From the NCBI RefSeq assembly GCF_017877135.1, contig NZ_JAGIPH010000010.1:124001-188000 (forward strand): 64,000 nucleotides of DNA. Direction: 5' to 3'. Below, one piece after another: positions 1-64,000 of this stretch (its first letter is position 1; every line of letters starts with the position of its first letter). The translations under genes were made by a program, and so were the position numbers. Under the pieces are notes generated by a model. That model searched no databases, was not told the origin of the DNA, and was given only the letters and a program-made list of their open reading frames with translations. This DNA comes from Neorhizobium galegae. GTDB taxonomy: Bacteria > Pseudomonadota > Alphaproteobacteria > Rhizobiales > Rhizobiaceae.

Positions 1-709
1 CCCGAACGAGGTAATCCTCGGCCTCGTCATAGGTCATCACGCCGACGCGGCGCACGGCATCCTTGGTGGCCTTGAGAGCCACGGGATTCTTTTCGAGAAG
101 CTTGCGTGCCACCTCGATGACGCGCCCCTCCAGCTGGTCGAGCGGCAGGCTTTCATTGACGAGCCCCCATTCAGCCGCCGTCTTGCCGTCAATCGGCTCG
201 CCCAGCATGGCATGATACATGGCCTTGCGGAACGGCAGCAGTTCCACCGCAACCTTGGTGGCTCCGCCCCCCGGCAGGATGCCCCAGTTGATTTCCGAGA
301 GGCCGAACTTCGATTCATCTGCCGCAAAGGCAAGATCGCAGGCAAACAGCGGGCCATAGCCACCGCCGAAGCACCAGCCATTGACCATGGCGATGGTCGG
401 CTTCTGATACCAGCGCAGGCGGCGCCACCAGCCATAGCTTTCGCGCTGCGCCCGGCGCACGCCCTTCAGGCCGTCGGCTTCGGACTCGCGAAAATATTCC
501 TTGAGGTCCATGCCGGCGGTCCAGGCACTGCCCTCGCCTGTCAGCACCAGAACACCGACATCCTCGCGAAATTCCAGCTCGTCGAGTGCCACCATCATGG
601 CGCGGTTCAGCGTCGGGCTCATCGCGTTGCGCTTGTCCGGACGATTAAAGCGCAGCCAGGCAATGCCGTCGCGCACGTCGTAGGACACTGTATCTACATC
701 ATTGGCCAT
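1..709 (-). CDS. ech: p-hydroxycinnamoyl-CoA hydratase/lyase (feruloyl-CoA hydratase), 3' end cut by window edge
   Basis: Crotonase-superfamily enzyme expected to hydrate feruloyl-, caffeoyl- or p-coumaroyl-CoA and split the product into an aromatic aldehyde and acetyl-CoA. The 236 visible codons show the features of this subgroup: NRPDKRNAMSPTLN near the start, AWTAGMDLKEYFRE (oxyanion-hole region plus the subgroup tyrosine), MVNGWCFGGGYGPL (second oxyanion glycine) and FGLSEINWGI with the catalytic glutamate. These read like the Pseudomonas HCHL/Ech sequence rather than a general fatty-acid hydratase. The ATG at 709 is preceded by AGGAG. The gene is divergent from a MarR gene, the usual arrangement for hydroxycinnamate catabolism under a CoA-thioester-sensing repressor. 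The last ~40 residues lie beyond the window. Confidence 0.88.
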   Translation of the reverse strand, partial: MANDVDTVSYDVRDGIAWLRFNRPDKRNAMSPTLNRAMMVALDELEFREDVGVLVLTGEGSAWTAGMDLKEYFRESEADGLKGVRRAQRESYGWWRRLRWYQKPTIAMVNGWCFGGGYGPLFACDLAFAADESKFGLSEINWGILPGGGATKVAVELLPFRKAMYHAMLGEPIDGKTAAEWGLVNESLPLDQLEGRVIEVARKLLEKNPVALKATKDAVRRVGVMTYDEAEDYLVR

Positions 710-931
710 CTTGTTCTCCTTGCTCCCTTGGTCTGTGTCTCTGCGCCGCACCTGTCGGCGGGGCGCGGAAAAATCCGGCGATTGACATCCGTGATACGGG
801 CATCCGGCCCCCGAATGCGCGTAATATGCGACCATCCATCCCGGCGGATAGGCACATCGGAGCCTGTAAAGGCCCGCTGTCCCTGTGCTATACCGATCCT
901 CCCGAGGCCGGACATCGACGCGTTGATTGAC

Positions 932-948
932 TGCTATGTTTCATAGCA
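932..948. promoter_or_regulatory. Perfect palindrome, probable MarR operator
   Basis: TGCTATG-TTT-CATAGCA is a perfect 7+3+7 inverted repeat between the divergent ech and marR genes. It is 41 bp upstream of the marR start, and its first base coincides with the end of a TTGACT hexamer at 927-932 that could serve as the marR -35. Size and position suit a MarR dimer site controlling its own promoter and possibly ech. The assignment is inferred from symmetry and position. Confidence 0.6.
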
Positions 949-988
949 TTAATGTCGCTACATTGGAACGGCGTCAAGAGGAGATGCG

Positions 989-1492
989 ATGCACGAGGAA
1001 ACCTCACGCCCGATGAAATCCGACCAGAGCGACACCGTGCCCGAGCTTTCCGAGATCCGCGAGGCGCTCGGCGAACTCGTCGGCTATCACCTTCGCCGGG
1101 CATCGGTCTATGACATGAACGGGGCGGTTGCCGCGCTCGAGCCGGAAGGCGCCCGGCCGATCACCATGAGTGTTCTCATCAGCATCGTGGAACATCCCGG
1201 CCGCACCTCTGCCGATATCTGCCGAACCCTTGCCATCAAGCGCGCCAACATCGTGGCACTTTTGCAGGTCCTGGAGGCAAAAGGCCTGTTCAGCCGCGCC
1301 GACGACCCGGCGGACCAGCGGATCCAGAGGCTTTACCCGACGCAGGCCGGCATTGCGACGGCGCACCACTGGCTGCAGCTCGTGCAGGCGCACGAAGACC
1401 GCATCCTTGCCCGCATGTCGCAGGATGAGCGGCGCGAGTTGCGCCGCCTGCTGCAACTGGTCTGGGCGGATGAGGTGGCAGACGAAGCCTGA
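989..1492 (+). CDS. MarR-family transcriptional regulator
   Basis: Winged-helix regulator of 167 residues, typical MarR length. The DNA-binding core runs over about residues 55-125 (SVLISIVEHPGRTSADICRTL, then a recognition helix around KRANIVALLQVLEAKGLF, then the wing with DDPADQR). Helices at both ends would form the dimer interface. GAGGAG lies shortly before the ATG. It is divergent from the hydroxycinnamoyl-CoA hydratase/lyase gene with a perfect palindrome between, so it most likely represses that catabolic gene and is released by a hydroxycinnamoyl-CoA, as for CouR/FerR-type MarR proteins. The ligand is inferred from the neighbour, not seen in the sequence. Confidence 0.85.
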   Translation: MHEETSRPMKSDQSDTVPELSEIREALGELVGYHLRRASVYDMNGAVAALEPEGARPITMSVLISIVEHPGRTSADICRTLAIKRANIVALLQVLEAKGLFSRADDPADQRIQRLYPTQAGIATAHHWLQLVQAHEDRILARMSQDERRELRRLLQLVWADEVADEA

Positions 1493-1644
1493 GACCGGCG
1501 CGCCGGCCCTCGCCCGTCCGTGAGCGGCCCCGAAGCGGCGCCCGCCGTTCCTTATGTTTTCTTTATCTCGCGCTTCCATCTTCCCAATCGAACCCTGATC
1601 CTCAGCGGGCGTAACCTATCTTCTGTTCCAACAGGAGAACGGAC

Positions 1645-1728
1645 ATGTCCGATTTCATTTTTCTGGCGCTTGGCTGCGGCACGCTTCTGGCGCTTGCCCT
1701 TTATGCCCGCGCCCTCGACCGGCTTTGA
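1645..1728 (+). CDS. 27-residue single-span membrane peptide upstream of kdpF
   Basis: A short frame preceded by ACAGGAGAA, encoding 27 residues: an acidic N-terminus (MSDF), about 16 hydrophobic residues and a charged tail (RALDRL). This is one membrane helix with a probable cytoplasmic C-terminus. It ends 12 bp before the kdpF ATG, so it is almost certainly the first gene of the kdp operon. It is not KdpF, which follows. It could be an additional Kdp accessory peptide or a translated leader. Function unknown; the good ribosome site and coding-like composition support that it is real. Confidence 0.6.
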   Translation: MSDFIFLALGCGTLLALALYARALDRL

Positions 1729-1740
1729 GGGAGCTCGACA

Positions 1741-1827
1741 ATGTTTGAGCCCCTTTTCGGCCTTCTCGTCGCCATCGCCCTTGGCGTCTATCTCGTGGTG
1801 ACGCTTTTGCGCCCCGAACGCTTCTGA
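1741..1827 (+). CDS. kdpF: KdpF, small stabilising subunit of the Kdp ATPase
   Basis: A 28-residue peptide with one hydrophobic helix and the C-terminal RPERF, matching KdpF in length and layout (E. coli KdpF has 29 residues). KdpF packs against KdpA in the membrane and stabilises the KdpFABC complex. GGGAG precedes the ATG, and the stop lies 18 bp before kdpA. It is too short to be found by usual ORF cut-offs. Confidence 0.85.
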   Translation: MFEPLFGLLVAIALGVYLVVTLLRPERF

Positions 1828-1845
1828 TTTCTGAGGAGATCTCCC

Positions 1846-3555
1846 ATGACCATCATCGGGTGGCTGCAGATCAGCCTCCTTTTCGCAGCCGTTGCCCTCG
1901 TCATCAAGCCGCTCGGGCTTTTCATGGCGCGGGTTTTTGAGGGCGAACGCACCTTCCTCTCGCCGGTTATGGGGCCGCTCGAACGCGGCATCTACCGGTT
2001 AAGCGGCATTGATCCGCGCAAGGAGCAGGGTTGGCTTGCCTATACGCTGTCGATGCTTGCCTTTTCGCTGATCGGTTTCGTGTCGCTTTATGCGATCCTG
2101 AGGCTCCAGGCCTATCTGCCGCTCAACCCGCAGGGGTTTGCAGCGGTGCCGGCCGACCTTGCCTTCAACACGGCCGTTTCCTTCGTCACCAACACCAACT
2201 GGCAGAACTATGCCGGTGAAGCGACGATGAGCCATTTCAGCCAGATGGCGGGCCTGACCGTTCACAACTTCCTGTCGGCGGCAACCGGCATGGCGCTCGC
2301 CATTGCCTTTACCCGTGCCTTCACCCGCTCGCGCATTGCAACGCTCGGCAATTTCTGGGTGGACATGACGCGCGCCACGCTCTTCGTGCTTCTGCCGCTG
2401 TCCATCGTAACAGCCATCGTCTTCGTGGCCATGGGCCTGCCCCAGACGCTGCAGGCCTCGATCAGCGCCACCACGCTTGAAGGCGCCAATCAGATCATCT
2501 CCCTCGGACCTGTCGCAAGCCAGGAGGCGATCAAGCAGCTTGGCACCAATGGGGGCGGCTTCTTCAATGCCAATGCCGCGCATCCCTTCGAGAATCCGAC
2601 GGCATTCTCCAATTATCTCAACATCTTCGCGATGCTGTCGATCTCGGCGGCGCTGGTCTATACGTTCGGCCAGATGGTCGGCAACCGCCGCCAGGGCTGG
2701 GCGCTGATTTCCGCCATCGCCGTGCTGCTGATTGCAGGCGTGGCTGTCACCTACTGGGCGGAAGCGCAGGGCAATACCATCCTGACGGCACTTGGCGTCG
2801 ATCCCGCACTCGGCAACATGGAAGGCAAGGAAGTCCGCTTCGGACAGGCCATGACCGCGCTTTATGCAGCCGTCACCACCGGCCTCTCGGATGGCGGCGT
2901 CAACGGCATGCACGGCTCGTTTACGGGGCTTGGCGGGCTCATCCCGATGTTCCTCATCCAGCTTGGCGAAGTGCTGCCGGGCGGCGTCGGTTCCGGGCTC
3001 TACGGGCTGATCGTCTTTGCGCTTCTTTCCGTCTTCGTCGCCGGCCTCATGGTCGGGCGCACGCCGGAATTCCTCGGCAAGAAGATCGAGGGCCGCGAGA
3101 TGAAGTTTGCGATGCTCGCCATCCTCATCCTGCCGCTTGCCATCCTCGGCTTTACCGCCATCTCCGCCATGCTGCCGATTGCGGTGGCCAGCATCGGGAC
3201 AGCCGGCCCGCACGGCCTGTCGGAAATCCTCTACGCCTACACCTCCGCTGCCGGCAATAACGGCTCGGCCTTCGGCGGGCTTTCCGGCAATACGCTCTGG
3301 TACAACACGACGCTCGGCATCGCCATGCTGCTTGGCCGCTTCGCCTATGTCGTGCCGGTCATGGCCATTGCCGGATCGCTTGCCGCAAAGGTCAAGGTTC
3401 CCGCCTCCTCCGGCACGTTTCCGACCGATGGCCCGCTCTTTGTCGGCCTGCTGATCGGCATCATCCTCATCCTGGGCGGCCTGCAGTTTTTCCCCGCCCT
3501 TGCCCTTGGCCCCATCGTCGAGCACTTCGCCATGCTTGCCGGCCAGACCTTCTAA
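1846..3555 (+). CDS. kdpA: Potassium-transporting ATPase, potassium-binding subunit KdpA
   Basis: A 569-residue polytopic inner-membrane protein of the superfamily of K+ transporters, holding the selectivity filter of the KdpFABC pump. The four pore-loop signatures are readable: [11 protein letters not shown] near residue 112, [18 protein letters not shown] near 230, LSDGGVNG near 350 and [13 protein letters not shown] near 470. Length is normal (E. coli 557). TGAGGAG precedes the ATG at 1846. kdpB follows after 11 bp. Expression is expected under potassium limitation through KdpD/KdpE encoded in the same cluster. Confidence 0.97.
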
Positions 3556-3566
3556 AGGATCATCCC

Positions 3567-5603
3567 ATGTCAAAAGACCATAAGGCGCCCGGTCTTCTGG
3601 ACCCCGCCATTCTCATGCCGGCCATGCGCGATGCGGTGAAGAAGCTCAACCCGCGCCAGTTGCTGCGCAATCCGGTGATCTTTGTCACCGAGGTTGTCGC
3701 CGGCGTGGTGACGCTGCTCTTCCTGCGCGATCTTGTCTCCAATCCGGCAGAAGCCGGTTTCTCCGGCCAGATCGCTGCCTGGCTCTGGTTCACTGTGCTG
3801 TTTGCCACCTTTGCCGAAGCCGTTGCCGAAGGGCGCGGCCGCGCCCAGGCCGACAGCCTGAAGCGCACCAAGTCCGAACTTGTCGCCCGTCGTCTCATTG
3901 CCGGCGGCAAGACCGAAAGCGTGCCCTCCACCAGCCTGAAGATCGGCGATATAGTTATTGTGAAGGTCGGCGAGCTGATCCCCGGCGACGGGGAAGTCAT
4001 CGAAGGCGTTGCCTCGGTCAACGAAAGCGCCATCACCGGCGAATCCGCCCCTGTGATCCGCGAATCCGGCGGCGACCGCTCGGCCGTCACCGGCGGCACG
4101 CAGGTGCTGTCGGATGAGATCAAGGTGAAGATCACGGTCGCCCCCGGCTCCAGCTTTGTCGATCGCATGATCGCCCTCATCGAGGGGGCCAAGCGCCAGA
4201 AGACGCCGAACGAGATCGCGCTCTCGATCCTTCTGTCCGGCCTGACGCTGATCTTCCTCTTCGTCTGCGTCGCCATCTGGGGTCTTGCCGGCTATTCGGG
4301 CACGGTTCTGTCGGTCACCGTGCTGGCAGCCCTCCTCGTCACCCTGATCCCGACCACCATCGGCGGCCTCCTCTCCTCCATCGGCATTGCCGGCATGGAT
4401 CGTCTGGTGCGCTTCAATGTGATCGCCACCTCCGGCCGTGCCGTAGAAGCCGCCGGCGACGTCGACACGCTTCTGCTCGACAAGACCGGCACGATCACCT
4501 TCGGCAACCGCATGGCGAGCGATTTCGTCGCAGCCCCCGGCGTGACCCAGGTGGAACTGGCAGAAGCTGCCCTTCTCGCCAGCCTGTCGGACGAGACACC
4601 CGAAGGCCGCTCAGTCGTGGCGCTTGCCACCGGCGAGTTCGGCGTGGCTATGCCGCAGGCGAAGTTTGATGCCGTCATCGGCTTTACCGCCGAAACCCGC
4701 CTGTCAGGCGTCGATCTTGCCGGCCGCCGCCTGCGCAAGGGGGCCGTCGATGCGGTGCTGAAATTTGCAGGCCTTACCGAAGACGACGCGCCTGCAGATT
4801 TTCGCCGCGCCGTTGATACCATCGCACGGTCCGGCGGCACGCCGCTTGCCGTTGCCGATGGCACCCGCCTGCTCGGCGCCATTCACCTGAAGGACGTGGT
4901 CAAGCCCGGCATCAAGGAACGTTTTGCTGCCCTTCGCGCCATGGGCATCCGCACCGTCATGGTGACCGGCGACAACCCGGTGACCGCTGCCGCGATTGCC
5001 TCGGAAGCCGGCGTCGACGATTACCTTGCCCAGGCCACGCCGGAGGACAAGCTTGCCTTCATCCGCCGCGAACAGCAGGGTGGTCGCCTGATCGCCATGT
5101 GCGGCGACGGCACCAATGATGCCCCGGCGCTTGCCCAGGCCGATGTCGGCGTTGCCATGCAGACGGGCACGCAGGCCGCCCGCGAAGCCGCCAACATGGT
5201 GGATCTCGATTCCAGCCCGACAAAGCTCATCGAGATCGTCGAAATCGGCAAGCAGCTGCTGATGACGCGCGGTTCACTGACGACGTTTTCGATTGCCAAT
5301 GACGTGGCGAAATATTTCGCCATCATCCCGGCAATGTTCGTCGCCACCTATCCGGCGCTTGATGCGCTGAACGTCATGGGCCTTGCCTCGCCGCAATCGG
5401 CCATCCTGTCGGCGGTCATCTTCAACGCGCTGATCATCGTGGCGCTGATCCCGCTGGCGCTGCGCGGCGTCTCCTACCGTCCGTCGGGTGCTGCCTCCCT
5501 CCTTCGCCGCAACCTGCTGGTCTATGGCCTCGGCGGTCTTCTCCTGCCCTTTGCAGGCATCAAGATCATCGACCTTGCCATCACCGCCCTTCACCTGGTG
5601 TAA
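3567..5603 (+). CDS. kdpB: Potassium-transporting P-type ATPase, catalytic subunit KdpB
   Basis: A 678-residue P-type ATPase that couples ATP hydrolysis to K+ uptake through KdpA. Visible motifs: the actuator-domain TGES at 157-160, whose serine is the inhibitory phosphorylation site in E. coli; the phosphorylation motif DKTGTIT with aspartate 305; [10 protein letters not shown]; and [19 protein letters not shown] for Mg2+ binding and hinge function. Membrane helices occur near the N-terminus, before the phosphorylation site and at the C-terminus. It lies 11 bp after kdpA and 2 bp before kdpC, consistent with one transcript. Confidence 0.97.
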
Positions 5604-5605
5604 CC

Positions 5606-6175
5606 ATGCTTACTCATCTTCGCCCCGCCATCACACTCATCGTGGTCATGACTGCAATCACCGGCATCGCCTATCCGCTCGCCGTCACCGGCATCGCCCA
5701 GGCGGTGATGCCGGCAGAGGCAAACGGCAGCCTGATCGAAAAGAACGGCACGGTGCTCGGCTCCGCTCTGATCGGCCAGTCGTTTACCTCCGACCGCTAT
5801 TTCTGGTCGCGCCCTTCGGCCACCTCGCCGGATGCCTATAATGCCACGTCATCGTCCGGCTCCAATCTCGGCACCACCTCGGTCAAGCTGCATGACCGGG
5901 TGAAAGCCGACTTGGAGAAGCTCCACGCCACCGGCATTGCGGGACCTGTGCCCGGTGATGCGGTCACCACCTCCGGCTCCGGGCTTGATCCGCATATCTC
6001 TCCCGAGTTTGCCCGCGCGCAGGTGGCGCGTATCGCAAAGGCCCGGGGGCTTGCCGAAAGCGATGTGGCAAGCCTTGTGGAGCAACAGACCGAGGGGCGC
6101 GCTCTTGCGCTTGTCGGGGAACCGCGCATTAACGTGCTTGCGCTCAACATGGCGCTGGATGCCCTGAAGAGTTAA
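5606..6175 (+). CDS. kdpC: Potassium-transporting ATPase subunit KdpC
   Basis: A 189-residue protein with one N-terminal membrane helix (about residues 8-30) and a periplasmic domain. Family signatures include [27 protein letters not shown] and [22 protein letters not shown]. KdpC stabilises the pump and raises apparent K+ affinity. It starts 2 bp after the kdpB stop, implying translational coupling, and kdpD begins 23 bp later. Confidence 0.96.
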
Positions 6176-6198
6176 AGCACGCCGGAGGCAAGCCAAGC

Positions 6199-8943
6199 AT
6201 GGCGCAAGACGACCGCACGACGCATCGCCGGCCTGATCCGGATGCCCTGCTGGCGCTTGCCGGCAAGGATGGCCGCGGCAAGCTGACGGTCTTTCTCGGC
6301 GCCGCCCCCGGCGTCGGAAAGACCTATGCCATGCTGGCGCGGGCGCGCCGGCTGAAGGCGGATGGCGTCGATCTGGTGATCGGCCTTGTGGAAACCCACG
6401 GCCGCAGCGAAACGGCCGCCCTCCTCGAAGGGCTAGACGTCCTGCCGCGCATGCGGGTGCCCCATCGCGGCCGCATGCTGGAAGAATTCGATCTCGATGC
6501 GGCGCTTGCCCGCCGCCCGCATATCGTCATCGTTGACGAACTCGCCCACAGCAATCCGGAAGCCTGCCGCCACCCGAAGCGCTATCAGGACATCGAGGAA
6601 CTGCTCGGCGCCGGCATCCATGTGTGGACGGCGCTCAACATCCAGCATCTGGAAAGCCTTGGCGATCTCGTGGCCGACATCACCGGCGTCGTCGTGCGCG
6701 AGCGGGTGCCGGACGTGGTGCTGAAGCGGGCCGATGAGGTTCTGCTGGTTGACCTTCCGCCGAGCGAACTGATCGAGCGGCTGAAGGAGGGCAAGGTCTA
6801 CCTGCCGGAAAATGCCGGGCGGGCGGCGGATCGCTTCTTCCGGCTCGGCAACCTGACGGCCCTGCGCGAACTGGCGCTTCGCCGCACCGCCGACCGCGTC
6901 GATGACCAGATGGTCGATTATTTGAAGCAGAACGCCATCGAAGGCCCCTGGGCATCGGGCGAGCGCATGATCGTCTGCGTCGGCGCCGATACGCTGTCGG
7001 AAAAAGTCGTGCGCGTCGCAAGCCGGCTCGCGTCAGGGCTCAACGCGCCGTGGATCGTCGTTTCCATCGAACGCGCCGACCAGGAAGCCGAAGGCCGCGC
7101 CGGCATTGAGCAGATCGAGCGGATCTTTCGCCTTGCCGAACAGCTGGGGGCCGAGACCCGCCGGGTCATCGGCACGGATTTCGTGGAAGAAATCCTGAAG
7201 CTTGCACGGCGCGAACATGCAACCCAGATTGTCATCGGTGCGCCGCGCGCCAGAGGCTGGGGCAGCAGCTGGAGCAAGGGCGCAAGACCCTTCGGGTCAC
7301 CATCGCTGCCGGACGCCTTGGCAAGCCGCGCCTCAGGTCTCGGCATCCATCTCGTCACCGGCGATCGGGAGGAGGTTCGCACGCAAAGAGGCTTGCGGCG
7401 CCTGCCCCTGCTTTCGCGCGCCGGCCTCATCCGCGCCGCCCTCGTTGCCGTGCCGCTGGTGGCGCTTGCAACCGGAACCGGCGTTGCCATCGACCGGATC
7501 ATGCACCTGCCCAACATCTCGCTGCTGTTTCTGTTGGCCGTTCTTGGTGCGGCGGTCACGGCCGGTTATGCAGCAGCGCTGATCGCCGTGATCCTGTCTG
7601 CCCTCTGCTACAATTTTTTCTTTATCGCGCCTTTCTACACCTTCACCATCGCTGCCCCGCACGAGGTGTTTGCGCTCATCGTCTTCTTTGCCGTGGCGGT
7701 GATTGCCGGCGGTTTTGCCTCGCGCATCCAGGAACAGGCCGCGACGGCGCGCGTGCGCGCGACCGCCCTGCAATCGCTCTATGATTTCTCCCGCAAGCTT
7801 GCCGGCACGGAAAAAGCCGAGGATGCGATCTGGGCAGCCGTGTCGCAGTTGCAGGCAAGCCTGCGCCGCAATGTCGTGCTGCTGATCCCCGACGGCCCCG
7901 ACCTGAAGATTGCCGCCGCCTGGCCGCCGGATACCGAGCTTGACGTCACCGACATGACGGCGGCACGGTGGGCAGAGGACAAGCAGGAAAAGGCAGGCCA
8001 CGGCACCGGCACGCTGCCCAGCAGCCGTTTTGAGTTTCGCCCGCTCTTAAGCCCCCACGGGGTGGTCGGCGTCTGCGGCGTGGAGCAGACGGCCGAGCGG
8101 ATGGATGTCAATGCGGAGCGGGCGCTCGCGGCCATCCTCGACCAGACGGCGCTTGCCATCGACCGCGCGCGCCTGTCGGAGGCAAGCGTTGCCCAGGCGG
8201 CGCGGCTGGAGGGCGAGCGCTACCGCGACGCGCTTCTGTCGTCCATTTCGCATGATCTGCGCACGCCGCTTGCCACCATCACCGGCTCCGTCACCAGTCT
8301 TCGCCAGCTCGGCGACCGCATGAGCCCGGAAAGCCGCGACGATCTTCTCCAGTCCATCGAGGAGGAAGGCAGCCGGATGAGCCGGTTCGTGGCAAATCTC
8401 CTCGACATGACGCGCATCGAGGCCGGCACGCTGAAAGCAAGGCGCGACTGGGTGGACGTGGGCGACGTGGTGCAATCGGCGGTGGAGCGCACGCGCAGGT
8501 ATTTCCCGGGTCGGATCATTGAAACAGGCATTGCCAGCGACCTGCCGCTCATCGAGGGCGATGCTGTCCTGCTTGGTCAGGTGCTGTTCAACCTTCTCGA
8601 CAATGCGGTCAAGTATGGGGGCGACGAGCCGATCAATGTCTATGCGCGGCGCGACGATCAGGATGTGCTGATCTCCGTCACCGATCTTGGCAAAGGCATT
8701 CCGGCAGACGATATAGACCGGGTGTTTGAAAAATTCTATCGGCGCGGCAAGCCGGATGGCCGCGCGCCCGGAACCGGGCTTGGGCTTTCCATCGCCCGCG
8801 GCTTCGTCGAGGCCATGGGCGGGCGCATCCATGCCGAAAGCCCGGCGGTGAAGAAGAGAGGAACGCGCATCGTCATGCGGTTTTCCACGAACAAGACAGC
8901 AGCGCTGCCCTTGGCGGAGCCTCCTGCAGGCCGGCCGACATGA
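6199..8943 (+). CDS. kdpD: Sensor histidine kinase KdpD
   Basis: A 914-residue membrane kinase that senses potassium limitation and phosphorylates KdpE. Order: an N-terminal KdpD domain with a Walker-like GAAPGVGKT (34-42) and VDELAHSN; a universal-stress-protein-like domain (about 250-375); four membrane helices (about 410-510); a GAF-like region; the HisKA dimerisation domain with SISHDLRTPLATI (phospho-acceptor histidine 685); and the HATPase domain with NLLDNAVKYG and GTGLGLSIARG. Length matches the family (E. coli 894). The stop overlaps kdpE by four bases (ATGA). A complete kinase next to a complete pump suggests the system is intact. Confidence 0.96.
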   Translation: MAQDDRTTHRRPDPDALLALAGKDGRGKLTVFLGAAPGVGKTYAMLARARRLKADGVDLVIGLVETHGRSETAALLEGLDVLPRMRVPHRGRMLEEFDLDAALARRPHIVIVDELAHSNPEACRHPKRYQDIEELLGAGIHVWTALNIQHLESLGDLVADITGVVVRERVPDVVLKRADEVLLVDLPPSELIERLKEGKVYLPENAGRAADRFFRLGNLTALRELALRRTADRVDDQMVDYLKQNAIEGPWASGERMIVCVGADTLSEKVVRVASRLASGLNAPWIVVSIERADQEAEGRAGIEQIERIFRLAEQLGAETRRVIGTDFVEEILKLARREHATQIVIGAPRARGWGSSWSKGARPFGSPSLPDALASRASGLGIHLVTGDREEVRTQRGLRRLPLLSRAGLIRAALVAVPLVALATGTGVAIDRIMHLPNISLLFLLAVLGAAVTAGYAAALIAVILSALCYNFFFIAPFYTFTIAAPHEVFALIVFFAVAVIAGGFASRIQEQAATARVRATALQSLYDFSRKLAGTEKAEDAIWAAVSQLQASLRRNVVLLIPDGPDLKIAAAWPPDTELDVTDMTAARWAEDKQEKAGHGTGTLPSSRFEFRPLLSPHGVVGVCGVEQTAERMDVNAERALAAILDQTALAIDRARLSEASVAQAARLEGERYRDALLSSISHDLRTPLATITGSVTSLRQLGDRMSPESRDDLLQSIEEEGSRMSRFVANLLDMTRIEAGTLKARRDWVDVGDVVQSAVERTRRYFPGRIIETGIASDLPLIEGDAVLLGQVLFNLLDNAVKYGGDEPINVYARRDDQDVLISVTDLGKGIPADDIDRVFEKFYRRGKPDGRAPGTGLGLSIARGFVEAMGGRIHAESPAVKKRGTRIVMRFSTNKTAALPLAEPPAGRPT

Positions 8944-9626
8944 CGCAAGCCCGTATCCTTGTGGTGGACGACGAGCCGCAGATCCAGCGCTTCCTCAAAC
9001 CGGCGCTTTCGGCGGCCGGCTATGAGGTGATCGAGGCGCTCTGCGGCGCAGATGCATTGAAGGCGGTTGCAACCGCGGCACCCGACCTTGTCATCCTCGA
9101 TCTCGGTCTGCCGGACATGGATGGCAAGGATGTGATTTCGAGCCTGCGCGGCTGGTCGGATCTTCCGATCGTCATTCTCTCGGCCCGCGACCGCGAGAGC
9201 GAAAAGATTGCAGCGCTCGATCTCGGCGCCGACGATTACATTGAAAAACCCTTCGGGATCGGCGAGCTGACGGCCCGGATCCGCAATGCGCTGCGCCATC
9301 GCGGCAAGGCGGATGCCGCGCCAACGGTGATGGTGGCGGATGGGCTCACCATCGATACGGTGCACCGGCTGGTGTCGCGCGGCGGCGAACCGATCCGGCT
9401 CACACCGAAGGAATACGATCTCCTGACCCTGCTCGGCCGCCATGCCGGGCGGGTCGTGACCCACAAGACGCTACTCACCGCCGTCTGGGGCCCGGCCCAT
9501 GGCGAAGACCTGCATTACCTGCGCGTCTTCATCGGCCAGCTGCGCCAGAAGATCGAGCGCGATCCGGCGCGGCCGGCCATCGTGCGCACCGAACCCGGTG
9601 TCGGCTACCGGCTGGTGGTGGACTGA
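8940..9626 (+). CDS. kdpE: Response regulator KdpE
   Basis: A 228-residue OmpR/PhoB-type regulator. The receiver domain shows the acidic pair D10/D11, phospho-acceptor D54 (VILDLGLPDMDG), a switch serine in VILSARD and lysine in IEKPFGIGEL. The C-terminal winged helix contains LTPKEYDLLTLLGRHAGRVV and RVFIGQLRQKIE. It overlaps kdpD by four bases and should activate the kdp promoter upstream of position 1645. A short weak hairpin (9633-9651) follows the stop. Confidence 0.96.
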   Translation: MTQARILVVDDEPQIQRFLKPALSAAGYEVIEALCGADALKAVATAAPDLVILDLGLPDMDGKDVISSLRGWSDLPIVILSARDRESEKIAALDLGADDYIEKPFGIGELTARIRNALRHRGKADAAPTVMVADGLTIDTVHRLVSRGGEPIRLTPKEYDLLTLLGRHAGRVVTHKTLLTAVWGPAHGEDLHYLRVFIGQLRQKIERDPARPAIVRTEPGVGYRLVVD

Positions 9627-9681
9627 AGCGCTGCACCAACTGCCATGGTGCGAAAGGCAGGCAATGCGGGCATGATACGGC

Positions 9682-10671
9682 ATGAACCGAATCACCACCC
9701 CTGACGCCGCCGAGGCCCTTGAAGACGAGAGGCAGGATGCGGACGTGCTCTCTGCGGCCGAGACGTCGCAGTCGCATCCACCCCAGCCAGAGCGCGGCTC
9801 CGTCGAAGCATCCGGTTCGGCCCACACGCGGCGCGCCTATAGCGCCGACTGGAAGCATTTTTCCGCCTGGTGCCGTCGCAGCGGCCTTGATGCAATGCTG
9901 CCCGATCCGCAGGTCGTCGGTCGCTATCTCACGGCCTGCGCCCGTGGTGAAGCGGACCCGACATCCAGGACCAATTCGGTATCGACCATCGAGCGTCGGC
10001 TGTCATCGCTGTCCTGGAACTACGCACAGCGGGGCGTTCCGTTCGAGCGCAAGGATCCGCATATTGCCACGGTTCTTGGCGGCATTCGGGGCCAGCGCGC
10101 TTGCCCGCCCCGCCAGAAGGAAGCGGTGATGCGCGACGACTTGCTGGCGATGATCGAAACGCTCGACCGGGGCACGCTGCGGGGCCTGCGCGATCGGGCC
10201 ATGCTGTTGATCGGCTTTGCCGCCGGCTTGCGCCGCTCCGAAATCGTCGGTCTCGATGCGGGCCGTGGCCAGAGCGCCGATGGCTGCGGCTGGATCGAAA
10301 TCCTCGACAAGGGCGTTCAGGTGAACTTGCGCGACAGGACGGGCTGGCGCACGCTCGACATCGGCCGGGGCGCATCGGATGCCAGCTGCCCGGTGTTTGC
10401 GCTCGAAACCTGGCTGTCACTGTCGCGCATCAGCCGCGGGCCGCTGTTTCGCCGGGTCACCGGTCAAGGGACAAAGGTCGGGCCGGAGCGTTTGAACGAC
10501 CGGGAGATCGCCCGCCTTGTCAAGCGCACCGCGCTGTCGGCCGGCATCCGCGGGGACCTGTCCACAACCGACCGGGTGACGCGCTTTTCCGGCCACTCGC
10601 TGCGCACCGGTCTTGCCTCCTCGGCAGAGGTGGAGGCGAGATCGGCGCAAGACGGCTCGGCCGCCGATTGA
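9682..10671 (+). pseudogene. Tyrosine recombinase/integrase remnant without catalytic tyrosine
   Basis: A 329-residue reading frame of the phage-integrase family. The N-terminal SAM-like core-binding domain (HTRRAYSADWKHFSAWC, about residues 48-130) and much of the catalytic domain are present: GLRRSEI carries the first catalytic arginine and FSGHSLRTGLASSAEV the HxxR pair. The frame then diverges and stops at ARSAQDGSAAD, so the family's final block (LGH...T..Y) with the histidine/tryptophan and tyrosine nucleophile is absent. Another frame just downstream shows weak resemblance to that block (RRLG, then KDRGAAF), suggesting frameshift decay rather than natural design. It should not be able to recombine DNA. 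It lies between kdpE and the convergent recQ. Confidence 0.72.
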
Positions 10672-10707
10672 CGCACGTGACCGGCAGCAAGGACCGCGGC
10701 GCCGCCT

Positions 10708-12567
10708 TCAGCCCTCGAAGGTGCGGATGACGTCGAGAAATGCCTCGCCATACCGTTTCAGTTTGGATTGGCCGACACCGGAAATGGCGAGAAGCTCGTC
10801 CTCGGTTGTCGGGCGTTCCTTGGCAAAGGCAACCAGCGTCGTATCCGGGAAGATGAGATAGGGCGGCAAGGCCAGATCCTTGGCAATCGTCCGTCGCGCC
10901 ACGCGCAACGCCTCGAAAAGTTCCATCTCCGAGCCCTCCAGCGCAGACCTTGCATTGTTCGAGCTTGGAGAGGCAGTGCGCGACGCCTTGCCCTTGGTCG
11001 GCCGGTCCTTGCGAAACCGCACGTCCCGTTCGCGCTTGAACACGGCGCGTGCCTCGGGCTCCAGCTTCAGCGCGCCAAAGGCTGCGTGATCGACGCTGAT
11101 CAGGCCAGCCGCCAGCAACTGGCGATAGACGGACTGCCAGGTTTTTGACGCGATATCCTTGCCGGCGCCGAAGACCGGCATATCCGCGTGCCCGAAGCGG
11201 GTGGTCTTTTCGTTGACGTTGCCGAGGAGCACGTCGATCAGGTGACCGGTGCCAAACCGCTCGCCGGTGCGATAGATCGCCGCCAGCGCCTTGATCGCGG
11301 CTTCCGTGCCATCCCAGGTTTCGACAGGCTTCAGGCAGGTGTCGCAATTGCCGCACTGGCCGGCATGCGCCTCGCCGAAATGCGCCAGGATCGCCTGGCG
11401 GCGGCAGCCCGGTGTCTCGCAGATGCCGAGAAGCGCGTTCAGCTTGGCGCGTTCCACCCGCTTGATCTCGTCGCTCGATCCGCCCTCATCGATCATCCGT
11501 CCCCGCTGGATGACATCGGCCATGCCATAGGCCATCCAGACGTCCGATGGCAGGCCGTCACGCCCGGCGCGTCCGGTCTCCTGGTAATAGGCCTCCACCG
11601 ATCCCGGCAGATCGAGATGGGCGACATAGCGCACGTTCGGCTTGTCTATGCCCATGCCGAAGGCGACGGTTGCGACGAGGCAGAGATCTTCTTCCTTCAG
11701 GAAAGCATCCTGATTGGCGTCGCGAATGCTGCGATCCATGCCCGCGTGATAGGCAAGCGCGCGCACGCCCTGTTCGTTCAGCCAGGCGGCCGTATCCTCC
11801 ACCTTGGCGCGCGACAGGCAATAAACGATGCCGCTCGATCCCGTATGGCGCGACAGAAACCGCAACAACTGTTGGCGCGGCTGGTCGCGCTCGACGATTT
11901 CATAGGCGATGTTCGGCCGGTCAAACGAGGTGGTGAACACCTCGGCCTTGCGCAGCCCCAGCCGGTCGATAATGTCTTCGCGCGTATGCGGATCAGCCGT
12001 CGCCGTCAGCGCGATGCGGGGAACGCCGGGATAAAGCGTGCCGAGTTGGCCAAGCTCGCGATATTCGGGCCGGAAATCGTGCCCCCACTGCGAGACGCAA
12101 TGGGCCTCATCAATGGCGAAAAGTGCAATTCTTGCGCCCGCCATCATCTCCTTGAAGGCGGGCGTGACGATGCGCTCCGGCGTCACATAAAGAAGATCGA
12201 GCGTGCCATCGGCAACGGCGCGGCGCACCTCGAGAAATTCCTCGCGGGTGAGCGAGGAGTTGAGGGCGGCGGCCTTTACGCCCAGATGCTTCAGCGCCTC
12301 CACCTGATCGCGCATCAGCGCAATCAGCGGCGAGACGACGATACCCACGCCATTGCGGCAGAGCGCCGGGATCTGGAAGCACAGCGATTTGCCGGCCCCG
12401 GTCGGAAACAGCACAACCGCATCGCCGCCGGACACCACGCGGTTGACAACTTCCGCCTGGCGTCCGCGAAAGGCCGGGTAGCCATAGATCTCTTTCAGAA
12501 CGGAAAGCGGATTCTTGGTGCCGTGAGTGTCAAACAAGGGATCGATGCGGGAATTCGTCTGCGGCAT
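10708..12567 (-). CDS. recQ: ATP-dependent DNA helicase RecQ
   Basis: A 619-residue superfamily-2 helicase that unwinds DNA 3' to 5' in recombination and fork repair. It shows Walker [12 protein letters not shown] (about 55-65), the DEAH box with the RecQ aromatic loop ([17 protein letters not shown]), helicase motif [12 protein letters not shown], the zinc-binding cysteines in ETPGCRRQ...[10 protein letters not shown], an RQC winged helix, and a C-terminal HRDC domain ([20 protein letters not shown]). All expected domains are present. It is convergent with the integrase remnant, 36 bp apart. Confidence 0.96.
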
Positions 12568-12706
12568 GGGACAGCTTTCATGGAATGGCGGCCATTATGC
12601 ACCGACGGGGCGGCAACCGCGAGTACTTTCCGTCAGATAGGGATGGCCCGCGGCTTGGAAAACCGCCCGGAGGGGCCTAAATCCTTGGCCCTATGGAGGA
12701 AGCAGG

Positions 12707-13288
12707 ATGACAATGTTCGAACCATGCGAGTGGCTGAACGCGCCGAAAAATTGGTCGCTCAAGGGCAATGACCTGCATGTCGTGACCGACAAGGGCAGCG
12801 ATTTCTGGCGCAAGACCTATTACGGCTTTACCCGCGACAGCGGCCATTTTTTCGGCCATCGCCGCGCCGGCGCCTTCACGGCGCAGATCCGCGTGCGCGC
12901 CAACTATGACCATCTCTACGATCAGGCGGGCCTGATGGTGCGCATCGATGACGCGCACTGGCTGAAGGCGGGCATCGAGTTTTCCGACGATGTCGCCTGC
13001 CTCGGCAGCGTGCTGACCCTTGGCCAATCCGACTGGGCAACCGCGCCTTACGCGGACGATGCCCGCGATTTTTACCTGCGGATCACGGTGGAGAAGGGTT
13101 CGCTGCGGCTTCAAGCATCGGCTGATGGCACGCACTGGCCGCTGGTGCGCCTCTGCCCGTTTCCGGAGGCCGAGTTTTACAGCGTCGGCCCGATGTGCTG
13201 CACGCCGGAACGGGCCGGGCTTGCCGTCCATTTTTCCGATTTTTTCGTCACCGATCCGCTCGGAAAGGATCTGCACGACCTGTCGTGA
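12707..13288 (+). CDS. DUF1349 family protein (concanavalin-A-like fold)
   Basis: A 193-residue cytoplasmic protein with no signal peptide. The pattern FWRKTYYGFTRDSGHFFGHRR, DQAGLMVRIDDAHWLKAGIEF and the terminal GLAVHFSDFFVTDPLG is typical of DUF1349, a beta-sandwich family with a lectin/glucanase-like fold related to yeast Ree1. The molecular role is not established; carbohydrate binding is plausible from the fold alone. GGAAGCAGG precedes the ATG. It is divergent from recQ (139 bp between) and convergent with the dpp operon. Confidence 0.82.
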   Translation: MTMFEPCEWLNAPKNWSLKGNDLHVVTDKGSDFWRKTYYGFTRDSGHFFGHRRAGAFTAQIRVRANYDHLYDQAGLMVRIDDAHWLKAGIEFSDDVACLGSVLTLGQSDWATAPYADDARDFYLRITVEKGSLRLQASADGTHWPLVRLCPFPEAEFYSVGPMCCTPERAGLAVHFSDFFVTDPLGKDLHDLS

Positions 13289-13300
13289 TGCCAGAAGAGT

Positions 13301-13332
13301 TCACCCGGCATCCTCTACTGATTGCCGGGTGA
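13301..13332. terminator. Hairpin between convergent genes
   Basis: TCACCCGGCA and TGCCGGGTGA form a perfect 10-bp stem around a 12-base loop between the DUF1349 stop (13288) and the dppF stop (13346). It is placed to end transcripts from both sides. There is no long T tract, so intrinsic termination is likely rather than certain. Confidence 0.55.
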
Positions 13333-13345
13333 CGTTGCGATAGGA

Positions 13346-14194
13346 TCAGCGGGCGGCGCGCTTCTTTTCGACGCGAGCGCGGATGGATTCTACGTCGGCG
13401 CGCGGGGTCGCGGCAAACAGCGTGCGCGTATAGGGGTGGCTCGGATTGCTGAACACCTCGTCGCGCGTGCCGTATTCCACCGCTTCGCCGTAATACATCA
13501 CCATCACCTCGTCGGCGATATAGCGCACAACGGAAAGGTCGTGGCTGATGAAGACATAGGTCAGGCCGAATTCTTCCTGCAGGTCGGCAAGCAGGTTCAG
13601 CACCTGCGCCTGCACGGAAAGATCGAGCGCCGAGACGGGCTCGTCCAGCACGAGAAGCTTCGGGTTCATCATCAGCGCGCGGGCAATGGCGATGCGCTGG
13701 CGCTGGCCACCGGAGAACATGTGCGGGTAGCGGTTGTAGTGCTCTGGTGCGAGGCCCACCTTCACCAGCATCTCGGTCGCGCGCTCGCGCCGTTCCGCCG
13801 CCGACATCTTTGTGTTGATGGCGAGCGGTTCGCCCAAGACGTCACCGATCTTCTGGCGCGGGTTGAGTGAGCCATAGGGGTTCTGGAAGACGATCTGCAC
13901 CTTGCGGCGCATCTCGGCCGTCAGGTGGCCGGGGCGGGTATCGACGGTCTTGCCCTCGATGAGCAATTCCCCAGCCGTCGGTTCGTCGATAAAGGTGAGG
14001 ATGCGGGCAAGCGTCGACTTGCCGCAGCCGCTTTCGCCGACGATGGCGAGCGTCTTGCCGGTGTCCAGCTTGAAGGAAACGCCCTTCACCGCATGGACGA
14101 TCTTCTCCGGTTTGAACAGGCCCTGCGGCACATGGTAATCCTGACGGATATTGCGGATTTCCAGCATCGGCACGGAATTGGTGGTGGCGGTCAT
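13346..14194 (-). CDS. dppF: Dipeptide ABC transporter ATP-binding protein (DppF type)
   Basis: A 282-residue ATPase of the peptide/nickel import family. Walker A GESGCGKST, Q-loop FQNPYGSLNPRQK, signature FSGGQRQRIAIARAL, Walker B LLVLDEPVSALD and the switch histidine in FISHDL are intact. The C-terminal YTRTLFAATP extension is typical of oligopeptide ATPases. It overlaps dppD by four bases and is the last gene of the operon, pairing with DppD to power the DppB/DppC channel. Confidence 0.93.
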   Translation of the reverse strand: MTATTNSVPMLEIRNIRQDYHVPQGLFKPEKIVHAVKGVSFKLDTGKTLAIVGESGCGKSTLARILTFIDEPTAGELLIEGKTVDTRPGHLTAEMRRKVQIVFQNPYGSLNPRQKIGDVLGEPLAINTKMSAAERRERATEMLVKVGLAPEHYNRYPHMFSGGQRQRIAIARALMMNPKLLVLDEPVSALDLSVQAQVLNLLADLQEEFGLTYVFISHDLSVVRYIADEVMVMYYGEAVEYGTRDEVFSNPSHPYTRTLFAATPRADVESIRARVEKKRAAR

Positions 14195-15054
14195 CGTGCA
14201 TCTCCTGCTGCTGTGCCGGCAAGATCGGCGGTCGCCATGAAATCCGACACCGTGCTCAGGCGCTTGCCGGTGGCATTTTCCGGCAGGGCCGAGAGAAGCG
14301 CGCGGGTATAGGCATTTTTCGGCGCTTCGAAGAGCGAGAGCACATCTGCCTCCTCCATCTTGCGGCCCTTGTACTGCACGATCACCCGGTCGGCGGTTTC
14401 GGCGACTACACCCATGTCATGGGTGATCATGATGAGGCCCATGCCATGCTCGGCCTGCAGCGTCATCAGGAGATCGAGGATCTGCTTCTGGATCGTGACA
14501 TCGAGCGCCGTCGTCGGCTCGTCGGCAATCAGCAGCTTCGGATTGCAGGCAATCGCCATGGCGATCATCACGCGCTGGCACTGGCCACCGGACATCTGGT
14601 GCGGGAAATGGTTGAGGCGCTCGGCCGGGTTGGGCAGGCCGACCAGCGTGAACAGTTCCACCGCGCGGGCGCGGCGTTCCTTGGCGCCGAGCCCCATGTG
14701 GATGCGCAGCACTTCCTCGATCTGGAAGCCGACGGTGAAGCACGGATTGAGGCTTGCGACCGGCTCCTGAAAGATCATCGCCATGTCCTTGCCGATCAGC
14801 TTGCGCCGCTCGGTGTCAGGGATGTTGCGGATGTCGCGTCCCTGAAACAGCATCTTGTCGGAGGTGATCTTTGCCGTCCACGGCAGAAGCCCCATCACGG
14901 CCAGCATCGAGACAGATTTACCCGAGCCGCTTTCCCCAACGATGGCCAGCACTTCGCCAGCCTCGACCGACAGCGACACGCCATCGACCGCCTTGAACCA
15001 GCCGGTTGCCGTTTCAAACTCGACGGTCAGGTTTTCGATTTCAAGAAGCGCCAT
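14191..15054 (-). CDS. dppD: Dipeptide ABC transporter ATP-binding protein (DppD type)
   Basis: A 287-residue ATPase, partner of DppF. Walker A GESGSGKSVS, Q-loop FQEPVASLNPCF, signature MSGGQCQRVMIAMAI, Walker B LLIADEPTTALD and MITHDMGVVAE are complete. The tail YTRALLSALPEN is the usual oligopeptide-ATPase C-terminus. It starts 2 bp after the dppC stop and overlaps dppF by 4 bp, so translation of the set is coupled. Confidence 0.93.
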   Translation of the reverse strand: MALLEIENLTVEFETATGWFKAVDGVSLSVEAGEVLAIVGESGSGKSVSMLAVMGLLPWTAKITSDKMLFQGRDIRNIPDTERRKLIGKDMAMIFQEPVASLNPCFTVGFQIEEVLRIHMGLGAKERRARAVELFTLVGLPNPAERLNHFPHQMSGGQCQRVMIAMAIACNPKLLIADEPTTALDVTIQKQILDLLMTLQAEHGMGLIMITHDMGVVAETADRVIVQYKGRKMEEADVLSLFEAPKNAYTRALLSALPENATGKRLSTVSDFMATADLAGTAAGDAR

Positions 15055-15056
15055 GA

Positions 15057-15965
15057 TCAGGACCTCTTCATCTTGGGATCGAGCGCATCGCGCAGCCCGT
15101 CACCCATCAGGTTGATCGCAAGCACGGTGATGAGAATGGCAAGACCGGGGAAGGTCACCACCCACCAGGCGCGCAGGATGAATTCGCGGGCTTCGGCCAG
15201 CATCGTGCCCCATTCGGGAGCCGGCGGCTGCGCGCCCATGCCGAGAAAGCCGAGTGCTGCGGCATCCAGGATGGCGTTCGAGAAGGAGAGCGTCGCCTGC
15301 ACGATGAGCGGGGCGGTGCAGTTCGGCAGGATGGTGCGGAACATCAGACGCAACGGGTTTGCGCCGGCAAGGCGTGCGGCCGTCACGTAGTCGCGCGACT
15401 TTTCGGCCATCACCGCAGCACGCGTCAGGCGCACGAAATGCGGCTGCAGCGTCAGCGCAATTGCAATCATGCCATTGGTGAGGCTCGGCCCAAGGATGGC
15501 GACCAGAACCAGCGCCAGAAGCAGCGACGGGAAGGCAAGGATGATATCCATCAGGCGCATGATGACGGTATCGATCCAGCCACGATAATAGCCGGCGATC
15601 AGGCCGACCAGGATGCCGCCGGTCAGCGACAGCGTGGTGACGAAAAGGCCGATGAACAGCGAATACTGGGCGCCGTAGATAAGGCGCGAGAGAATGTCGC
15701 GACCGACCGGATCGGTGCCCAACAGATAGCTCGTATTGCCGCCGGCAAGCCAGGCCGGCGGCAGAAGCACGAATTCGCGGTACTGCTGGAACGGCGAATG
15801 CGGCGCAATGACCGGCGCAAGGACGGCGATGATGACAAGGGCGATGAAGACGAAGAGGCCGATCACGGCGCCCCGGTTTTCGGAAAAATAGAACCAGAAT
15901 TCGGCCAGCATCTGGCGGCGCAGAGCCGCGCTGGTGACCGGCTGGGTCTTTGCTGTGTCTGCCAT
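15057..15965 (-). CDS. dppC: Dipeptide ABC transporter permease (DppC type)
   Basis: A 302-residue permease with a cytoplasmic N-terminus, one helix, a periplasmic stretch with YLLGTDPVGRDILSRLIYGAQYSL (the DppC family mark) and five further helices. The EAA coupling loop is present around AARLAGANPLRLMFRTILPNC. Two base pairs separate it from dppD and 15 bp from dppB. It should form a heterodimeric channel with DppB. Confidence 0.93.
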   Translation of the reverse strand: MADTAKTQPVTSAALRRQMLAEFWFYFSENRGAVIGLFVFIALVIIAVLAPVIAPHSPFQQYREFVLLPPAWLAGGNTSYLLGTDPVGRDILSRLIYGAQYSLFIGLFVTTLSLTGGILVGLIAGYYRGWIDTVIMRLMDIILAFPSLLLALVLVAILGPSLTNGMIAIALTLQPHFVRLTRAAVMAEKSRDYVTAARLAGANPLRLMFRTILPNCTAPLIVQATLSFSNAILDAAALGFLGMGAQPPAPEWGTMLAEAREFILRAWWVVTFPGLAILITVLAINLMGDGLRDALDPKMKRS

Positions 15966-15980
15966 GGGATTTTCTCCTTC

Positions 15981-16985
15981 TTAGTGGCGGATGCGCGGGT
16001 TGACGAGACCGTAGAGCAGATCGACGATCAGGTTGACGACCATGATGATGCCGGCGATCAGAAGAAGACCGCCCTGGATCACCGGGTAATCGCGGCGGAA
16101 CACGCTATCGACCATCCACTTGCCGATCCCCGGCCAGGAGAAGATGGTTTCGGTGAGAATGGCGCCCGCCAGCATCACGCCGATCTGCAGGCCGATCGTG
16201 GTGATGACGGGGATCATGGCGTTGCGCAGCGCATGCAGGCTGACCACCCGGAACGGCGACAGGCCCTTGGCGCGCGCCGTGCGGATATAATCTTCCGACA
16301 GCACTTCCAGCATGGCCGAGCGCGTCTGGCGCGCAATGACGGCAAGCGGGATCGTGGCGAGCACGACGGAAGGCAGGATGAGATGGCTGACGGCGGACGA
16401 AAACGCCCCCTTCTGGCCCGACAGCAGCGAATCGATCAGCATGAAGCCGGTGACCGGCTTGAAGAAATACATCAGCGAAATGCGGCCCGAGACCGGCGTC
16501 CATTGCAGGATGCCGGAAAACAGGATGATCAGCAAAAGGCCCCACCAGAAGATCGGCATGGAATAGCCGACGAGCGCGACGCCCATCATCGACTGGTCGA
16601 GCGCCGAACCCCGCTTGATGGCGGCGATGATGCCGGCAGGAATGCCAAGGGCGACAGCAATCAGGATGGCGCAGAAGGACAGCTCGACCGTCGCCGGAAA
16701 CAGCGCCAGGAACTGCTTGAGAATGGGAGACTTTGAGACGATCGAGGTGCCGAAATCACCGGTCACCACGCCGCGCAGGTAATCGAGATACTGGATCACC
16801 ATGGGACGATCGAGCCCGAGCTGGGCGCTGATCTGCGCGTGCCGCTCCGGAGACATCACCCGTTCGCCCGACAAAAGTGCCACCGGATCGCCCGGAAGCA
16901 GGCGGATGAAGGCAAAGGCGATGATGGAAACCCCGATGAAGGTCGGGATCAGGACGGCGATACGCCGCAGAAGAAAGCCAAACAT
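15981..16985 (-). CDS. dppB: Dipeptide ABC transporter permease (DppB type)
   Basis: A 334-residue permease beginning MFGFLLRRIAVLIPTFIGVS, the standard DppB N-terminus with RLLPGDPV after the first helix. The EAA loop (YIRTARAKGLSPFRVVSLHALRNA) and the C-terminal helices are complete. A start 46 codons further upstream is open, but it would run into the hairpin region at 17105-17132 and add non-homologous sequence, so the ATG at 16985 is preferred. Confidence 0.92.
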   Translation of the reverse strand: MFGFLLRRIAVLIPTFIGVSIIAFAFIRLLPGDPVALLSGERVMSPERHAQISAQLGLDRPMVIQYLDYLRGVVTGDFGTSIVSKSPILKQFLALFPATVELSFCAILIAVALGIPAGIIAAIKRGSALDQSMMGVALVGYSMPIFWWGLLLIILFSGILQWTPVSGRISLMYFFKPVTGFMLIDSLLSGQKGAFSSAVSHLILPSVVLATIPLAVIARQTRSAMLEVLSEDYIRTARAKGLSPFRVVSLHALRNAMIPVITTIGLQIGVMLAGAILTETIFSWPGIGKWMVDSVFRRDYPVIQGGLLLIAGIIMVVNLIVDLLYGLVNPRIRH

Positions 16986-17104
16986 GGTGGAGACCTGTTT
17001 TTTTATTCTTGAAAAGCAAGGTATGAGCGCGCGACGGCCATGGCCTGCCGCATATGCCATTCCCCGATCGGACACCTTTCCCGAAGCGCCGATCTTTGAG
17101 CAAA

Positions 17105-17132
17105 GGCCGCGGAATGTCGCCATTCCGCGGCC
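17105..17132 (-). promoter_or_regulatory. Perfect stem-loop between dppA and dppB
   Basis: GGCCGCGGAATG and CATTCCGCGGCC form a perfect 12-bp stem with a 4-base loop, 22 bp downstream of the dppA stop and about 120 bp before dppB. On the transcript it could act as a 3' barrier protecting dppA mRNA or as a partial terminator, giving more binding protein than permease. Role inferred from position. Confidence 0.65.
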
Positions 17133-17154
17133 GGATCTTCGCTAGACCAGCGAA

Positions 17155-18753
17155 TTATTCAGCGATGTCGACCGCTTCGAAGGTGAAGTCGCCGAGCGGG
17201 CTCTGGGTAAAGCCGGTTACACCCTTTGCCATCGGAACGACGGCGAGCGAGTGGTCGATGGTTGCCCAGGGAGCCTGCTTCTTGAAGACGAGCTGCGCCT
17301 GTTCGTAAAGCTTGGTGCGCTCAGCCTGGTCAGAGGTGACCTTGGCCTTCTTCACCAGTTCGTCGAACTCCTTGTTGCACCACTGTGCGCGGTTGTTGCC
17401 GCCCACGGCATCGCAACCCAGCAGGGTGTCGAGGAAGTTGTCCGGGTCACCGTTGTCGCCGGTCCAGCCGAGGATGGCGGCACCGTCACGGTTCTTGTCC
17501 TTGGAACGCTGCAGGTATTCTGCCCATTCGTAGGAGACGATCTCGACCTTGACGCCGATCTTGGCAAAGTCGTCCTGCATGATTTCGGCCGCACGGCGGG
17601 CGTTCAGCATGTAGGGACGCGAAACCGGCATGGCCCAGATCTTCATCGACAGATCCTTGACGCCGGCATCGGCCAGCATCTTCTTGGCCGCGTCGAGATC
17701 GTAGGTGTCGTCCTTGGTTTCCTTGCTGTAGGACCACATGGTCGGCGGGATCGGGTTGGTTGCCGGTGCAGCCATGCCCTGGAAGACCGAGTCAACGATG
17801 GCCTTCTTGTTGATGGCCTTGTTGAGCGCGATGCGCACTTCCGGCTTGTCGAACGGTGCCTGGGTGGTGTTGTAGGCGAGGTAGGCGATGTTCAGGCCTT
17901 CCTGCTCCAGAACCTTCAGGTTCGGATCGGCCTTCATCGACTTGACGTCGGCTGCGTTCGGATACGGCATCAGGTGGCATTCGCCGGCCTTCAGCTTCTG
18001 GTAACGCACGGCAGCGTCGGTGGTGATGGCAAACACCAGATCATCGATCTTCGGGGCGGTGCCCCAGTAATCGGCGTTCTTCTTGAAGCGGATGACGGCA
18101 TCCTGCTGATAGGCGACGAAGGAGAACGGGCCAGTGCCGACCGGGTTCTGGTTCAGCTGTTCCTTCTTGCCGGCCTTTTCCAGGCTGTCGGCATATTCCT
18201 TGGACAGGATCGATGCGAACGGCATGGCAAGGTTGGCGAGGAACGGCGCTTCCGGACGGTTAAGCGTGATCTTGACCGTCAGGTCATCGACCTTCTCGAT
18301 GGACTTGATGAGCTTGGGGAAGCCCATGCCATCGGCGTATTCCCAGGTGCCGCCGGAAATGTACTTGTTCCAGGCGCTCTTCTCGTCGATCTGGCGACCG
18401 ATGGAGAAGATCACGTCATCGGCGGTCAGCGTGCGGGTCGGCGTGAAGAAATCGGTGGTCTGGAACTTGACGTTCGGACGCAGCTTGAAGGTGTAGACCG
18501 TGCCGTCCTTGGAAATGTCCCAGCTTTCGGCAAGCGCTGCTTCCGGCTGCGTCGTGCCCGGCTTGAACTCGAGCAGGCGGTTGTAGACCGGATGCGCCGA
18601 GGCATCGAAGGTCGTGCCGGCCGTGTAGAGGCCCGGATCGAAACCTTCCGGCGAACCTTCCGAGCAATAGACGAAGGTCTTTGCGCTGGCGGCGGTGGTC
18701 GAGAGGAACGAGGCTGCGATCAGTGCCGCAGCAAAACCAAATTTAAAGTTCAT
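17155..18753 (-). CDS. dppA: Dipeptide ABC transporter substrate-binding protein (DppA type)
   Basis: A 532-residue family-5 extracellular solute-binding protein. The N-terminus (MNFKFGFAAALIAASF... ending near SAKT) is a Sec signal peptide; the mature start TFVYCSEGSPEGFDPGLYTAGTTFDAS closely resembles DppA, including residues that frame the dipeptide pocket. The later block NGDPDNFLDTLLGCDAVGGNNRAQWCN is also DppA-like. The ATG at 18753 has GGGAGA upstream; an alternative start 8 codons earlier lacks this. It is the first gene of the operon, so the promoter should lie in 18754-19312. Confidence 0.93.
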   Translation of the reverse strand: MNFKFGFAAALIAASFLSTTAASAKTFVYCSEGSPEGFDPGLYTAGTTFDASAHPVYNRLLEFKPGTTQPEAALAESWDISKDGTVYTFKLRPNVKFQTTDFFTPTRTLTADDVIFSIGRQIDEKSAWNKYISGGTWEYADGMGFPKLIKSIEKVDDLTVKITLNRPEAPFLANLAMPFASILSKEYADSLEKAGKKEQLNQNPVGTGPFSFVAYQQDAVIRFKKNADYWGTAPKIDDLVFAITTDAAVRYQKLKAGECHLMPYPNAADVKSMKADPNLKVLEQEGLNIAYLAYNTTQAPFDKPEVRIALNKAINKKAIVDSVFQGMAAPATNPIPPTMWSYSKETKDDTYDLDAAKKMLADAGVKDLSMKIWAMPVSRPYMLNARRAAEIMQDDFAKIGVKVEIVSYEWAEYLQRSKDKNRDGAAILGWTGDNGDPDNFLDTLLGCDAVGGNNRAQWCNKEFDELVKKAKVTSDQAERTKLYEQAQLVFKKQAPWATIDHSLAVVPMAKGVTGFTQSPLGDFTFEAVDIAE

Positions 18754-19312
18754 TGAAGTCTCCCATCGGCATGACAAGCGGGATTGCCGCCTGTGCCGGT
18801 TGTCTGGATTTGAAATCGCGCAGCCCGTTTATCTTGTTGTTCTTTCCACGCGGTGGCTCACCATAGGACCTGTTCAGCCGTGTCTGCGGCCAAGATGTGG
18901 GCATTTGCCCGCAGCTTATCCGGAAACACGGCATTCCTCATATCCGTTAGGACACCCTTGTAAAGCCTGCCGCCCCCGCGAGGACTGGGGAAACAGTAAT
19001 ATTTTTTCCCGACTTTCCAAACTGGAAAAAGATGTCGGGGTATCATGAAATAAAGTTGCGCCGATTGCCGCAGTGCAGCGTAATTTTTGGCGGTTCGGGT
19101 TGAACAGGCAATGCCTGTTCGCGCTCCACGACCATTTGAGAAACCCACAGGCCCTCCGGTAATGGCGTGCCTCGAAGGTGATGCTTCTGCAGATGCTGAA
19201 ATTGTCCTCGGCAGCCCTTCCGATCCCGGGCCTTTATGGGCTATGACCGAACCGGAAAAATTTACTAAACGCTGCCTGGAAGCGGATCGGCGACTGCCGG
19301 TCCGGAAAATGC
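18754..19312. other. Intergenic region between divergent dppA and lacI
   Basis: 559 bp without a convincing gene. It must hold the promoters for the leftward dpp operon and the rightward repressor gene. An A/T-rich patch (CAGTAATATTTTTT) lies around 18991-19004 and the 9-bp operator-like TTTACTAAA at 19261. Short frames in both directions here have no ribosome site or family likeness, and I do not call them. Confidence 0.5.
19261..19269 (+). promoter_or_regulatory. Operator-like site upstream of the lac repressor gene
   Basis: TTTACTAAA, whose complement TTTAGTAAA recurs exactly at 20477-20485 before lacE. It is palindromic apart from the central base, as LacI-family sites often are, and lies 43 bp upstream of the repressor start. 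Autoregulation is inferred. Confidence 0.5.
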
Positions 19313-20380
19313 ATGGTCACCATCAAGGAAATCGCCAAGGCCGCCGCCGTGTCTCCCGCCACCGTGTCGCGTGTCCTGAACTATGATCCGACGCTGTCGA
19401 TCTCGCCGGCCAAGCGCCAGGCGGTGATCGAAACGGCGGAGGCGCTCAATTATGCGACACCGCGCAACCGCAACCGCGCCCAGGCGGGACCGCTGCAACT
19501 GCCGAACCGGGTTCTGGCCATTCCGCGCCTGGCCATCGTGCATTTCCTCGAGCCCTCAGAGGAACTGATCGACCCCTATTATATCGGTGTGCGCCTGGGC
19601 ATCGAAAACCGCTGCCGGGAATACCGCATCGAGGCGGTCAAGGTCTTTCACTCCGAGGCCGTCACGGCAGGGGCGCTGCTGCAGAGCGTTTCCGGTGCCA
19701 TCGTTGTCGGCAAGCATTCCCGCCAGGAAATCGCCTGGCTTTTCGAGCATGCCCGCCATCTCGTCTTTGCCGATTTCGTGCCGCGCCGGGAAGATCTCGA
19801 CTATGTGTGCAGCGATCTCGGCCTTGCAACCCGCAAGATCCTCGACGGGCTGGCAAGTGCCGGTTACCAGCGCATCGCGTTTATCGGCGCCCATGATCCG
19901 GTCAGCGCCGATGGTGGCATGTTCGGCGAACGGCGTTGCCGGGCCTATATCGAGTGGCAGCGCGAGCGCGGCGGCTTTGATGCAGACCTGATGGCGCTGA
20001 GTTCCCCGGACGACCACCGCCATGGCCAGAACCTGCGCCTGGAAGTGGGCTACGAACAGGCAAAGGTCATCCTGGCGCGGACGACCCGGCCGGATGCCCT
20101 CGTCATGGCCAATGACAATCTGGCGATCGGCGCCTACAGGGCCATCCAGGAGGCGGGACTGTCCATTCCCAACGATATTGCCGTGGTCTCCTACAATGAC
20201 ATCCCCGTCGCGCAATTCCTCAACCCGCCGCTGTCGACCATGCGCATCCTCAGCGAAGCCATCGGCGAAACGGCCGTGGACCTTCTGGTGGAGCGCATCC
20301 AGGGCCGCGAATACGCCAAGCACGTGATACTGCCGACGGAAATGATCTGGCGCGAAAGCTGCCGCAAGCCCATCATCTAA
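19313..20380 (+). CDS. lacI: LacI-family repressor, EbgR-like, probable regulator of the lac operon
   Basis: A 355-residue repressor with an N-terminal LacI helix-turn-helix and hinge (TIKEIAKAAAVSPATVSRVLN, residues 3-23) and a periplasmic-binding-like sugar domain. Several blocks recall E. coli EbgR, the repressor of a cryptic beta-galactosidase: NYDPTLSIS, DPYYIGVRLGIE, RIAFIGAHDP, SYNDIPVAQFLNPPLSTMRI. It stands directly upstream of lacEFGZK on the same strand, with an identical 9-bp site before both genes. Lactose or a derivative is the likely inducer, inferred from the neighbours. No strong Shine-Dalgarno beyond GGAAAA. Confidence 0.85.
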   Translation: MVTIKEIAKAAAVSPATVSRVLNYDPTLSISPAKRQAVIETAEALNYATPRNRNRAQAGPLQLPNRVLAIPRLAIVHFLEPSEELIDPYYIGVRLGIENRCREYRIEAVKVFHSEAVTAGALLQSVSGAIVVGKHSRQEIAWLFEHARHLVFADFVPRREDLDYVCSDLGLATRKILDGLASAGYQRIAFIGAHDPVSADGGMFGERRCRAYIEWQRERGGFDADLMALSSPDDHRHGQNLRLEVGYEQAKVILARTTRPDALVMANDNLAIGAYRAIQEAGLSIPNDIAVVSYNDIPVAQFLNPPLSTMRILSEAIGETAVDLLVERIQGREYAKHVILPTEMIWRESCRKPII

Positions 20381-20476
20381 CGCATTGGTTTCCCGAGCAT
20401 AACGACCTCTTACCGACAGGCCGCGCCAGCGGGCCGCGGTGCCTGCTCACCTGTGCCTTCGCACTTGCAAAAAATA

Positions 20477-20485
20477 TTTAGTAAA
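20477..20485 (+). promoter_or_regulatory. Operator-like site upstream of lacE
   Basis: TTTAGTAAA in an A/T-rich stretch 88 bp upstream of the lacE ATG; the same site on the opposite strand occurs before lacI. Likely binding site for the LacI/EbgR-like repressor. Its presence also argues that the longer lacE frame opening at 20453 is not the true start. Confidence 0.5.
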
Positions 20486-20572
20486 ACTTTTCTTGCCATC
20501 GGATTTCTTTTCCGCTTAGGTCTGGCCCGGGCGGAGGATCGCCATCAGCTTGATGTTTTCGGGGAGGAAAAC

Positions 20573-21841
20573 ATGGACAGATTGCCATTGAAGACATGGA
20601 CCCTGCGTGCAGCATGGGTTGGCGCAAGCCTCATGGCGGCGGCGCCCGCATTTGCCGGTGAAATCACCATCTGGTGCTGGGACCCGAATTTCAACGTCGC
20701 GATCATGCGCGAAGCCGGCGAACGCTATACGAAGGCGCATCCGGGCACGACGTTCAACATCGTCGATTTTGCCAAGGCAGACGTGGAGCAGAAGCTGCAG
20801 ACGGGGCTTGCCTCGGGCACCGGCAATGCGCTGCCGGACATCGTGCTGATCGAGGATTACGGCGCGCAAAAATATCTGCAGTCTTTCCCCGGCGCCTTTG
20901 CGCCGATGACCAAGAAGATCGATTACTCCGGCTTTGCGCCCTACAAGGTGCAGCTGATGACGCTGGAAGGCGAGACCTACGGCGTGCCCTTCGACAGCGG
21001 CGTCACCGGGCTTTTCTATCGCCGGGATTATCTGGAACAGGCGGGCTTCAAGCCCGCCGACCTCGAGAACATCACCTGGGACCGCTACATCGAGATCGGC
21101 AAGGCCGTCGAGGCCAAGACCGGCAAGAAGATGACGACAGAGGACCTCAACGATGGCGGCATGACGCGCATCATCATGCAGTCGGGCGGCAAGTGGTACT
21201 TCAACGACGACGGCGAACTGGACGTGACCGGCAATGCGGCGCTGAAGGGGGCACTGGATACCCAGGCCAAGATGGTCAAGGCCGGCATCGTCAAGCCTGC
21301 AACCGGCTGGAACGATTTCGTCAAGGGCTTCACATCCGGCGACGTCGCCTCGGTCGTCACCGGCGTCTGGATTACCGGCACGATCAAGGCACAGGCCGCG
21401 CAGGCCGGGAAATGGGGCGTCGCCCCCACTCCGCGTCTCGACATGGCCGGCGCCACCAATGCATCGAACCTTGGCGGTTCGAGCTGGTATGTGCTGGCAA
21501 AATCCAAGGAAAAGGATGAGGCTATCAATTTCCTCGGCGCAATCTACGGCAAGGATATCGATTTCTACCAGAAGATCCTGGCCGATCGCGGTGCGGTCGG
21601 CTCCCTGACCGCGGCCCGGTCCGGCGCAGTCTACCAGCAGTCGGATGCCTTCTTCGGCGGCGAGCAGGTCTGGCAGCGCTTCGCCGACTGGCTGGCAAAG
21701 GTTCCGCCGGTCAACTACGGCATCTTCACCAATGAACTCGACAATGCCGTTACCGCCAATCTGCAGGCGCTGATTGCCGGAAAGCCGGTGGATGCGGTGC
21801 TGAAGGACATCGAAGAGCAGGCCAAGACGCAGATCCAGTAA
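20573..21841 (+). CDS. lacE: Lactose-type ABC transporter substrate-binding protein
   Basis: A 422-residue family-1 sugar-binding protein. After a Sec signal peptide ending ...APAFA, the mature protein starts GEITIWCWDPNFN, a sugar-binder opening seen in LacE-type proteins. The blocks LPDIVLIEDY, VPFDSGVTGLFYRRD and FTSGDVASVVTGVWITG fit the fold. The ATG at 20573 follows GGGGAGGAAA; a frame open from 20453 would overlap the operator. Order (binding protein, two permeases, beta-galactosidase, ATPase) equals lacEFGZK of Agrobacterium radiobacter, from which lactose as substrate is inferred. Confidence 0.88.
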   Translation: MDRLPLKTWTLRAAWVGASLMAAAPAFAGEITIWCWDPNFNVAIMREAGERYTKAHPGTTFNIVDFAKADVEQKLQTGLASGTGNALPDIVLIEDYGAQKYLQSFPGAFAPMTKKIDYSGFAPYKVQLMTLEGETYGVPFDSGVTGLFYRRDYLEQAGFKPADLENITWDRYIEIGKAVEAKTGKKMTTEDLNDGGMTRIIMQSGGKWYFNDDGELDVTGNAALKGALDTQAKMVKAGIVKPATGWNDFVKGFTSGDVASVVTGVWITGTIKAQAAQAGKWGVAPTPRLDMAGATNASNLGGSSWYVLAKSKEKDEAINFLGAIYGKDIDFYQKILADRGAVGSLTAARSGAVYQQSDAFFGGEQVWQRFADWLAKVPPVNYGIFTNELDNAVTANLQALIAGKPVDAVLKDIEEQAKTQIQ

Positions 21842-21860
21842 CGTCCTTCACAGGCCTCTC

Positions 21861-21912
21861 CTGCCGGCGCCATTCAGCCGGCAGCCCTCTCCTGCGGCAG
21901 GATTGCCGCAGG
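21861..21912 (+). promoter_or_regulatory. Two stem-loops between lacE and lacF
   Basis: First hairpin: CTGCCGGC with GCCGGCAG (21861-21884, 8-bp stem, 8-base loop). Second: CCTGCGGCA with TGCCGCAGG (21891-21912, 9-bp stem, 4-base loop). They lie in the 128-bp gap after the binding-protein gene, as at the other two importer operons here, and probably stabilise the lacE message or reduce read-through. Confidence 0.6.
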
Positions 21913-21969
21913 ACTTGCGGGCAAAGCGGGTGGCCGGTTTCACGGCAAAGCGTTCAGGGTGAGGCCCAG

Positions 21970-22878
21970 GTGGCGATCTTCACGGCACGAAACAGGCACG
22001 GCGGTCTGAAGCGGTATTACGATGTCAACGGCTGGCTGTTCATCGGCCCGGCGCTGGTGCTGATCGCGATTTTTCTGCTCTATCCGATCGTGCAGTCGCT
22101 GACGCTGTCGGTCTATTCCGGCCGCGGCATGATGATGAAGTTTACCGGCTTCGGCAATCTGGTGCGGATCTACAATGATCCGATCTTCTGGAAGGCGCTG
22201 ACCAACACGATCACCTTCTTCATCATCCAGGTGCCGATCATGATCGTCCTGGCGCTGATCATCGCCAATGCGCTCAACAATCCAAAACTCCGGTTTTCCG
22301 GCCTGTTCCGCACGGCGATCTTCCTGCCCTGCGTCTCGTCGCTGGTGGCCTATTCCATTCTGTTCAAGAGCATGTTTTCCGTCGACGGCATCGTCAACCG
22401 CACCCTGATCGGCCTTGGCGTCATGGACCAGCCGATCAACTGGCTGACCGACCCGTTCTGGGCCAAGGTTCTCGTCATCACCGCCATCACATGGCGCTGG
22501 ACCGGCTATAACATGATCTTCTACCTCGCAGCCCTCCAGAACATCGACCGCTCCATCGATGAGGCCGCCCGTATCGATGGTGTCCCCTCCTGGGGGCGCT
22601 TCTTCTATCTGACGGTGCCCATGCTGAAGCCGGTGATCCTGTTTACCACGATCACCTCCACCATCGGCACGCTGCAATTGTTCGACGAGGTCTACAGCCT
22701 GACGGAAGGCAAAGGTGGTCCCTCGAACGCGACGCTGACGCTGTCGCTCTATATCTACAACCTCACCTTCCGCTTCATGCCGAACTTCGGCTATGCGGCG
22801 ACGATTTCCTATGTGATCGTGGTGCTGGTGGCGCTGTTGTCCTTCCTGCAATTTTATGCGGTGAGGGAGCGGCGATGA
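21970..22878 (+). CDS. lacF: Lactose-type ABC transporter permease (MalF-like)
   Basis: A 302-residue permease with six predicted membrane helices, beginning with a GTG codon (VAIFTARNRHGG). The EAA loop is present as NIDRSIDEAARIDGVPSWGRFFYLTVPML, typical of carbohydrate importers of this subfamily. It ends with a four-base overlap with lacG. No strong ribosome site precedes the GTG apart from AGGCCCAGG. Confidence 0.9.
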   Translation: MAIFTARNRHGGLKRYYDVNGWLFIGPALVLIAIFLLYPIVQSLTLSVYSGRGMMMKFTGFGNLVRIYNDPIFWKALTNTITFFIIQVPIMIVLALIIANALNNPKLRFSGLFRTAIFLPCVSSLVAYSILFKSMFSVDGIVNRTLIGLGVMDQPINWLTDPFWAKVLVITAITWRWTGYNMIFYLAALQNIDRSIDEAARIDGVPSWGRFFYLTVPMLKPVILFTTITSTIGTLQLFDEVYSLTEGKGGPSNATLTLSLYIYNLTFRFMPNFGYAATISYVIVVLVALLSFLQFYAVRERR

Positions 22879-23711
22879 CAAAGCGCCTGATGAGCGACCG
22901 CCTCACGGCCCGCCTCGGCAGCGGCCTGCGCTATGGCCTCCTGTCGCTGGCCGCCTTCTTATCCGTCTTCCCCTTCTTCTGGATGCTGATCGGTGCGACC
23001 AACATCACCGCCGATATCAACACCGGCAAGGTCACCCCCGGCGCAGCGCTCCTCGACAATATCCGCTCCTTCGTGGCGCAGGTGGACGTGCCGGTCGTTT
23101 TGTGGAACTCGGCAAAGATTGCGATCCTCGGCACCGCCGTCACCATCATCGTGTCATCAATTGCCGGTTACGGGTTCGAGATGTTCCGCTCCAGGCTCCG
23201 GGACCGGATCTATTCCGTCATCCTGCTGACGCTGATGGTGCCGTTCGCCTCGATCATGATCCCGCTCTTCATGATGATGGCAAGCGCCGGGCTCATCGAT
23301 ACGCATATCGCCATCGTGCTGCCGACGCTCGCCTCGGTCTTCATCATCTTCTACTTCCGCCAGGCCTCCAAAGCCTTTCCCGCCGAGCTGCGCGATGCCG
23401 CCAAGATCGACGGTCTGAAGGAATGGCAGATCTTTCTCTTCATCTATGTGCCGGTGATGCGCTCCACCTATGCGGCGGCCTTCGTCATCGTCTTCATGAC
23501 CAGCTGGAACAACTACCTGTGGCCGCTGATCGTGCTTCAATCCAATGAGACGAAGACGATCACGCTCGTCGTCTCCTCGCTGGCCTCCGCCTATTATCCC
23601 GATTACGGCGCCGTGATGGTCGGCACCATCCTTGCCACCCTTCCCACCCTTTTCGTCTTCTTCGCCATGCAGCGCCAGTTCGTCCAGGGCATGCTTGGCT
23701 CCGTGAAATAG
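22875..23711 (+). CDS. lacG: Lactose-type ABC transporter permease (MalG-like)
   Basis: A 278-residue permease with six helices and the MalG-type EAA loop (AFPAELRDAAKIDGLKEWQIFLFIYVPVM), followed by FMTSWNNYLWPLIVLQSNETKT, a common pattern in this family. Its start overlaps the lacF stop (ATGA). It should form the membrane channel with LacF, energised by LacK. Confidence 0.9.
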   Translation: MTKRLMSDRLTARLGSGLRYGLLSLAAFLSVFPFFWMLIGATNITADINTGKVTPGAALLDNIRSFVAQVDVPVVLWNSAKIAILGTAVTIIVSSIAGYGFEMFRSRLRDRIYSVILLTLMVPFASIMIPLFMMMASAGLIDTHIAIVLPTLASVFIIFYFRQASKAFPAELRDAAKIDGLKEWQIFLFIYVPVMRSTYAAAFVIVFMTSWNNYLWPLIVLQSNETKTITLVVSSLASAYYPDYGAVMVGTILATLPTLFVFFAMQRQFVQGMLGSVK

Positions 23712-23713
23712 GA

Positions 23714-25966
23714 ATGTTTGCGATGCGCATGACCCGTCTTTTCAACGACAACTGGATTTTTTCGGAAGGCTTCGACGAGGCTTCGAAAACGGCTCTTGCC
23801 AAGGGCGAGACCGTTCGCCTGCCGCACAATGCGCTCGACCTGCCGTTCAACTATTTCGATGAAGCAAGCTACCAGCGACCCTTCACCTACCAGAAGATCC
23901 TGGCCTGGCAGCCGGAGTTCGACGGGCGTGAAGTCTCCGTGGTGTTTGACGGCGCCATGGCCAATGCGCATGTCTACCTGAACGGCGAGGCCGTGATCGC
24001 CCACAAGGATGGCTATACGCCCTTCGAAGCGCGGCTCACCGGCCGGCTGAAGCCCGGCGACAACCTTTTGACGGTGAGCATCGACGGCAGCGAGAACCCG
24101 GACATCCCGCCGTTTGGCGGCCGCATCGATTACCTCACCTATGCCGGCATCTATCGCGATGCCTGGCTGAAGGTGACGACGCCTGTCTCCATCGGCCAGC
24201 TGAAGATCGAGACGCAGGAGACGCTCTCCGACGCGAAGGGCGTGACCGTCCGTGTCGATCTTGCCAATCCGTCGGACGCGGCCCTTGCCGGCCGGCTGAC
24301 CGTGGCATTGAAGGACGGCGAGCGCGTGATCGCTTCTGAGACACTGGATGTGGCGGCCGCTCGCCACACCTTTACCTTCACCGGTCTTGAAGGCCTGTCG
24401 CTGTGGGAGCCCGATCATCCGGTCCTCTATACGGCGGAGGCCCGCCTTGAGAGCGACGCCGGCGAAGACAGTTACACCTCCCGCTTCGGCTTCCGCACGG
24501 CAGAATTCACCGCAAGCGGCTTCAAGCTCAACGGCAAGCTTCTGAAGATCCGCGGCCTCAACCGCCACCAGGCCTTCCCCTATACGGGCTATGCCATGGG
24601 CAGGCGGGCCCAGGAGCACGATGCGGAAATCGTCAAGAACGAGTTGAAGTGCAATCTGGTGCGCACCTCGCATTATCCGCAATCGCCCTGGTTCCTCGAC
24701 CACTGCGACCGCATTGGGCTTCTGGTGTTTGAGGAAATTCCTGGCTGGCAGCATATCGGCGACAAGGAATGGCAGGCGGAATCGGTGCGCAATGTCGAGC
24801 GCATGATCACCCGCGACTGGAACCACCCCTCGATCATCCTCTGGGGCGTGCGCATCAACGAGTCGCAGGACAGCCATGATTTCTACGCCGAGACCAACCG
24901 GGTGGCGCGCGAGACTGACCCGACCCGCCAGACCGGCGGCGTGCGCTTCATCACCGACAGCGAATTCCTCGAAGACGTCTATACGATGAACGACTTCTAT
25001 CTCGGCAGCGAGGAAATGCCGGGCGCCAATCATGCCCGCACGCCGCTGCGCGACCAGCAGGCCTGCACGGGCCTGCCCACCAGGGTTCCCTATATGGTGA
25101 CCGAGTTCAACGGCCACATGTATCCGACCAAACGCCATGACCAGGAAGCCCGCCAGGCCGAACATGTGACGCGCCACCTGCAGGTGCTGAACGCCATGTA
25201 CGGCGATCCCTCGATCTCGGGTGCCATTGGCTGGTGCGCCTTCGATTACAACACCCACCGCGATTTCGGCTCGGGCGATCGCATCTGCCACCACGGCGTG
25301 ATGGACATGTTCCGCGAGCCGAAGTTTGCCGCCTCTGTCTATGCCAGCCAGTGCGCCCCGGAAGAGGAGATCATCCTGAAGCCGGTGACCTTCTGGGCGC
25401 GCGGCGAACGCAATATCGGCGGCATCATGCCGCTCATCGTGCTGACGAATTGCGACGAGGTGGAATTCGTCTATGGCAGCCACCTGCGAAAGCGCGTCGG
25501 ACCGGATCGCGACAGCTATCCGCACCTTCCCCATCCGCCGGTTATCATCGACCGCCGGCATTTTTCCGCCGAGGAACTGGGAAGCTGGGGCATGGCCTGG
25601 CAGGATGGCGAAGTGATCGGCTACCGCAATGGCGAGCCCGTAGCGACGGTGAAAATGTCGGGCGGTGCGGTGCCGACGCGTCTTGAGGTGGTGGCGGACG
25701 ATCAGACGCTGCCGGCCGCCACCAAGGACCAGGTGCGGGTGATCGTGCGGGCGCTCGACCAGACCGGCAATCTGCTTCCCTTCCTCGACGAGCCGGTCCA
25801 GGTGACGGTAAAGGGCCCGGCAAAGCTGCTTGGTCCATCCAATCCGGTTCTCACCGGTGGCGCGACCGGTTTCTGGCTGGAATCGACCGGAGAGGTTGGT
25901 TCAATCGACGTCACCGTGTCATCGGCGCGGTTTAAGCCGCGCACCCTTTCGCTGTCCGCCGTGTGA
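23714..25966 (+). CDS. lacZ: Beta-galactosidase, glycoside hydrolase family 2
   Basis: A 750-residue GH2 enzyme without signal peptide, so it cleaves imported lactose in the cytoplasm. Domain order: sugar-binding jelly roll (1-155), immunoglobulin-like domain (160-265), TIM barrel (270-560) and C-terminal beta domains. The acid/base glutamate is in RINESQ (E383) and the nucleophile in VTEFNG (E464), counted from the ATG at 23714. Starts at 23723 or 23729 are equally possible; GGAA is best spaced for 23723. It is shorter than E. coli LacZ (1023) but normal for compact GH2 enzymes. It sits between permease and ATPase genes as in A. radiobacter lacEFGZK. Confidence 0.9.
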
Positions 25967-25982
25967 AAAAGAGGAAGACCGC

Positions 25983-27056
25983 ATGAGCGCGCTCTCGTTG
26001 CAAGGCATCCGGAAATCCTACGGATCGCTGGAGGTGATCAAGGGTGTCGATCTCGACATCCAGCCGGGCGAGTTCACGGTCTTCGTCGGCCCCTCCGGCT
26101 GTGGCAAATCCACGCTGCTGCGCATGATTGCGGGACTTGAGGATATCAGCGGCGGCGATCTCATCATCGGCGACGAGCGGATGAACGACACCGATCCGTC
26201 GCGGCGCGGCATCGCCATGGTCTTTCAGTCCTACGCGCTCTACCCGCACCTCACCGTGCGTCAGAACATGGGCTTTGCGCTGCGCTTTGCCGGAGTTCCC
26301 AAGGCCGATATCGACACCCAGGTGATGCAAGCGGCCCGCATTCTGGAACTGGAACCGCTCCTGGAGCGCAAGCCCGGGCAGCTTTCCGGCGGTCAGCGCC
26401 AGCGGGTGGCAATCGGCCGGGCGATCGTGCGCCATCCAAAAGTATTTCTGTTCGACGAGCCGCTCTCCAATCTCGATGCGGAACTGCGCGTCCACATGCG
26501 CATGGAGATTGCAAAGCTCCACAAGAAGCTCGGCACCACCATGATCTATGTGACCCATGACCAGGTGGAGGCGATGACGCTGGCCGACAAGATCGTCGTC
26601 CTGCGCGCCGGCATGGTCGAGCAGGTGGGATCGCCGCGCACGCTTTACAACGATCCCAACAACCGGTTCGTGGCGGGTTTCATCGGCTCGCCGAAAATGA
26701 ACTTTCTGCCGGCCGTCGCGGTCTCCACGGATGGCCAGCCGGCAGTGCGGCTGGATGAATTCGACACGATCCTGCCGATGAAAGCGATCGCGACCCGCCT
26801 GCAACCCGGAACGCCCGTTACGGTAGGGTTGCGGCCGGAAGCCTTCCGTCCGGACGGTGACTGCTCCTTGACGCTCAATGTCGAAATGATCGAGTACCTG
26901 GGGGGCGAGACGCTGGTCCATGGCCGCGGCAGTGGCGAACTCGTCACCGCAAAGCTCTCCCAGTCCGTCACCGTGCCGGGTGGCGAACGGGTTGCGCTTG
27001 CCTTTGACAGCCGGGATCTGCTGCTGTTCGACGCAAGCGGCAAGCGCATCCAATAG
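25983..27056 (+). CDS. lacK: Lactose-type ABC transporter ATP-binding protein (MalK/UgpC-like)
   Basis: A 357-residue ATPase: Walker [11 protein letters not shown]-loop FQSYALYPH, signature [15 protein letters not shown], Walker [14 protein letters not shown]-loop YVTHDQ, then a C-terminal TOBE/OB-type regulatory domain (GLRPEAF...) as in MalK-group proteins. AAGAGGAAG precedes the ATG at 25983; the frame is open further upstream but that part overlaps lacZ. It completes the lac importer. Confidence 0.93.
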
Positions 27057-27406
27057 GCAACCGCGAACATCCGGCAAACGCGCGAGGCGATCTGCCGGAA
27101 AGGCCCTTTCCACGGCAATGACGGAGAGGCCGCGGCCCGACCACGGCTCTCTCATTGCCCGCATTCGGCGGCGCGCCTTGCCTGAGGCCCTTGCCAAGTT
27201 CCCGCCGGTCTTCTTCCAGCGCGGCATCATAGACTATAGAACATGATGCAATTCAGAGCTTATCCGCTTACCGTTTATTTCGTATTTTGCTTATATATAT
27301 GTGTAGGCAATTGCATCGTGATGGTCGTCTCAGCAAGGTCTGGTTGCACAGGCGCTTCGGTGCTAGAACCTTCGGAGACCTGAGGGATGGCAGAAAAGCG
27401 CGCGCG
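27057..27406. other. Intergenic region after lacK
   Basis: 350 bp without a gene I can support. A strikingly A/T-rich patch at about 27236-27310 (including TATATATATG) is a plausible promoter for the GGDEF-EAL gene. I see no clear terminator hairpin for the lac operon. Confidence 0.4.
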
Positions 27407-29440
27407 ATGAGCATCCTGTTTGCGAAAAACCAGCTTTTGGACAAGGCCGAAGACGCCAGATCTTTCAAGAGGTGGCTCTATGTCAGCCTTGTGCGTCTGG
27501 CGTTTCGCAACAACTTCGCCAATATTACCGTCAATCTGGCCGCGGGCTTCGGTTTCGTCCTGATCATCTGGCCGTCCGAGGAGATGAGCGAGAGCTTTCT
27601 GGCGCAATGGCTGGTGGCGCTATCGGTGCTGTCGCTGGCGCGGCTGACGCATTCCTTCTTTGTCATCAAGCGCCTTCGGGACGAGCCCGACATCACCCAG
27701 GCCCAGTTGCGGCCGCACCTCTTTCTCTACGCCGCAGGCCTTCTGACGGCAGCCGGTCTGTGGGGGATCATCACGGCCTCGACCGTGCTTGCGGGACATG
27801 AGGAAAGCCGGCATGCGGCGCTTGTCATCATTCCGGCACTTGCGGCCGGCGCAACCGGCATTCTGGCGTCGCAACGGGTGATCGGCCGCATCTATATTTC
27901 GGTGATGCTGCTTCAGGGCTCACTCGCCCTTGCCCTTGCCAGGGAGCCGGAACACCTGATGGCGGTCTTGGGCGTCATCTTCACCATCGTGATGCTGATT
28001 GCACACCGCAACAATCATCAGGTTCTCAGACAGAGTTTCGAGCTGCAGTTTCGCAACAATGATCTCGTCGAGAAGCTTGAGGCTGAACGCAGCCTTTTGG
28101 AAAACCTCAACGCCACTCTGGAAGCACGGGTGCGCCAGCGCACGGCGGAATTGAAGGAACTGGCGGCGCAGGATCCTCTGACCCGCGTTCTCAACCGCAG
28201 CGGCCTGATGCAATGGTGCGCCGAGCAGGAGGAAAGCGTCAGTGCGTCGGCCGGCTTTGCGGCGATCTTCATCGATCTCGACCGTTTCAAGCAGATCAAT
28301 GACGGCCTGGGCCATACGGTTGGTGATATCGTGCTGGTGGAAGTGGCAAGGCGGCTGGATCGGGCACTTGGGGCCCATGGCGCCCTGGGCCGTTGGGGTG
28401 GCGACGAGTTCGTGGCCATTGTCCGCACACCGCAGGAGCGTCCGGAAGACTGGAGCTGCACGCTGGTGGACCGCATGCGCGCGGCGGTGGAGGAGCCGAT
28501 TGCTGTTGCCGGGCGCCAGCTGCAGGTAGGCTTCAGCGCCGGCGTCGCCGCGACCGGCAGCGACCGCCTCCGAGTAACGGACGCCATTCACTGTGCCGAT
28601 CTCGCCGCCGGCGATGCCAAGCGCAAGGGGCGCGGCGTTACCCAGATCTACCGCAAGACGCTGCTGGCCGAGCAGGAGCGCAATCTGGCCCTTGTCCAGG
28701 CCCTCAAGCAGGCCATTGCCAATCGTGAGTTTTCGGTGGTGTTCCAGCCGGTGGTTCAGGCGGGTTCCCATGCGGTGCATAGCCATGAGGTGCTGCTGCG
28801 CTGGAACAATCCGGATTACGGTCTGGTCAGTCCCGACGAATTCATTCCGATTGCCGAAGATACGGGCGAGATCGTAACGATTGGCGCCTTTGTGCTGGAC
28901 ACAGCGCTGCGCGAGATCGCCCGAACGGCCGATCCTGATGGTCCGCGCCGCCTTGCTGTCAACGTGTCGCTTCGCCAGTTGATCGCCCCGGGCTTTTTCG
29001 AGGTAGTCCGCTCCACGCTGGAGCGCCATCAGGCGCGGCCGGAGGATCTCGTTCTGGAGGTGACGGAATCCATTTTCGATACGCGCCGGCAGTCGATCAT
29101 CAAGGCAGTCCTGCTTGAACTGCATCTTTATGGCGTCGAAATCCATATCGACGATTTCGGCACCGGCTATTCGTCGCTGTCACGCCTGCATGAAATGCCG
29201 GTGCAGGCGCTGAAGATCGACAGGTCTTTCGTCCAGGCGCTCGACAGCCATGGCCACGCCATCATCGAGGGAACCGCTCTCATTGCCCGAAAGCTCGGGA
29301 TTGCCATCGTGGCGGAAGGTGTCGAGACAGCACAGCAGGTGGCTGAGCTCGAAGCGCTCGGCATCGACTATCTGCAGGGCTATTTCTTCGGAAGACCAAG
29401 CCCGGCCCTCGCACGTCCCCCGCAGTCGAAAAGCGCCTGA
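27407..29440 (+). CDS. Membrane-anchored GGDEF-EAL protein (cyclic-di-GMP turnover)
   Basis: A 677-residue protein. The N-terminal ~200 residues contain about five or six membrane helices; a short coiled segment (about 212-252) leads into a GGDEF domain with intact GGDEF at 331-335, then an EAL domain. The EAL motif reads EVL (461-463, in HEVLLRW), but the other catalytic blocks are present: NVSLRQL, LEVTES, IDDFGTGYSSL, LKIDRSFV, EGVETAQQ. Phosphodiesterase activity is therefore likely and cyclase activity possible. No RxxD inhibitory site sits before GGDEF. The frame opens 40 codons earlier, but the ATG at 27407 directly precedes the membrane domain. Confidence 0.88.
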   Translation: MSILFAKNQLLDKAEDARSFKRWLYVSLVRLAFRNNFANITVNLAAGFGFVLIIWPSEEMSESFLAQWLVALSVLSLARLTHSFFVIKRLRDEPDITQAQLRPHLFLYAAGLLTAAGLWGIITASTVLAGHEESRHAALVIIPALAAGATGILASQRVIGRIYISVMLLQGSLALALAREPEHLMAVLGVIFTIVMLIAHRNNHQVLRQSFELQFRNNDLVEKLEAERSLLENLNATLEARVRQRTAELKELAAQDPLTRVLNRSGLMQWCAEQEESVSASAGFAAIFIDLDRFKQINDGLGHTVGDIVLVEVARRLDRALGAHGALGRWGGDEFVAIVRTPQERPEDWSCTLVDRMRAAVEEPIAVAGRQLQVGFSAGVAATGSDRLRVTDAIHCADLAAGDAKRKGRGVTQIYRKTLLAEQERNLALVQALKQAIANREFSVVFQPVVQAGSHAVHSHEVLLRWNNPDYGLVSPDEFIPIAEDTGEIVTIGAFVLDTALREIARTADPDGPRRLAVNVSLRQLIAPGFFEVVRSTLERHQARPEDLVLEVTESIFDTRRQSIIKAVLLELHLYGVEIHIDDFGTGYSSLSRLHEMPVQALKIDRSFVQALDSHGHAIIEGTALIARKLGIAIVAEGVETAQQVAELEALGIDYLQGYFFGRPSPALARPPQSKSA

Positions 29441-29491
29441 TGGCGTATAGCGACACGCCGAAACTGCTGCCTGACAGGCGTTGAGCCGGCG

Positions 29492-30454
29492 TCAGGCCGG
29501 GTTCCGGCTTCCGGAGAAGGCCCCGCGGAACCAGGCCCATCCGCCCTCGCCTGTCTTCTTGCGCCGGTAAAGCGCCTGATCGGCATAGCGCATCAGGGTC
29601 TGCAGATCGCCGGCATCCTGAGGGTAACAGCTGATACCAAGGCTTGCCCCGACGGATAGCTGCTTCGCCTCCCAAGTGAAGGGCTGCGAAAGTGCACTGC
29701 AGATGCGCCGAGACACCAGCTCGGCCTCGGCGCCTGAGGTGAGCCCCGGCAGCAAAACCGCGAATTCGTCGCCCCCCAGCCGAGAGATGATGCCCGTTGG
29801 CGGCACGACCGCCCGCAGGCGCGTTGCAACCGTCTTCAGTACCTCGTCGCCGGCATCGTGACCAAACTTGTCGTTGATCGATTTGAACCGGTCGAGGTCG
29901 ATCAGCAGGACGGCGATGGACAGGGACGGATGGCTTTCATGCCAGCGCAGCTCGAAATGCCAGCGATCGCTCAGTGCCCGCCGGTTGGCAAGCTCGGTCA
30001 GCGGATCCTCCAGCGCGATACGCCGAAGGGCATGTTCCACAGCCTTGCACTGGGAGATGTCTTCGAACGTCGCAATCGCGATGCCCTCGTAACGGTCGAC
30101 CGTGCCACGGTGGAGCGTGGTGACGATCGTGCCATCGGCGCAGCGCAGATCAAGCTCGATGCCGGAGCTTGCCGCATTGCCTAGGCTGTTACCGTTGCGC
30201 AGGTTTTGCCAGAGGATCCGCGCGCGATGGCGCTGCTCCGGATGGCAGCAGGCTGCATCCAGCCATTGCTCCACCGACGTGAAGCAGCCATCCAGAGTGC
30301 CGAACTTATCGGTGAAGGCATGATTGGCGGAACGGACATTGAAATCCTTCAGCGAGGCCCAGAAGAGCGCAATCGGCGCCGCATCGAGAACCGTGCGAAG
30401 TTCCCGACGGTTGGGCTCCACCTGCAGATCTGTGGTCTCCATCACGTGCATCAT
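29492..30454 (-). CDS. PAS-GGDEF diguanylate cyclase
   Basis: A 320-residue soluble protein. Residues 15-140 form a PAS-like sensor (LRTVLDAAPIALFWASLKDFNVRSANHAF...), then a GGDEF domain with DPLTELANRRAL, LIDLDRFKSINDKFGH and the active GGDEF at 227-231. No RxxD feedback site is seen. GGAGAAGAG precedes the ATG. It is convergent with the GGDEF-EAL gene (51 bp between stops), so a putative synthase and hydrolase of cyclic-di-GMP lie side by side. Confidence 0.88.
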   Translation of the reverse strand: MMHVMETTDLQVEPNRRELRTVLDAAPIALFWASLKDFNVRSANHAFTDKFGTLDGCFTSVEQWLDAACCHPEQRHRARILWQNLRNGNSLGNAASSGIELDLRCADGTIVTTLHRGTVDRYEGIAIATFEDISQCKAVEHALRRIALEDPLTELANRRALSDRWHFELRWHESHPSLSIAVLLIDLDRFKSINDKFGHDAGDEVLKTVATRLRAVVPPTGIISRLGGDEFAVLLPGLTSGAEAELVSRRICSALSQPFTWEAKQLSVGASLGISCYPQDAGDLQTLMRYADQALYRRKKTGEGGWAWFRGAFSGSRNPA

Positions 30455-30617
30455 GCTCTTCTCCGACCTGCCGTTCCTTTACCACCGCACCAGGGAGCCT
30501 GCGGCTCTTGGCGCGTGAGCAAGGTTGGAACGGTGCCACCCCGTTTGAAGGAGCAGATCCTGGAGGCGTGATCTGCTGCTTCGAGAAGAGAAGAACATGG
30601 CAGGCGTCACGCGGGCG

Positions 30618-31748
30618 TCACACCGCAGTCGCGCCGTCTGGAAGGGATGACGATGACCCTGTCTTCAGCCTTTGCAGCACTTTTGCGCTGCAGCGCAGGG
30701 CGCCGTTGCGGCTGGCGAGATGGCTCCAGCCGGAAACACCGATCACCTCGAAGCCAAGATCCTGCCAGAGATGCCGGTTGGCCTCGTCGTAAGCGGACAG
30801 CGCCTCGATATCACCAAAGTGCGGCAGCCAGACGAGCGGCTTTTCCCGCCCCTTGCGCACCACGTTTTCAAGGAGGACATTGTTGTAAAGCCGCGCCAGT
30901 CTCTTGCCGCTATCCGGCGTCACGGCAAAGGGCACCGGGTTGCGGATGACGGCAAAGCCCTGGCGCTCCAGAGAGACGGCAGAGGCATCGAGCTGACTCC
31001 GCGCCTGTTCGACCAGCCGGCTTTCACCGCCACCTTCAAGGCATGGCTCGGCCACCAGAAGCAGCGGACGGGCGTTCTGCGAAAGGCCGGTTACCGAGAC
31101 GAACTGGTCCACATGAAAACCCGGCTGGTGCAGCCGCCCGCCGCCCGCCGCCCGGTAGCCGAACAGGTGGACGGGCCGATCGTCCAGCGTTTCGAGGAGA
31201 CCAAGGTCGGCCGGTGCAGCACTCTCCGGCGGGGGGCTTGAAAGCCCGTTGCGCTCGAGGCTTGCCGCGCCGACGATCCGAAAATTCTCGCCCACCAGCT
31301 GGTTTCCGCCATCAAGGTCCAGCGTCACCGAAACGCTCTTCCAGCCGAGAGAGCGGGCAAGGGTCGGGCCAATGGCCGTGCCGGCACGGCTTAAGATTTC
31401 GCCTCCCGACAGGTGGTTACCCGCATGGTCGCGCACATGAAAGAGATCCTGCATCCAGGGGCTCTGGCGCGCGCTTTCCGGCATATCGAGCGGCACCAGC
31501 GTCACCGACACCGCAAGAGGCAGTGTCGCCAACCACCGCTCCGCCTCTGCAAGCCGCTGGCGATCCACGACCAGAAAAAGCGCGATCCCAGCCGGAAACG
31601 CCGCGATGAGATTGCCGATCGGAGCCAAAGGCCGGCTCCAGCGATCAAAGCTCTCCCCACCGAAGAAGGCGGAAGGGAGGGAAATGCCCAGCTTTTCGAT
31701 CAAACCGCCACAATCGGCAAGCAGGCGGGCTGGCGGCACCTGTGACAT
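30618..31748 (-). CDS. Protein-arginine-deiminase-like enzyme of the YcaO/TfuA operon
   Basis: A 376-residue cytoplasmic protein not matching common housekeeping families. Spaced motifs resemble the guanidino-modifying superfamily and especially protein-arginine deiminases: PWMQDLFHV (W98, D101; compare WMQDE in PAD enzymes), LDGGNQLVG (145-153), FHVDQFVSV (H212, D214; compare HVDEF) and a late cysteine in NGALRCSAKV (C353) in the position expected for the nucleophile. These would supply the Asp-His-Asp-Cys site that converts arginine to citrulline. The ATG at 31748 overlaps the tfuA stop by one base (TGATG); the longer frame upstream lies inside tfuA. The link to YcaO/TfuA suggests a peptide or protein substrate; arginine deimination is inferred from motifs only. 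Confidence 0.62.
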   Translation of the reverse strand: MSQVPPARLLADCGGLIEKLGISLPSAFFGGESFDRWSRPLAPIGNLIAAFPAGIALFLVVDRQRLAEAERWLATLPLAVSVTLVPLDMPESARQSPWMQDLFHVRDHAGNHLSGGEILSRAGTAIGPTLARSLGWKSVSVTLDLDGGNQLVGENFRIVGAASLERNGLSSPPPESAAPADLGLLETLDDRPVHLFGYRAAGGGRLHQPGFHVDQFVSVTGLSQNARPLLLVAEPCLEGGGESRLVEQARSQLDASAVSLERQGFAVIRNPVPFAVTPDSGKRLARLYNNVLLENVVRKGREKPLVWLPHFGDIEALSAYDEANRHLWQDLGFEVIGVSGWSHLASRNGALRCSAKVLQRLKTGSSSSLPDGATAV

Positions 31749-32464
31749 CAGGTACGGCTCCCACTTTGTTGGCGCGAGAGAAGGCTGCGGAAGAACAACG
31801 TGTGCTGAAACCGCCAGGTGCCGGCGGGCGGGGCACAAAGGGTCCCGTCCTGAAGGAGGTTCAGCAAGGCGACCGCATCCGCCTGTTTGACCGAAAAGGC
31901 GTTCCCCGCAAGCCGGTCGGCCATCTCCATCGCAAAACCGCCTTCCCGGGCAATGGCGCGCCAGGTGCGCCTTGAAAAATGCAGCCGGCATGCGGCGGCC
32001 ATCAGCCGTGCGTGATCGTCTTCGCCAAGGGTGTCCGCAAGCCTGTCGATGGTGGCTTGGGCGTCCACGAGGGCAAGGGTCAGCGGCCGGTAGGCGAGAT
32101 CGGCAGGGGCATGTGACAGCGCCACATCCGCATCGCTGACGCGGCGGCCATCGCGGTAGTCTTCAAAAACCCTGCCGATGCCGGTCATGCCGAAGGCTTC
32201 GCATTCGGCAGCGCGCAGCGCCCCCATGCTGGCCGCGCCGATGACTGCAACGCCCTTCGACAGGGCAAACAGGATTTCCTTGTGCCAGACGGCGGCGCAA
32301 TCGCCATAGAGCCCGTCGATCAGACCGATCACCTGCGCGCCATCGTGCACGGCCGACAAAAGATCGCCGCAGGCCGAAGACCCGCGAAAGACAAGCCCCG
32401 CAAAGGAGGAAAGATCAAGGCCATGTATCGAAGGCCCGGCAAACACCACCGTATGGCACGTCAC
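31748..32464 (-). CDS. tfuA: TfuA-like protein, YcaO partner
   Basis: A 238-residue protein with the TfuA core: an N-terminal Rossmann-like part (TVVFAGPSIHG), VIGLIDGLYGDCAAVWHKEILFALSKGVAVIGAASMGALRAAE, and the following GMTGIGRVFEDYRDGRRVSDADVAL. In thioamide-forming systems TfuA works with YcaO to place sulfur in the peptide backbone, probably by delivering sulfide. The start is GTG, overlapping the ycaO stop by four bases (GTGA), and the stop overlaps the next gene by one base. This coupling shows that YcaO, TfuA and the deiminase-like enzyme are made together. Confidence 0.85.
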   Translation of the reverse strand: MTCHTVVFAGPSIHGLDLSSFAGLVFRGSSACGDLLSAVHDGAQVIGLIDGLYGDCAAVWHKEILFALSKGVAVIGAASMGALRAAECEAFGMTGIGRVFEDYRDGRRVSDADVALSHAPADLAYRPLTLALVDAQATIDRLADTLGEDDHARLMAAACRLHFSRRTWRAIAREGGFAMEMADRLAGNAFSVKQADAVALLNLLQDGTLCAPPAGTWRFQHTLFFRSLLSRQQSGSRT

Positions 32465-33678
32465 GATTTCAAAAACCCGCTGAGCGTATTCAGGGAAAGC
32501 CGGTTGAGGCCCGCATTGCCGGCCGAAAGTCCATCCGCAAGCACTCTTGCGACATGGATGCCGGGTGTGCCGGTATCCAGCGGAAAGACGTAGAGATCGC
32601 GAATGCCGACATCAAACAGGTGTCTGGCGAGCCGTCGCCACACCGGGCCCTGCCCGCCACCGGCTGAAAGATCAAGCTTTGGCGGGAACCCGACCCCTTT
32701 TCCGGCTGGCGCGACATTGCTGAAACGGGCCGAAAAATCCGGCCGGTAGCGTTCCGGCGACAGATCGTCGCGCGCACCGCTGATATCGGTGAGGCGTGAC
32801 TGGATCGCTTCCAGAAGGGCGGCAAGGGCGGCCTCCAGCGGGTCAAGCCGGCAAGCAATGCCGGCGGAATGGCGCTGACCGGGGCCATCGTCCGACATCA
32901 GCGGCCGCTCGATGCCGGCCAGAATGACCGGCACGCCGGTTGCGCCGGTGAGGTCGAAGAAGCCCACCTGAAGTTTCTGGCTCTCAAGCCGCGCCAGCAG
33001 GTCGTCGAGAGGCTGGAACTGACCCGGTGAAACGGACAAGGGCCGCATGCCGAGCGCACGGCTTTCGAACGTGTCGATCAGCACGCAGGCATCATGCTCC
33101 ACCAGTTCCAGCAGCGCATGCAGGACGACGCGGTCTTCGTCAAAACCGGCCGCCAGCCCGTGCGATGTCATCTGGAAGGCCTGGCGATCCCAGGGAAAAT
33201 CGGCGCGAAAATCCATGCCGACCAGTTCATAGGGCGCATAGACCGGCCGATTGTCACGCGCGGAAAATCCCTTGACCCAGGCGCGAGCACGGCCTGCATC
33301 GAAATGATCATGGGTGATGCGGGCCATGCGCTCCAACGGCATCGGGCAGAGGCCGCGCGCGACAAGTGCCTCGGGCGTGCCCTGCTCGGCAATATGACGC
33401 CCGGTCTCTTCAGCCACCGCCCCCTCGATCGCCTCCATCACGGCCGACAGCTTTGCCTGCCGCACGCTCAAGCCCTTGCCCTGCGCCACCGAAAGACCCC
33501 GGGAATTGGGCCGCACCGCAAACCATACCGGCACGCCGATCACGTCCAGATCCGTCACATCCCCGACCCGGGTAATCCCGAACCGCCTGAGCAGTTCGGG
33601 ATCATCCAGAAGCGTGGCGGACAGATCGGGCGCGCCGTTGGCATTCAGTTCGGCAACGGGTGTCCGCTCAGTCGGCAC
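32461..33678 (-). CDS. YcaO-domain ATP-dependent cyclodehydratase/thioamidation enzyme
   Basis: A 405-residue YcaO protein. ATP/Mg-binding residues are visible in the standard three blocks: E82 and E85 in VMEAIEGAV, E191 and E194-H195 in LLELVEHDA, and E290, Q293, R295 in LLEAIQSRLTDISGARDD. YcaO enzymes activate a peptide amide oxygen with ATP to give azolines, amidines or, with TfuA, thioamides. The C-terminus (LSLNTLSGFLKS) lacks the PxPxP ending of azoline-forming members, fitting a TfuA-dependent type. The GTG start is 3 bp after the stop of the 143-residue gene. No separate E1-like partner is nearby. Confidence 0.88.
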   Translation of the reverse strand: MPTERTPVAELNANGAPDLSATLLDDPELLRRFGITRVGDVTDLDVIGVPVWFAVRPNSRGLSVAQGKGLSVRQAKLSAVMEAIEGAVAEETGRHIAEQGTPEALVARGLCPMPLERMARITHDHFDAGRARAWVKGFSARDNRPVYAPYELVGMDFRADFPWDRQAFQMTSHGLAAGFDEDRVVLHALLELVEHDACVLIDTFESRALGMRPLSVSPGQFQPLDDLLARLESQKLQVGFFDLTGATGVPVILAGIERPLMSDDGPGQRHSAGIACRLDPLEAALAALLEAIQSRLTDISGARDDLSPERYRPDFSARFSNVAPAGKGVGFPPKLDLSAGGGQGPVWRRLARHLFDVGIRDLYVFPLDTGTPGIHVARVLADGLSAGNAGLNRLSLNTLSGFLKS

Positions 33679-33681
33679 GGA

Positions 33682-34113
33682 TCACGGCGTGGTGTTTGGC
33701 GTGTCGGACAGGATGGCGTCGAAGAGGTCGCCAGTGGTCGCACCGCTCGGGCCAACGGCCATCAGCGGGTTTTCGATCGGCAGGCGAATGTCGCGGTTGG
33801 TGTCCCACCCGGTATCGACGACAGTGCCGACCAAAGCAAAATCAGCTTCGGAGATGACGGCGCCGCCCGCAATCAAGGCTTCAACACCCTGGATCTGCAC
33901 CTGATCCAGCGACGTTTCGGCCTGGCCATCCTGGCTTGCCAGCATGCCTTTGGCGGCAGCGGCAATGCGGGCATAGCCATCGACGCCCGGATGGCTTGTT
34001 TCATAATCCACGATGGTCTGATGCGAAACCTGCGCCACGCGCAGCGGCTCGGTGCGTAAGAAAATGACGCCGTCGCCCTTTTTACCGATGATATAGAGTT
34101 TGGAGCTGGTCAT
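33682..34113 (-). CDS. 143-residue protein of unknown family, candidate substrate of the YcaO/TfuA/deiminase set
   Basis: No family recognised. It begins MTSSKLYIIGKKGDGVIF, has no signal peptide or membrane helix, no cysteine, and an alanine/glycine-rich middle. The C-terminal ~26 residues are low in complexity and rich in Thr/Ser/Gly/Pro (VGPSGATTGD, then SDTPNTTP). It lies 9 bp after the regulator gene with AAGGAG before its ATG, and 3 bp before ycaO. RiPP precursors often sit exactly here, next to their YcaO, but 143 residues is long for one; it might instead be a modified effector protein or an accessory factor. The substrate role is a hypothesis. Confidence 0.6.
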   Translation of the reverse strand: MTSSKLYIIGKKGDGVIFLRTEPLRVAQVSHQTIVDYETSHPGVDGYARIAAAAKGMLASQDGQAETSLDQVQIQGVEALIAGGAVISEADFALVGTVVDTGWDTNRDIRLPIENPLMAVGPSGATTGDLFDAILSDTPNTTP

Positions 34114-34122
34114 GTGTTCTCC

Positions 34123-36075
34123 TTAAGGAAGGCCTGCCGTTCGGAAGGCGTGATAAAATCGTTCATTGATTGCGGGATCGCGGTTCGGCGATAACCCGCT
34201 GATGTCCCTTGCACTCATGCCCGGGTACATGTCCTGAAGCCGCAAGCCGCACTGGCGTGCCGCCTCAAGATCTCCATTGAGAGCCAGGCTTGCCGTCAGC
34301 ACCCGCAGGGCTGGCTCGTCATTTTCCATGCGCCGGCACAGCTGAACCGCCTCGCCATAGGCTTCCCGCTTGAACGCAATGCTGGCGCCCGCCCACCAAT
34401 AGATGTCGGGGGCGATCGGGTTGAGGTCGATGGCCTGCTGGAAGCGGGGCCAGGCGGCGTCCGGCTGGCCGAAATGCGCGAGCGCATCGGCGTGCTGCAG
34501 GAGCAGGTCGGCGGAGTTGGGGGCAAGCGCTTCGGCCTCGAAAAAACGCTGGGCGGATGTGTCGAAATCGCGCCGGTAAAGGGCAACGACGGCGCACATC
34601 CAGTGACCCATGCCGGAAGCCGGATCGATGTCGAGCGAGGCTTCCGCCTCGGCCTTTGCCCGGTGAAGAAGATGCGGATCGCCGCCGCCCAGCATCAGCC
34701 ATTCCAGTTGCAGGGTCTGAGCGATGCGGGCGCGCGCCGTTGCCATGCGTCCATCGAGCTCCACGGCCCTGCGAAATTCCGCCCGGGCGCGCCGCAGCGA
34801 CGGCAGGTCGCACTTGCCGCGCAACAGATGCTGGCCGGCCAGCAGCCGCTGATAGGCATTGGCATCATGGGCGCGAAACGGATCCACCTGCAAACGCTCG
34901 ATCTGTTCGGCAAGCGCTGCGGCAATCTGTTTCGACAGAAGGCGAAAGGCGGCATGCACCTGCTCGGCATCCAGCGCCACTTCCAGTGCCCAGACCACCT
35001 CCGCCGTCTCCTCTTCGATCAGCGATATCGACAGGCGCGTCGGCTCGATAAGGGTGGAACGGACGCGGTAATCGGCGCGCAGGGATTGGTAGAGCCTACC
35101 CGAGGCATCCTCGGCAGAAGCAAAGCTGCTGTGCGGCGCAAGCACGGTAAATGTACGATAGCGCACCAGACTGTTTGCGACATCCTCGACAAAGGCATGG
35201 GCGATGGGAAAGGAGGCGGTGCCGGCCTGCAGTGTGACCGGCGGCAGGAAAGCCACGCGGGGCTTGCGCACCGCCTTTTCCGGCGCGGCTGCCGGTTTTT
35301 CCTCGGCGGCCGGTGCGGCATAGCTTCGGTTTCGCCGCTGCAGCGCAAGCGTTGCCGGTTCCGGGTTTCGCCCTTCCAGCTGCAATTGCCGGGTGAGCAT
35401 CTGAAAGATCCGGTCGCTCGCGGCAATGTCGCCGGCGCGCGCATAGGCCGCCATCAGGGCGCGAAACGTCTCCTCCCGCTCCGGCTCCAGTCTCAGCGCG
35501 ACATCGGCAAGGGCCGCAATAGCCGTGGTCTTCGCCCCCCCGAAGCGGGTGAGATCTTCGAGCGCCGAGCCCAGGGCGGAAAAGAACAGGTCCTTCAGCC
35601 GCTGTCGCTCCGAGACCAGCCAGAGGTAAAATTGCTCCTGGTTCTCCTCAAGCCCGGCCAGCAGTTCGCCATCCACGCTGCAGAGCGCCTGCAGGCGCAA
35701 GCCGACATCCTCCGATCTCAGCGCCGAGAGGAAGAAGGCCAGATCGGATTTTTGCGCCAGCACGCCGGCGCTGAGCCCCGTCGGCGTGCCGGTGACGAAC
35801 GCCCCGTCCGCCGTTGCCAGCGGCTGCAGCCGCGACAGCAGTTGCCGCAGATTTCCAAGCGCCCGCTTCTGATCCGCCTCTTCCCACAAGAGGGCCGCCG
35901 CTGCCTGCCGGGTCAGAAAGAAGCCGGGAGAAAGCAGAAGCGCTGCAACCAGGACAAACCCCTTTGCGGGAAAAAATGCCTGCCCCTCGGTCTCGCAGCG
36001 CGGCGTCCCGAACAGCCGGATGAATGGTTTGCCTTCGTCGCCGTTCAAGAACCCACCCCTCGTGGTTGCCGACAT
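34123..36075 (-). CDS. SARP/BTAD-type regulator with TolB-like and TPR regions
   Basis: A 650-residue cytoplasmic protein. Residues about 15-95 resemble a winged-helix domain (FIRLFGTPRCETEG..., ALLWEEADQKRALGNLRQLLSRL), followed by a bacterial transcriptional activation domain with TPR helices (about 100-250). An alanine/proline linker leads to a TolB-like alpha/beta region (PRVAFLPPVTL... about 280-405), then C-terminal TPRs (about 410-620). This architecture is used in rhizobial SARP-like regulators and adenylate-cyclase-associated proteins. It heads the operon with the 143-residue protein, YcaO, TfuA and the deiminase-like enzyme, so it probably controls it. GGGAG precedes the ATG. Confidence 0.72.
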   Translation of the reverse strand: MSATTRGGFLNGDEGKPFIRLFGTPRCETEGQAFFPAKGFVLVAALLLSPGFFLTRQAAAALLWEEADQKRALGNLRQLLSRLQPLATADGAFVTGTPTGLSAGVLAQKSDLAFFLSALRSEDVGLRLQALCSVDGELLAGLEENQEQFYLWLVSERQRLKDLFFSALGSALEDLTRFGGAKTTAIAALADVALRLEPEREETFRALMAAYARAGDIAASDRIFQMLTRQLQLEGRNPEPATLALQRRNRSYAAPAAEEKPAAAPEKAVRKPRVAFLPPVTLQAGTASFPIAHAFVEDVANSLVRYRTFTVLAPHSSFASAEDASGRLYQSLRADYRVRSTLIEPTRLSISLIEEETAEVVWALEVALDAEQVHAAFRLLSKQIAAALAEQIERLQVDPFRAHDANAYQRLLAGQHLLRGKCDLPSLRRARAEFRRAVELDGRMATARARIAQTLQLEWLMLGGGDPHLLHRAKAEAEASLDIDPASGMGHWMCAVVALYRRDFDTSAQRFFEAEALAPNSADLLLQHADALAHFGQPDAAWPRFQQAIDLNPIAPDIYWWAGASIAFKREAYGEAVQLCRRMENDEPALRVLTASLALNGDLEAARQCGLRLQDMYPGMSARDISGLSPNRDPAINERFYHAFRTAGLP

Positions 36076-36212
36076 TTCGCCACTCCCGCGACATCGAACG
36101 AGATAATGCCCCGTATTTGACGCCGGTGTGACGCCGTTTGTCGCATGATTCTCCCGAAGTTAAATAGCAGGGGAGCCCGCCCGGACATCATTCTTCCGGT
36201 CAAATAGAAACG

Positions 36213-36710
36213 ATGCACCGCATGACATTCAATTCTTCTTATGTACAATTTTCTTCTTACACTGAACCCTACCAGCGCGCCGATGATGTCGGCTTCGCCA
36301 TTACCGAGTTCATGTGGTTCAAAGGCTATCCATTCTACGCAATCGGTGCGCTGACTGAAGCAAAGGTTGCTTATGCGAGACTTGCGCAAGGGGCATTCGA
36401 GGAGACGGACCAGGATAATGTCGATCTCGTCTTCCGCATGAGCCAAACCGGCGGTGGTTATTTCTTCGAACTGGTGCTGCGGTCGGACAAGGGCACCGCC
36501 TATGGGGGCTGGCTCTGGGGTGAAAACCTGGAGGTGACGGACGAATTCATCAACGGCTACCGGGTGCTTGCCACAACCCATGCCGCCGGCAGGACCCATT
36601 TCGCCTATAGCCGCCGGCGGCGCGGATACCAGTGCATCGGCCGCCCGCCCGTCGACAAGGCATCGCTGGTCATGCCGCGCAGGACACGTGGATTCGATGC
36701 CGACGCATGA
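36213..36710 (+). CDS. Hypothetical 165-residue protein
   Basis: No family recognised. Aromatic-rich, apparently soluble and mostly beta (YVQFSSYTEPYQRADDVGFAITEFMWFKGYPFYAIGAL; GGGYFFELVLRSDKGTAYGGWLWG), ending in a basic tail (YSRRRRGYQ...PRRTRGF). It is divergent from the BTAD regulator with a 137-bp gap and followed by 362 bp before the amine oxidase. The in-frame ATG at 36222 is an alternative start. The 5' end is A/T-richer than the neighbours, which may indicate later acquisition. Confidence 0.55.
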   Translation: MHRMTFNSSYVQFSSYTEPYQRADDVGFAITEFMWFKGYPFYAIGALTEAKVAYARLAQGAFEETDQDNVDLVFRMSQTGGGYFFELVLRSDKGTAYGGWLWGENLEVTDEFINGYRVLATTHAAGRTHFAYSRRRRGYQCIGRPPVDKASLVMPRRTRGFDADA

Positions 36711-36745
36711 TCAGGACCGATGAGAACAAGAATTACATCCTCCGG

Positions 36746-36774
36746 TTGACAAATAACATAAATCAACTTTAAGT
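36746..36774 (+). promoter_or_regulatory. Candidate promoter upstream of the amine oxidase
   Basis: TTGACA at 36746-36751, a 17-base spacer, then TTAAGT, within an A/T-rich stretch. The -35 is perfect and the -10 weak. The nearest downstream gene on this strand begins at 37073, giving a leader of about 290 bases that includes the hairpin at 36828-36850. Confidence 0.4.
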
Positions 36775-36827
36775 AATCGCATCGGTAGCGACTTCTCCCT
36801 AGAGACGAAATGCACCGGTAATCATCC

Positions 36828-36850
36828 ACGGCCCGCATCGAACGGGCCGT
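36828..36850 (+). terminator. Hairpin in the leader region before the amine oxidase
   Basis: ACGGCCCG and CGGGCCGT form a perfect 8-bp stem with a 7-base loop. It has no T tract, so it may be a terminator for the preceding 165-residue gene or a leader structure of the oxidase transcript. Confidence 0.35.
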
Positions 36851-37072
36851 CAATCATGTCATGCCTTGCCCCCTCTGCCGGCCTTATCCGCCAGCGGCAT
36901 TGGGAGCCCGTGTCTATCGCCAACGCCATTCGAGCAGACAACTCGATGCGGCCTGGCGTTCGCTTTTACCAATAGCCAGCAGACTGCGTTTCCAGCGATT
37001 TTTTTGCGCGCGAAATGCAGAACACCTTGTTCCGCTTTACGATTTTTCACCATGCCTCGGAGGAAAACTGGG

Positions 37073-38959
37073 ATGAGATCTTCATGGACACGCCGTACAC
37101 TTTTGCGCAGCATGACGGCCCTTGCGGGCAGTCTGTTTGCGCCGCCGCTTCTCTCCGGCCTTGGCCAGGCGCAGGCCGCCTATAGGACAACCCGTCCGGA
37201 TCTTCCCGCAGACTTCGGTCGCGGAAGGAGCGTCGCCATTGTCGGCGCTGGGGTAGCCGGGCTCACATCGGCCCTCAGGCTGGCCAATGCCGGCTTCAAG
37301 GTCGTGGTGTTTGAGGCAGACAGCCGCTATGGCGGGCGCAGCCTGACCGCCCGTCCGTCCAACGAAGCCTACCGCAAATGGTGGTTCAAGAAATATCCCG
37401 GAACCGATCAGTTTCCGGCCATGTATGCGGATCGTTACCAGGAGGTGGCGACAAGCCCTGCCCCAGATCTTCAGATCTGCGAATTCATGGATGATGACTG
37501 GAAGCCCGAGTCAGGGCGCGATCCGGTGGAACTGTTTCTGAATGCCGGGCCAGGGCGCATCCCGTCCAACCACGTCAATCTCATCGCGCTCTGCCAGGAG
37601 ATCGGCGTGGCGCTCGAGCCCTATTTCTTCCAGTCCATGTCCAACCTCATTCAAAGCCAGACTTTTGACAACGGCAAGCCCATCAGCTTTGCCCAGGTGA
37701 CCTACAGTCTCTATGCCGAAATGGCGCAGATGATGTACCAGGTGGCCCGCGAGGGGATCAAACTGAAGGGCAACCCAGGCGCCGAAGAAACGAAAGCGCT
37801 GGAGAACCTCTACCAGTTGTTCGGCAACCTTAGCAGCAGCGGCGACATCCAGCCGAATTCGCGGCTCGGATACACGCATCTGCCAGGCGGTTGGCGCGAT
37901 AGCGGCACGCTGCGTGACAGCGTCCCCCTCGACAAGATCCTGTCCTCCGGCTTCATCGGCGATGCCGACGCCAATCCGGAACTGTCGCCGGGATCGTTTC
38001 TGTTCAACGGCTTCAACATCGACTGGCAGCCGTCGCTGATGCAGCCGATCGGGGGCATGGACCGAATCTGGCAGCAATTGCTGCTGCAGGATGTGCCGAA
38101 AACGGCGATCTGGAACGAAAGCCTGCAGCCGGTCGCCGGCGCCGGCGCCAAGGTTGGCAACCTCGTTCTCCTGAATACGGCCGTCACCGGCATTGCGCCC
38201 AGCAGCAGCGGCGTCAGCCTGCGCGTCAACCCTTCCAATGCCACGGGAGAGACGGGCGTCCAGCAACACGAATTCGACTTCTGCATCTCCACGACCGCCC
38301 CCTCCCTTCTCAACCGCATCCTGGTGAAGGAAGGCCTGCCGCGGGCCTTCATCAACGGGCTGGACGCATTTTCGGTCCAGGGGGAATGGGGCGATGACGA
38401 TCCCACACCCAATCTGTGGACACCGGCGATCAAGGTTGGATGGCAGGGCAAGAGCCGCTTCTGGGAAACCGAAGATGAGATCTATGGCGGCATTTCCTGG
38501 ACCACCGACATCATCGGCCAGATCTGGTACCCGTCGGAGGATTTCACCGCCCATACCGGCATCCTGACCGGCGCCTACAATCGCGGTACGCCGGCTGTCA
38601 CCTATGCGCGCCAGGGCAATGTGGAGCGTATCGCCACGGCGCGGCACGGCCTCGGGCTTCTCCATCCGGAGGCAAAGGAGGAGGTTTACCGGGGCCTGTC
38701 GATCGCTTGGCAATATATGCCGAACCAGGTCGGCGGCTGGGCGTCCGATACGGCAAGCACGTCGCCGAACGTCTATCGGGAGATCACGACATTCGACCCG
38801 TCGGGCCGCTTCTTCTGCGCCGGCGACACTTGGAGCTACTGGCCCGGATGGCAGGAAGGCGCCGTTGCATCGGCCTATTGCGCGATCGCCGCGATCGCGC
38901 ACAGCATTGAGCCGCTCAACTGCCTCGACTGCGGATGCTTTTCAGGCATGAAGGGCTGA
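37073..38959 (+). CDS. Tat-exported FAD-dependent amine oxidase
   Basis: A 628-residue flavoprotein. The N-terminus has a twin-arginine signal (TRRTLLRSM, hydrophobic stretch, AQA cleavage site near residue 36). The dinucleotide-binding loop is VAIVGAGVAGLTSALRLANAGFKVVVFEAD (GAGVAG 58-63), followed by RYGGRS, the amine-oxidase GGR motif. A C-terminal FAD block reads FFCAGDTWSYWPGWQEGAVASAY. It should oxidise an amine or amino acid in the periplasm, releasing H2O2 and an aldehyde or keto acid; the substrate cannot be read from sequence. The ATG at 37073 follows GGAGGAAAA; earlier starts lack this. Confidence 0.82.
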   Translation: MRSSWTRRTLLRSMTALAGSLFAPPLLSGLGQAQAAYRTTRPDLPADFGRGRSVAIVGAGVAGLTSALRLANAGFKVVVFEADSRYGGRSLTARPSNEAYRKWWFKKYPGTDQFPAMYADRYQEVATSPAPDLQICEFMDDDWKPESGRDPVELFLNAGPGRIPSNHVNLIALCQEIGVALEPYFFQSMSNLIQSQTFDNGKPISFAQVTYSLYAEMAQMMYQVAREGIKLKGNPGAEETKALENLYQLFGNLSSSGDIQPNSRLGYTHLPGGWRDSGTLRDSVPLDKILSSGFIGDADANPELSPGSFLFNGFNIDWQPSLMQPIGGMDRIWQQLLLQDVPKTAIWNESLQPVAGAGAKVGNLVLLNTAVTGIAPSSSGVSLRVNPSNATGETGVQQHEFDFCISTTAPSLLNRILVKEGLPRAFINGLDAFSVQGEWGDDDPTPNLWTPAIKVGWQGKSRFWETEDEIYGGISWTTDIIGQIWYPSEDFTAHTGILTGAYNRGTPAVTYARQGNVERIATARHGLGLLHPEAKEEVYRGLSIAWQYMPNQVGGWASDTASTSPNVYREITTFDPSGRFFCAGDTWSYWPGWQEGAVASAYCAIAAIAHSIEPLNCLDCGCFSGMKG

Positions 38960-39003
38960 AGGATCATGCAGATGTGACCGGGCACCGCGCATCAAAAGCC
39001 AGG

Positions 39004-39200
39004 TCCAAAAACAAAAAGCCTGCCGCGGGAGGAGGTGCGGCAGGCTTTTCGAAAAGAACTGAACGGCGCTGGGAGGAGGAGTGCCGCCACTCTGCAGACG
39101 CCCCTTGGGAGGAGGAGTGGGCCGTCTGACACACGAAGCTCTGCGGGAGGAGGAGCATTGCTTCGATGAGGATGATCATACGCCAGATCGGCGGATTTGA
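39004..39200 (-). ncRNA. Array of four CCUCCUCCC-motif hairpins (cuckoo/CcsR-like small RNAs)
   Basis: On the minus strand the motif CCTCCTCCC occurs four times, at 39145-39153, 39107-39115, 39071-39079 and 39027-39035, spaced 36-44 bases. Each is exposed in a hairpin loop: CGAAGC/GCTTCG (39134-39165), CAGACG/CGTCTG (39095-39128), CGGCGC/GTGCCG with one GU pair (39064-39086), and a 13-bp terminator stem (39014-39049). The array lies just downstream of a DUF1127 gene on the same strand. This matches Rhodobacter CcsR1-4, which follow ccaF1 (DUF1127) and carry the same loop motif. The motif resembles the anti-Shine-Dalgarno sequence, so base pairing with ribosome sites is possible. Transcript ends are inferred from the promoter-like sequence near 39206 and the terminator. 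Confidence 0.72.
39014..39049 (-). terminator. Rho-independent terminator carrying CCUCCUCCC in its loop
   Basis: AAAAGCCTGCCGC pairs perfectly with GCGGCAGGCTTTT (13 bp) around a 10-base loop that contains CCTCCTCCC on the minus strand. The minus-strand transcript continues into TTTTTGTTTTTGG, a good termination tail. It ends the hairpin array and, read from the plus strand, may also stop the amine oxidase transcript (stop at 38959). Confidence 0.85.
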
Positions 39201-39205
39201 TAGGC

Positions 39206-39230
39206 ATTATGTTGCAGTGCAGCTATGCAA
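39206..39230 (-). promoter_or_regulatory. Candidate promoter and LysR-type box for the hairpin RNA array
   Basis: On the minus strand TTGCA-N9-TGCAA (39212-39230) is followed at once by CATAAT (39206-39211), a good -10 hexamer. The inverted repeat has the spacing of a LysR-type site. No convincing -35 hexamer is present, as expected for an activated promoter. Transcription would start near 39200 and run through the four hairpins. Confidence 0.45.
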
Positions 39231-39283
39231 AAATCGGGATGCTCCAGAACCCATATCCAGCATCGTGACTGCGGCCCAAACGC

Positions 39284-39310
39284 AAAAACGCCCGCGTCGA
39301 GAGCGGGCGT
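39284..39310 (-). terminator. Rho-independent terminator of the DUF1127 gene
   Basis: ACGCCCGC and GCGGGCGT form an 8-bp stem with a 7-base loop (39288-39310), followed on the minus strand by TTTTT. It lies 28 bp downstream of the DUF1127 stop and separates that gene from the hairpin RNA array, so the RNAs need their own promoter or read-through. Confidence 0.8.
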
Positions 39311-39337
39311 CTGCAAGACAGAACTGGCGCGAAAGGC

Positions 39338-39484
39338 TTAGAAGCCGACAGAGGCCCGCGCCACATCGCGGATTTCACCGCGGGCAATGCCCAGGTCGTT
39401 CAGTTCGCGGTTGGACATGCGGCCAAGTTCCGTGACCGTCTGACGATACTTGCGCCAATTGTTGAGAGAGCGTGCTACGTTCAT
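39338..39484 (-). CDS. DUF1127 small protein (YjiS/CcaF1-like)
   Basis: A 48-residue basic protein, MNVARSLNNWRKYRQTVTEL then GRMSNRELNDLGIARGEIRDV..., the complete DUF1127 pattern with the ELxDLGIxRxxI core. GGGGAG precedes the ATG. Short DUF1127 proteins are abundant in alphaproteobacteria; Rhodobacter CcaF1 binds RNA and affects small-RNA maturation, and Agrobacterium members influence phosphate and carbon uptake. The hairpin RNA array downstream strengthens a role in RNA metabolism. A TATATT box at 39555-39560 (minus strand) may be its -10. A real gene despite its size. Confidence 0.9.
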   Translation of the reverse strand: MNVARSLNNWRKYRQTVTELGRMSNRELNDLGIARGEIRDVARASVGF

Positions 39485-39816
39485 GATGCTCCCCTTTCCT
39501 GAGGTTCGTTTGACGTCAGCAACCGTGCTTGGCTCCGGCGTCGTTTGATGTCGCTAATATAGACTCGGGGGCGGCCAGCGAACAGTCGCAATGCGTCAGG
39601 CCACCTATGCAGCGAATGCAAGGCGTCCTCGACCCCTCCCCGCCAAATGCCTTTGGCTGCATCATCCGCAGGCAATTTTCGATTGACAGGAATGCGGCTA
39701 TAGGATGACCGGCGGCTGCAGGCGCGTTGTGCAGAAAGACGAGGCGCGCCGCCGATGGGCGTCAAGCGTCACCGGGCAGACAGCCAAACCTTCGCGCAAG
39801 CCGTGTCGGAGGCCGG
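39485..39816. other. Intergenic region upstream of the DUF1127 gene
   Basis: 332 bp. It contains the ribosome site of the DUF1127 gene and a TATATT box with a weak TGTTCG 17 bases upstream (minus strand, 39555-39583). Nothing else recognisable up to the stop of the PAS-GGDEF gene; short frames here look like chance. Confidence 0.4.
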
Positions 39817-41331
39817 CTATTCGGCCGCGGGCTGGCCAAGGGCGGCAATCTGCTCGCCCGGATGATGATCGTCTCTTCCCATCTCCTCTGCGAGGCGCCT
39901 CTGCCGGGCAGAGTGAAACTGGCGCTTCTGCTGATACATGGCCGCATCGGCCCGCCGCACCACGGCTTCGATCTTTTCACCCTGCTCGCTGGTGGCGATA
40001 CCGAGCGCGATGCTGAGCGGTGCGTTCGAGTAGAACTGGTTGTTGATCTTCAACAGCTCCTGAATCGTGTCAGCCATGGCCGCCGCTGCGGCCCGGTCGG
40101 CACCCGGCATCAGGATGGCAAATTCGTCGCCACCAATGCGGGCGACGTGGTTCGGCCGCGTCACGGCACCGTTCAGCACTTCGCCGATCCGTCGCAGCAG
40201 GGCATCGCCCGCATCGTGGCCCAGCGTGTCATTGGTGTCCTTCAACCCGTTGAGGTCAATCACGAGGATAGAGACCGGCCTCAGCGGCTTGCGCTCCATG
40301 CGGTTCATTTCATCGACATAGAAGGCGCGATTATGCAGTTTGGTCAGCACATCGTGCTTGCCGAGATATTCGAGATAGGCTTCCGCCTTCTTGCGCGCCG
40401 TGATGTCGGTGAGCGCCACCTGCACCAGCGACCAGTCGTCTTCGTGGCCCGGAAGCACGGAAAACTGCATCAGGACATAGCGCTCGGACCCGTCGAGCGC
40501 ATAATTGACCACCTCGCGCTGGTGGAAGAGATTGTTGTTCCACAGCTCCACCAGCTGTTCGCGAAAATGCTTTTCCATCTCATCGCGGAAAATATCGCCG
40601 AGCCGCTGCAACAGCGTCTGGCGGTCGGGCGCACAGAACAGATCGAGCGTCGACTGATTGACCGTGATGACGCGGATCTCGCTCATGCACTGGCGCACGA
40701 ACTCCGGATGCACGTCGGTGAACACGCGAAAATCGGCAATGCCCTGCGCGCGCACATCCTCAAGCATGGTGCGGATACGGCTGAAATCCTCGACCCACAG
40801 CGACACCGGCGAGTGTTCGAAGATCCCTTCGGCATATTGACGGTTCGACAGTTCACGGCGGCGGGCATCCTCGCGCTCCGTCACGTCTTCCGTCGTCAGC
40901 AGAAGCCGGTCGAGCGTTTGCTCATGGCCCGGCAAGACGGCACCGCGCAGCTGTATATCCAGACGCCGGCCCGACAGCGTGTAATTGACCGCACTGCCGA
41001 AAAACTCCTTATGCCCATCGAACAGAGCGGAAAGCTCGTTGATGTGGCTTTCCAGCATGTCGTCCCGGAAGACGCGGTCGATATTAGCAACCAGATGCGC
41101 CTGGCTTTCGGCCCCGAAGAGCTCGAGCGTCTTTCGATTGACCTCCAGCACGCGGATCTTGGAGGCGCAGAGCGCCACGCGCGACAGATCCGCCCGCAGG
41201 AAACGGCGGATGTCGGTCACCCCCTCGCGACGCCAGACGTCGAATTGAGCGGCAACGCCGCTGAAATCCTCGATCCACATGGCAATAGGCGCGAGATCGA
41301 AAACATCGGCACCGCTATTGTTGTCCATCAT
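39817..41331 (-). CDS. Tandem-PAS diguanylate cyclase
   Basis: A 504-residue soluble protein with two PAS-like domains that are clearly copies of each other: FDLAPIAMWIEDFS...DRVFRDDM and FEHSPVSLWVEDFS...GDIFRDEM, exactly 160 residues apart. They precede a GGDEF domain with HDVLTKLHNRAF, VIDLNGLKDTNDTLGHD and the active motif IGGDEF (400-404). No RxxD inhibitory site is visible. Of several possible starts, the ATG at 41331 (MMDNNSG) has GAGGG shortly upstream. Probably makes cyclic-di-GMP in response to an unknown cytoplasmic signal. Confidence 0.86.
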   Translation of the reverse strand: MMDNNSGADVFDLAPIAMWIEDFSGVAAQFDVWRREGVTDIRRFLRADLSRVALCASKIRVLEVNRKTLELFGAESQAHLVANIDRVFRDDMLESHINELSALFDGHKEFFGSAVNYTLSGRRLDIQLRGAVLPGHEQTLDRLLLTTEDVTEREDARRRELSNRQYAEGIFEHSPVSLWVEDFSRIRTMLEDVRAQGIADFRVFTDVHPEFVRQCMSEIRVITVNQSTLDLFCAPDRQTLLQRLGDIFRDEMEKHFREQLVELWNNNLFHQREVVNYALDGSERYVLMQFSVLPGHEDDWSLVQVALTDITARKKAEAYLEYLGKHDVLTKLHNRAFYVDEMNRMERKPLRPVSILVIDLNGLKDTNDTLGHDAGDALLRRIGEVLNGAVTRPNHVARIGGDEFAILMPGADRAAAAAMADTIQELLKINNQFYSNAPLSIALGIATSEQGEKIEAVVRRADAAMYQQKRQFHSARQRRLAEEMGRDDHHPGEQIAALGQPAAE

Positions 41332-41479
41332 GCGCCCTCGCATAGCCTCTTGCGGCCAGTCCATAGAACGAATCCACCCCGCGGTCATTCAAATCTGGAA
41401 TAGAATGAGACACCTGTCGAACTTTTTTAGCAGGTCCTTGACTTCGGCCAAGGATGCGCCGGCGTCTGATGTCCTGTGA

Positions 41480-42664
41480 TCAGGATCCGGACGCAGCGGC
41501 GCGCGCGTCGAGCTGTTGCCCGATCAGGGCAGCGGTGGTCTCTGCCCCGTCCATCAGGATCGAAATCTGCGGCCGCGCCGGACGCTGCCGCACCCTGCCG
41601 ATGGCTGCAGCCAGTGTCTCGCCGCTCAGCTGCTGCTCACCAACCACTTCGGCAAAGCCGAGGCTTGCCAGCTTTTCGGCGCGCATCGTCTGTTCGGTCT
41701 CGCCGCCCGATGCGAAGGGCACCAGCACGCATCCGCATGTGGCCAAGAGAAGATCGCAGACAGTATTGTAGCCGGCCTGCGAGATCGACAGTTCGGCATT
41801 CATGAGGAGGCTCGGAAAGTCGGTGCGAAAGCGCACCAGCGCAACATTCTTGTCCGCCCGCGCCGAGAGGCGGTCAAACGCTTCGGCCGGCATGTTGGGC
41901 CCGGCAATCAGGCACCAGCTGCGGTCGTCGCTGAGGATATCGCGGGCATCGAGCGCTGCCTCGACAAGGGCGGCTCCCACCGCGCCACCGCCTGCAGACA
42001 CGACGACGTCGAACCGATCCGGTGACGGCACCGGCGTCTGAGGTGCCACAAGCCCGGTGTAATGCACCTTGCCGGCAATGTCTCCGGCGAGCGGAAACGT
42101 GTCTTCCAGCCGCACGAATTGCGGATCGCCATGGATCAGCACACCGTCGAAATAATTCGTGACAAGATCGGCGGTTTCCCGGTCGCGGCCCGGCTTGCGG
42201 TTTTCCTGCAGGATATCGCGCACCGAACTGTAGAGAAGCGGGCGCGGGGATGCCTGCCGGATGGCCTCCAGAAGGGGCAGAAGCTCGAACCGCATCTGGC
42301 GGCGGCCGAAGGGAAAGGCTTCGATCAGCACCGCATCGGGGGCTGCCGCCTGGAAGGCTTCGCTGAGGAGTGCTGCCCGGCGCGCCTCGAACCGCTCATC
42401 GACACGGCGGCCATCGGCGTCGATCAGGCCCGAAAAACCGGTGCTGGAGGAAAGCACGGCCGGCAGTTGCACATGCCGCACGTTCGGACCAGGAAACCCT
42501 TCGATGGAATTGCCGCCGGTCACCAGCGTCACCTCCATGCCGGCGGCATGGAGCGCTGCGGCGATGCGGCTTGCCCGCACGAGATGGCCAATGCCGAGCA
42601 GATGCTGGACGTAGAAGAAAATCCGCTTCGGTGCCTTCACCGTCTCGCTATCCGTTTCCGTCAC
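41480..42664 (-). CDS. Glycosyltransferase, MurG/UGT-like (GT-B fold)
   Basis: A 394-residue protein with an N-terminal FFYVQHLLGIGHLVRASRIAAALHAAGMEVTLVTGG domain and a C-terminal nucleotide-sugar domain ending LSISQAGYNTVCDLLLATCGCVLVPFASGGETEQTMRAEKL, as in GT28/UGT-type enzymes. The GTG at 42664 is chosen because AAGGAG lies 8 bases upstream and the previous gene stops 1 bp before it; an ATG 23 codons earlier lies inside that gene. It forms a three-gene set with the next two transferases, so it likely belongs to a surface glycan or glycolipid pathway. Donor and acceptor are unknown. Confidence 0.8.
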   Translation of the reverse strand: MTETDSETVKAPKRIFFYVQHLLGIGHLVRASRIAAALHAAGMEVTLVTGGNSIEGFPGPNVRHVQLPAVLSSSTGFSGLIDADGRRVDERFEARRAALLSEAFQAAAPDAVLIEAFPFGRRQMRFELLPLLEAIRQASPRPLLYSSVRDILQENRKPGRDRETADLVTNYFDGVLIHGDPQFVRLEDTFPLAGDIAGKVHYTGLVAPQTPVPSPDRFDVVVSAGGGAVGAALVEAALDARDILSDDRSWCLIAGPNMPAEAFDRLSARADKNVALVRFRTDFPSLLMNAELSISQAGYNTVCDLLLATCGCVLVPFASGGETEQTMRAEKLASLGFAEVVGEQQLSGETLAAAIGRVRQRPARPQISILMDGAETTAALIGQQLDARAAASGS

Positions 42665-42665
42665 G

Positions 42666-43904
42666 TCACACACTCCTTGTCCAGCTTGCTGCAAACAGCC
42701 GCTCCAGATCGCGGATGCTGTTGTGGTGGTCAAACTGCGTGCGCACCTTCTGCTCGGCCTTTTGCGCCAAGCTCGCGCGCAGCAGCGGATCGCCGATCAT
42801 CCGCGCAAGCGCTCCAGCAAGCGCGTCGGGGGCATCGGGTGCAACCAGCAGGCTGTTTTGCGCATCCTCGAAGAGTTCGGTAATACCCGAAACGGTCGTC
42901 GATACAACCGCCAACCCTTGGCTTGCGGCCTCCACCATCACATTGGGCAGACCGTCGCGATCACCATCGGCGGTAATCCGGCAGGCGAGCGTAAAGAGAT
43001 CGCTGTCGCGGTAATGCTGAAGCACCTCGCGCTGGTCGAGCGCGCCCTTCCAGGTGATGCGGCCGGCAATGCCAAGCTCCTCGGCGAGCGGTTTCAGCCG
43101 CGAAAGCTCGTCACCACCGCCGATATGGGTAAGATGCCAAGCAAGATCCGATGGCAGTTTTGCGAGCGCCTGCAACAGCACGTCATAGCCTTTTTTCGGC
43201 ACGGCGCGGCCGACGCTCAGCAGCCGGACCGGGTCTTGCGGATCAGACCCATCTCGTGCTGGCCGCTCACCGCCAAAATGCGGAAAGCGGTCGAGATCAA
43301 GACCGTGATAGCTCAGATGAACATTGTTTCGCCCCCGCGATAGCCTGGTCAGCTGATCAAAGCCGACGCGGGTGCAGGTGACGGCCCAATCGGCATCGGC
43401 GAGTTTTTCCTCAAGGTCCCAGTCAGGCGAGGTCCAGATATCCTTGGCATGCGCCGAAACCGTCCAGGGAATGCCTGAGATCATGCTGGCATAGCGCGCC
43501 ACGGAGGCAGGCGTGTGGATGAAATGCACATGCAGCCATCCGGCATCCGCCGGCCATTCCGCCACCAGCACGGCGGCCTGACCGAAGCGGCGAAATCGGT
43601 TGCGTGACACATCGCGGCGAAGATCCTTGAGGAAGGATCGCAACGCCGTGGAAAAGCCCGGGAGGCGCGCGACCGCCGCCAGCGCCTTCAGCACCCGAAG
43701 CGGTTCCTCGTGCAGGTATTCCGGCAGATACCAGACCCTGGCGCGGATCTCGTCATGCACCGGATGCCGCTTCTTGTCGGTCGGGCGGCGCATGGCCACC
43801 AGTTCGAGCTCGAAACCTGCCCGTTCCAGCCCCAGCAATTCCTGCGCGATGAAGGTTTCGGACAGGCGAGGATAGCCCTTCAGCAGGACCAGAATCTTCT
43901 TCAT
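42666..43904 (-). CDS. Glycosyltransferase family 4
   Basis: A 412-residue GT-B enzyme. It starts KKILVLLKGYPRLSETFIAQELLGLERAGFELELVAMRRP, the opening seen in exopolysaccharide GT4 enzymes, with HVHFIHTPASVARYAS, LSVGRAVPKKGYDVLLQAL (donor-binding lysine region) and DGDRDGLPNVMVEAASQGLAVVST (the EX7E-type block). One base separates it from the next gene. Probably cytoplasmic, acting on a lipid-linked or protein acceptor. Confidence 0.88.
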   Translation of the reverse strand: MKKILVLLKGYPRLSETFIAQELLGLERAGFELELVAMRRPTDKKRHPVHDEIRARVWYLPEYLHEEPLRVLKALAAVARLPGFSTALRSFLKDLRRDVSRNRFRRFGQAAVLVAEWPADAGWLHVHFIHTPASVARYASMISGIPWTVSAHAKDIWTSPDWDLEEKLADADWAVTCTRVGFDQLTRLSRGRNNVHLSYHGLDLDRFPHFGGERPARDGSDPQDPVRLLSVGRAVPKKGYDVLLQALAKLPSDLAWHLTHIGGGDELSRLKPLAEELGIAGRITWKGALDQREVLQHYRDSDLFTLACRITADGDRDGLPNVMVEAASQGLAVVSTTVSGITELFEDAQNSLLVAPDAPDALAGALARMIGDPLLRASLAQKAEQKVRTQFDHHNSIRDLERLFAASWTRSV

Positions 43905-43910
43905 GCGAAT

Positions 43911-45119
43911 TCAGCCCTGCGCGAGCGACAGATGGTACGAACCCTTGCGCTTGAACCAGTTGGCGACGATGCGCGAAATGGTGGGGAGACCTTCCATATG
44001 CATGCCGGGCGCACTCACCGACGGCGGATCGCGCTGCAACACATCCTTGATGGCTGCGGCAAACCTCACGGGATCGACGGACTCCTCACCCGATACCATG
44101 CTGACAAGGCCAAGCTCGCTTGCCCGCGTCGCACGGATCAGTTGCTCCTCGCGCGGCTGCGTGCGCGGAACGATGAGAGCCGGCTTGTCGAAGGAGAGGA
44201 TTTCGCAATAGGTGTTGTAGCCGCCCATGGCCACGACCGCCTTTGCGCCGGCAATGCGATCTTCCATGCGGTTGTCGAACTCGATGATCTCCAGAAGCGG
44301 GTTGTTCTCGCAGGCATCCTTGAAGTGGCTGCGCTGTTCGCCGGACATGTAGGGGCCGAGCACGATCACCGCCTTGTGGGTCAGCGTCGGATCTGCCTCG
44401 TAGGCGGCAATCACGTCACGCACCAGATCGGCGCCATCGCCACCGCCGCCTGTCGTCACCAGCAGGTAATCCTCGCGGCCGGCCTGCGAGGTACTGGGCT
44501 CCAGCGAAGCCTTGCGCTGCAGGAAGCCGACGAAATTCATCTTGGAGCGCACCGAGTGCGGAATATCGATGCCGGTCAGCGGATCATAGAAATCCGGAGG
44601 CCCATAGACCCAGACATCGTCATAGAGATTGCCGATCTTGCGCAGGACATCGTTGCGCTTCCATTCCGCCTCCAGGAGGTGCGGCGCATCCATGACGTCA
44701 CGCAGACCCAGCACCAGCGTCGTGCCGCGGGTCTTGAGGTAGGCAAGCGTATCCTCCACCTCGTTGCGCAGGCCAAGCGGCTCCTTGTCGATAATGAAGA
44801 TGTCAGGCTCGAAGGTCTCTGCCGTATGGCGGATGATCGACTGGCGCATTTTCATGGTCTCGTGCAAATCGATATGCCGGTCCATGGACGTATATTCGCC
44901 GTTGCGCAGCTTGATGACGCTGGGGATTTTGACGAAATCCACGCGGGCGCGATAGTCGAAGGCCCCGGCGATGGTGGCGCCGGAGATAATGAGCACGTTG
45001 AGGCCGCGGTAATCCTCGACCAGCGAATGGGCAATCGTGCGGCAGCGTCTCAAATGGCCAAGCCCGAATGTATCGTGGCTGTACATCAGGATACGAGCGT
45101 TCCCAAGGCGTCTTGGCAT
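43911..45119 (-). CDS. Predicted glycosyltransferase (COG4671 type)
   Basis: A 402-residue protein with N-terminal RILMYSHDTFGLGHLRRCRTIAHSL and the late block GAKAVVAMGGYNTYCEILSFDKPALIVPRTQPREEQLIRA, typical of uncharacterised GT-B proteins related to MurG and annotated as predicted glycosyltransferases. In the middle, IFIIDKEPLGLRNEV is a conserved mark of this group. It is the first gene of the three-transferase set (6 bp before the GT4 gene). GGAG precedes the ATG. Sugar specificity unknown. Confidence 0.8.
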   Translation of the reverse strand: MPRRLGNARILMYSHDTFGLGHLRRCRTIAHSLVEDYRGLNVLIISGATIAGAFDYRARVDFVKIPSVIKLRNGEYTSMDRHIDLHETMKMRQSIIRHTAETFEPDIFIIDKEPLGLRNEVEDTLAYLKTRGTTLVLGLRDVMDAPHLLEAEWKRNDVLRKIGNLYDDVWVYGPPDFYDPLTGIDIPHSVRSKMNFVGFLQRKASLEPSTSQAGREDYLLVTTGGGGDGADLVRDVIAAYEADPTLTHKAVIVLGPYMSGEQRSHFKDACENNPLLEIIEFDNRMEDRIAGAKAVVAMGGYNTYCEILSFDKPALIVPRTQPREEQLIRATRASELGLVSMVSGEESVDPVRFAAAIKDVLQRDPPSVSAPGMHMEGLPTISRIVANWFKRKGSYHLSLAQG

Positions 45120-45182
45120 GCTCAGTCTACTCCATCGAGTTCAGGTGCCGGACAACGCCTCCCCGCGCAATCCGTTTGGTTC

Positions 45183-46355
45183 TCATTTATATGGGTCTGC
45201 AGCATCCCTAAGGCCATCGCCCAGGAAATTGAAGGCAAGGATCACGAAAATGACCGGCAGGACCGGAAAAAGCAGCCAGGGATACAGTGCCAGAACACTC
45301 ACCGTTCGCGCTTCCGTGAGCAGAACGCCCCAGCTGGTAATGGGGGGACGCAGCCCGAGGCCCAAGAAGCTCAGGGTCGTTTCCCCAAGGATCATGCTGG
45401 GGATGGTGAGCGTGGCGCTGGCGATCAGATGCGACAGAAAGCCGGGGATGAGGTGACGCCCGATGATGCGGGTGCTCCCCGCCCCCATCATCTGCGCCGC
45501 CAGCACATAATCCTCTTCCCGGAGCGCCAGAAGCTTGGAGCGCACCGCGCGGGCAAGTCCCGTCCAGTCGAGCAGGCCGAGGATGAAGGTGATGCCGAGA
45601 TAGACAAGAAGCGGGCTCCAGTCGACCGGCAGGATGGCGGCAAGTGCCAGCCAGAGCGGAATGCTCGGGATGGATTGCAGCACCTCGATCACCCGCTGCA
45701 CGACGAGATCGAACCAGCCGCCCCAGTAGCCGGCGAGCCCGCCGATCACAATGCCGAGAACGAAACTGGTCATGACGCCGAGAAGACCGATGGTGAGCGA
45801 AATGCGCGCGCCGTAAAGGATACGCGACAGGATATCGCGACCGAGCCTGTCGGTGCCCAGCCAGAAGAACTGGCTGTTTTCCGGCGGGCAGACCAGATGC
45901 AGGTCGGCATCCACCAGCCCCCAGAACTTGTAGGGTTCGCCATGGCAGAAGAAGCGCAGCGGCTGGATATCCGTCTTGTCGGGCGTATAGACCCGCTGCA
46001 GCGTCTGCATGTCGAGCCGCATGGTCTGGCCATAGACGAAGGGGCCGACAAAGCTGCCCTCATGGAAGAGGTGCACCGATTGCGGCGGCGCATAGATGAA
46101 TTCGACATTGCGGGTGTGCACCTTGTAGGGCGCCAGGAATTCCACGATCACGATCATCAGATAGGCGAGAAGAAGCGCGATGCCCGAAATGAGGGCCAGC
46201 CGGTGGCGACGAAAGCGCCACCACATCAGCTTCAACTGCGAGGCCTGGTCGGCGGGCATGGTCCCGGCGGCGGCATCGTCGGCATAAGGGTCGAACGGCG
46301 TATCGCGCACGTAATGCGGCAGGATGTCGGAAGGGGTATCGGTGCGCGATGTCAT
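45183..46355 (-). CDS. Oligopeptide-type ABC transporter permease (YejE/DppC-like)
   Basis: A 390-residue permease, longer than usual DppC (about 300). The extra length is a cytoplasmic N-terminal tail and a periplasmic insert of about 80 residues after the first helix (HTRNVEFIYAPPQSVHLFHEG... to CPPENSQFFWLGTDRLGRDIL), a feature of YejE-type permeases. The EAA loop is present (YVLAAQMMGAGSTRIIGRHLIPG). It overlaps the upstream permease gene by four bases and is last in its operon. Substrate not determinable; microcin C-like peptides or oligopeptides are handled by relatives. Confidence 0.86.
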   Translation of the reverse strand: MTSRTDTPSDILPHYVRDTPFDPYADDAAAGTMPADQASQLKLMWWRFRRHRLALISGIALLLAYLMIVIVEFLAPYKVHTRNVEFIYAPPQSVHLFHEGSFVGPFVYGQTMRLDMQTLQRVYTPDKTDIQPLRFFCHGEPYKFWGLVDADLHLVCPPENSQFFWLGTDRLGRDILSRILYGARISLTIGLLGVMTSFVLGIVIGGLAGYWGGWFDLVVQRVIEVLQSIPSIPLWLALAAILPVDWSPLLVYLGITFILGLLDWTGLARAVRSKLLALREEDYVLAAQMMGAGSTRIIGRHLIPGFLSHLIASATLTIPSMILGETTLSFLGLGLRPPITSWGVLLTEARTVSVLALYPWLLFPVLPVIFVILAFNFLGDGLRDAADPYK

Positions 46356-47359
46356 TTCGTGGCTCCTCCGCGCAGGCGGATCCGTGGATCGAGAATGGCA
46401 AGCGCGATGTCGGAGATCAGCACGCCGATCACGGTGAGGAAGGCGAGGAACATCAGGAACGACCCCGCCAGATACATGTCCTGGCTCTGCAGCGCGCGGA
46501 TGAGCATCGGCCCGGTGGTTTCGAGCGACAGAACGACCGCGGTGATTTCAGCGCCGGAAATAACCGCCGGCAGCACCGAACCGATATCCGAGATGAAGAA
46601 GTTGAGTGACATGCGCAGCGGATACTTGATCAGCACCTTGAACGGATGCAGGCCTTTGGCCCGCGCCGTCATCACATATTGCTTGTGCAACTCGTCGAGC
46701 AGGTTGGCGCGCACGCGGCGCACCATGCCGGCGGTTCCAGCCGTGCCGATGATGATAACCGGGATCCAGATGTGCTCGAGGATCGATGTGAACTTGTCCC
46801 AGCTCATCGGTTCGGAGAGATATTTCTGGTCCATCAGGTGCCCGATGGATGTGCCGAACCAGATATTGGCAAGATACATCAACACCAGCGCCAGCACGAA
46901 ATTGGGCACCGCAAGACCGATCAGGCCAAGCAGAGTCAGGCCGTAATCGCCCCAGCTATACTGGTGGGTGGCCGAGTAGATGCCGATGGGGAAGGCCAGG
47001 AGCCAGGTGAGGATGATGGTGACGGTGGAGACCAGAACCGTCAGCCACAACCGGTCGCCCACCACGTCGGTCACCGGCATGCGGTATTCGAAGGAATAGC
47101 CGAAATCACCGGTCAGCATGCCGCCCACCCAGTGCACATAGCGGATCGGCAGCGGCTGATCGAAGCCATAGCGAGCGCGCAGCGCCTCGATTTCCTGCAT
47201 GTCGGCCTTTTCGCCGATCGCCTTCAGCTCCTCGACATAGCTTTCGAAATAGTCGCCCGGCGGCAGCTCGATGATGGTGAAGATCAGCATGGAGATCAGC
47301 ACCAGCGTCGGGATCATCACCATAAAGCGCCAGAGGATGTAGCGGATCATCTCACGCAT
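46352..47359 (-). CDS. Oligopeptide-type ABC transporter permease (YejB/DppB-like)
   Basis: A 335-residue permease with six helices, starting MIRYILWRFMVMIPTLVLISMLIFTIIELPPGDYFE shortly after Met1. The periplasmic segment contains LRARYGFDQPLPIRYVHWVGGML, common in this family, and the EAA loop is VMTARAKGLHPFKVLIKYPLR. Its start overlaps the binding-protein gene by eight bases and its stop the next permease by four. Confidence 0.88.
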   Translation of the reverse strand: MREMIRYILWRFMVMIPTLVLISMLIFTIIELPPGDYFESYVEELKAIGEKADMQEIEALRARYGFDQPLPIRYVHWVGGMLTGDFGYSFEYRMPVTDVVGDRLWLTVLVSTVTIILTWLLAFPIGIYSATHQYSWGDYGLTLLGLIGLAVPNFVLALVLMYLANIWFGTSIGHLMDQKYLSEPMSWDKFTSILEHIWIPVIIIGTAGTAGMVRRVRANLLDELHKQYVMTARAKGLHPFKVLIKYPLRMSLNFFISDIGSVLPAVISGAEITAVVLSLETTGPMLIRALQSQDMYLAGSFLMFLAFLTVIGVLISDIALAILDPRIRLRGGATK

Positions 47360-49253
47360 CTTGATCGTACCAGAATGTGTCGGGTCTGTAGACGCCGAGA
47401 TAGGACATGGGATCGAAGCCGTAGAGCCCGTCGCGCGGCATATTGCGCAGCCGCGTGGAATGCACCACCGGCTGCAGCGTGGCGTTGACGGTCCCGATGG
47501 TGAACACCTGGTCGGCGCAGAGCGCCAGCATCTCGTGCCAGACGGCGGCCCGCTCTTCCTCGGTCTCCGAATGACGCCATTTGTCCAGAAGCTCGTTGAG
47601 GCGGATTGCTTCCGGCATGTCGGGCGCCTGCCCGTCGCTGCCGCCCGAATAGGAGAAGAGACCCCAGAGCGGCCATTGCATCTGGTCGTCGCTGGTCGGC
47701 GCCAGATCCTTCGGCGACATGTCGGCAGTTGGCACGCCGTTGTCGAGGCCGGCGGAAATGGTCATCACCGTATCACCGCCCTTGACGCGGCGGCGCAAGA
47801 GCTCGCGCTGCGAGGTGCGCACGAAGATCTTGATGCCGATCTCCAGCCAATGGTCGTGGATAAGCTCGAGAATATCCGTATCGACGCTGTGCTCGCCGGT
47901 CGTTTCAACGATCAGCTTGGCGTAGCGGCCATCCGGCAGCAGGCGAAGCCCGTCGTGGCGACGGCCCGTAAGGCCCACCTCGTCCAGCAGGCGATTGGCC
48001 TGATCCGGATCGTATTTTGCCCAGGCATCGCGATACTGCGGCTTGAACAGCGGGCTCTCCGGCAAAACCGTATTGGCGCTTTCCTTGGCAAGACCGAAGA
48101 ACACCGCCATGTTGATCTCGTGCCGGTTGACGGCAAGCGACAGCGCCCGGCGCACCCGAACGTCGCGCAACAGCGCGTTCCACACCGGATCCTTGCAATT
48201 GAGGTTCGGCATCAGCGCGGCGCGCGACCCCTGGATGCGCTTCCAGAGATCCACCGTGATCGGATAGCGCTGCTCGGCATTCTTGAGGAAGGTATAGTCG
48301 GCGAAATCGAGGTTGGTGAACTGCAGGTCGCTTTCACCGGTCCCGGTCTTTGCGGCAATCAGGTCCGGCGAGCTGATGTCGAAGAAGACGCGGTCGATAT
48401 AGGGCAGTTGCTGCCCCTTTTCGTCCACCCGGTGATAGTAGGGATTGCGCTCGAAAACGAAACGTCCGGCCGGCGGCGGGGTGATATTGCGCCAGGCATC
48501 GAGCGAGGGAAGGTCCGGATTTTCCGGACGCACCGTGCGCGACAGCTTCTGGTGCAGGGCCACCCAGTCCTCCACCCGGTTCTTGGCGATGTGGCCCTTG
48601 AGCTTTTCCGCCGTCTGATAGGTCGGATGGAATTCCTTCAGATAAGCGGCCGGCATCATCAGGCGCAGCGGCGACGGCGAGGCGATGTCGGTGAGGAAAT
48701 CGGGATTAGGCTCATCCCAGCTGTAGCGTACGGTCAGCGCATCCAGGACCTCGAAGCGCGGCGCCTTGCCGTTGATCTTCAGGCTGGACGGAATGCCGCC
48801 GCGATAAAGCTCCTTGTTGAGGAACATGTCCTCCCAGACATAGCGAAAATCCTCGGACGTAAACAGGCTGCCGTCCGACCAGCGGTGGCCTTCGCGCAGC
48901 TTGAAGGTGAAGATGCGTTCGCGCTCCACATGGAAGCTTTCCAGAAGATCCGGCTCCATCGCGAACTTCTCGTTATAGCCGATCAGCCGCGCATAGGAGA
49001 TGATGGGCATGTAGCGGATGTCGCGCTGACCGCCGATCAGGATGCGCAAGGTGCCGCCCGGCCTGCCGATGGCCTTGCCTTCACCGGCGACTGTGATCAC
49101 GCGGGGGTTCTTCGGCAGGCGTTCGGCAAGAGACGGCAGTGCTGCGGTCGCGGCGTCTTCTGCGGGCGTGGAGGCGGCGAACGCTGCGCCGAGCATGGAA
49201 TGCGGCAGAAGCGTGCCGCCCAGAAGCGCCATTGCCTGTCTGCGTGTGATCAT
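47352..49253 (-). CDS. Oligopeptide-type ABC transporter substrate-binding protein
   Basis: A 633-residue family-5 binding protein. The N-terminus MITRRQAMALLGG... carries two arginines before a hydrophobic stretch and AFAAS, consistent with a Tat-type signal, unlike the Sec signal of DppA in this window. Family blocks: LLESFHVERERIFTFKLREGHRWSDGSLFTSEDFRYVWEDM, VFFDISSPDLIAAKTGTGESDLQF, DVRVRRALSLAVNRHEINM. It overlaps the ATPase gene upstream (ATGA) and the permease downstream, so it is not given its own hairpin or gap. Confidence 0.86.
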   Translation of the reverse strand: MITRRQAMALLGGTLLPHSMLGAAFAASTPAEDAATAALPSLAERLPKNPRVITVAGEGKAIGRPGGTLRILIGGQRDIRYMPIISYARLIGYNEKFAMEPDLLESFHVERERIFTFKLREGHRWSDGSLFTSEDFRYVWEDMFLNKELYRGGIPSSLKINGKAPRFEVLDALTVRYSWDEPNPDFLTDIASPSPLRLMMPAAYLKEFHPTYQTAEKLKGHIAKNRVEDWVALHQKLSRTVRPENPDLPSLDAWRNITPPPAGRFVFERNPYYHRVDEKGQQLPYIDRVFFDISSPDLIAAKTGTGESDLQFTNLDFADYTFLKNAEQRYPITVDLWKRIQGSRAALMPNLNCKDPVWNALLRDVRVRRALSLAVNRHEINMAVFFGLAKESANTVLPESPLFKPQYRDAWAKYDPDQANRLLDEVGLTGRRHDGLRLLPDGRYAKLIVETTGEHSVDTDILELIHDHWLEIGIKIFVRTSQRELLRRRVKGGDTVMTISAGLDNGVPTADMSPKDLAPTSDDQMQWPLWGLFSYSGGSDGQAPDMPEAIRLNELLDKWRHSETEEERAAVWHEMLALCADQVFTIGTVNATLQPVVHSTRLRNMPRDGLYGFDPMSYLGVYRPDTFWYDQDA

Positions 49254-51139
49254 GCCCGCAACTCCCGCGCATCGACATCCCGGCGGGCCAGCACGAAATG
49301 GCCGTCACCCAGATCGGCATGGGTGAGGTCGTCGCCCTCGTCCTCGCTGACGAACTGGCGGGCCCACAGCTTGCGGGCGGCAGCGCTTGGCTGGCCAATG
49401 GCCTCGAAATCCAGCGGATGGTCGAGGTTTGGCATCGGAACCGCCGCCAAAAGCTTCTTGGTATAGGGGTGCACGGGGTGGCGCATGATGACGTCGCAGG
49501 GGGCGATTTCGACGATCCGTCCGGCATACATCACGGCCACGCGGTCTGCCATGTAGTTCACCACGGCCAGATTGTGCGAGATGAACAGGTAGGTGAGGCC
49601 AAGGTCGCGCTTCAGGTCCTTCATCAGGTTGAGGATCTGGGCCTGGATGGACACATCGAGCGCCGAGACCGGCTCGTCGCAGATGAGAAGATCAGGCCCC
49701 AGCGCAAGCGCGCGGGCGATGCCGATGCGCTGGCGCTGACCGCCGGAAAAACTGTGCGGATAACGGCTGATCGAATTCTCCGGCAGGCCGATGGCGTTGA
49801 CGAGGCGAAGCGTTGCATCGAGCCGCGCCTGCGCATTGCCGCGCCTGTGGATTTCAAGCGGCTCGCTGATGATGTTACGCACCGTCATGCGGGGCGAAAG
49901 AGACGAGACCGGATCCTGGAACACCATCTGGATGCGGGTGCGCAGGATATCGAGTTCATCCCCTTGCGCCTTCAGCACATCGATCGGCTTGCCTTCGCCG
50001 CTGAAGACGATCTGGCCGGCGTCCGGCGCCACGCCGCGCATCAGGATCTTGCTGAGCGTGGTCTTACCGCAGCCGCTTTCGCCGACGAGGCCGAGGGTCT
50101 CGCCGCGGCGGATCTCGAAGGAGACATCGTTGACGGCAAGGGTCGGCGGTGGCGGTCGCATGCCAAAGCCGCCGCCGCGCTTGGAGGAAAAGGATTTCGA
50201 GACCCCGCGCACGCTGAGCAGCACGTCCGGCAGGGCAGCCGTGCCGCGGGCCTTCTTGTCGATCAGCCCCTCGGCATGCACCTTGATCTCGCGCAGCGGC
50301 TTTAGCCGCTTGTCGCGCGGCAGATCGAAATCGGGCACGGCCGCCATCAGGCCCTTGGTGTAGGGATGTTGCGCATGGCGGAAGATCGCCTCGACGGGAC
50401 CGGATTCCATCACCTCGCCGCGATAGACCACCACCACCTCGTCGGCCATGCTGGCGACGACCCCGAGATCATGGGTAATCAGGAGCATGGCCATGCCGAG
50501 CTTCGACTGCAGATCACGCAAAAGCTTCAGGATCTGCGCCTGGATGGTGACGTCAAGCGCCGTTGTCGGCTCGTCAGCGATCAGGAGCGACGGCTTGCAG
50601 ATCAGCGCCATGGCAATCATCGCACGCTGGCGCATGCCGCCCGACAGCTCGAACGGATACATTTCGAAGGCCCGGGCCGGATCGGCAAAGCCGACCAGCC
50701 CCAGCATTTCACGACAGCGTTCCAGCCGTTCCGATGGCGACAGGACGGTGTGGACGCGCAGCACTTCCTCGATCTGGTTGCCGACGGTGTGCATGGGCGA
50801 GAACGAGGTCATCGGCTCCTGGAAGATCATCCCGATGCGATTGCCGCGGATCGCCCGGATCTGGCGCCCGTCATGCGGCAGCGACAGGAGATCGTGAGTC
50901 TCGCCCGTATCAGGGTCGTGAAACAGCACACGGCCCGAAATGCGCGCCGTCGCCGCCTCGATGCCCATCACCGAACGGCCAAGGACCGATTTTCCTGACC
51001 CTGACTCCCCCACCAGTGCGGTGACCTTGCCCGGACGAATCCGCATGGAGATGGTCTTGACGGCATCGATGCTACCACCCCACATGGGGAAGGAGACAGA
51101 CAGACCATCGATGTGGAGCAGATCTGCACGGTCAGTCAT
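49250..51139 (-). CDS. Fused double ATP-binding protein of an oligopeptide ABC importer (YejF-like)
   Basis: A 629-residue protein made of two complete ABC ATPase halves. First half: GESGSGKSVL, FQEPMTSFSPM, LSGGMRQRAMIAMAL, LLIADEPTTALD. Second half: GESGCGKTTL, FQDPVSSLSPRM, FSGGQRQRIGIARAL, LLICDEPVSALD. Both end with oligopeptide-type YTK tails. It heads the operon (ATPase, binding protein, permease, permease), an order different from the dpp operon. Both sites look active. Confidence 0.93.
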   Translation of the reverse strand: MTDRADLLHIDGLSVSFPMWGGSIDAVKTISMRIRPGKVTALVGESGSGKSVLGRSVMGIEAATARISGRVLFHDPDTGETHDLLSLPHDGRQIRAIRGNRIGMIFQEPMTSFSPMHTVGNQIEEVLRVHTVLSPSERLERCREMLGLVGFADPARAFEMYPFELSGGMRQRAMIAMALICKPSLLIADEPTTALDVTIQAQILKLLRDLQSKLGMAMLLITHDLGVVASMADEVVVVYRGEVMESGPVEAIFRHAQHPYTKGLMAAVPDFDLPRDKRLKPLREIKVHAEGLIDKKARGTAALPDVLLSVRGVSKSFSSKRGGGFGMRPPPPTLAVNDVSFEIRRGETLGLVGESGCGKTTLSKILMRGVAPDAGQIVFSGEGKPIDVLKAQGDELDILRTRIQMVFQDPVSSLSPRMTVRNIISEPLEIHRRGNAQARLDATLRLVNAIGLPENSISRYPHSFSGGQRQRIGIARALALGPDLLICDEPVSALDVSIQAQILNLMKDLKRDLGLTYLFISHNLAVVNYMADRVAVMYAGRIVEIAPCDVIMRHPVHPYTKKLLAAVPMPNLDHPLDFEAIGQPSAAARKLWARQFVSEDEGDDLTHADLGDGHFVLARRDVDARELRA

Positions 51140-51352
51140 GCACTATGATTCCCGGAAGCCTTGTGGCGCAATTGCCAAAGGCGCGTTCCCATTGTTGTTT
51201 TCATCAACCGTATCTCAGCATATTGCCTGTGTCCATGTTCAACACCGACAACATCGTAACCTTGTCTGGCCTGTGGATCTGCCGCAAAAACCGTTTCGGG
51301 AAGATGACAGTTCCCGAATAAATCGGGGAAAGGCTTGAACGTTTCTGCCGAA
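51140..51352. other. Upstream region of the oligopeptide importer operon
   Basis: 213 bp between the ATPase start and the palindromic repeat, expected to contain the leftward promoter. I find no clear -35/-10 pair; the stretch is moderately A/T-rich and has no gene. Confidence 0.35.
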
Positions 51353-51619
51353 TTATACCAAGTGTCGATGATAGAGTCCTATAGGACAGGCTTATCGAGT
51401 TTTCTGGCTCGGAGAGGTTTGCAGAGCGATGCTTTCGCATCCGTCAAGAACCTCGACAACGCCAGAAAGCTCGATAAGCCTGCCGACGGTGGGTCACGAC
51501 CGGTCCCTGCCGTCGTTGCGGCGCTTGCCCGATGCGACAGCATCGCGCTGCGCACCGCGCCTAGCCAGAAACCGGTCGTGACCCATCCTATAGGTTCCTA
51601 TCACCGACACTTGGTATAA
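51353..51619. repeat. 267-bp composite palindromic repeat element
   Basis: Outer ends are perfect 15-bp inverted copies: TTATACCAAGTGTCG at 51353-51367 and its complement at 51605-51619. Inside are two hairpins. Left: 51387-51408 pairs with 51461-51482 (22 bp, one mismatch). Right: GGGTCACGACCGGT (51491-51504) pairs perfectly with 51571-51584. Both hairpin loops contain a smaller GATGC...GCATC stem, and both outer arms carry CCTATAGG. It looks like two diverged copies of one palindromic unit joined head to head, similar in style to rhizobial RIME or MITE elements. No coding frame is convincing and no flanking duplication is obvious. Confidence 0.75.
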
Positions 51620-51667
51620 GGCCAACCGTTGCCGGCCGGTCTCCGATTGATCATGAAACAGGTGAAA

Positions 51668-52648
51668 ATGTCCAAGAGCGATATGACCATGAGCCCGCGC
51701 GCGGACGTGAAGGCGGTGCGCGCCCTGATCGAGAGCGGTGCGCATGAGGAGGCACGGCTGCGGCTCGAGGCGCTTTCACACGACGAAGCGGTCATGAGCG
51801 ACCCCGCTCTCGGCTCCAAAACAGTGCTCGGCTATCCGCGAAAGCTGCATGCAGCCTGGCTGAAGCTTGCCAAGGCAGAAGGCAGAGTGGTGGAACGGCT
51901 GGGTCTGCAGCATACGCTGGTGCCGCCGCCCGCGCTGCTCTCCCCCCTCACCCGGTTCGAGGGCGAAGAGAGGCGCCGGATGAACGCTCTCAACCGTGAG
52001 CCCGTGCCGCGCGTGCTGCACCAGATCTGGCTGGGCAAGCTTGGTCTTCCTCCCGCTGTCGAGGCCTGGCGCACCCATGCGGAGAAAAACGGCCTTGAAT
52101 ACCGCCTCTGGCGGGAGAGCGATCTTCAGGTGCTCGGCGTCGAAAGCCACCCGGCCTTTGAGCGCATGATGGCGGAAGGCGACTTTCCGGGCGCCGTCGA
52201 TATCGCCCGCTATTTCGTGCTGCTGGCCGAAGGCGGCATCTATCTGGATTGCGACTGGTATCCGGCCCGCGACGATCTGAGCTTTGCTGATATCCTGCCG
52301 CTGACGGGGCTTTCGGCGCTTGCCGAAGACACGCCGCGCGAGACGGGCATGGGCAGCCTGCTGCTCACCAATTCCTTCATTGCAACACCGGCCGGCCACC
52401 AGGTCTTCAAGCGTCTCCTCGACATTCTGCCAGAGGTCACGCAGCTCTTGCCCGAAGGACCGGCCTGGTGGTCGACCGGACCGCTGGTGATGACGCTTCT
52501 CTTTCGCGGAACGACATTTTCCGTGCCGGATTCAGGCTTTGTCGCCGCCAATCTTGCCCGTCGTGCCCCCCTCTCGGAGGTGGAGGACGCAAGGCGGCAA
52601 GCACTGGCGCAGGATGGCGGCCTGCTGATCGGCTGGAAATCCTGGTGA
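51668..52648 (+). CDS. Glycosyltransferase with DxD motif (GT32/capsular-type)
   Basis: A 326-residue protein. VPRVLHQIWLGKLGLPPAVEAWR followed by DFPGAVDIARYFVLLAEGGIYLDCDWYPARDD is the hallmark of GT32-like transferases; DCD is the metal-binding DxD. An N-terminal ~90 residues are helical and less conserved. The ATG at 51668 has AGGTG close upstream; 51653 is an alternative in-frame ATG. It starts just beyond the palindromic repeat, so its promoter may lie within or be shaped by that element. Likely adds a sugar to a surface polysaccharide. Confidence 0.82.
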   Translation: MSKSDMTMSPRADVKAVRALIESGAHEEARLRLEALSHDEAVMSDPALGSKTVLGYPRKLHAAWLKLAKAEGRVVERLGLQHTLVPPPALLSPLTRFEGEERRRMNALNREPVPRVLHQIWLGKLGLPPAVEAWRTHAEKNGLEYRLWRESDLQVLGVESHPAFERMMAEGDFPGAVDIARYFVLLAEGGIYLDCDWYPARDDLSFADILPLTGLSALAEDTPRETGMGSLLLTNSFIATPAGHQVFKRLLDILPEVTQLLPEGPAWWSTGPLVMTLLFRGTTFSVPDSGFVAANLARRAPLSEVEDARRQALAQDGGLLIGWKSW

Positions 52649-52651
52649 TCG

Positions 52652-53383
52652 TCAAGCGCTGAGGATCTCGGCAGAATGCCGCCAGCGGCAGGCCGGATGG
52701 CTGGCCGTCAGCGCAAAAAGCTGTTCCAGAAAATCCCAGGCCGCCGCATCATGCACGAGATGGTGCGTGAGGATGCCGATGGGGCGCATCGGCTCTTCAC
52801 CGGCGAGATATGACAGCAGCTCGGCAAACAGGGCCTCGGCCGGCTTTCCGCCATGGCTGCCATGCCAGTCCATGATGTCCACATGCGTGTTGAGAAGGGC
52901 AAGCGGCGCCGATTTTTCGCGGCCGAACACCGAAAGCGACGTAAAGCCAATCGCCGGCAGCCGGTCAACAATGGCCGGTGCAATGCGGTTCCACGGCGGA
53001 ACAAGCATGGGCAGAAACTGCGCCGGGTAAAGCTCCCGCAACTTTTCAAATCCTGCCTGCAATTCGTCGGTCACGCTTTCAAGCGGACGATCAAGGCCAA
53101 GCTCCTGTTTCTTGGCGGGAGGTACCGCATAGCTGCGATGCGACCAGCCATGCACGGCAACACGTGCAAGCGGCACCGATGCCAGTCGCCTAGCAAGCGC
53201 CTCCCCGGTCTCCTCAGGGATGACAGCAAGCGTCAGCGGCACCTCATGCGCACTCGTCAGCATCAGCAGCCGGTCAAGGGCTGGTGTGGGCGTCACCGCA
53301 TCGTCGTCGCGCAGCCAGAACGTCACCGTCCTGCCCTCGTCTGCCAACCGGTCCAGATGATCCTTCACAGCGTTCCGGCTCAT
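52652..53383 (-). CDS. NodB-like polysaccharide deacetylase family protein
   Basis: A 243-residue protein without signal peptide. Metal-site features of carbohydrate esterase family 4 are recognisable: FWLRDDDAVTP (aspartates), HGWSHRSY (HxxxH), and VPPWNRIAP. It overlaps the GT4 gene upstream by four bases (ATGA), suggesting both act on the same glycan, for example removing an N-acetyl group. It is convergent with the GT32 gene, with stops 3 bp apart. Confidence 0.82.
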   Translation of the reverse strand: MSRNAVKDHLDRLADEGRTVTFWLRDDDAVTPTPALDRLLMLTSAHEVPLTLAVIPEETGEALARRLASVPLARVAVHGWSHRSYAVPPAKKQELGLDRPLESVTDELQAGFEKLRELYPAQFLPMLVPPWNRIAPAIVDRLPAIGFTSLSVFGREKSAPLALLNTHVDIMDWHGSHGGKPAEALFAELLSYLAGEEPMRPIGILTHHLVHDAAAWDFLEQLFALTASHPACRWRHSAEILSA

Positions 53384-54471
53384 GGGCTTTCTTTCATGCT
53401 GGTTTCAAGGATCTGGTGCAGGCGAAGCGATGCCGCAGACAGGGACCGCTCCTCCGCCACGAAGCGACGGGCATTCGTGGCCAGTCTCTGGCGTTCCGGC
53501 TCATCGGTCAGCAGGGCGCGGATGGCATCGGCATAGGCCTCTGCATCTCCGGGCGGAGTCAGCAGGCCGGTTCGGCCATTGTCCACCACTTCCGGCACGC
53601 CCGCGACGTTTTCGGCAATGACCGGAAGCCCCGCGGCCTGCGCTTCGAGATAGGCAAGACCATAGGCCTCGCCATGGCCCGGCCAGAGATAGATGGCGCC
53701 CCGCGACAGGTATTCGGCCACCTCGCCCGGTTCCTTCTGGCCGACAAACCGGACACGTCCGGGCGGCAGCGCAGCGCCGAAGGCCTGCTCCACTTCCGCC
53801 CGCGCCGGCCCGTCGCCGATGATGGTGAGCGTCCAGTCAAGATCGCAAAGTCGATGAAGCGCCTCTGCAAGGGCGGTATAGCTGCTCAGCTTGTCGCCCG
53901 GACGCATCATCGCAACCGTCATCAGATGGCGAGGCTCCGGCCGCGGCTTTTCGGCCAGAAACGGTGCGGGATCGACAAACGGTGACAGCCGCGCGAAGCG
54001 GGCAGCCGGCGCCACGTCCAGCAGGCCCTGATGATCCCGCTGTGTGAGGCAGATATTCACGCGCGCCTGACGAATGCCGGAGAGCACCATCTCCTGCGAC
54101 AGCGCCCAGCCGCCGATATTGCGCCGCCTGGAATAGGAGGATTCGGCGGTCACATAGGGCAGCGAAAATTGCCGGCAGAGTTCCAGACCCAAAAGATCCG
54201 GTGCCTTGTAATAGGGGTGGTAACAGAACCAGAGATCCGGCAGTCCCTTCGACCGCCACGCAACCGCGATCCGCTCGCGCTCCGCCTCCGCGATCATCTT
54301 CTGGTCATCCGGCACGTCGGGCGTTGCGGAAAAGGACCGGAACTCCGACACCCTCTTCACATCATGCCCCGCGAGCGTCAGAGCGCTCAGGATTTGCCGC
54401 GCCATCAGACGGTCGCCGGAGGGGACCGGATGGTTGGGAGATTTGAGCGGCGCGTAAAAGGCAATCTTCAT
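53380..54471 (-). CDS. Glycosyltransferase family 4
   Basis: A 363-residue GT-B enzyme beginning KIAFYAPLKSPNHPVPSGDRLMARQILSALTLAGHDV. Donor-site features: MTVAMMRPGDKLSSYTALAEAL, LTIIGDGPARAEVE and WPGHGEAYGLAYLEAQAAGLPVIAENVAGVPEVV (EX7E motif). The frame is open 30 codons further upstream, but the ATG at 54471 begins the family homology. It is coupled to the deacetylase gene by a four-base overlap and is divergent from the nucleotide-sugar dehydrogenase. Confidence 0.87.
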   Translation of the reverse strand: MKIAFYAPLKSPNHPVPSGDRLMARQILSALTLAGHDVKRVSEFRSFSATPDVPDDQKMIAEAERERIAVAWRSKGLPDLWFCYHPYYKAPDLLGLELCRQFSLPYVTAESSYSRRRNIGGWALSQEMVLSGIRQARVNICLTQRDHQGLLDVAPAARFARLSPFVDPAPFLAEKPRPEPRHLMTVAMMRPGDKLSSYTALAEALHRLCDLDWTLTIIGDGPARAEVEQAFGAALPPGRVRFVGQKEPGEVAEYLSRGAIYLWPGHGEAYGLAYLEAQAAGLPVIAENVAGVPEVVDNGRTGLLTPPGDAEAYADAIRALLTDEPERQRLATNARRFVAEERSLSAASLRLHQILETSMKESP

Positions 54472-54671
54472 CTCTGCGAGATGGCGCAAGCTGCCCGCCG
54501 TTTGCAAGGCACCGGTCCAAGATTTTTTGTCATGACAGGCGCTTCGCCCTCGGCTGATCACGCAAAGCGCGAGCCGTGTTGATCACGCCGCGCGCGCCCT
54601 CACCTTGACAGGTCCGCCGTTGCGCCTCACTTGAAGCAGCCGAACAGTCGCGCCCAGCGGAGAGGCATCAG

Positions 54672-56015
54672 GTGGATCACACAGCAATGCAAAAACCGGA
54701 TCTTCTTTCAGCCATCGTTGCGAAAACCGCAAAAGCGGGTGTCATCGGGCTCGGCTATGTCGGCCTGCCCCTGGCGATTAGCATGTCCCGCGCCGGCTTC
54801 TCCGTGCTCGGCTTCGATATCGATCCCCAGAAGATCACCCATATCGAAGCCCATAAGAGCTATATCGATGCCGTGCCGGATGCGGTGCTTGCCGCAGAAC
54901 ATGGTGCCGGGCGGTTCGCGGCGACGTGCGATTTCGATCGCCTCGCCGAATGCGACGTGATTGCCATCTGCGTGCCCACACCGCTCACCCGCCACCGCGA
55001 TCCGGACCTCTCCTTTGTCGAAAACACCTGCCGCGACATCGCCGCGCGGCTGAGACCCGGCCAGTTGATCGTGCTGGAATCCACCACCTATCCCGGCACG
55101 ACCGACGAGGTGATGAAGCCGATCCTGGAGAAGACCGGTCTTTCCTGCGGCGTCGACTTCTTCCTCGGCTATTCGCCCGAGCGCGAGGATCCGGGCAACC
55201 GCGATTTCGAGACGTCCACCATCCCGAAGGTCGTGGCCGGTGACGGTGAGCAGGCGCTTGCGATGATGAAGGCGTTTTACGGGGCCGTGGTCAAGACCAT
55301 CGTACCCGTCTCCAGCCTTCGCACGGCAGAAGCCGTGAAGCTCACCGAAAACATCTTTCGCGCCGTCAATATCGCGCTCGTCAACGAGTTGAAGCTTGTC
55401 TACGACGCCATGGGCATCGACGTCTGGGACGTGATCGATGCGGCAAAGACCAAGCCCTTCGGCTATATGCCGTTTTACCCGGGCCCGGGCCTTGGCGGCC
55501 ACTGCATTCCGATCGATCCCTTCTATCTCACGTGGAAATCGCGTGAATTCGAACAGCCGACCCGCTTCATCGAGCTGGCCGGCGAGATCAATACGGCAAT
55601 GCCCCGCCATGTGGTGGAAAAGCTGGCCGAAGCGCTGGATCGCCGGCTTGGCAAGGCGCTCAGCCGCTCGCGCGTGCTGATCCTTGGCCTCGCCTACAAG
55701 AAGAACGTGCCGGACATTCGCGAAAGCCCCTCGCTGCGGCTGATGGAAATCCTGCTGGAGCGCGGCGCAGACGTGGCCTACCACGATCCCTTTCTCGACG
55801 AGGTGCCGCGCACCCGCGAATATGGCCACCTGATGGGCCGCCGGTCGGTGGCGCTAACCCCGGAGGCGATAGTGGGCTTTGACGCGGTCGTCATCGCGAC
55901 CGATCACGATCCCGTCGATTATGCAGCGCTCGAACAATCGTCAGCACTGATCATCGACACACGCAATGTGTATGCCCGGCGCGGCATCTCATCGGACAAG
56001 GTCGTCAAGGCTTGA
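54672..56015 (+). CDS. Nucleotide-sugar dehydrogenase (UDP-N-acetylglucosamine 6-dehydrogenase/WbpA type)
   Basis: A 447-residue NAD-dependent enzyme that oxidises C6 of a UDP-hexose to a uronic acid. N-terminal Rossmann GVIGLGYVGLPLAI, CVPTPLTRHRDPDLSFV, LESTTYPGTT, YSPEREDPGN, the lysine in AVKLTENIFRAVNIALVNEL, the catalytic cysteine in GPGLGGHCIPIDPFYL, and the C-terminal VLILGLAYKKNVPDIRESPS block are all present. The PTPLT/EREDPGN pattern fits the UDP-GlcNAc/ManNAc dehydrogenase group better than UDP-glucose dehydrogenases. The start is GTG with AGAGG upstream; ATG at 54687 is an alternative. Confidence 0.88.
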   Translation: MDHTAMQKPDLLSAIVAKTAKAGVIGLGYVGLPLAISMSRAGFSVLGFDIDPQKITHIEAHKSYIDAVPDAVLAAEHGAGRFAATCDFDRLAECDVIAICVPTPLTRHRDPDLSFVENTCRDIAARLRPGQLIVLESTTYPGTTDEVMKPILEKTGLSCGVDFFLGYSPEREDPGNRDFETSTIPKVVAGDGEQALAMMKAFYGAVVKTIVPVSSLRTAEAVKLTENIFRAVNIALVNELKLVYDAMGIDVWDVIDAAKTKPFGYMPFYPGPGLGGHCIPIDPFYLTWKSREFEQPTRFIELAGEINTAMPRHVVEKLAEALDRRLGKALSRSRVLILGLAYKKNVPDIRESPSLRLMEILLERGADVAYHDPFLDEVPRTREYGHLMGRRSVALTPEAIVGFDAVVIATDHDPVDYAALEQSSALIIDTRNVYARRGISSDKVVKA

Positions 56016-56040
56016 AGCAGCAAAAGGCAGGGAGACGAGC

Positions 56041-56523
56041 GTGAGCAGGCTCGACAGTTTCATCAACCGCATGAGCGCGCAGCGGGACCTATTAAACCAC
56101 GTGCGCGACCATGGCGATCTGCCGGAAGAAGGCCCGGTCTTCGAGATCGGGCTTGGCAATGGCCGCACCTTCAGCCATCTGCGCGAATGTTTCGGCGGCC
56201 GGCGGATCATCGCCTTTGATCGCAAGCTGGCCTCGCATGCCTCTGCCACGCCCGAACCTGAGAATTTCGTCGAGGGGGAAATCCGCGAAACCGGGCAGGC
56301 CTTTGTCGGAAAGAATGCCGCCCTCGTCCATGCCGATATCGGCACCGGCTATCCGGACGTCGATGCCGTGACGCTGACATGGCTGCCGCAAATGGTGGCG
56401 GGCATGCTGGCACCGGGCGGCGTTGCCGTGAGCGGGCTGCCGCTGGACCATGCGGACCTTCAGCCCTTGCCGCGGCTGGAAAGCATTCAGGAAGGTCGAT
56501 ATTTTCACTATCGCCGACGCTGA
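56041..56523 (+). CDS. Class I SAM-dependent methyltransferase-like protein
   Basis: A 160-residue protein with motif I FEIGLGNGRTFSHLRE and later blocks IIAFDRKL and LVHADIGTGYPDVDAVTLTWLP...LAPGGVAVSG, the normal order of a small class I methyltransferase. Starts with GTG at 56041 after GGGAGACG; the frame extends upstream into the dehydrogenase gene and that part is not used. It follows the dehydrogenase by 25 bp, so it may methylate a sugar in the same pathway; the substrate is unknown. Confidence 0.75.
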   Translation: MSRLDSFINRMSAQRDLLNHVRDHGDLPEEGPVFEIGLGNGRTFSHLRECFGGRRIIAFDRKLASHASATPEPENFVEGEIRETGQAFVGKNAALVHADIGTGYPDVDAVTLTWLPQMVAGMLAPGGVAVSGLPLDHADLQPLPRLESIQEGRYFHYRRR

Positions 56524-56571
56524 TCGCGGCGGAAGCGGCAAAGGTGGCTCGGAGAGACCCTCAGGACAGGC

Positions 56572-57060
56572 TCAATCGACGCGTTCGGGCAGCTTGGCGA
56601 GCGCAAGGCCCGGGATCTTGGCCAACGCCTGTCCGGGTGCGCGGGCTGCATCGCGAATGGTTTCGGCCATCGACCGGCTGATCTGGAAGCTGACCTGCGG
56701 ATTGTGGGAGACGACCTTCAGGAAGCAATCGCGCGAAATGCGCAGCGCTTCCAGCGGTTCCGTCACGCGGGCGGTCGCACCCCGCGGCGCCTCTGAAAGC
56801 AGGCACATTTCACCAACCATGGAATGGGCATGGGCTTCGCCCACCTTCTTCTCCCCTGCGACCGTATCGACCACAAGATCCGCTTTTCCGCGCAGGAGCA
56901 CATAGGCCGCATCGCTGCTGTCGCCCTGGCGGAACATCACCTGGCCAGCATCATAGCAGACGCGATCCGATGCAAACGCCAGCAGTTTCAGCTTGCAGGC
57001 ATCGACCTTGCTGAAATAGGGCAGTTTCTGCAGAAGCTTCACTTCGTCGTTGAGCAACAT
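56572..57060 (-). CDS. Cyclic-nucleotide-binding domain protein
   Basis: A 162-residue stand-alone CRP-type beta-barrel domain. The phosphate-binding cassette is VGEMCLLSEAPRGATARV, with the glutamate and arginine that contact cAMP or cGMP. No DNA-binding helix follows; the C-terminus is a short amphipathic stretch (RAPGQALAKIPGLALAKLPERV). It starts 39 bp after the ATPase-less ABC gene, on the same strand, so it may be a regulatory partner. ATG at 57060 chosen; a GTG nine codons earlier is possible. Confidence 0.82.
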   Translation of the reverse strand: MLLNDEVKLLQKLPYFSKVDACKLKLLAFASDRVCYDAGQVMFRQGDSSDAAYVLLRGKADLVVDTVAGEKKVGEAHAHSMVGEMCLLSEAPRGATARVTEPLEALRISRDCFLKVVSHNPQVSFQISRSMAETIRDAARAPGQALAKIPGLALAKLPERVD

Positions 57061-57099
57061 GGAGGTCCACTTATCTCCCCTCCGCACAGCAACGTCAGC

Positions 57100-59820
57100 T
57101 TACGCCACCAGCGACTTGAAGATACCACTTTCTTTGTCCAGAGTATCGTATGGTCCATCGGCGACCACAACGCCGCGATCGAATACGATGACTCTGTGAA
57201 ACAGGCGTGACAGTGTTGTGTTGGAAAGAACCCACACAATGGCAGGATCATTGTCCTGCTCCTTGAGGAAATCAAGAACGTTTTTGACGATCTCTTCCTG
57301 CACGCGGCGATCGAGCCCCGGCAGGGGCCGGTTGAAGATGTAAAAGTCCGACCGGCGGATAAGCGCGCGCGCCAGGCTGATCTTGTGGCGCTGCGTCAAC
57401 GTCAGGCGTCGCCCGCCGCTCCCCACGTCGAAACTGAGGCCGATGCCGAGGAAGCTGTCGAGCAGCCCCTTTTCATCCATGATCCGCTTGGCGATCTCGC
57501 GGACATGGACAGCGGCATCGGGGGCGCGATGCGAGAGCTTGCCGAACAGCACATTTTCCCGAAGCGTGGCGGCCGCCATATAGCGATGCGGGTCATAGCG
57601 CTCCACCCGGTCGCGCAGATCGGCGGGGAGATTGTTGTAAAACAGGTCGCGGGCCGCCACCACCTGGCTCATGATCTCCTGCGTCAGCACGCCGAAGCGA
57701 TAGCGCGGTTCGATGTAATAGAGGCTAAGCCGCACGATGCTGCGGTGCTCATCCTCCGTCACGGCCTGTTCCTTGCGTGCCTTTCGCTTCTGCAGGAACT
57801 GCTGGTAGGCTGAAATGTCGTCGGCGGTGATATTTTGCAGCTGCTGGAAGAACGGATGTTCCGGCGGCAGGTCGGCAAAGATTTCCACAAGGTTTTCAGC
57901 GATCGTCATGCCCATGGCATAGAGAAGCTCGGAGAGGCCGGCACGCTTCAGCACCTCGAACACGTACTGGCTTTCCGCCACGTCCGTCTCCGACGGCGCG
58001 CTTGTGCGGGTTGCGGCAAACAGAAGGTTCTCCGCAACGGTCGCCTCGGTATTGTAGGAGGCGGGGTCGAACGGCGCCACGATATGCGCAAGCCCCTCCT
58101 GCTTCAGCGCGTCGCGCAGCGCATGGCGCATTTCCACCACACGCTCGGCAAGGCCCGGATTCTCCTGCGGATCGATGATCGAGTGCAGCGCCAGTTCCAT
58201 GACGTCCGGCGTCAGCTGCACGGCATCGAGCGCCCGCGTCAGCGATTGCTTCAGGTCATCGTTGAAGCCGCGCAGAACCGAGGTGGAGCGCCGGTCGAGC
58301 CAGTCGGCATTGAGGTCATAGCTGCAATTGGCCGCCATCTGCGCCTCATGCACCTCCCATTTGCGGGTTGCCGCGTCGCGGCCGCTATAGCTGACGGTGC
58401 TGGTGGGCGCATGCTTCAGCCCATAGAGCAGGTTGTCCTTCAGGCTGCCGTGGAAGAAATAGCTGTTGGCCGAGACATAGGAAATCCGCCGGCCGGTAAT
58501 GGATTCCGGCAGTTCCAGAATATCGGCATCGCCCAGCGTGACCTTGCCGGACAGCGGCCAGACCAGTCGGCCGAAGGCTTCGGCAAGCGCCTCGCCGCCA
58601 CTGCCGGAATTATCGACGACGGCGACCGTCTCGCCGCGCTCGATCTTCACCGACACCCCGTCGACCACCTTGGCGCCGCTGCCATCGGCAATGATGATAT
58701 TGGTCGCCGCCAGCGCACCGCCGGGAAAGGCCGGCGCAATCGGCGCAATCACCTGCACCGCAGGCTCGATCAGCTGCGGCGGTTCGAACTGTTCCAGCAC
58801 CTGCTCGTACTTCACCTGCACGTCCTGGCGCGCCTGATCCCAGTCGATCAGTTCCTTCAGCGGCCCCGGCAGGTCCTTGTAGGCGTTGATGACGGACACC
58901 AGCTGGCCGACGTCCAGACTGCCGCGCAGGGCAAAATAGCCGCCGATCGAGTAGAACAGGAAGGGCGTCAGCTGCGACAGGAAGTTGTTGACGAACTTGA
59001 CGAGGAACTTCCACTGGTAAAGCTCGAAACGGATCCGGTAGATCTGACCAAGCCGGGCAGCAATATCGGCGCGCTCGTAATTGGAGGTGTCATAGGCATG
59101 GATCGTGTCGATGCCCTCGACGATTTCGCCCACCTTACCGGCCAGGTGACGCGCCGTAATCTGACGCTGGCGGCCAAGATCGATCAGGCGGCGGCGCATC
59201 TTGGGAATGATGCCGACCTGGATGGCCACCATGACGGCAGCGATCATGCCGAGCCAGGTGTTCTGTAGGAAGATGAAGAAGAGGGCGGCGGCCGCCTGTC
59301 CACCCAGAAGCGCGGGCTGCACGAAGGCATCGCCGGTAAAGCCGCCGAACGGCTCCACCTCGTCCTTCACCATGGTGGAGATTTCCGCGCCGTTCACCTG
59401 TTTCATGGTGTTGGGCGGAAAGCGCAGCACGCGGTCGACGAGCTCGTAGCGGATGCGGCGCAACAGCCGCTCTCCAAGCCGCCCCTTGTAGGTATTGATA
59501 TAGAACTTGAACAGGCCGTTGACGATGACCAGCAGCAGGAAGACGCCGCTCAGCGCCATCAGCATGGACAGCCGGTTCAGCTGGATTCCGTCATAGGAAA
59601 TGGTCCAGTCGATGACCGGAACGGTAAAGCTGAAATCGAGGAAGGCTGCAGACGCGTCCGCCGATTCGAATCCCTGTCCCTGGATCGGGCCGTTGATGAT
59701 CTGCTTGGGCAGGTCGAAGGCCGCAAAATAGGGCAGCATCGAGAACAGGACGATGAACAGGATCCAGATCTGATGGGAACGCGTGTGATTCCAGATATAA
59801 CGAAGTAGGTTCTGTTCCAT
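57100..59820 (-). CDS. ABC-exporter-like protein with degenerate, non-catalytic ATPase domain
   Basis: A 906-residue protein. Residues 1-330 are a type-I ABC exporter membrane domain with about six helices. The following ATPase domain keeps the fold but has lost the catalytic residues: the Walker A position reads VDNSGSGGEAL (about 402-412, no lysine), Walker B reads FYIFNRPLPGLD (826-837, no Asp-Glu), the signature is RLTLTQRH instead of LSGGQ, and the switch histidine is replaced (VWVLSNTT). About 300 extra residues sit between Q-loop and signature. Three look-alike segments occur there: SLKDNLLYG (459-467), TVAENLLFA (594-602) and TLRENVLFG (752-760). It probably does not hydrolyse ATP. 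The ATG at 59820 is chosen; upstream frame lacks homology. The 297-bp gap before the exporter gene upstream holds nothing I recognise. Confidence 0.82.
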   Translation of the reverse strand: MEQNLLRYIWNHTRSHQIWILFIVLFSMLPYFAAFDLPKQIINGPIQGQGFESADASAAFLDFSFTVPVIDWTISYDGIQLNRLSMLMALSGVFLLLVIVNGLFKFYINTYKGRLGERLLRRIRYELVDRVLRFPPNTMKQVNGAEISTMVKDEVEPFGGFTGDAFVQPALLGGQAAAALFFIFLQNTWLGMIAAVMVAIQVGIIPKMRRRLIDLGRQRQITARHLAGKVGEIVEGIDTIHAYDTSNYERADIAARLGQIYRIRFELYQWKFLVKFVNNFLSQLTPFLFYSIGGYFALRGSLDVGQLVSVINAYKDLPGPLKELIDWDQARQDVQVKYEQVLEQFEPPQLIEPAVQVIAPIAPAFPGGALAATNIIIADGSGAKVVDGVSVKIERGETVAVVDNSGSGGEALAEAFGRLVWPLSGKVTLGDADILELPESITGRRISYVSANSYFFHGSLKDNLLYGLKHAPTSTVSYSGRDAATRKWEVHEAQMAANCSYDLNADWLDRRSTSVLRGFNDDLKQSLTRALDAVQLTPDVMELALHSIIDPQENPGLAERVVEMRHALRDALKQEGLAHIVAPFDPASYNTEATVAENLLFAATRTSAPSETDVAESQYVFEVLKRAGLSELLYAMGMTIAENLVEIFADLPPEHPFFQQLQNITADDISAYQQFLQKRKARKEQAVTEDEHRSIVRLSLYYIEPRYRFGVLTQEIMSQVVAARDLFYNNLPADLRDRVERYDPHRYMAAATLRENVLFGKLSHRAPDAAVHVREIAKRIMDEKGLLDSFLGIGLSFDVGSGGRRLTLTQRHKISLARALIRRSDFYIFNRPLPGLDRRVQEEIVKNVLDFLKEQDNDPAIVWVLSNTTLSRLFHRVIVFDRGVVVADGPYDTLDKESGIFKSLVA

Positions 59821-60117
59821 CCGGCGGGTGCTTTGGCGTTCCGTGCGTCCCTGGGAGAGGACGCGAATGTTCAAGGAATTGAGTATATATTCGCGTCTGC
59901 CCGCCGGCGCAAATGCAGTGCACACAAAGACGCCACCGGGGTGCCAAAAGTTTCACCCCTGGCGGTTTCAGGACACAGGAGCAGGAAATTCGGGCAAGGA
60001 TGGGGCCGCGAACGACCGCATATGCAGCGTCGCGGGCCCGCCATACCGACCGATTTTACCGCCGAGGGCGAATCGGGTACGCAGCCACGCCCGGAAGATG
60101 CGGCCCCAGCGGGGATT

Positions 60118-61902
60118 TCAGGCCGTCTTGACTTCACCGGAGAGCGGCGGACGCCCTTCATCGAGAAGCGTGGCAAGACCGTCCACCTGCGCATGGTGCA
60201 GGCGCCGGTAAAGCCCGTCCGCCATGCCCACGAGCTCGCTATGGCTGCCCTGCTCAATGATGCGACCCTTGTCCACGACCAGGATCCGGTCCGCCTTGGT
60301 GATCGTGGCCAGCCGGTGGGCAATGACGAGCGTCGTGCGCCCGACGGCAAGCTCTGCAAGCGACGCCTGGATGGCGCGTTCCGTCTCCGTATCGAGCGCC
60401 GACGTTGCCTCGTCGAGGATGAGGATCGGCGGGTTTTTGAGGAAGATGCGGGCAATCGCCAGCCGCTGCTTCTGCCCGCCCGACAGTTTTACGCCGCGCT
60501 CCCCGATCACCGTATCGAGGCCGTCGGGCAAAGCCTCGATCACATCCGACAGCCGTGCACGCCGGGCAGCCTCGATAATGTCCGAGTCTGACGCCCCCAG
60601 GCGACCATAGGCAATGTTTTCGCGGATCGAGCCGGCAAAGAGGAACACGTCCTGCTGTACGATGCCGATATTGCCGCGCAGGGATTTGAGCGTCATGTCA
60701 CGGATATCGACGCCGCCGATGGTGATGGCGCCGCCCGTCACGTCGTAAAAGCGCGGCAGCAGCGAGCAGAGCGTCGTCTTGCCGGCACCGGACGGCCCGA
60801 CAAAGGCAACCATCGTTCCCTGCTTGACGGACAGATTGAGGCCCTGAAACACCGGCTGGCCGCTGGCATACTGGAACGCCACATCCTTGAAGACGATATC
60901 CCCATCCAGGCGCGACAACGGCTTTGCGCCGGGACGGTCGACGATATCGGGCTTCTGCGCCAGAAAGGCGAGATAGCGCTGGAAACCTGCAATGCCCTTC
61001 GGATAGGTCTCGATGACGGAATTGATCTTCTCGATCGGACGCAGGAAGACGTTGACGAGAAGCAGGAAGCCGACAAAGCCGCCAGCGCTGAGACTTCCCT
61101 GTGTAACGAACCAGGCACCAGCCAGCATGATCACCACCTGCACGAAGCGCATCGACAGATAGGTGAGCGAGGTGGACGCCGCCATGTAGCGGTAGGCCTG
61201 CAGCTTGGTGTCGCGGTAATTGCTGTTGTCTTTGGCAAACAGCCGACGCTCGTGCTCTTCGTTGGCAAAGGCCTGCACGACGCGGATACCCCCGACATTG
61301 GCCTCGATGCGGGTGTTGAAATCGGCCACGCGACCATAGAGCGCCCGCCAGGTCACGGTCATCCTCTGCCCGTAATGGGTGGTGAGGAAACCGGTGAGCG
61401 GCACGATGATCGCAGCCATCACGGCCAGCGGCGCATGCACCCACAGCATGATGCAGAAGGCGCCGATCAGCGTCATCACCGCGATGAACAGGTCTTCCGG
61501 GCCGTGATGGGCCACCTCGCCGATTTCTTCGAGATCCTTGGTCAGGCGCGCCACCAGCCGGCCCGTCCGCTCATTGTCGAAATAGCCGAAGGACAGCGTC
61601 TGCAAATGGTCGAAGGCCTTGCGCCGCATCTCCGTCTCGATGTTGATGCCGAGCATGTGGCCCCAGTAGGTAACGATGATCTGCAGGCCGGCATTGGCGA
61701 GATAGACCAGCAGCAGGCCCACGGCGGCCACCGCGATCCAGCCGAACTGACCCGTCGGCAAAAGCCTGTCGATGAATAGTGTCACGGCCAGCGGGAAGGC
61801 AAGCTCGAGAAGACCGGACACGACCGCGCAGGAGAAATCCAGGAGGAAAAGCCGCGTGTGAGGGCGATAATAGGCGGCAAACTGCTTGAGCGTATCGGAC
61901 AT
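60118..61902 (-). CDS. ABC exporter, fused membrane and ATPase domains (MsbA-like)
   Basis: A 594-residue half-transporter that should act as a dimer. Six membrane helices (1-320) are followed by an intact ATPase: Walker A GPSGAGKTT, Q-loop QQDVFLFAGSIRENIAYG, signature LSGGQKQRLAIARIF, Walker B ILILDEATSALD and H-loop IAHRLAT. It lies upstream of the degenerate ABC protein on the same strand, within a polysaccharide-type neighbourhood, so a lipid-linked glycan or lipid is a possible cargo. Start at 61902 is the only good ATG. Confidence 0.9.
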   Translation of the reverse strand: MSDTLKQFAAYYRPHTRLFLLDFSCAVVSGLLELAFPLAVTLFIDRLLPTGQFGWIAVAAVGLLLVYLANAGLQIIVTYWGHMLGINIETEMRRKAFDHLQTLSFGYFDNERTGRLVARLTKDLEEIGEVAHHGPEDLFIAVMTLIGAFCIMLWVHAPLAVMAAIIVPLTGFLTTHYGQRMTVTWRALYGRVADFNTRIEANVGGIRVVQAFANEEHERRLFAKDNSNYRDTKLQAYRYMAASTSLTYLSMRFVQVVIMLAGAWFVTQGSLSAGGFVGFLLLVNVFLRPIEKINSVIETYPKGIAGFQRYLAFLAQKPDIVDRPGAKPLSRLDGDIVFKDVAFQYASGQPVFQGLNLSVKQGTMVAFVGPSGAGKTTLCSLLPRFYDVTGGAITIGGVDIRDMTLKSLRGNIGIVQQDVFLFAGSIRENIAYGRLGASDSDIIEAARRARLSDVIEALPDGLDTVIGERGVKLSGGQKQRLAIARIFLKNPPILILDEATSALDTETERAIQASLAELAVGRTTLVIAHRLATITKADRILVVDKGRIIEQGSHSELVGMADGLYRRLHHAQVDGLATLLDEGRPPLSGEVKTA

Positions 61903-62052
61903 GGGTCAAACTCTCGGTGCCTTGGCGGCTGAAAGACAAGGCTCGGGCATACCCCCGCATCCGACCTTTTGCAAATCATGAGTGTATGACACTTCAATCG
62001 CAGCAGCCAGAAAGCGCATTTTTTAAGCAGAATGAAGATCTGCACAAATTTG

Positions 62053-62093
62053 TTGACATCGGCCCGGCAGCCCGGTCTATTTGTATAGTCAAA
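62053..62093 (+). promoter_or_regulatory. Promoter and operator-like inverted repeat of the amino-acid importer
   Basis: TTGACA at 62053-62058, a 17-base spacer, TCTATT at 62076-62081. Overlapping the -10 and the start region is TTTG-TATAGT-CAAA (62080-62093), a short inverted repeat of the type bound by GntR-family repressors. The regulator is not in the window. Confidence 0.5.
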
Positions 62094-62158
62094 AGGGCCG
62101 GAGCCACCGGACAATTTCGGGGATCATCGCGCTGTCGCGCACAAGAGATGGGAGCATC

Positions 62159-62989
62159 ATGATGCAGAAGAGAAGTTTCCTCAAGGCGGCCCTCGGGGCG
62201 GCCATGCTGTTTAGCGCAAGTGTTGCCGCCCATGCGGACGACGTGCTGGCCAAGGTCAAGGCCGCAGGCGTTCTGAAGGTCGGCACCGAAACTGCTTTTG
62301 CACCCTTCGATTTCATCGATGCCGGCGATCACGTCGGCCTCAACGTCGATATGTTCGCCGAAATCGGCAAGGAACTCGGCGTCAAGATCGAGTGGGTGAC
62401 ACTGCCCTGGGAAGGCGTCCTGCCGGGCCTTGAAGCCGGCAAGTTCGATGTGGTCGCGGGTCCCGCCACCATCACCAAGGCCCGCATGGAGCGCTACCGG
62501 TTCTCGGCACCGATCGCCGAAGCCACCGTTGCCATCCTGAAGAAGGCGGGCGACGCCTCGATCACCAAGCCGCAGGATATCGCCGGCAAGGCCGTCGGCG
62601 TCGGCAAGGCAACCGCCCAGCTTGCCCAGCTCACGGAATTCTCCGCAACGCTGCCCTCCAAGGTCGATATCCGCGAATATCCGGCCTTCAACGATGCCTA
62701 TGCCGACATGGCTGCCGGCCGCGTGGTGGCCGTTGCCAATTCGCTGCCCAACATCGCCTTCGTCGCCAAGCAGCGCGCGGGCATGTTTGAAGTCGTTCTG
62801 CCGCCCTTCGGCAAGCCCACCTATTTCGGCTTCGTCGGAACCAAGGATGCCGATCATAAGTCGCTGCTGGACGCCGTCGATGCCGCCATCCTCAAGATGA
62901 AGGGCGATGGCCGCATGGCAAAGCTGCAGGAAAAGTGGTTTGGCACCAAGTTCGATACGCCGGATGCCGTGAAGGACCCGGCCATCTGA
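62159..62989 (+). CDS. Polar amino-acid ABC transporter substrate-binding protein
   Basis: A 276-residue family-3 binding protein. Signal peptide (MMQKRSFLKAALGAAMLFSASVAAHA), then VLKVGTETAFAPFDFIDAGDHVGLNVDMFAEIGKELG, with the G-E/D-hxhD ligand loop and the typical PWEGVLPGLEAGKFDVV and YRFSAPIAEA. GGGAG lies 5 bases before the ATG at 62159. First gene of an operon with two permeases; the ligand is probably an amino acid but cannot be specified. Confidence 0.9.
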   Translation: MMQKRSFLKAALGAAMLFSASVAAHADDVLAKVKAAGVLKVGTETAFAPFDFIDAGDHVGLNVDMFAEIGKELGVKIEWVTLPWEGVLPGLEAGKFDVVAGPATITKARMERYRFSAPIAEATVAILKKAGDASITKPQDIAGKAVGVGKATAQLAQLTEFSATLPSKVDIREYPAFNDAYADMAAGRVVAVANSLPNIAFVAKQRAGMFEVVLPPFGKPTYFGFVGTKDADHKSLLDAVDAAILKMKGDGRMAKLQEKWFGTKFDTPDAVKDPAI

Positions 62990-63002
62990 TCGGCTGACGG
63001 AA

Positions 63003-63062
63003 GCGGGCAGGCTTGATCGTCCTGCCCGCAGGTTAAAAAGGTTGACCGAAATCCGGTCAACC
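63003..63062 (+). promoter_or_regulatory. Two stem-loops between binding-protein and permease genes
   Basis: First: GCGGGCAGG with CCTGCCCGC (63003-63029, 9-bp stem, 9-base loop). Second: GGTTGACCG with CGGTCAACC (63040-63062, 9-bp stem, 5-base loop), ending 24 bp before the permease start. Same position and style as at dppA-dppB and lacE-lacF. Likely mRNA stabiliser or attenuator. Confidence 0.6.
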
Positions 63063-63086
63063 GCCCCCGCGACGGATGCCTGCCCC

Positions 63087-63728
63087 ATGTCGTTCAAGCT
63101 GTTCAATCTTCTGGTACAGGCGTCGGCCTGGACCATCGGCATCAGCGCCATCTCGATTGCCATCGGTTTCCTGCTGGCGCTTGTGCTGTCGGCAGCGCTT
63201 CTGTCGGGCAAGGCGCTCTATCGCCGGCCGGCCGAATTCTTCATCAGCTTCTTCCGAGGCGTACCGTTGCTGGTGCAGCTGCTGCTCATCTACAATCTTC
63301 TGCCGTTCATCGGCTTGAACGTGCCGAGCATTGTCGCCGCCATCATCGGCATGTCGCTCTGCACGGCGGCCTATCAGGCGGAAAACCTGCGCGGCGGATT
63401 TGAAAGCGTGCCGCGCGGCCTCGTCGAGGCGGCCGACATGGTCGGCTTTACGCCCCGCCAGGTGTTTTTGCGCATCAAGGTGCCAATTGCCCTGCGGCTG
63501 ACCTTCCCGGCCCTCGTCAACGAAGCGATCATGATCCTCAAATCCTCCTCGCTGGTCTCCGTCGTCGGCATCGTGGAAATCACCCGCATGGCGCAGGATC
63601 TTGCCTCCTCCACCTATCTGCCGATCGAGATCTTTTCCTCGGCCGCCCTCATCTATCTCGTCATCTGCTGGAGCGTGGCGCTTGCCGGCCGCTTTGGTGA
63701 ACGGGCCCTGCCGGGAGGCGCCAAATGA
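63087..63728 (+). CDS. Polar amino-acid ABC transporter permease (HisM/GlnP type)
   Basis: A 213-residue permease with five or so helices. FFRGVPLLVQLLLIYNLLPFIG is the family mark after the second helix, and the EAA loop is LVEAADMVGFTPRQVFLRIKVPIALR. ATG at 63087 chosen; an in-frame ATG 15 codons upstream lies in the hairpin region. It overlaps the next permease gene by four bases. Confidence 0.88.
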   Translation: MSFKLFNLLVQASAWTIGISAISIAIGFLLALVLSAALLSGKALYRRPAEFFISFFRGVPLLVQLLLIYNLLPFIGLNVPSIVAAIIGMSLCTAAYQAENLRGGFESVPRGLVEAADMVGFTPRQVFLRIKVPIALRLTFPALVNEAIMILKSSSLVSVVGIVEITRMAQDLASSTYLPIEIFSSAALIYLVICWSVALAGRFGERALPGGAK

Positions 63729-64000
63729 TCTTCGACCCGAATGTCATCCTGAAGCACCTCCCGGAAATCGCGGCCGGCACCGGCGTGACGCTGGCGCTCT
63801 GGATTGCAGGCATGCTGCTTGGCGTCCTCATCGGGTTTCTGGTCGCAACGGCGCGGCGCTATGGCGGGCGGTTCATCGACCTGCCGCTCGGGCTTGTGGT
63901 CGAAGTGCTGCGCGGCACGCCCTTCCTCATCCAGATCTTTCTCGTCTATTACGGCGGCCCCTTCATCGGGCTGTCGCTCAATCCGATCCCTTGCGGGCTT
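63725..64000 (+). CDS. Second polar amino-acid ABC transporter permease, cut by window edge
   Basis: The first 92 codons are visible: IFDPNVILKHLPEIAAGTGV, a membrane helix, then EVLRGTPFLIQIFLVYYGGPFIG, the amino-acid permease signature. The start overlaps the previous permease stop (ATGA). The EAA loop and C-terminus lie outside the window. An ATPase gene is expected further on. Confidence 0.85.
   Translation, partial: MIFDPNVILKHLPEIAAGTGVTLALWIAGMLLGVLIGFLVATARRYGGRFIDLPLGLVVEVLRGTPFLIQIFLVYYGGPFIGLSLNPIPCGL

Follow-up and report, generated by a model that had tools for sequence, protein, structure and literature searches.

An operon of Neorhizobium galegae that may join YcaO-TfuA thioamidation to arginine deimination of one small protein

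Introduction

Which molecule is modified, and how, by a YcaO-TfuA pair whose genes share an operon with those of a deiminase-like protein, a regulator and a small orphan protein? The question arises from a locus of Neorhizobium galegae within a 64,000-nucleotide stretch of DNA, here called the window. Adjacent ycaO and tfuA genes beside a small gene-encoded substrate are likewise found in thioamidated RiPP clusters (thioviridamide-like, thiovarsolin and thioamidated thiopeptides; PMC8120280), and a count given in that survey puts the YcaO-TfuA clusters of Rhizobium at more than 500, so loci of the window's type may already be counted there without a name. Set against the surveyed clusters, the cassette in the window has the deiminase-like protein (DEIM) and a BTAD/TPR regulator as fixed partners; in the survey's main text the words deiminase, amidinotransferase and multi-core are absent, and its sections 11-13 hold no such set. 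No description of a thioamide paired with arginine editing on one substrate was found in the literature.

Gene content and regulation

Recomputed coordinates bear out the preliminary description of five minus-strand genes separated by successive gaps of 9, 3, -4 and -1 bp, and the Pfam matches BTAD, PF02624 and PF07812 uphold its naming of a BTAD/TPR regulator, a YcaO and a TfuA. Gene 1 (34123..36075, minus strand) encodes the SARP-like BTAD/TPR regulator of 650 aa. It is followed on the same strand by gene 2 (33682..34113), encoding SP143, a 143-aa orphan proposed here as precursor or substrate; gene 3 (32461..33678; GTG start), encoding a YcaO of 405 aa; gene 4 (31748..32464), encoding a TfuA of 238 aa whose GTG start lies in a GTGA overlap with the YcaO gene; and gene 5 (30618..31748; ATG in TGATG), encoding DEIM, 376 aa long and recognised from motifs and profiles. 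As far as it went the five-gene description stands; it was incomplete, having missed a divergent sixth gene and a putative operator. The sixth gene, UP (36213..36710, plus strand), encodes a 165-aa orphan and diverges from the regulator gene. GC content is 0.642 in the cassette and 0.622 in the window, which says little on foreign origin, and promoter and terminator scans gave results near chance level.

The BTAD domain of the regulator is secure (E 1.5e-11; 45.3 bits against a cut-off of 22.1), while its TPR matches in Pfam fall below cut-off, as does a weak match to the HilA/EilA family (1.3e-4). SARP/BTAD regulators have direct repeats with an 11-bp pitch in their target promoters. The divergent promoter gap holds such an arrangement, CGTCA-N6-CGTCA with an 11-bp pitch, within CGTCACACCGGCGTCAA (36117..36133, minus strand), a putative operator that conforms to the SARP/BTAD trait. 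The exact repeat stands upstream of the regulator gene in 23 of 28 near loci (the window and 27 others) and in none of seven diverged ones; its extended form has one exact match, and three with one mismatch, in the 5.2-Mb genome.

Conservation of the gene set

A lack of conservation in related genomes would have spoken against a functional unit. On the contrary, SP143, YcaO, TfuA and DEIM follow one another in that order at 28/28 named loci found with DEIM, the YcaO and TfuA genes being adjacent at every one of them and overlapping by 4 bp in the window. The regulator is present at 27 of the 28 (L027 starts after its position), and so is UP (L027 ends before the UP side), which also occurs at L066 and L106. 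Diverged full sets were found in other families (L066, L068 and L119-L123). DEIM adjoins SP143 at every SP143 locus examined (28/28 named, L066, L068 and L119-L126), and the reverse search, from SP143, gave the same result: all six SP143-positive genomes among the 247 searched in the family, own genome included, have an adjoining DEIM, three of the six overlapping with the DEIM-anchored locus set. The hosts are soil and plant-associated bacteria, and the distribution is patchy, with a DEIM match in 12 of 150 genomes, own genome included. One locus cut by a contig end (L025, G114) was left out; a match in G014 (L012/L026) was dropped as a chance hit, its frame being unlike the family, and L127 (G982), where tblastn gave no cassette gene, was also discarded.

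The YcaO-TfuA pair

The YcaO is the sole PF02624 match in the genome (E 2.1e-48), and its best NCBIfam model is TIGR03266, for McrA-glycine thioamidation (4.9e-37). TfuA matches PF07812 (E 1.7e-39) and NF033432, the TfuA-related McrA-glycine thioamidation protein (4.1e-44). Both equivalogs are missed at their curated cut-offs, with 127.8 of 365 bits for TIGR03266 and 150.5 of 235.2 for NF033432; the nearest solved YcaO structure is MJ1094 (6pe3; 8.9e-19), and the proposed substrate in the window is SP143 rather than McrA. Since the McrA-glycine thioamidation pair gives the best, if sub-threshold, scores for both YcaO and TfuA, a thioamide is the likely product of the two proteins.

The deiminase-like protein

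The label 'arginine-deiminase-like' had rested on a reading of motifs, because at E up to 0.1 DEIM has no match in either Pfam or NCBIfam. The motifs themselves are strict: W98, D101, G147-G148, H212-x-D214, N289-N290, G349 and C353 are invariant in an alignment of 18 sequences, with D101, H212/D214 and C353 kept in 18/18 and in the expected order. The Asp, His-x-Asp and C-terminal Cys are what we take to be the catalytic motifs of the guanidino-group-modifying superfamily, whose fold is a five-bladed alpha/beta propeller. DEIM shares the order W..D, GG, HxD, NN, G..C with that superfamily (DDAH; agmatine deiminase/PAD_porph, PF04371; PAD, PF03068); its motifs line up with those of agmatine deiminases, and the first two (W..D, GG) also with DDAH1.

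Profile comparisons support the label and gave no sign of the unrelated family that would have undone it. All eight PDB matches of a later DEIM profile are DDAH1 (best E 0.0088, N-terminal half only); three matches of an earlier nine-sequence profile were judged chance, and phmmer searches of the PDB with DEIM and with a lone relative returned nothing useful. Against PF04371 agmatine deiminases the DEIM profile scored 27.5 over 278 columns (E 0.011; hhalign probability 3.7%), compared with a maximum of 17.6 among 40 shuffles and of 19.9 among four other controls. With only the near DEIM set, hhalign had shown no deiminase similarity (E 0.62); it emerged once distant relatives were added, at E 0.0034 and then 0.035 and 0.017. 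The E-values of 0.62 and 0.0034 come from a set of 32 agmatine deiminases that included misread short rows; for the later runs rows outside 331-449 aa were removed, leaving 23. Deiminase scores of 24.0 and 26.4 spread over 282-284 columns, against 21.1 and 21.0 over 32-33 columns for an unrelated YcaO profile used as control. A Paenibacillus relative (25% identical) reaches 0.0014 and 18.4 bits with PF04371, short of the cut-off of 25, and the R. daejeonense copy carries the product name 'agmatine deiminase family protein'.

In contrast to those superfamily members, the scanned cassette DEIMs match no Pfam or NCBIfam model; even at E up to 10 Pfam gave no match for seven DEIM-family proteins, and NCBIfam gave none for three relatives. 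PF03068 was matched in none of 60 genomes; in a set of 299 it had one match below cut-off, an L103 protein whose sequence suggests a chorismate-binding enzyme and which was set aside. Taken together, these similarities, which are weak and pass no curated cut-off, support a place for DEIM among guanidino-group-modifying enzymes at superfamily level, as what appears to be a branch of the deiminase superfamily at present without a Pfam or NCBIfam model. Immediately ahead of the catalytic Cys, 15 of 16 cassette DEIMs carry Arg (L024 has Asn) and both lone relatives carry His, so specificity may differ between them.

The proposed precursor

SP143 matches nothing in Pfam or NCBIfam at E up to 0.1, nor in PHROGs, and at E up to 10 Pfam gave no match for five SP143 or two UP proteins; fifteen PDB matches of an SP143 profile (best E 0.049, mainly haemocyanin and 14-3-3) were judged chance. 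We read the protein as a leader-like region (residues ~1-89), a core-like stretch (~90-122) containing GWDTNR, and a conserved tail (~123-143), with approximate borders. Counted from the gene start at 34113, the core-like stretch lies at 33748..33846 and the codon of Arg107, the proposed deimination site, at 33793..33795, both on the minus strand.

In two relatives SP143 is accompanied by a multi-core paralog, with five (L028) and four (L029) tandem units behind one leader region. Only the core segment is multiplied; the repeats are visible in the DNA, GWDxNR is kept once in each unit, and the Arg codons vary synonymously between units (CGA/CGG/CGC). R107 is Arg in 37/37 aligned precursors, or 36/36 without the ambiguously aligned L024; leaving L024 out, position 103 is W or Y in 36/36 and P112 is kept in 36/36. 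Other arginines vary (R20 29/37, R25 30/37, R49 25/37), and 34/37 retain S88, shortly ahead of the core. The multi-core paralogs and the invariant R107 mark SP143 as substrate and R107 as the DEIM target, in agreement with the earlier proposal that the set acts on one gene-encoded substrate, the 143-residue protein. That SP143 is the substrate of the gene set is very probable from these sequence patterns, and its deimination by DEIM at R107 is probable, although the invariance could instead be structural. With its leader-like and core-like regions, encoded in a single gene set beside YcaO and TfuA, SP143 has the apparent makings of a RiPP precursor.

RiPP precursors usually diverge faster than their enzymes, a habit rather than a rule, and SP143 does not: across the 24 of 28 loci compared, its median pairwise identity is 71.8%, while the values of the other four genes range from 46.1 to 64.0%, and it is better conserved than DEIM, the lowest at 46.1%, in 276/276 locus pairs and than YcaO in 266/276. 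Such conservation above its own enzymes would be unusual for a RiPP precursor and also fits a lasting protein substrate.

Alternative explanations

SP143 might accordingly be a folded, full-length small protein, tuned by both modifications and releasing no peptide. Its conservation and the conserved tail behind the core agree with this, as does the absence of a protease or dedicated exporter among the five genes or the flank genes common to most loci; in PMC13063428, ribosomal protein uL16 and methyl-coenzyme M reductase are given as protein substrates of YcaO enzymes. We nevertheless consider it rather unlikely, as multiplication of the core alone, into five and four units, is a habit of precursor peptides and would sit awkwardly in one fold. 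Some loci have ABC-transporter-type genes at a greater distance, which may act as exporters. The formation of an azoline or amidine instead of a thioamide seems quite improbable: several product types are made by YcaO enzymes (PMC13063428), both proteins miss the equivalog cut-offs and S88 is widely kept, yet TfuA is present, the McrA thioamidation pair is the best match for both proteins and, for an azoline, the fully kept core residues (W/Y103, R107, P112) include none of the Cys, Ser or Thr required.

A further alternative is that only YcaO and TfuA modify SP143 and that DEIM acts otherwise, in amidino transfer, on a free small guanidine or in self-protection. The guanidino-group-modifying superfamily also includes amidinotransferases and small-molecule enzymes, and the likeness of DEIM reaches only the superfamily level; DEIM is also the least conserved of the five proteins, and of its relatives one stands alone in G255 (L067) and another, in Paenibacillus, neighbours a gene for a DNA/RNA endonuclease. 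We hold this to be unlikely in view of the constant adjacency of DEIM and SP143 and of the exactly one invariant SP143 arginine, repeated with each core unit. That the genes are chance neighbours or a decayed locus is scarcely credible, for beyond the patchy distribution nothing speaks for it, and the order kept at all 28 loci, the diverged full sets, the open frames, the tight spacing and the conserved operator speak against it.

Proposed pathway and its relatives

On balance, we favour reading the cassette as a RiPP-type pathway that would yield a thioamide plus citrulline. The BTAD/TPR regulator would bind the 11-bp direct repeat and activate its operon as well as gene 6. In the SP143 precursor the N-terminal region would serve for recognition, followed by a core around W103-x-x-x-R107-x4-P112 and then the conserved tail; YcaO and TfuA, judging by their families, would activate a backbone amide in or near the core and exchange its oxygen for sulphur. 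DEIM would hydrolyse the guanidinium group of R107 to give citrulline, a step suggested by its superfamily, the invariance of R107 and the linkage at 28/28 loci. Trimming and export, if any, would fall to enzymes encoded outside the five genes.

Two further known systems come close. The std cluster of Streptomyces thermodiastaticus, as presented in PMC13174530, likewise combines a YcaO-TfuA thioamide with a ureido residue, homocitrulline, in one core; there, however, a NodU-like enzyme forms the ureido group by carbamoylating lysine, an MNIO follows, and the cluster is described as encoding no peptidylarginine deiminase. Citrulassins, lasso peptides treated in PMC12971885, are RiPPs in which a peptidylarginine deiminase likewise turns Arg into citrulline, but on that account the gene for it is not part of the cluster, and the peptide has a lasso scaffold, whereas the DEIM of the window shares an operon with YcaO and TfuA.

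More tentatively, the cassette might represent a class of RiPPs that is new, occurs in several families of the bacterial class to which the window belongs, and pairs a peptidyl-arginine deiminase encoded within the cluster with YcaO-TfuA. It might further be marked by a W-x3-R-x4-P core, by citrulline next to a thioamide, and by near-constant precursors with one, four or five cores. Their constancy would then be explained if the product were not an antibiotic but a peptide acting as a conserved signal or in the manner of a cofactor.

If the proposed pathway is real, it would be to our knowledge the first instance of a deiminase within a RiPP operon that works with YcaO-TfuA. The cassette yields a single-residue prediction fit for mass spectrometry, the conversion of R107 to citrulline, and the multi-core relatives offer ready substrates with several copies of the Arg site. 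SP143 names a precursor family usable by genome-mining tools, and DEIM would define a branch of the deiminase superfamily that models do not yet cover.

A conserved five-gene cassette

The preliminary description had set five leftward genes in one operon, and both their positions and the gaps of 9, 3, -4 and -1 bp between them are borne out. The first encodes the regulator (Pfam BTAD, 1.5e-11), the third YcaO (Pfam YcaO, 2.1e-48) and the fourth TfuA (Pfam TfuA, 1.7e-39), with the second encoding a protein of 143 residues, SP143, that has no Pfam or NCBIfam match. For YcaO and TfuA alike the top NCBIfam models are McrA-glycine thioamidation proteins, both scores lying below the model cut-offs (127.8 of 365 bits for YcaO and 150.5 of 235.2 bits for TfuA). 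MJ1094 (6pe3) is the closest solved structure to YcaO (E 8.9e-19), and the cassette's YcaO is the sole match to PF02624 in the whole genome.

Of 150 genomes, own included, 12 gave a match to the fifth protein, DEIM; one of them (G114) is cut by a contig end, and the match in G014, also among the 12, was judged to be due to chance. Scanning with a DEIM profile gave 28 loci in Rhizobium, Agrobacterium, Neorhizobium, Ciceribacter, Xaviernesmea and less closely named bins, a set that overlaps in part with the 150 genomes. The proposed association of genes holds throughout: SP143, YcaO, TfuA and DEIM follow one another in order on one strand at 28/28 loci, and the regulator is present at 27, the sequence of the remaining one (L027) beginning after it. 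DEIM matches occur in 7/397 genomes of the order and 5/385 of the class, own included in each. Complete five-gene sets were found at L066, L068 and L119-L121, all five loci outside the window's family. At the diverged locus L024 the regulator, YcaO, TfuA and DEIM are present with another small gene in the SP143 position, and in genome G467 contig ends break up the set, its YcaO and TfuA facing part of DEIM. A lone DEIM relative of 501 aa (G255, L067, 8590-10095) carries His before the catalytic Cys and has no convincing cassette gene in its surroundings; no cassette gene was found around the DEIM match of G982 either. The reverse search found SP143 in 6/247 family genomes, own included, with DEIM beside it in all six (the window and L122-L126); L124-L126 are judged to be genomes already within the 28-locus set.

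Deiminase similarity of the fifth protein

DEIM (376 aa, 30618-31748 on the minus strand, start ATG at 31748) had been described as arginine-deiminase-like, a label that survives as weak profile similarity to DDAH1 and PF04371 and that no Pfam or NCBIfam model match endorses. Invariant columns in 18 DEIM-family proteins include W98, D101, G147, G148, H212, D214, N289, N290, G349 and C353, which we take to be deiminase catalytic motifs. Searched against the PDB, a 13-sequence profile returned DDAH1 as 8/9 matches (best E 0.025) and an 18-sequence profile as 8/8 (best E 0.0088), the DDAH1 alignment of the latter being confined to the N-terminal half, where the Asp and GG motifs lie. Aligned to a set of PF04371 proteins, the 18-sequence profile scored 27.5 over 278 columns, compared with at most 17.6 for 40 column-shuffled controls and at most 19.9 for reversed-set, YcaO, TfuA and regulator control profiles, none of these over more than 61 columns. 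The margin was slimmer for smaller DEIM profiles (24.0 and 26.4 versus 21.1 and 21.0 for the YcaO control), and the near set of DEIM proteins taken alone gave no deiminase similarity in profile comparison.

Existing annotation varies: the R. daejeonense copy is named 'agmatine deiminase family protein', and those of N. sp. NCHU2750 and Paenibacillus 'hypothetical protein'. The Paenibacillus plasmid relative has 25% identity to the window protein and matches PF04371 with E 0.0014, below the cut-off. This distant relative (L104:9746-11062, Paenibacillus polymyxa plasmid pPPM1a) adjoins a DNA/RNA non-specific endonuclease gene, and no YcaO or TfuA occurs among its annotated neighbours. In 15/16 aligned cassette enzymes an Arg directly precedes the Cys, with Asn in L024; both lone relatives and the split G467 set have His at this position.

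SP143 as the very likely substrate: RiPP precursor or lasting protein

Two SP143 genes follow the regulator in Rhizobium straminoryzae (L017/L028) and Rhizobium sp. CSW-27 (L018/L029), the second of which, in L028 and L029, encodes a single leader-like region and then a series of core units. At the DNA level four units were recognised in L028, spaced by 141, 111 and 111 nt and 65-78% identical to the first, and three were grouped in L029; with a final, more diverged unit added by motif in each, the proteins have five and four units, spaced by 47 and then 37 aa. GWDxNR is kept in every unit, its Arg codons being CGA, CGG and CGC. The whole SP143 set comprises 41 sequences (39 unique), of which the 37 single-core ones were aligned; these counts do not include the small gene that precedes YcaO in G467 (L070). 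R107 is Arg in 37/37, here counted as 36/36 because L024 is too diverged and alignments put its Arg at differing places. Of the 36, 34 have W at position 103 and the other two Y, and P112 is kept in all. Other arginines of the window protein vary (R20 in 29/37, R25 in 30/37, R49 in 25/37), and position 110 is most commonly Gln (23/37). The multiplied unit thus coincides with the sole Arg that never changes, and it is mainly for this reason that SP143 is very likely the cassette's substrate and that R107 is predicted to be its single target residue.

In the favoured reading such a substrate would be a RiPP precursor. The usual pattern, as PMC13063428 argues, is for RiPP precursors to evolve more quickly than the enzymes that act on them. 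Across 24 of the 28 loci (four were dropped for truncated or misread starts), median pairwise identity was 71.8% for SP143, 64.0 for the regulator, 59.3 for TfuA, 56.8 for YcaO and 46.1 for DEIM, placing SP143 above all four partners; it was more conserved than DEIM in 276/276 pairs and than YcaO in 266/276. Neither a protease nor a dedicated exporter is encoded by the five genes, and the flank genes common to most loci offered no clear candidate for either. It is this slow change, together with the lack of a visible protease or exporter, that keeps the lasting modified protein a serious rival to the RiPP reading.

Small genes differ in some diverged cassettes. In L123 (G1204) two diverged SP143 copies lie adjacent between regulator and YcaO; they retain the Arg and carry Tyr instead of Trp103. 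In two very diverged cassettes YcaO is preceded by another kind of small gene (L070:293-589 and L024:11161-11589); both share 'GVSLA', with an Arg 18 residues after its Gly as judged by eye, and could possibly represent a second precursor type.

Regulation and flanking genes

Divergent from the regulator lies gene 6 (36213-36710, plus strand), a 165-aa orphan present at 27/28 loci (L027 is cut) and in L066, some 1.5 kb away in L042, and not found by tblastn at L024, L068 or L119-L123. Regulation, immunity and maturation are candidate roles. SARP regulators bind direct repeats of 11-bp pitch. In the gap between the two genes the proposed operator, CGTCA-N6-CGTCA (36117-36133, minus strand), is exact at 23/28 near loci (the window and 27 others), and at 25/28 if C/T is allowed at the start of each half; it occurs at 0/7 diverged loci. 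For background, 61 exact copies were counted over the two strands of the 28 loci, 1,132,222 bases in all, operators themselves included. The longer GCGTCAC-N4-GCGTCAAA has a single exact site in the 5.2-Mb genome, which is the cassette gap, and three more with one mismatch. A one-mismatch copy of the repeat at the end of DEIM (30605-30621, plus strand) is near chance expectation.

An XRE-type helix-turn-helix gene follows DEIM at 24/28 loci (e.g. L030:11244-11666), often with a ~97-aa protein next; no such gene was found in the window or at L027, L028, L029 or L031. ABC-transporter-type genes, which may include exporters, lie further out at some loci. In the window, GGDEF-type domain genes stand on both sides of the cassette (27287-30454 and 39817-41388), of which 29492-30454 was called by Pfam and the remainder by reading translations. 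A flavin amine oxidase gene (36866-38959, plus strand; PF01593, 8.2e-23) adjoins gene 6 and was not seen among the listed conserved flank genes of other loci.

Relation to described systems

Among open-licence papers only PMC13174530 was found to name YcaO, TfuA and a deiminase together; its cluster differs in making homocitrulline by another route, and the paper states that the cluster holds no peptidylarginine deiminase. No open-licence paper was found to pair YcaO with agmatine deiminase, though one may have been published elsewhere. Citrulassin also differs, its deiminase lying outside its cluster according to PMC12971885. More than 500 TfuA clusters in Rhizobium were counted by PMC8120280, the accessible main text of which does not use the word deiminase; PMC9576775 produced one thioamitide, with no deiminase in its available text, and PMC8939145, in the part available, mentions TfuA only alongside ATP-grasp enzymes. 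Two genome papers mention an undescribed 'TfuA-related' cluster in Rhizobiaceae. The cassette is a real, conserved and unmodelled enzyme set, whose chemistry, as we infer from sequence, would yield a thioamide and citrulline.
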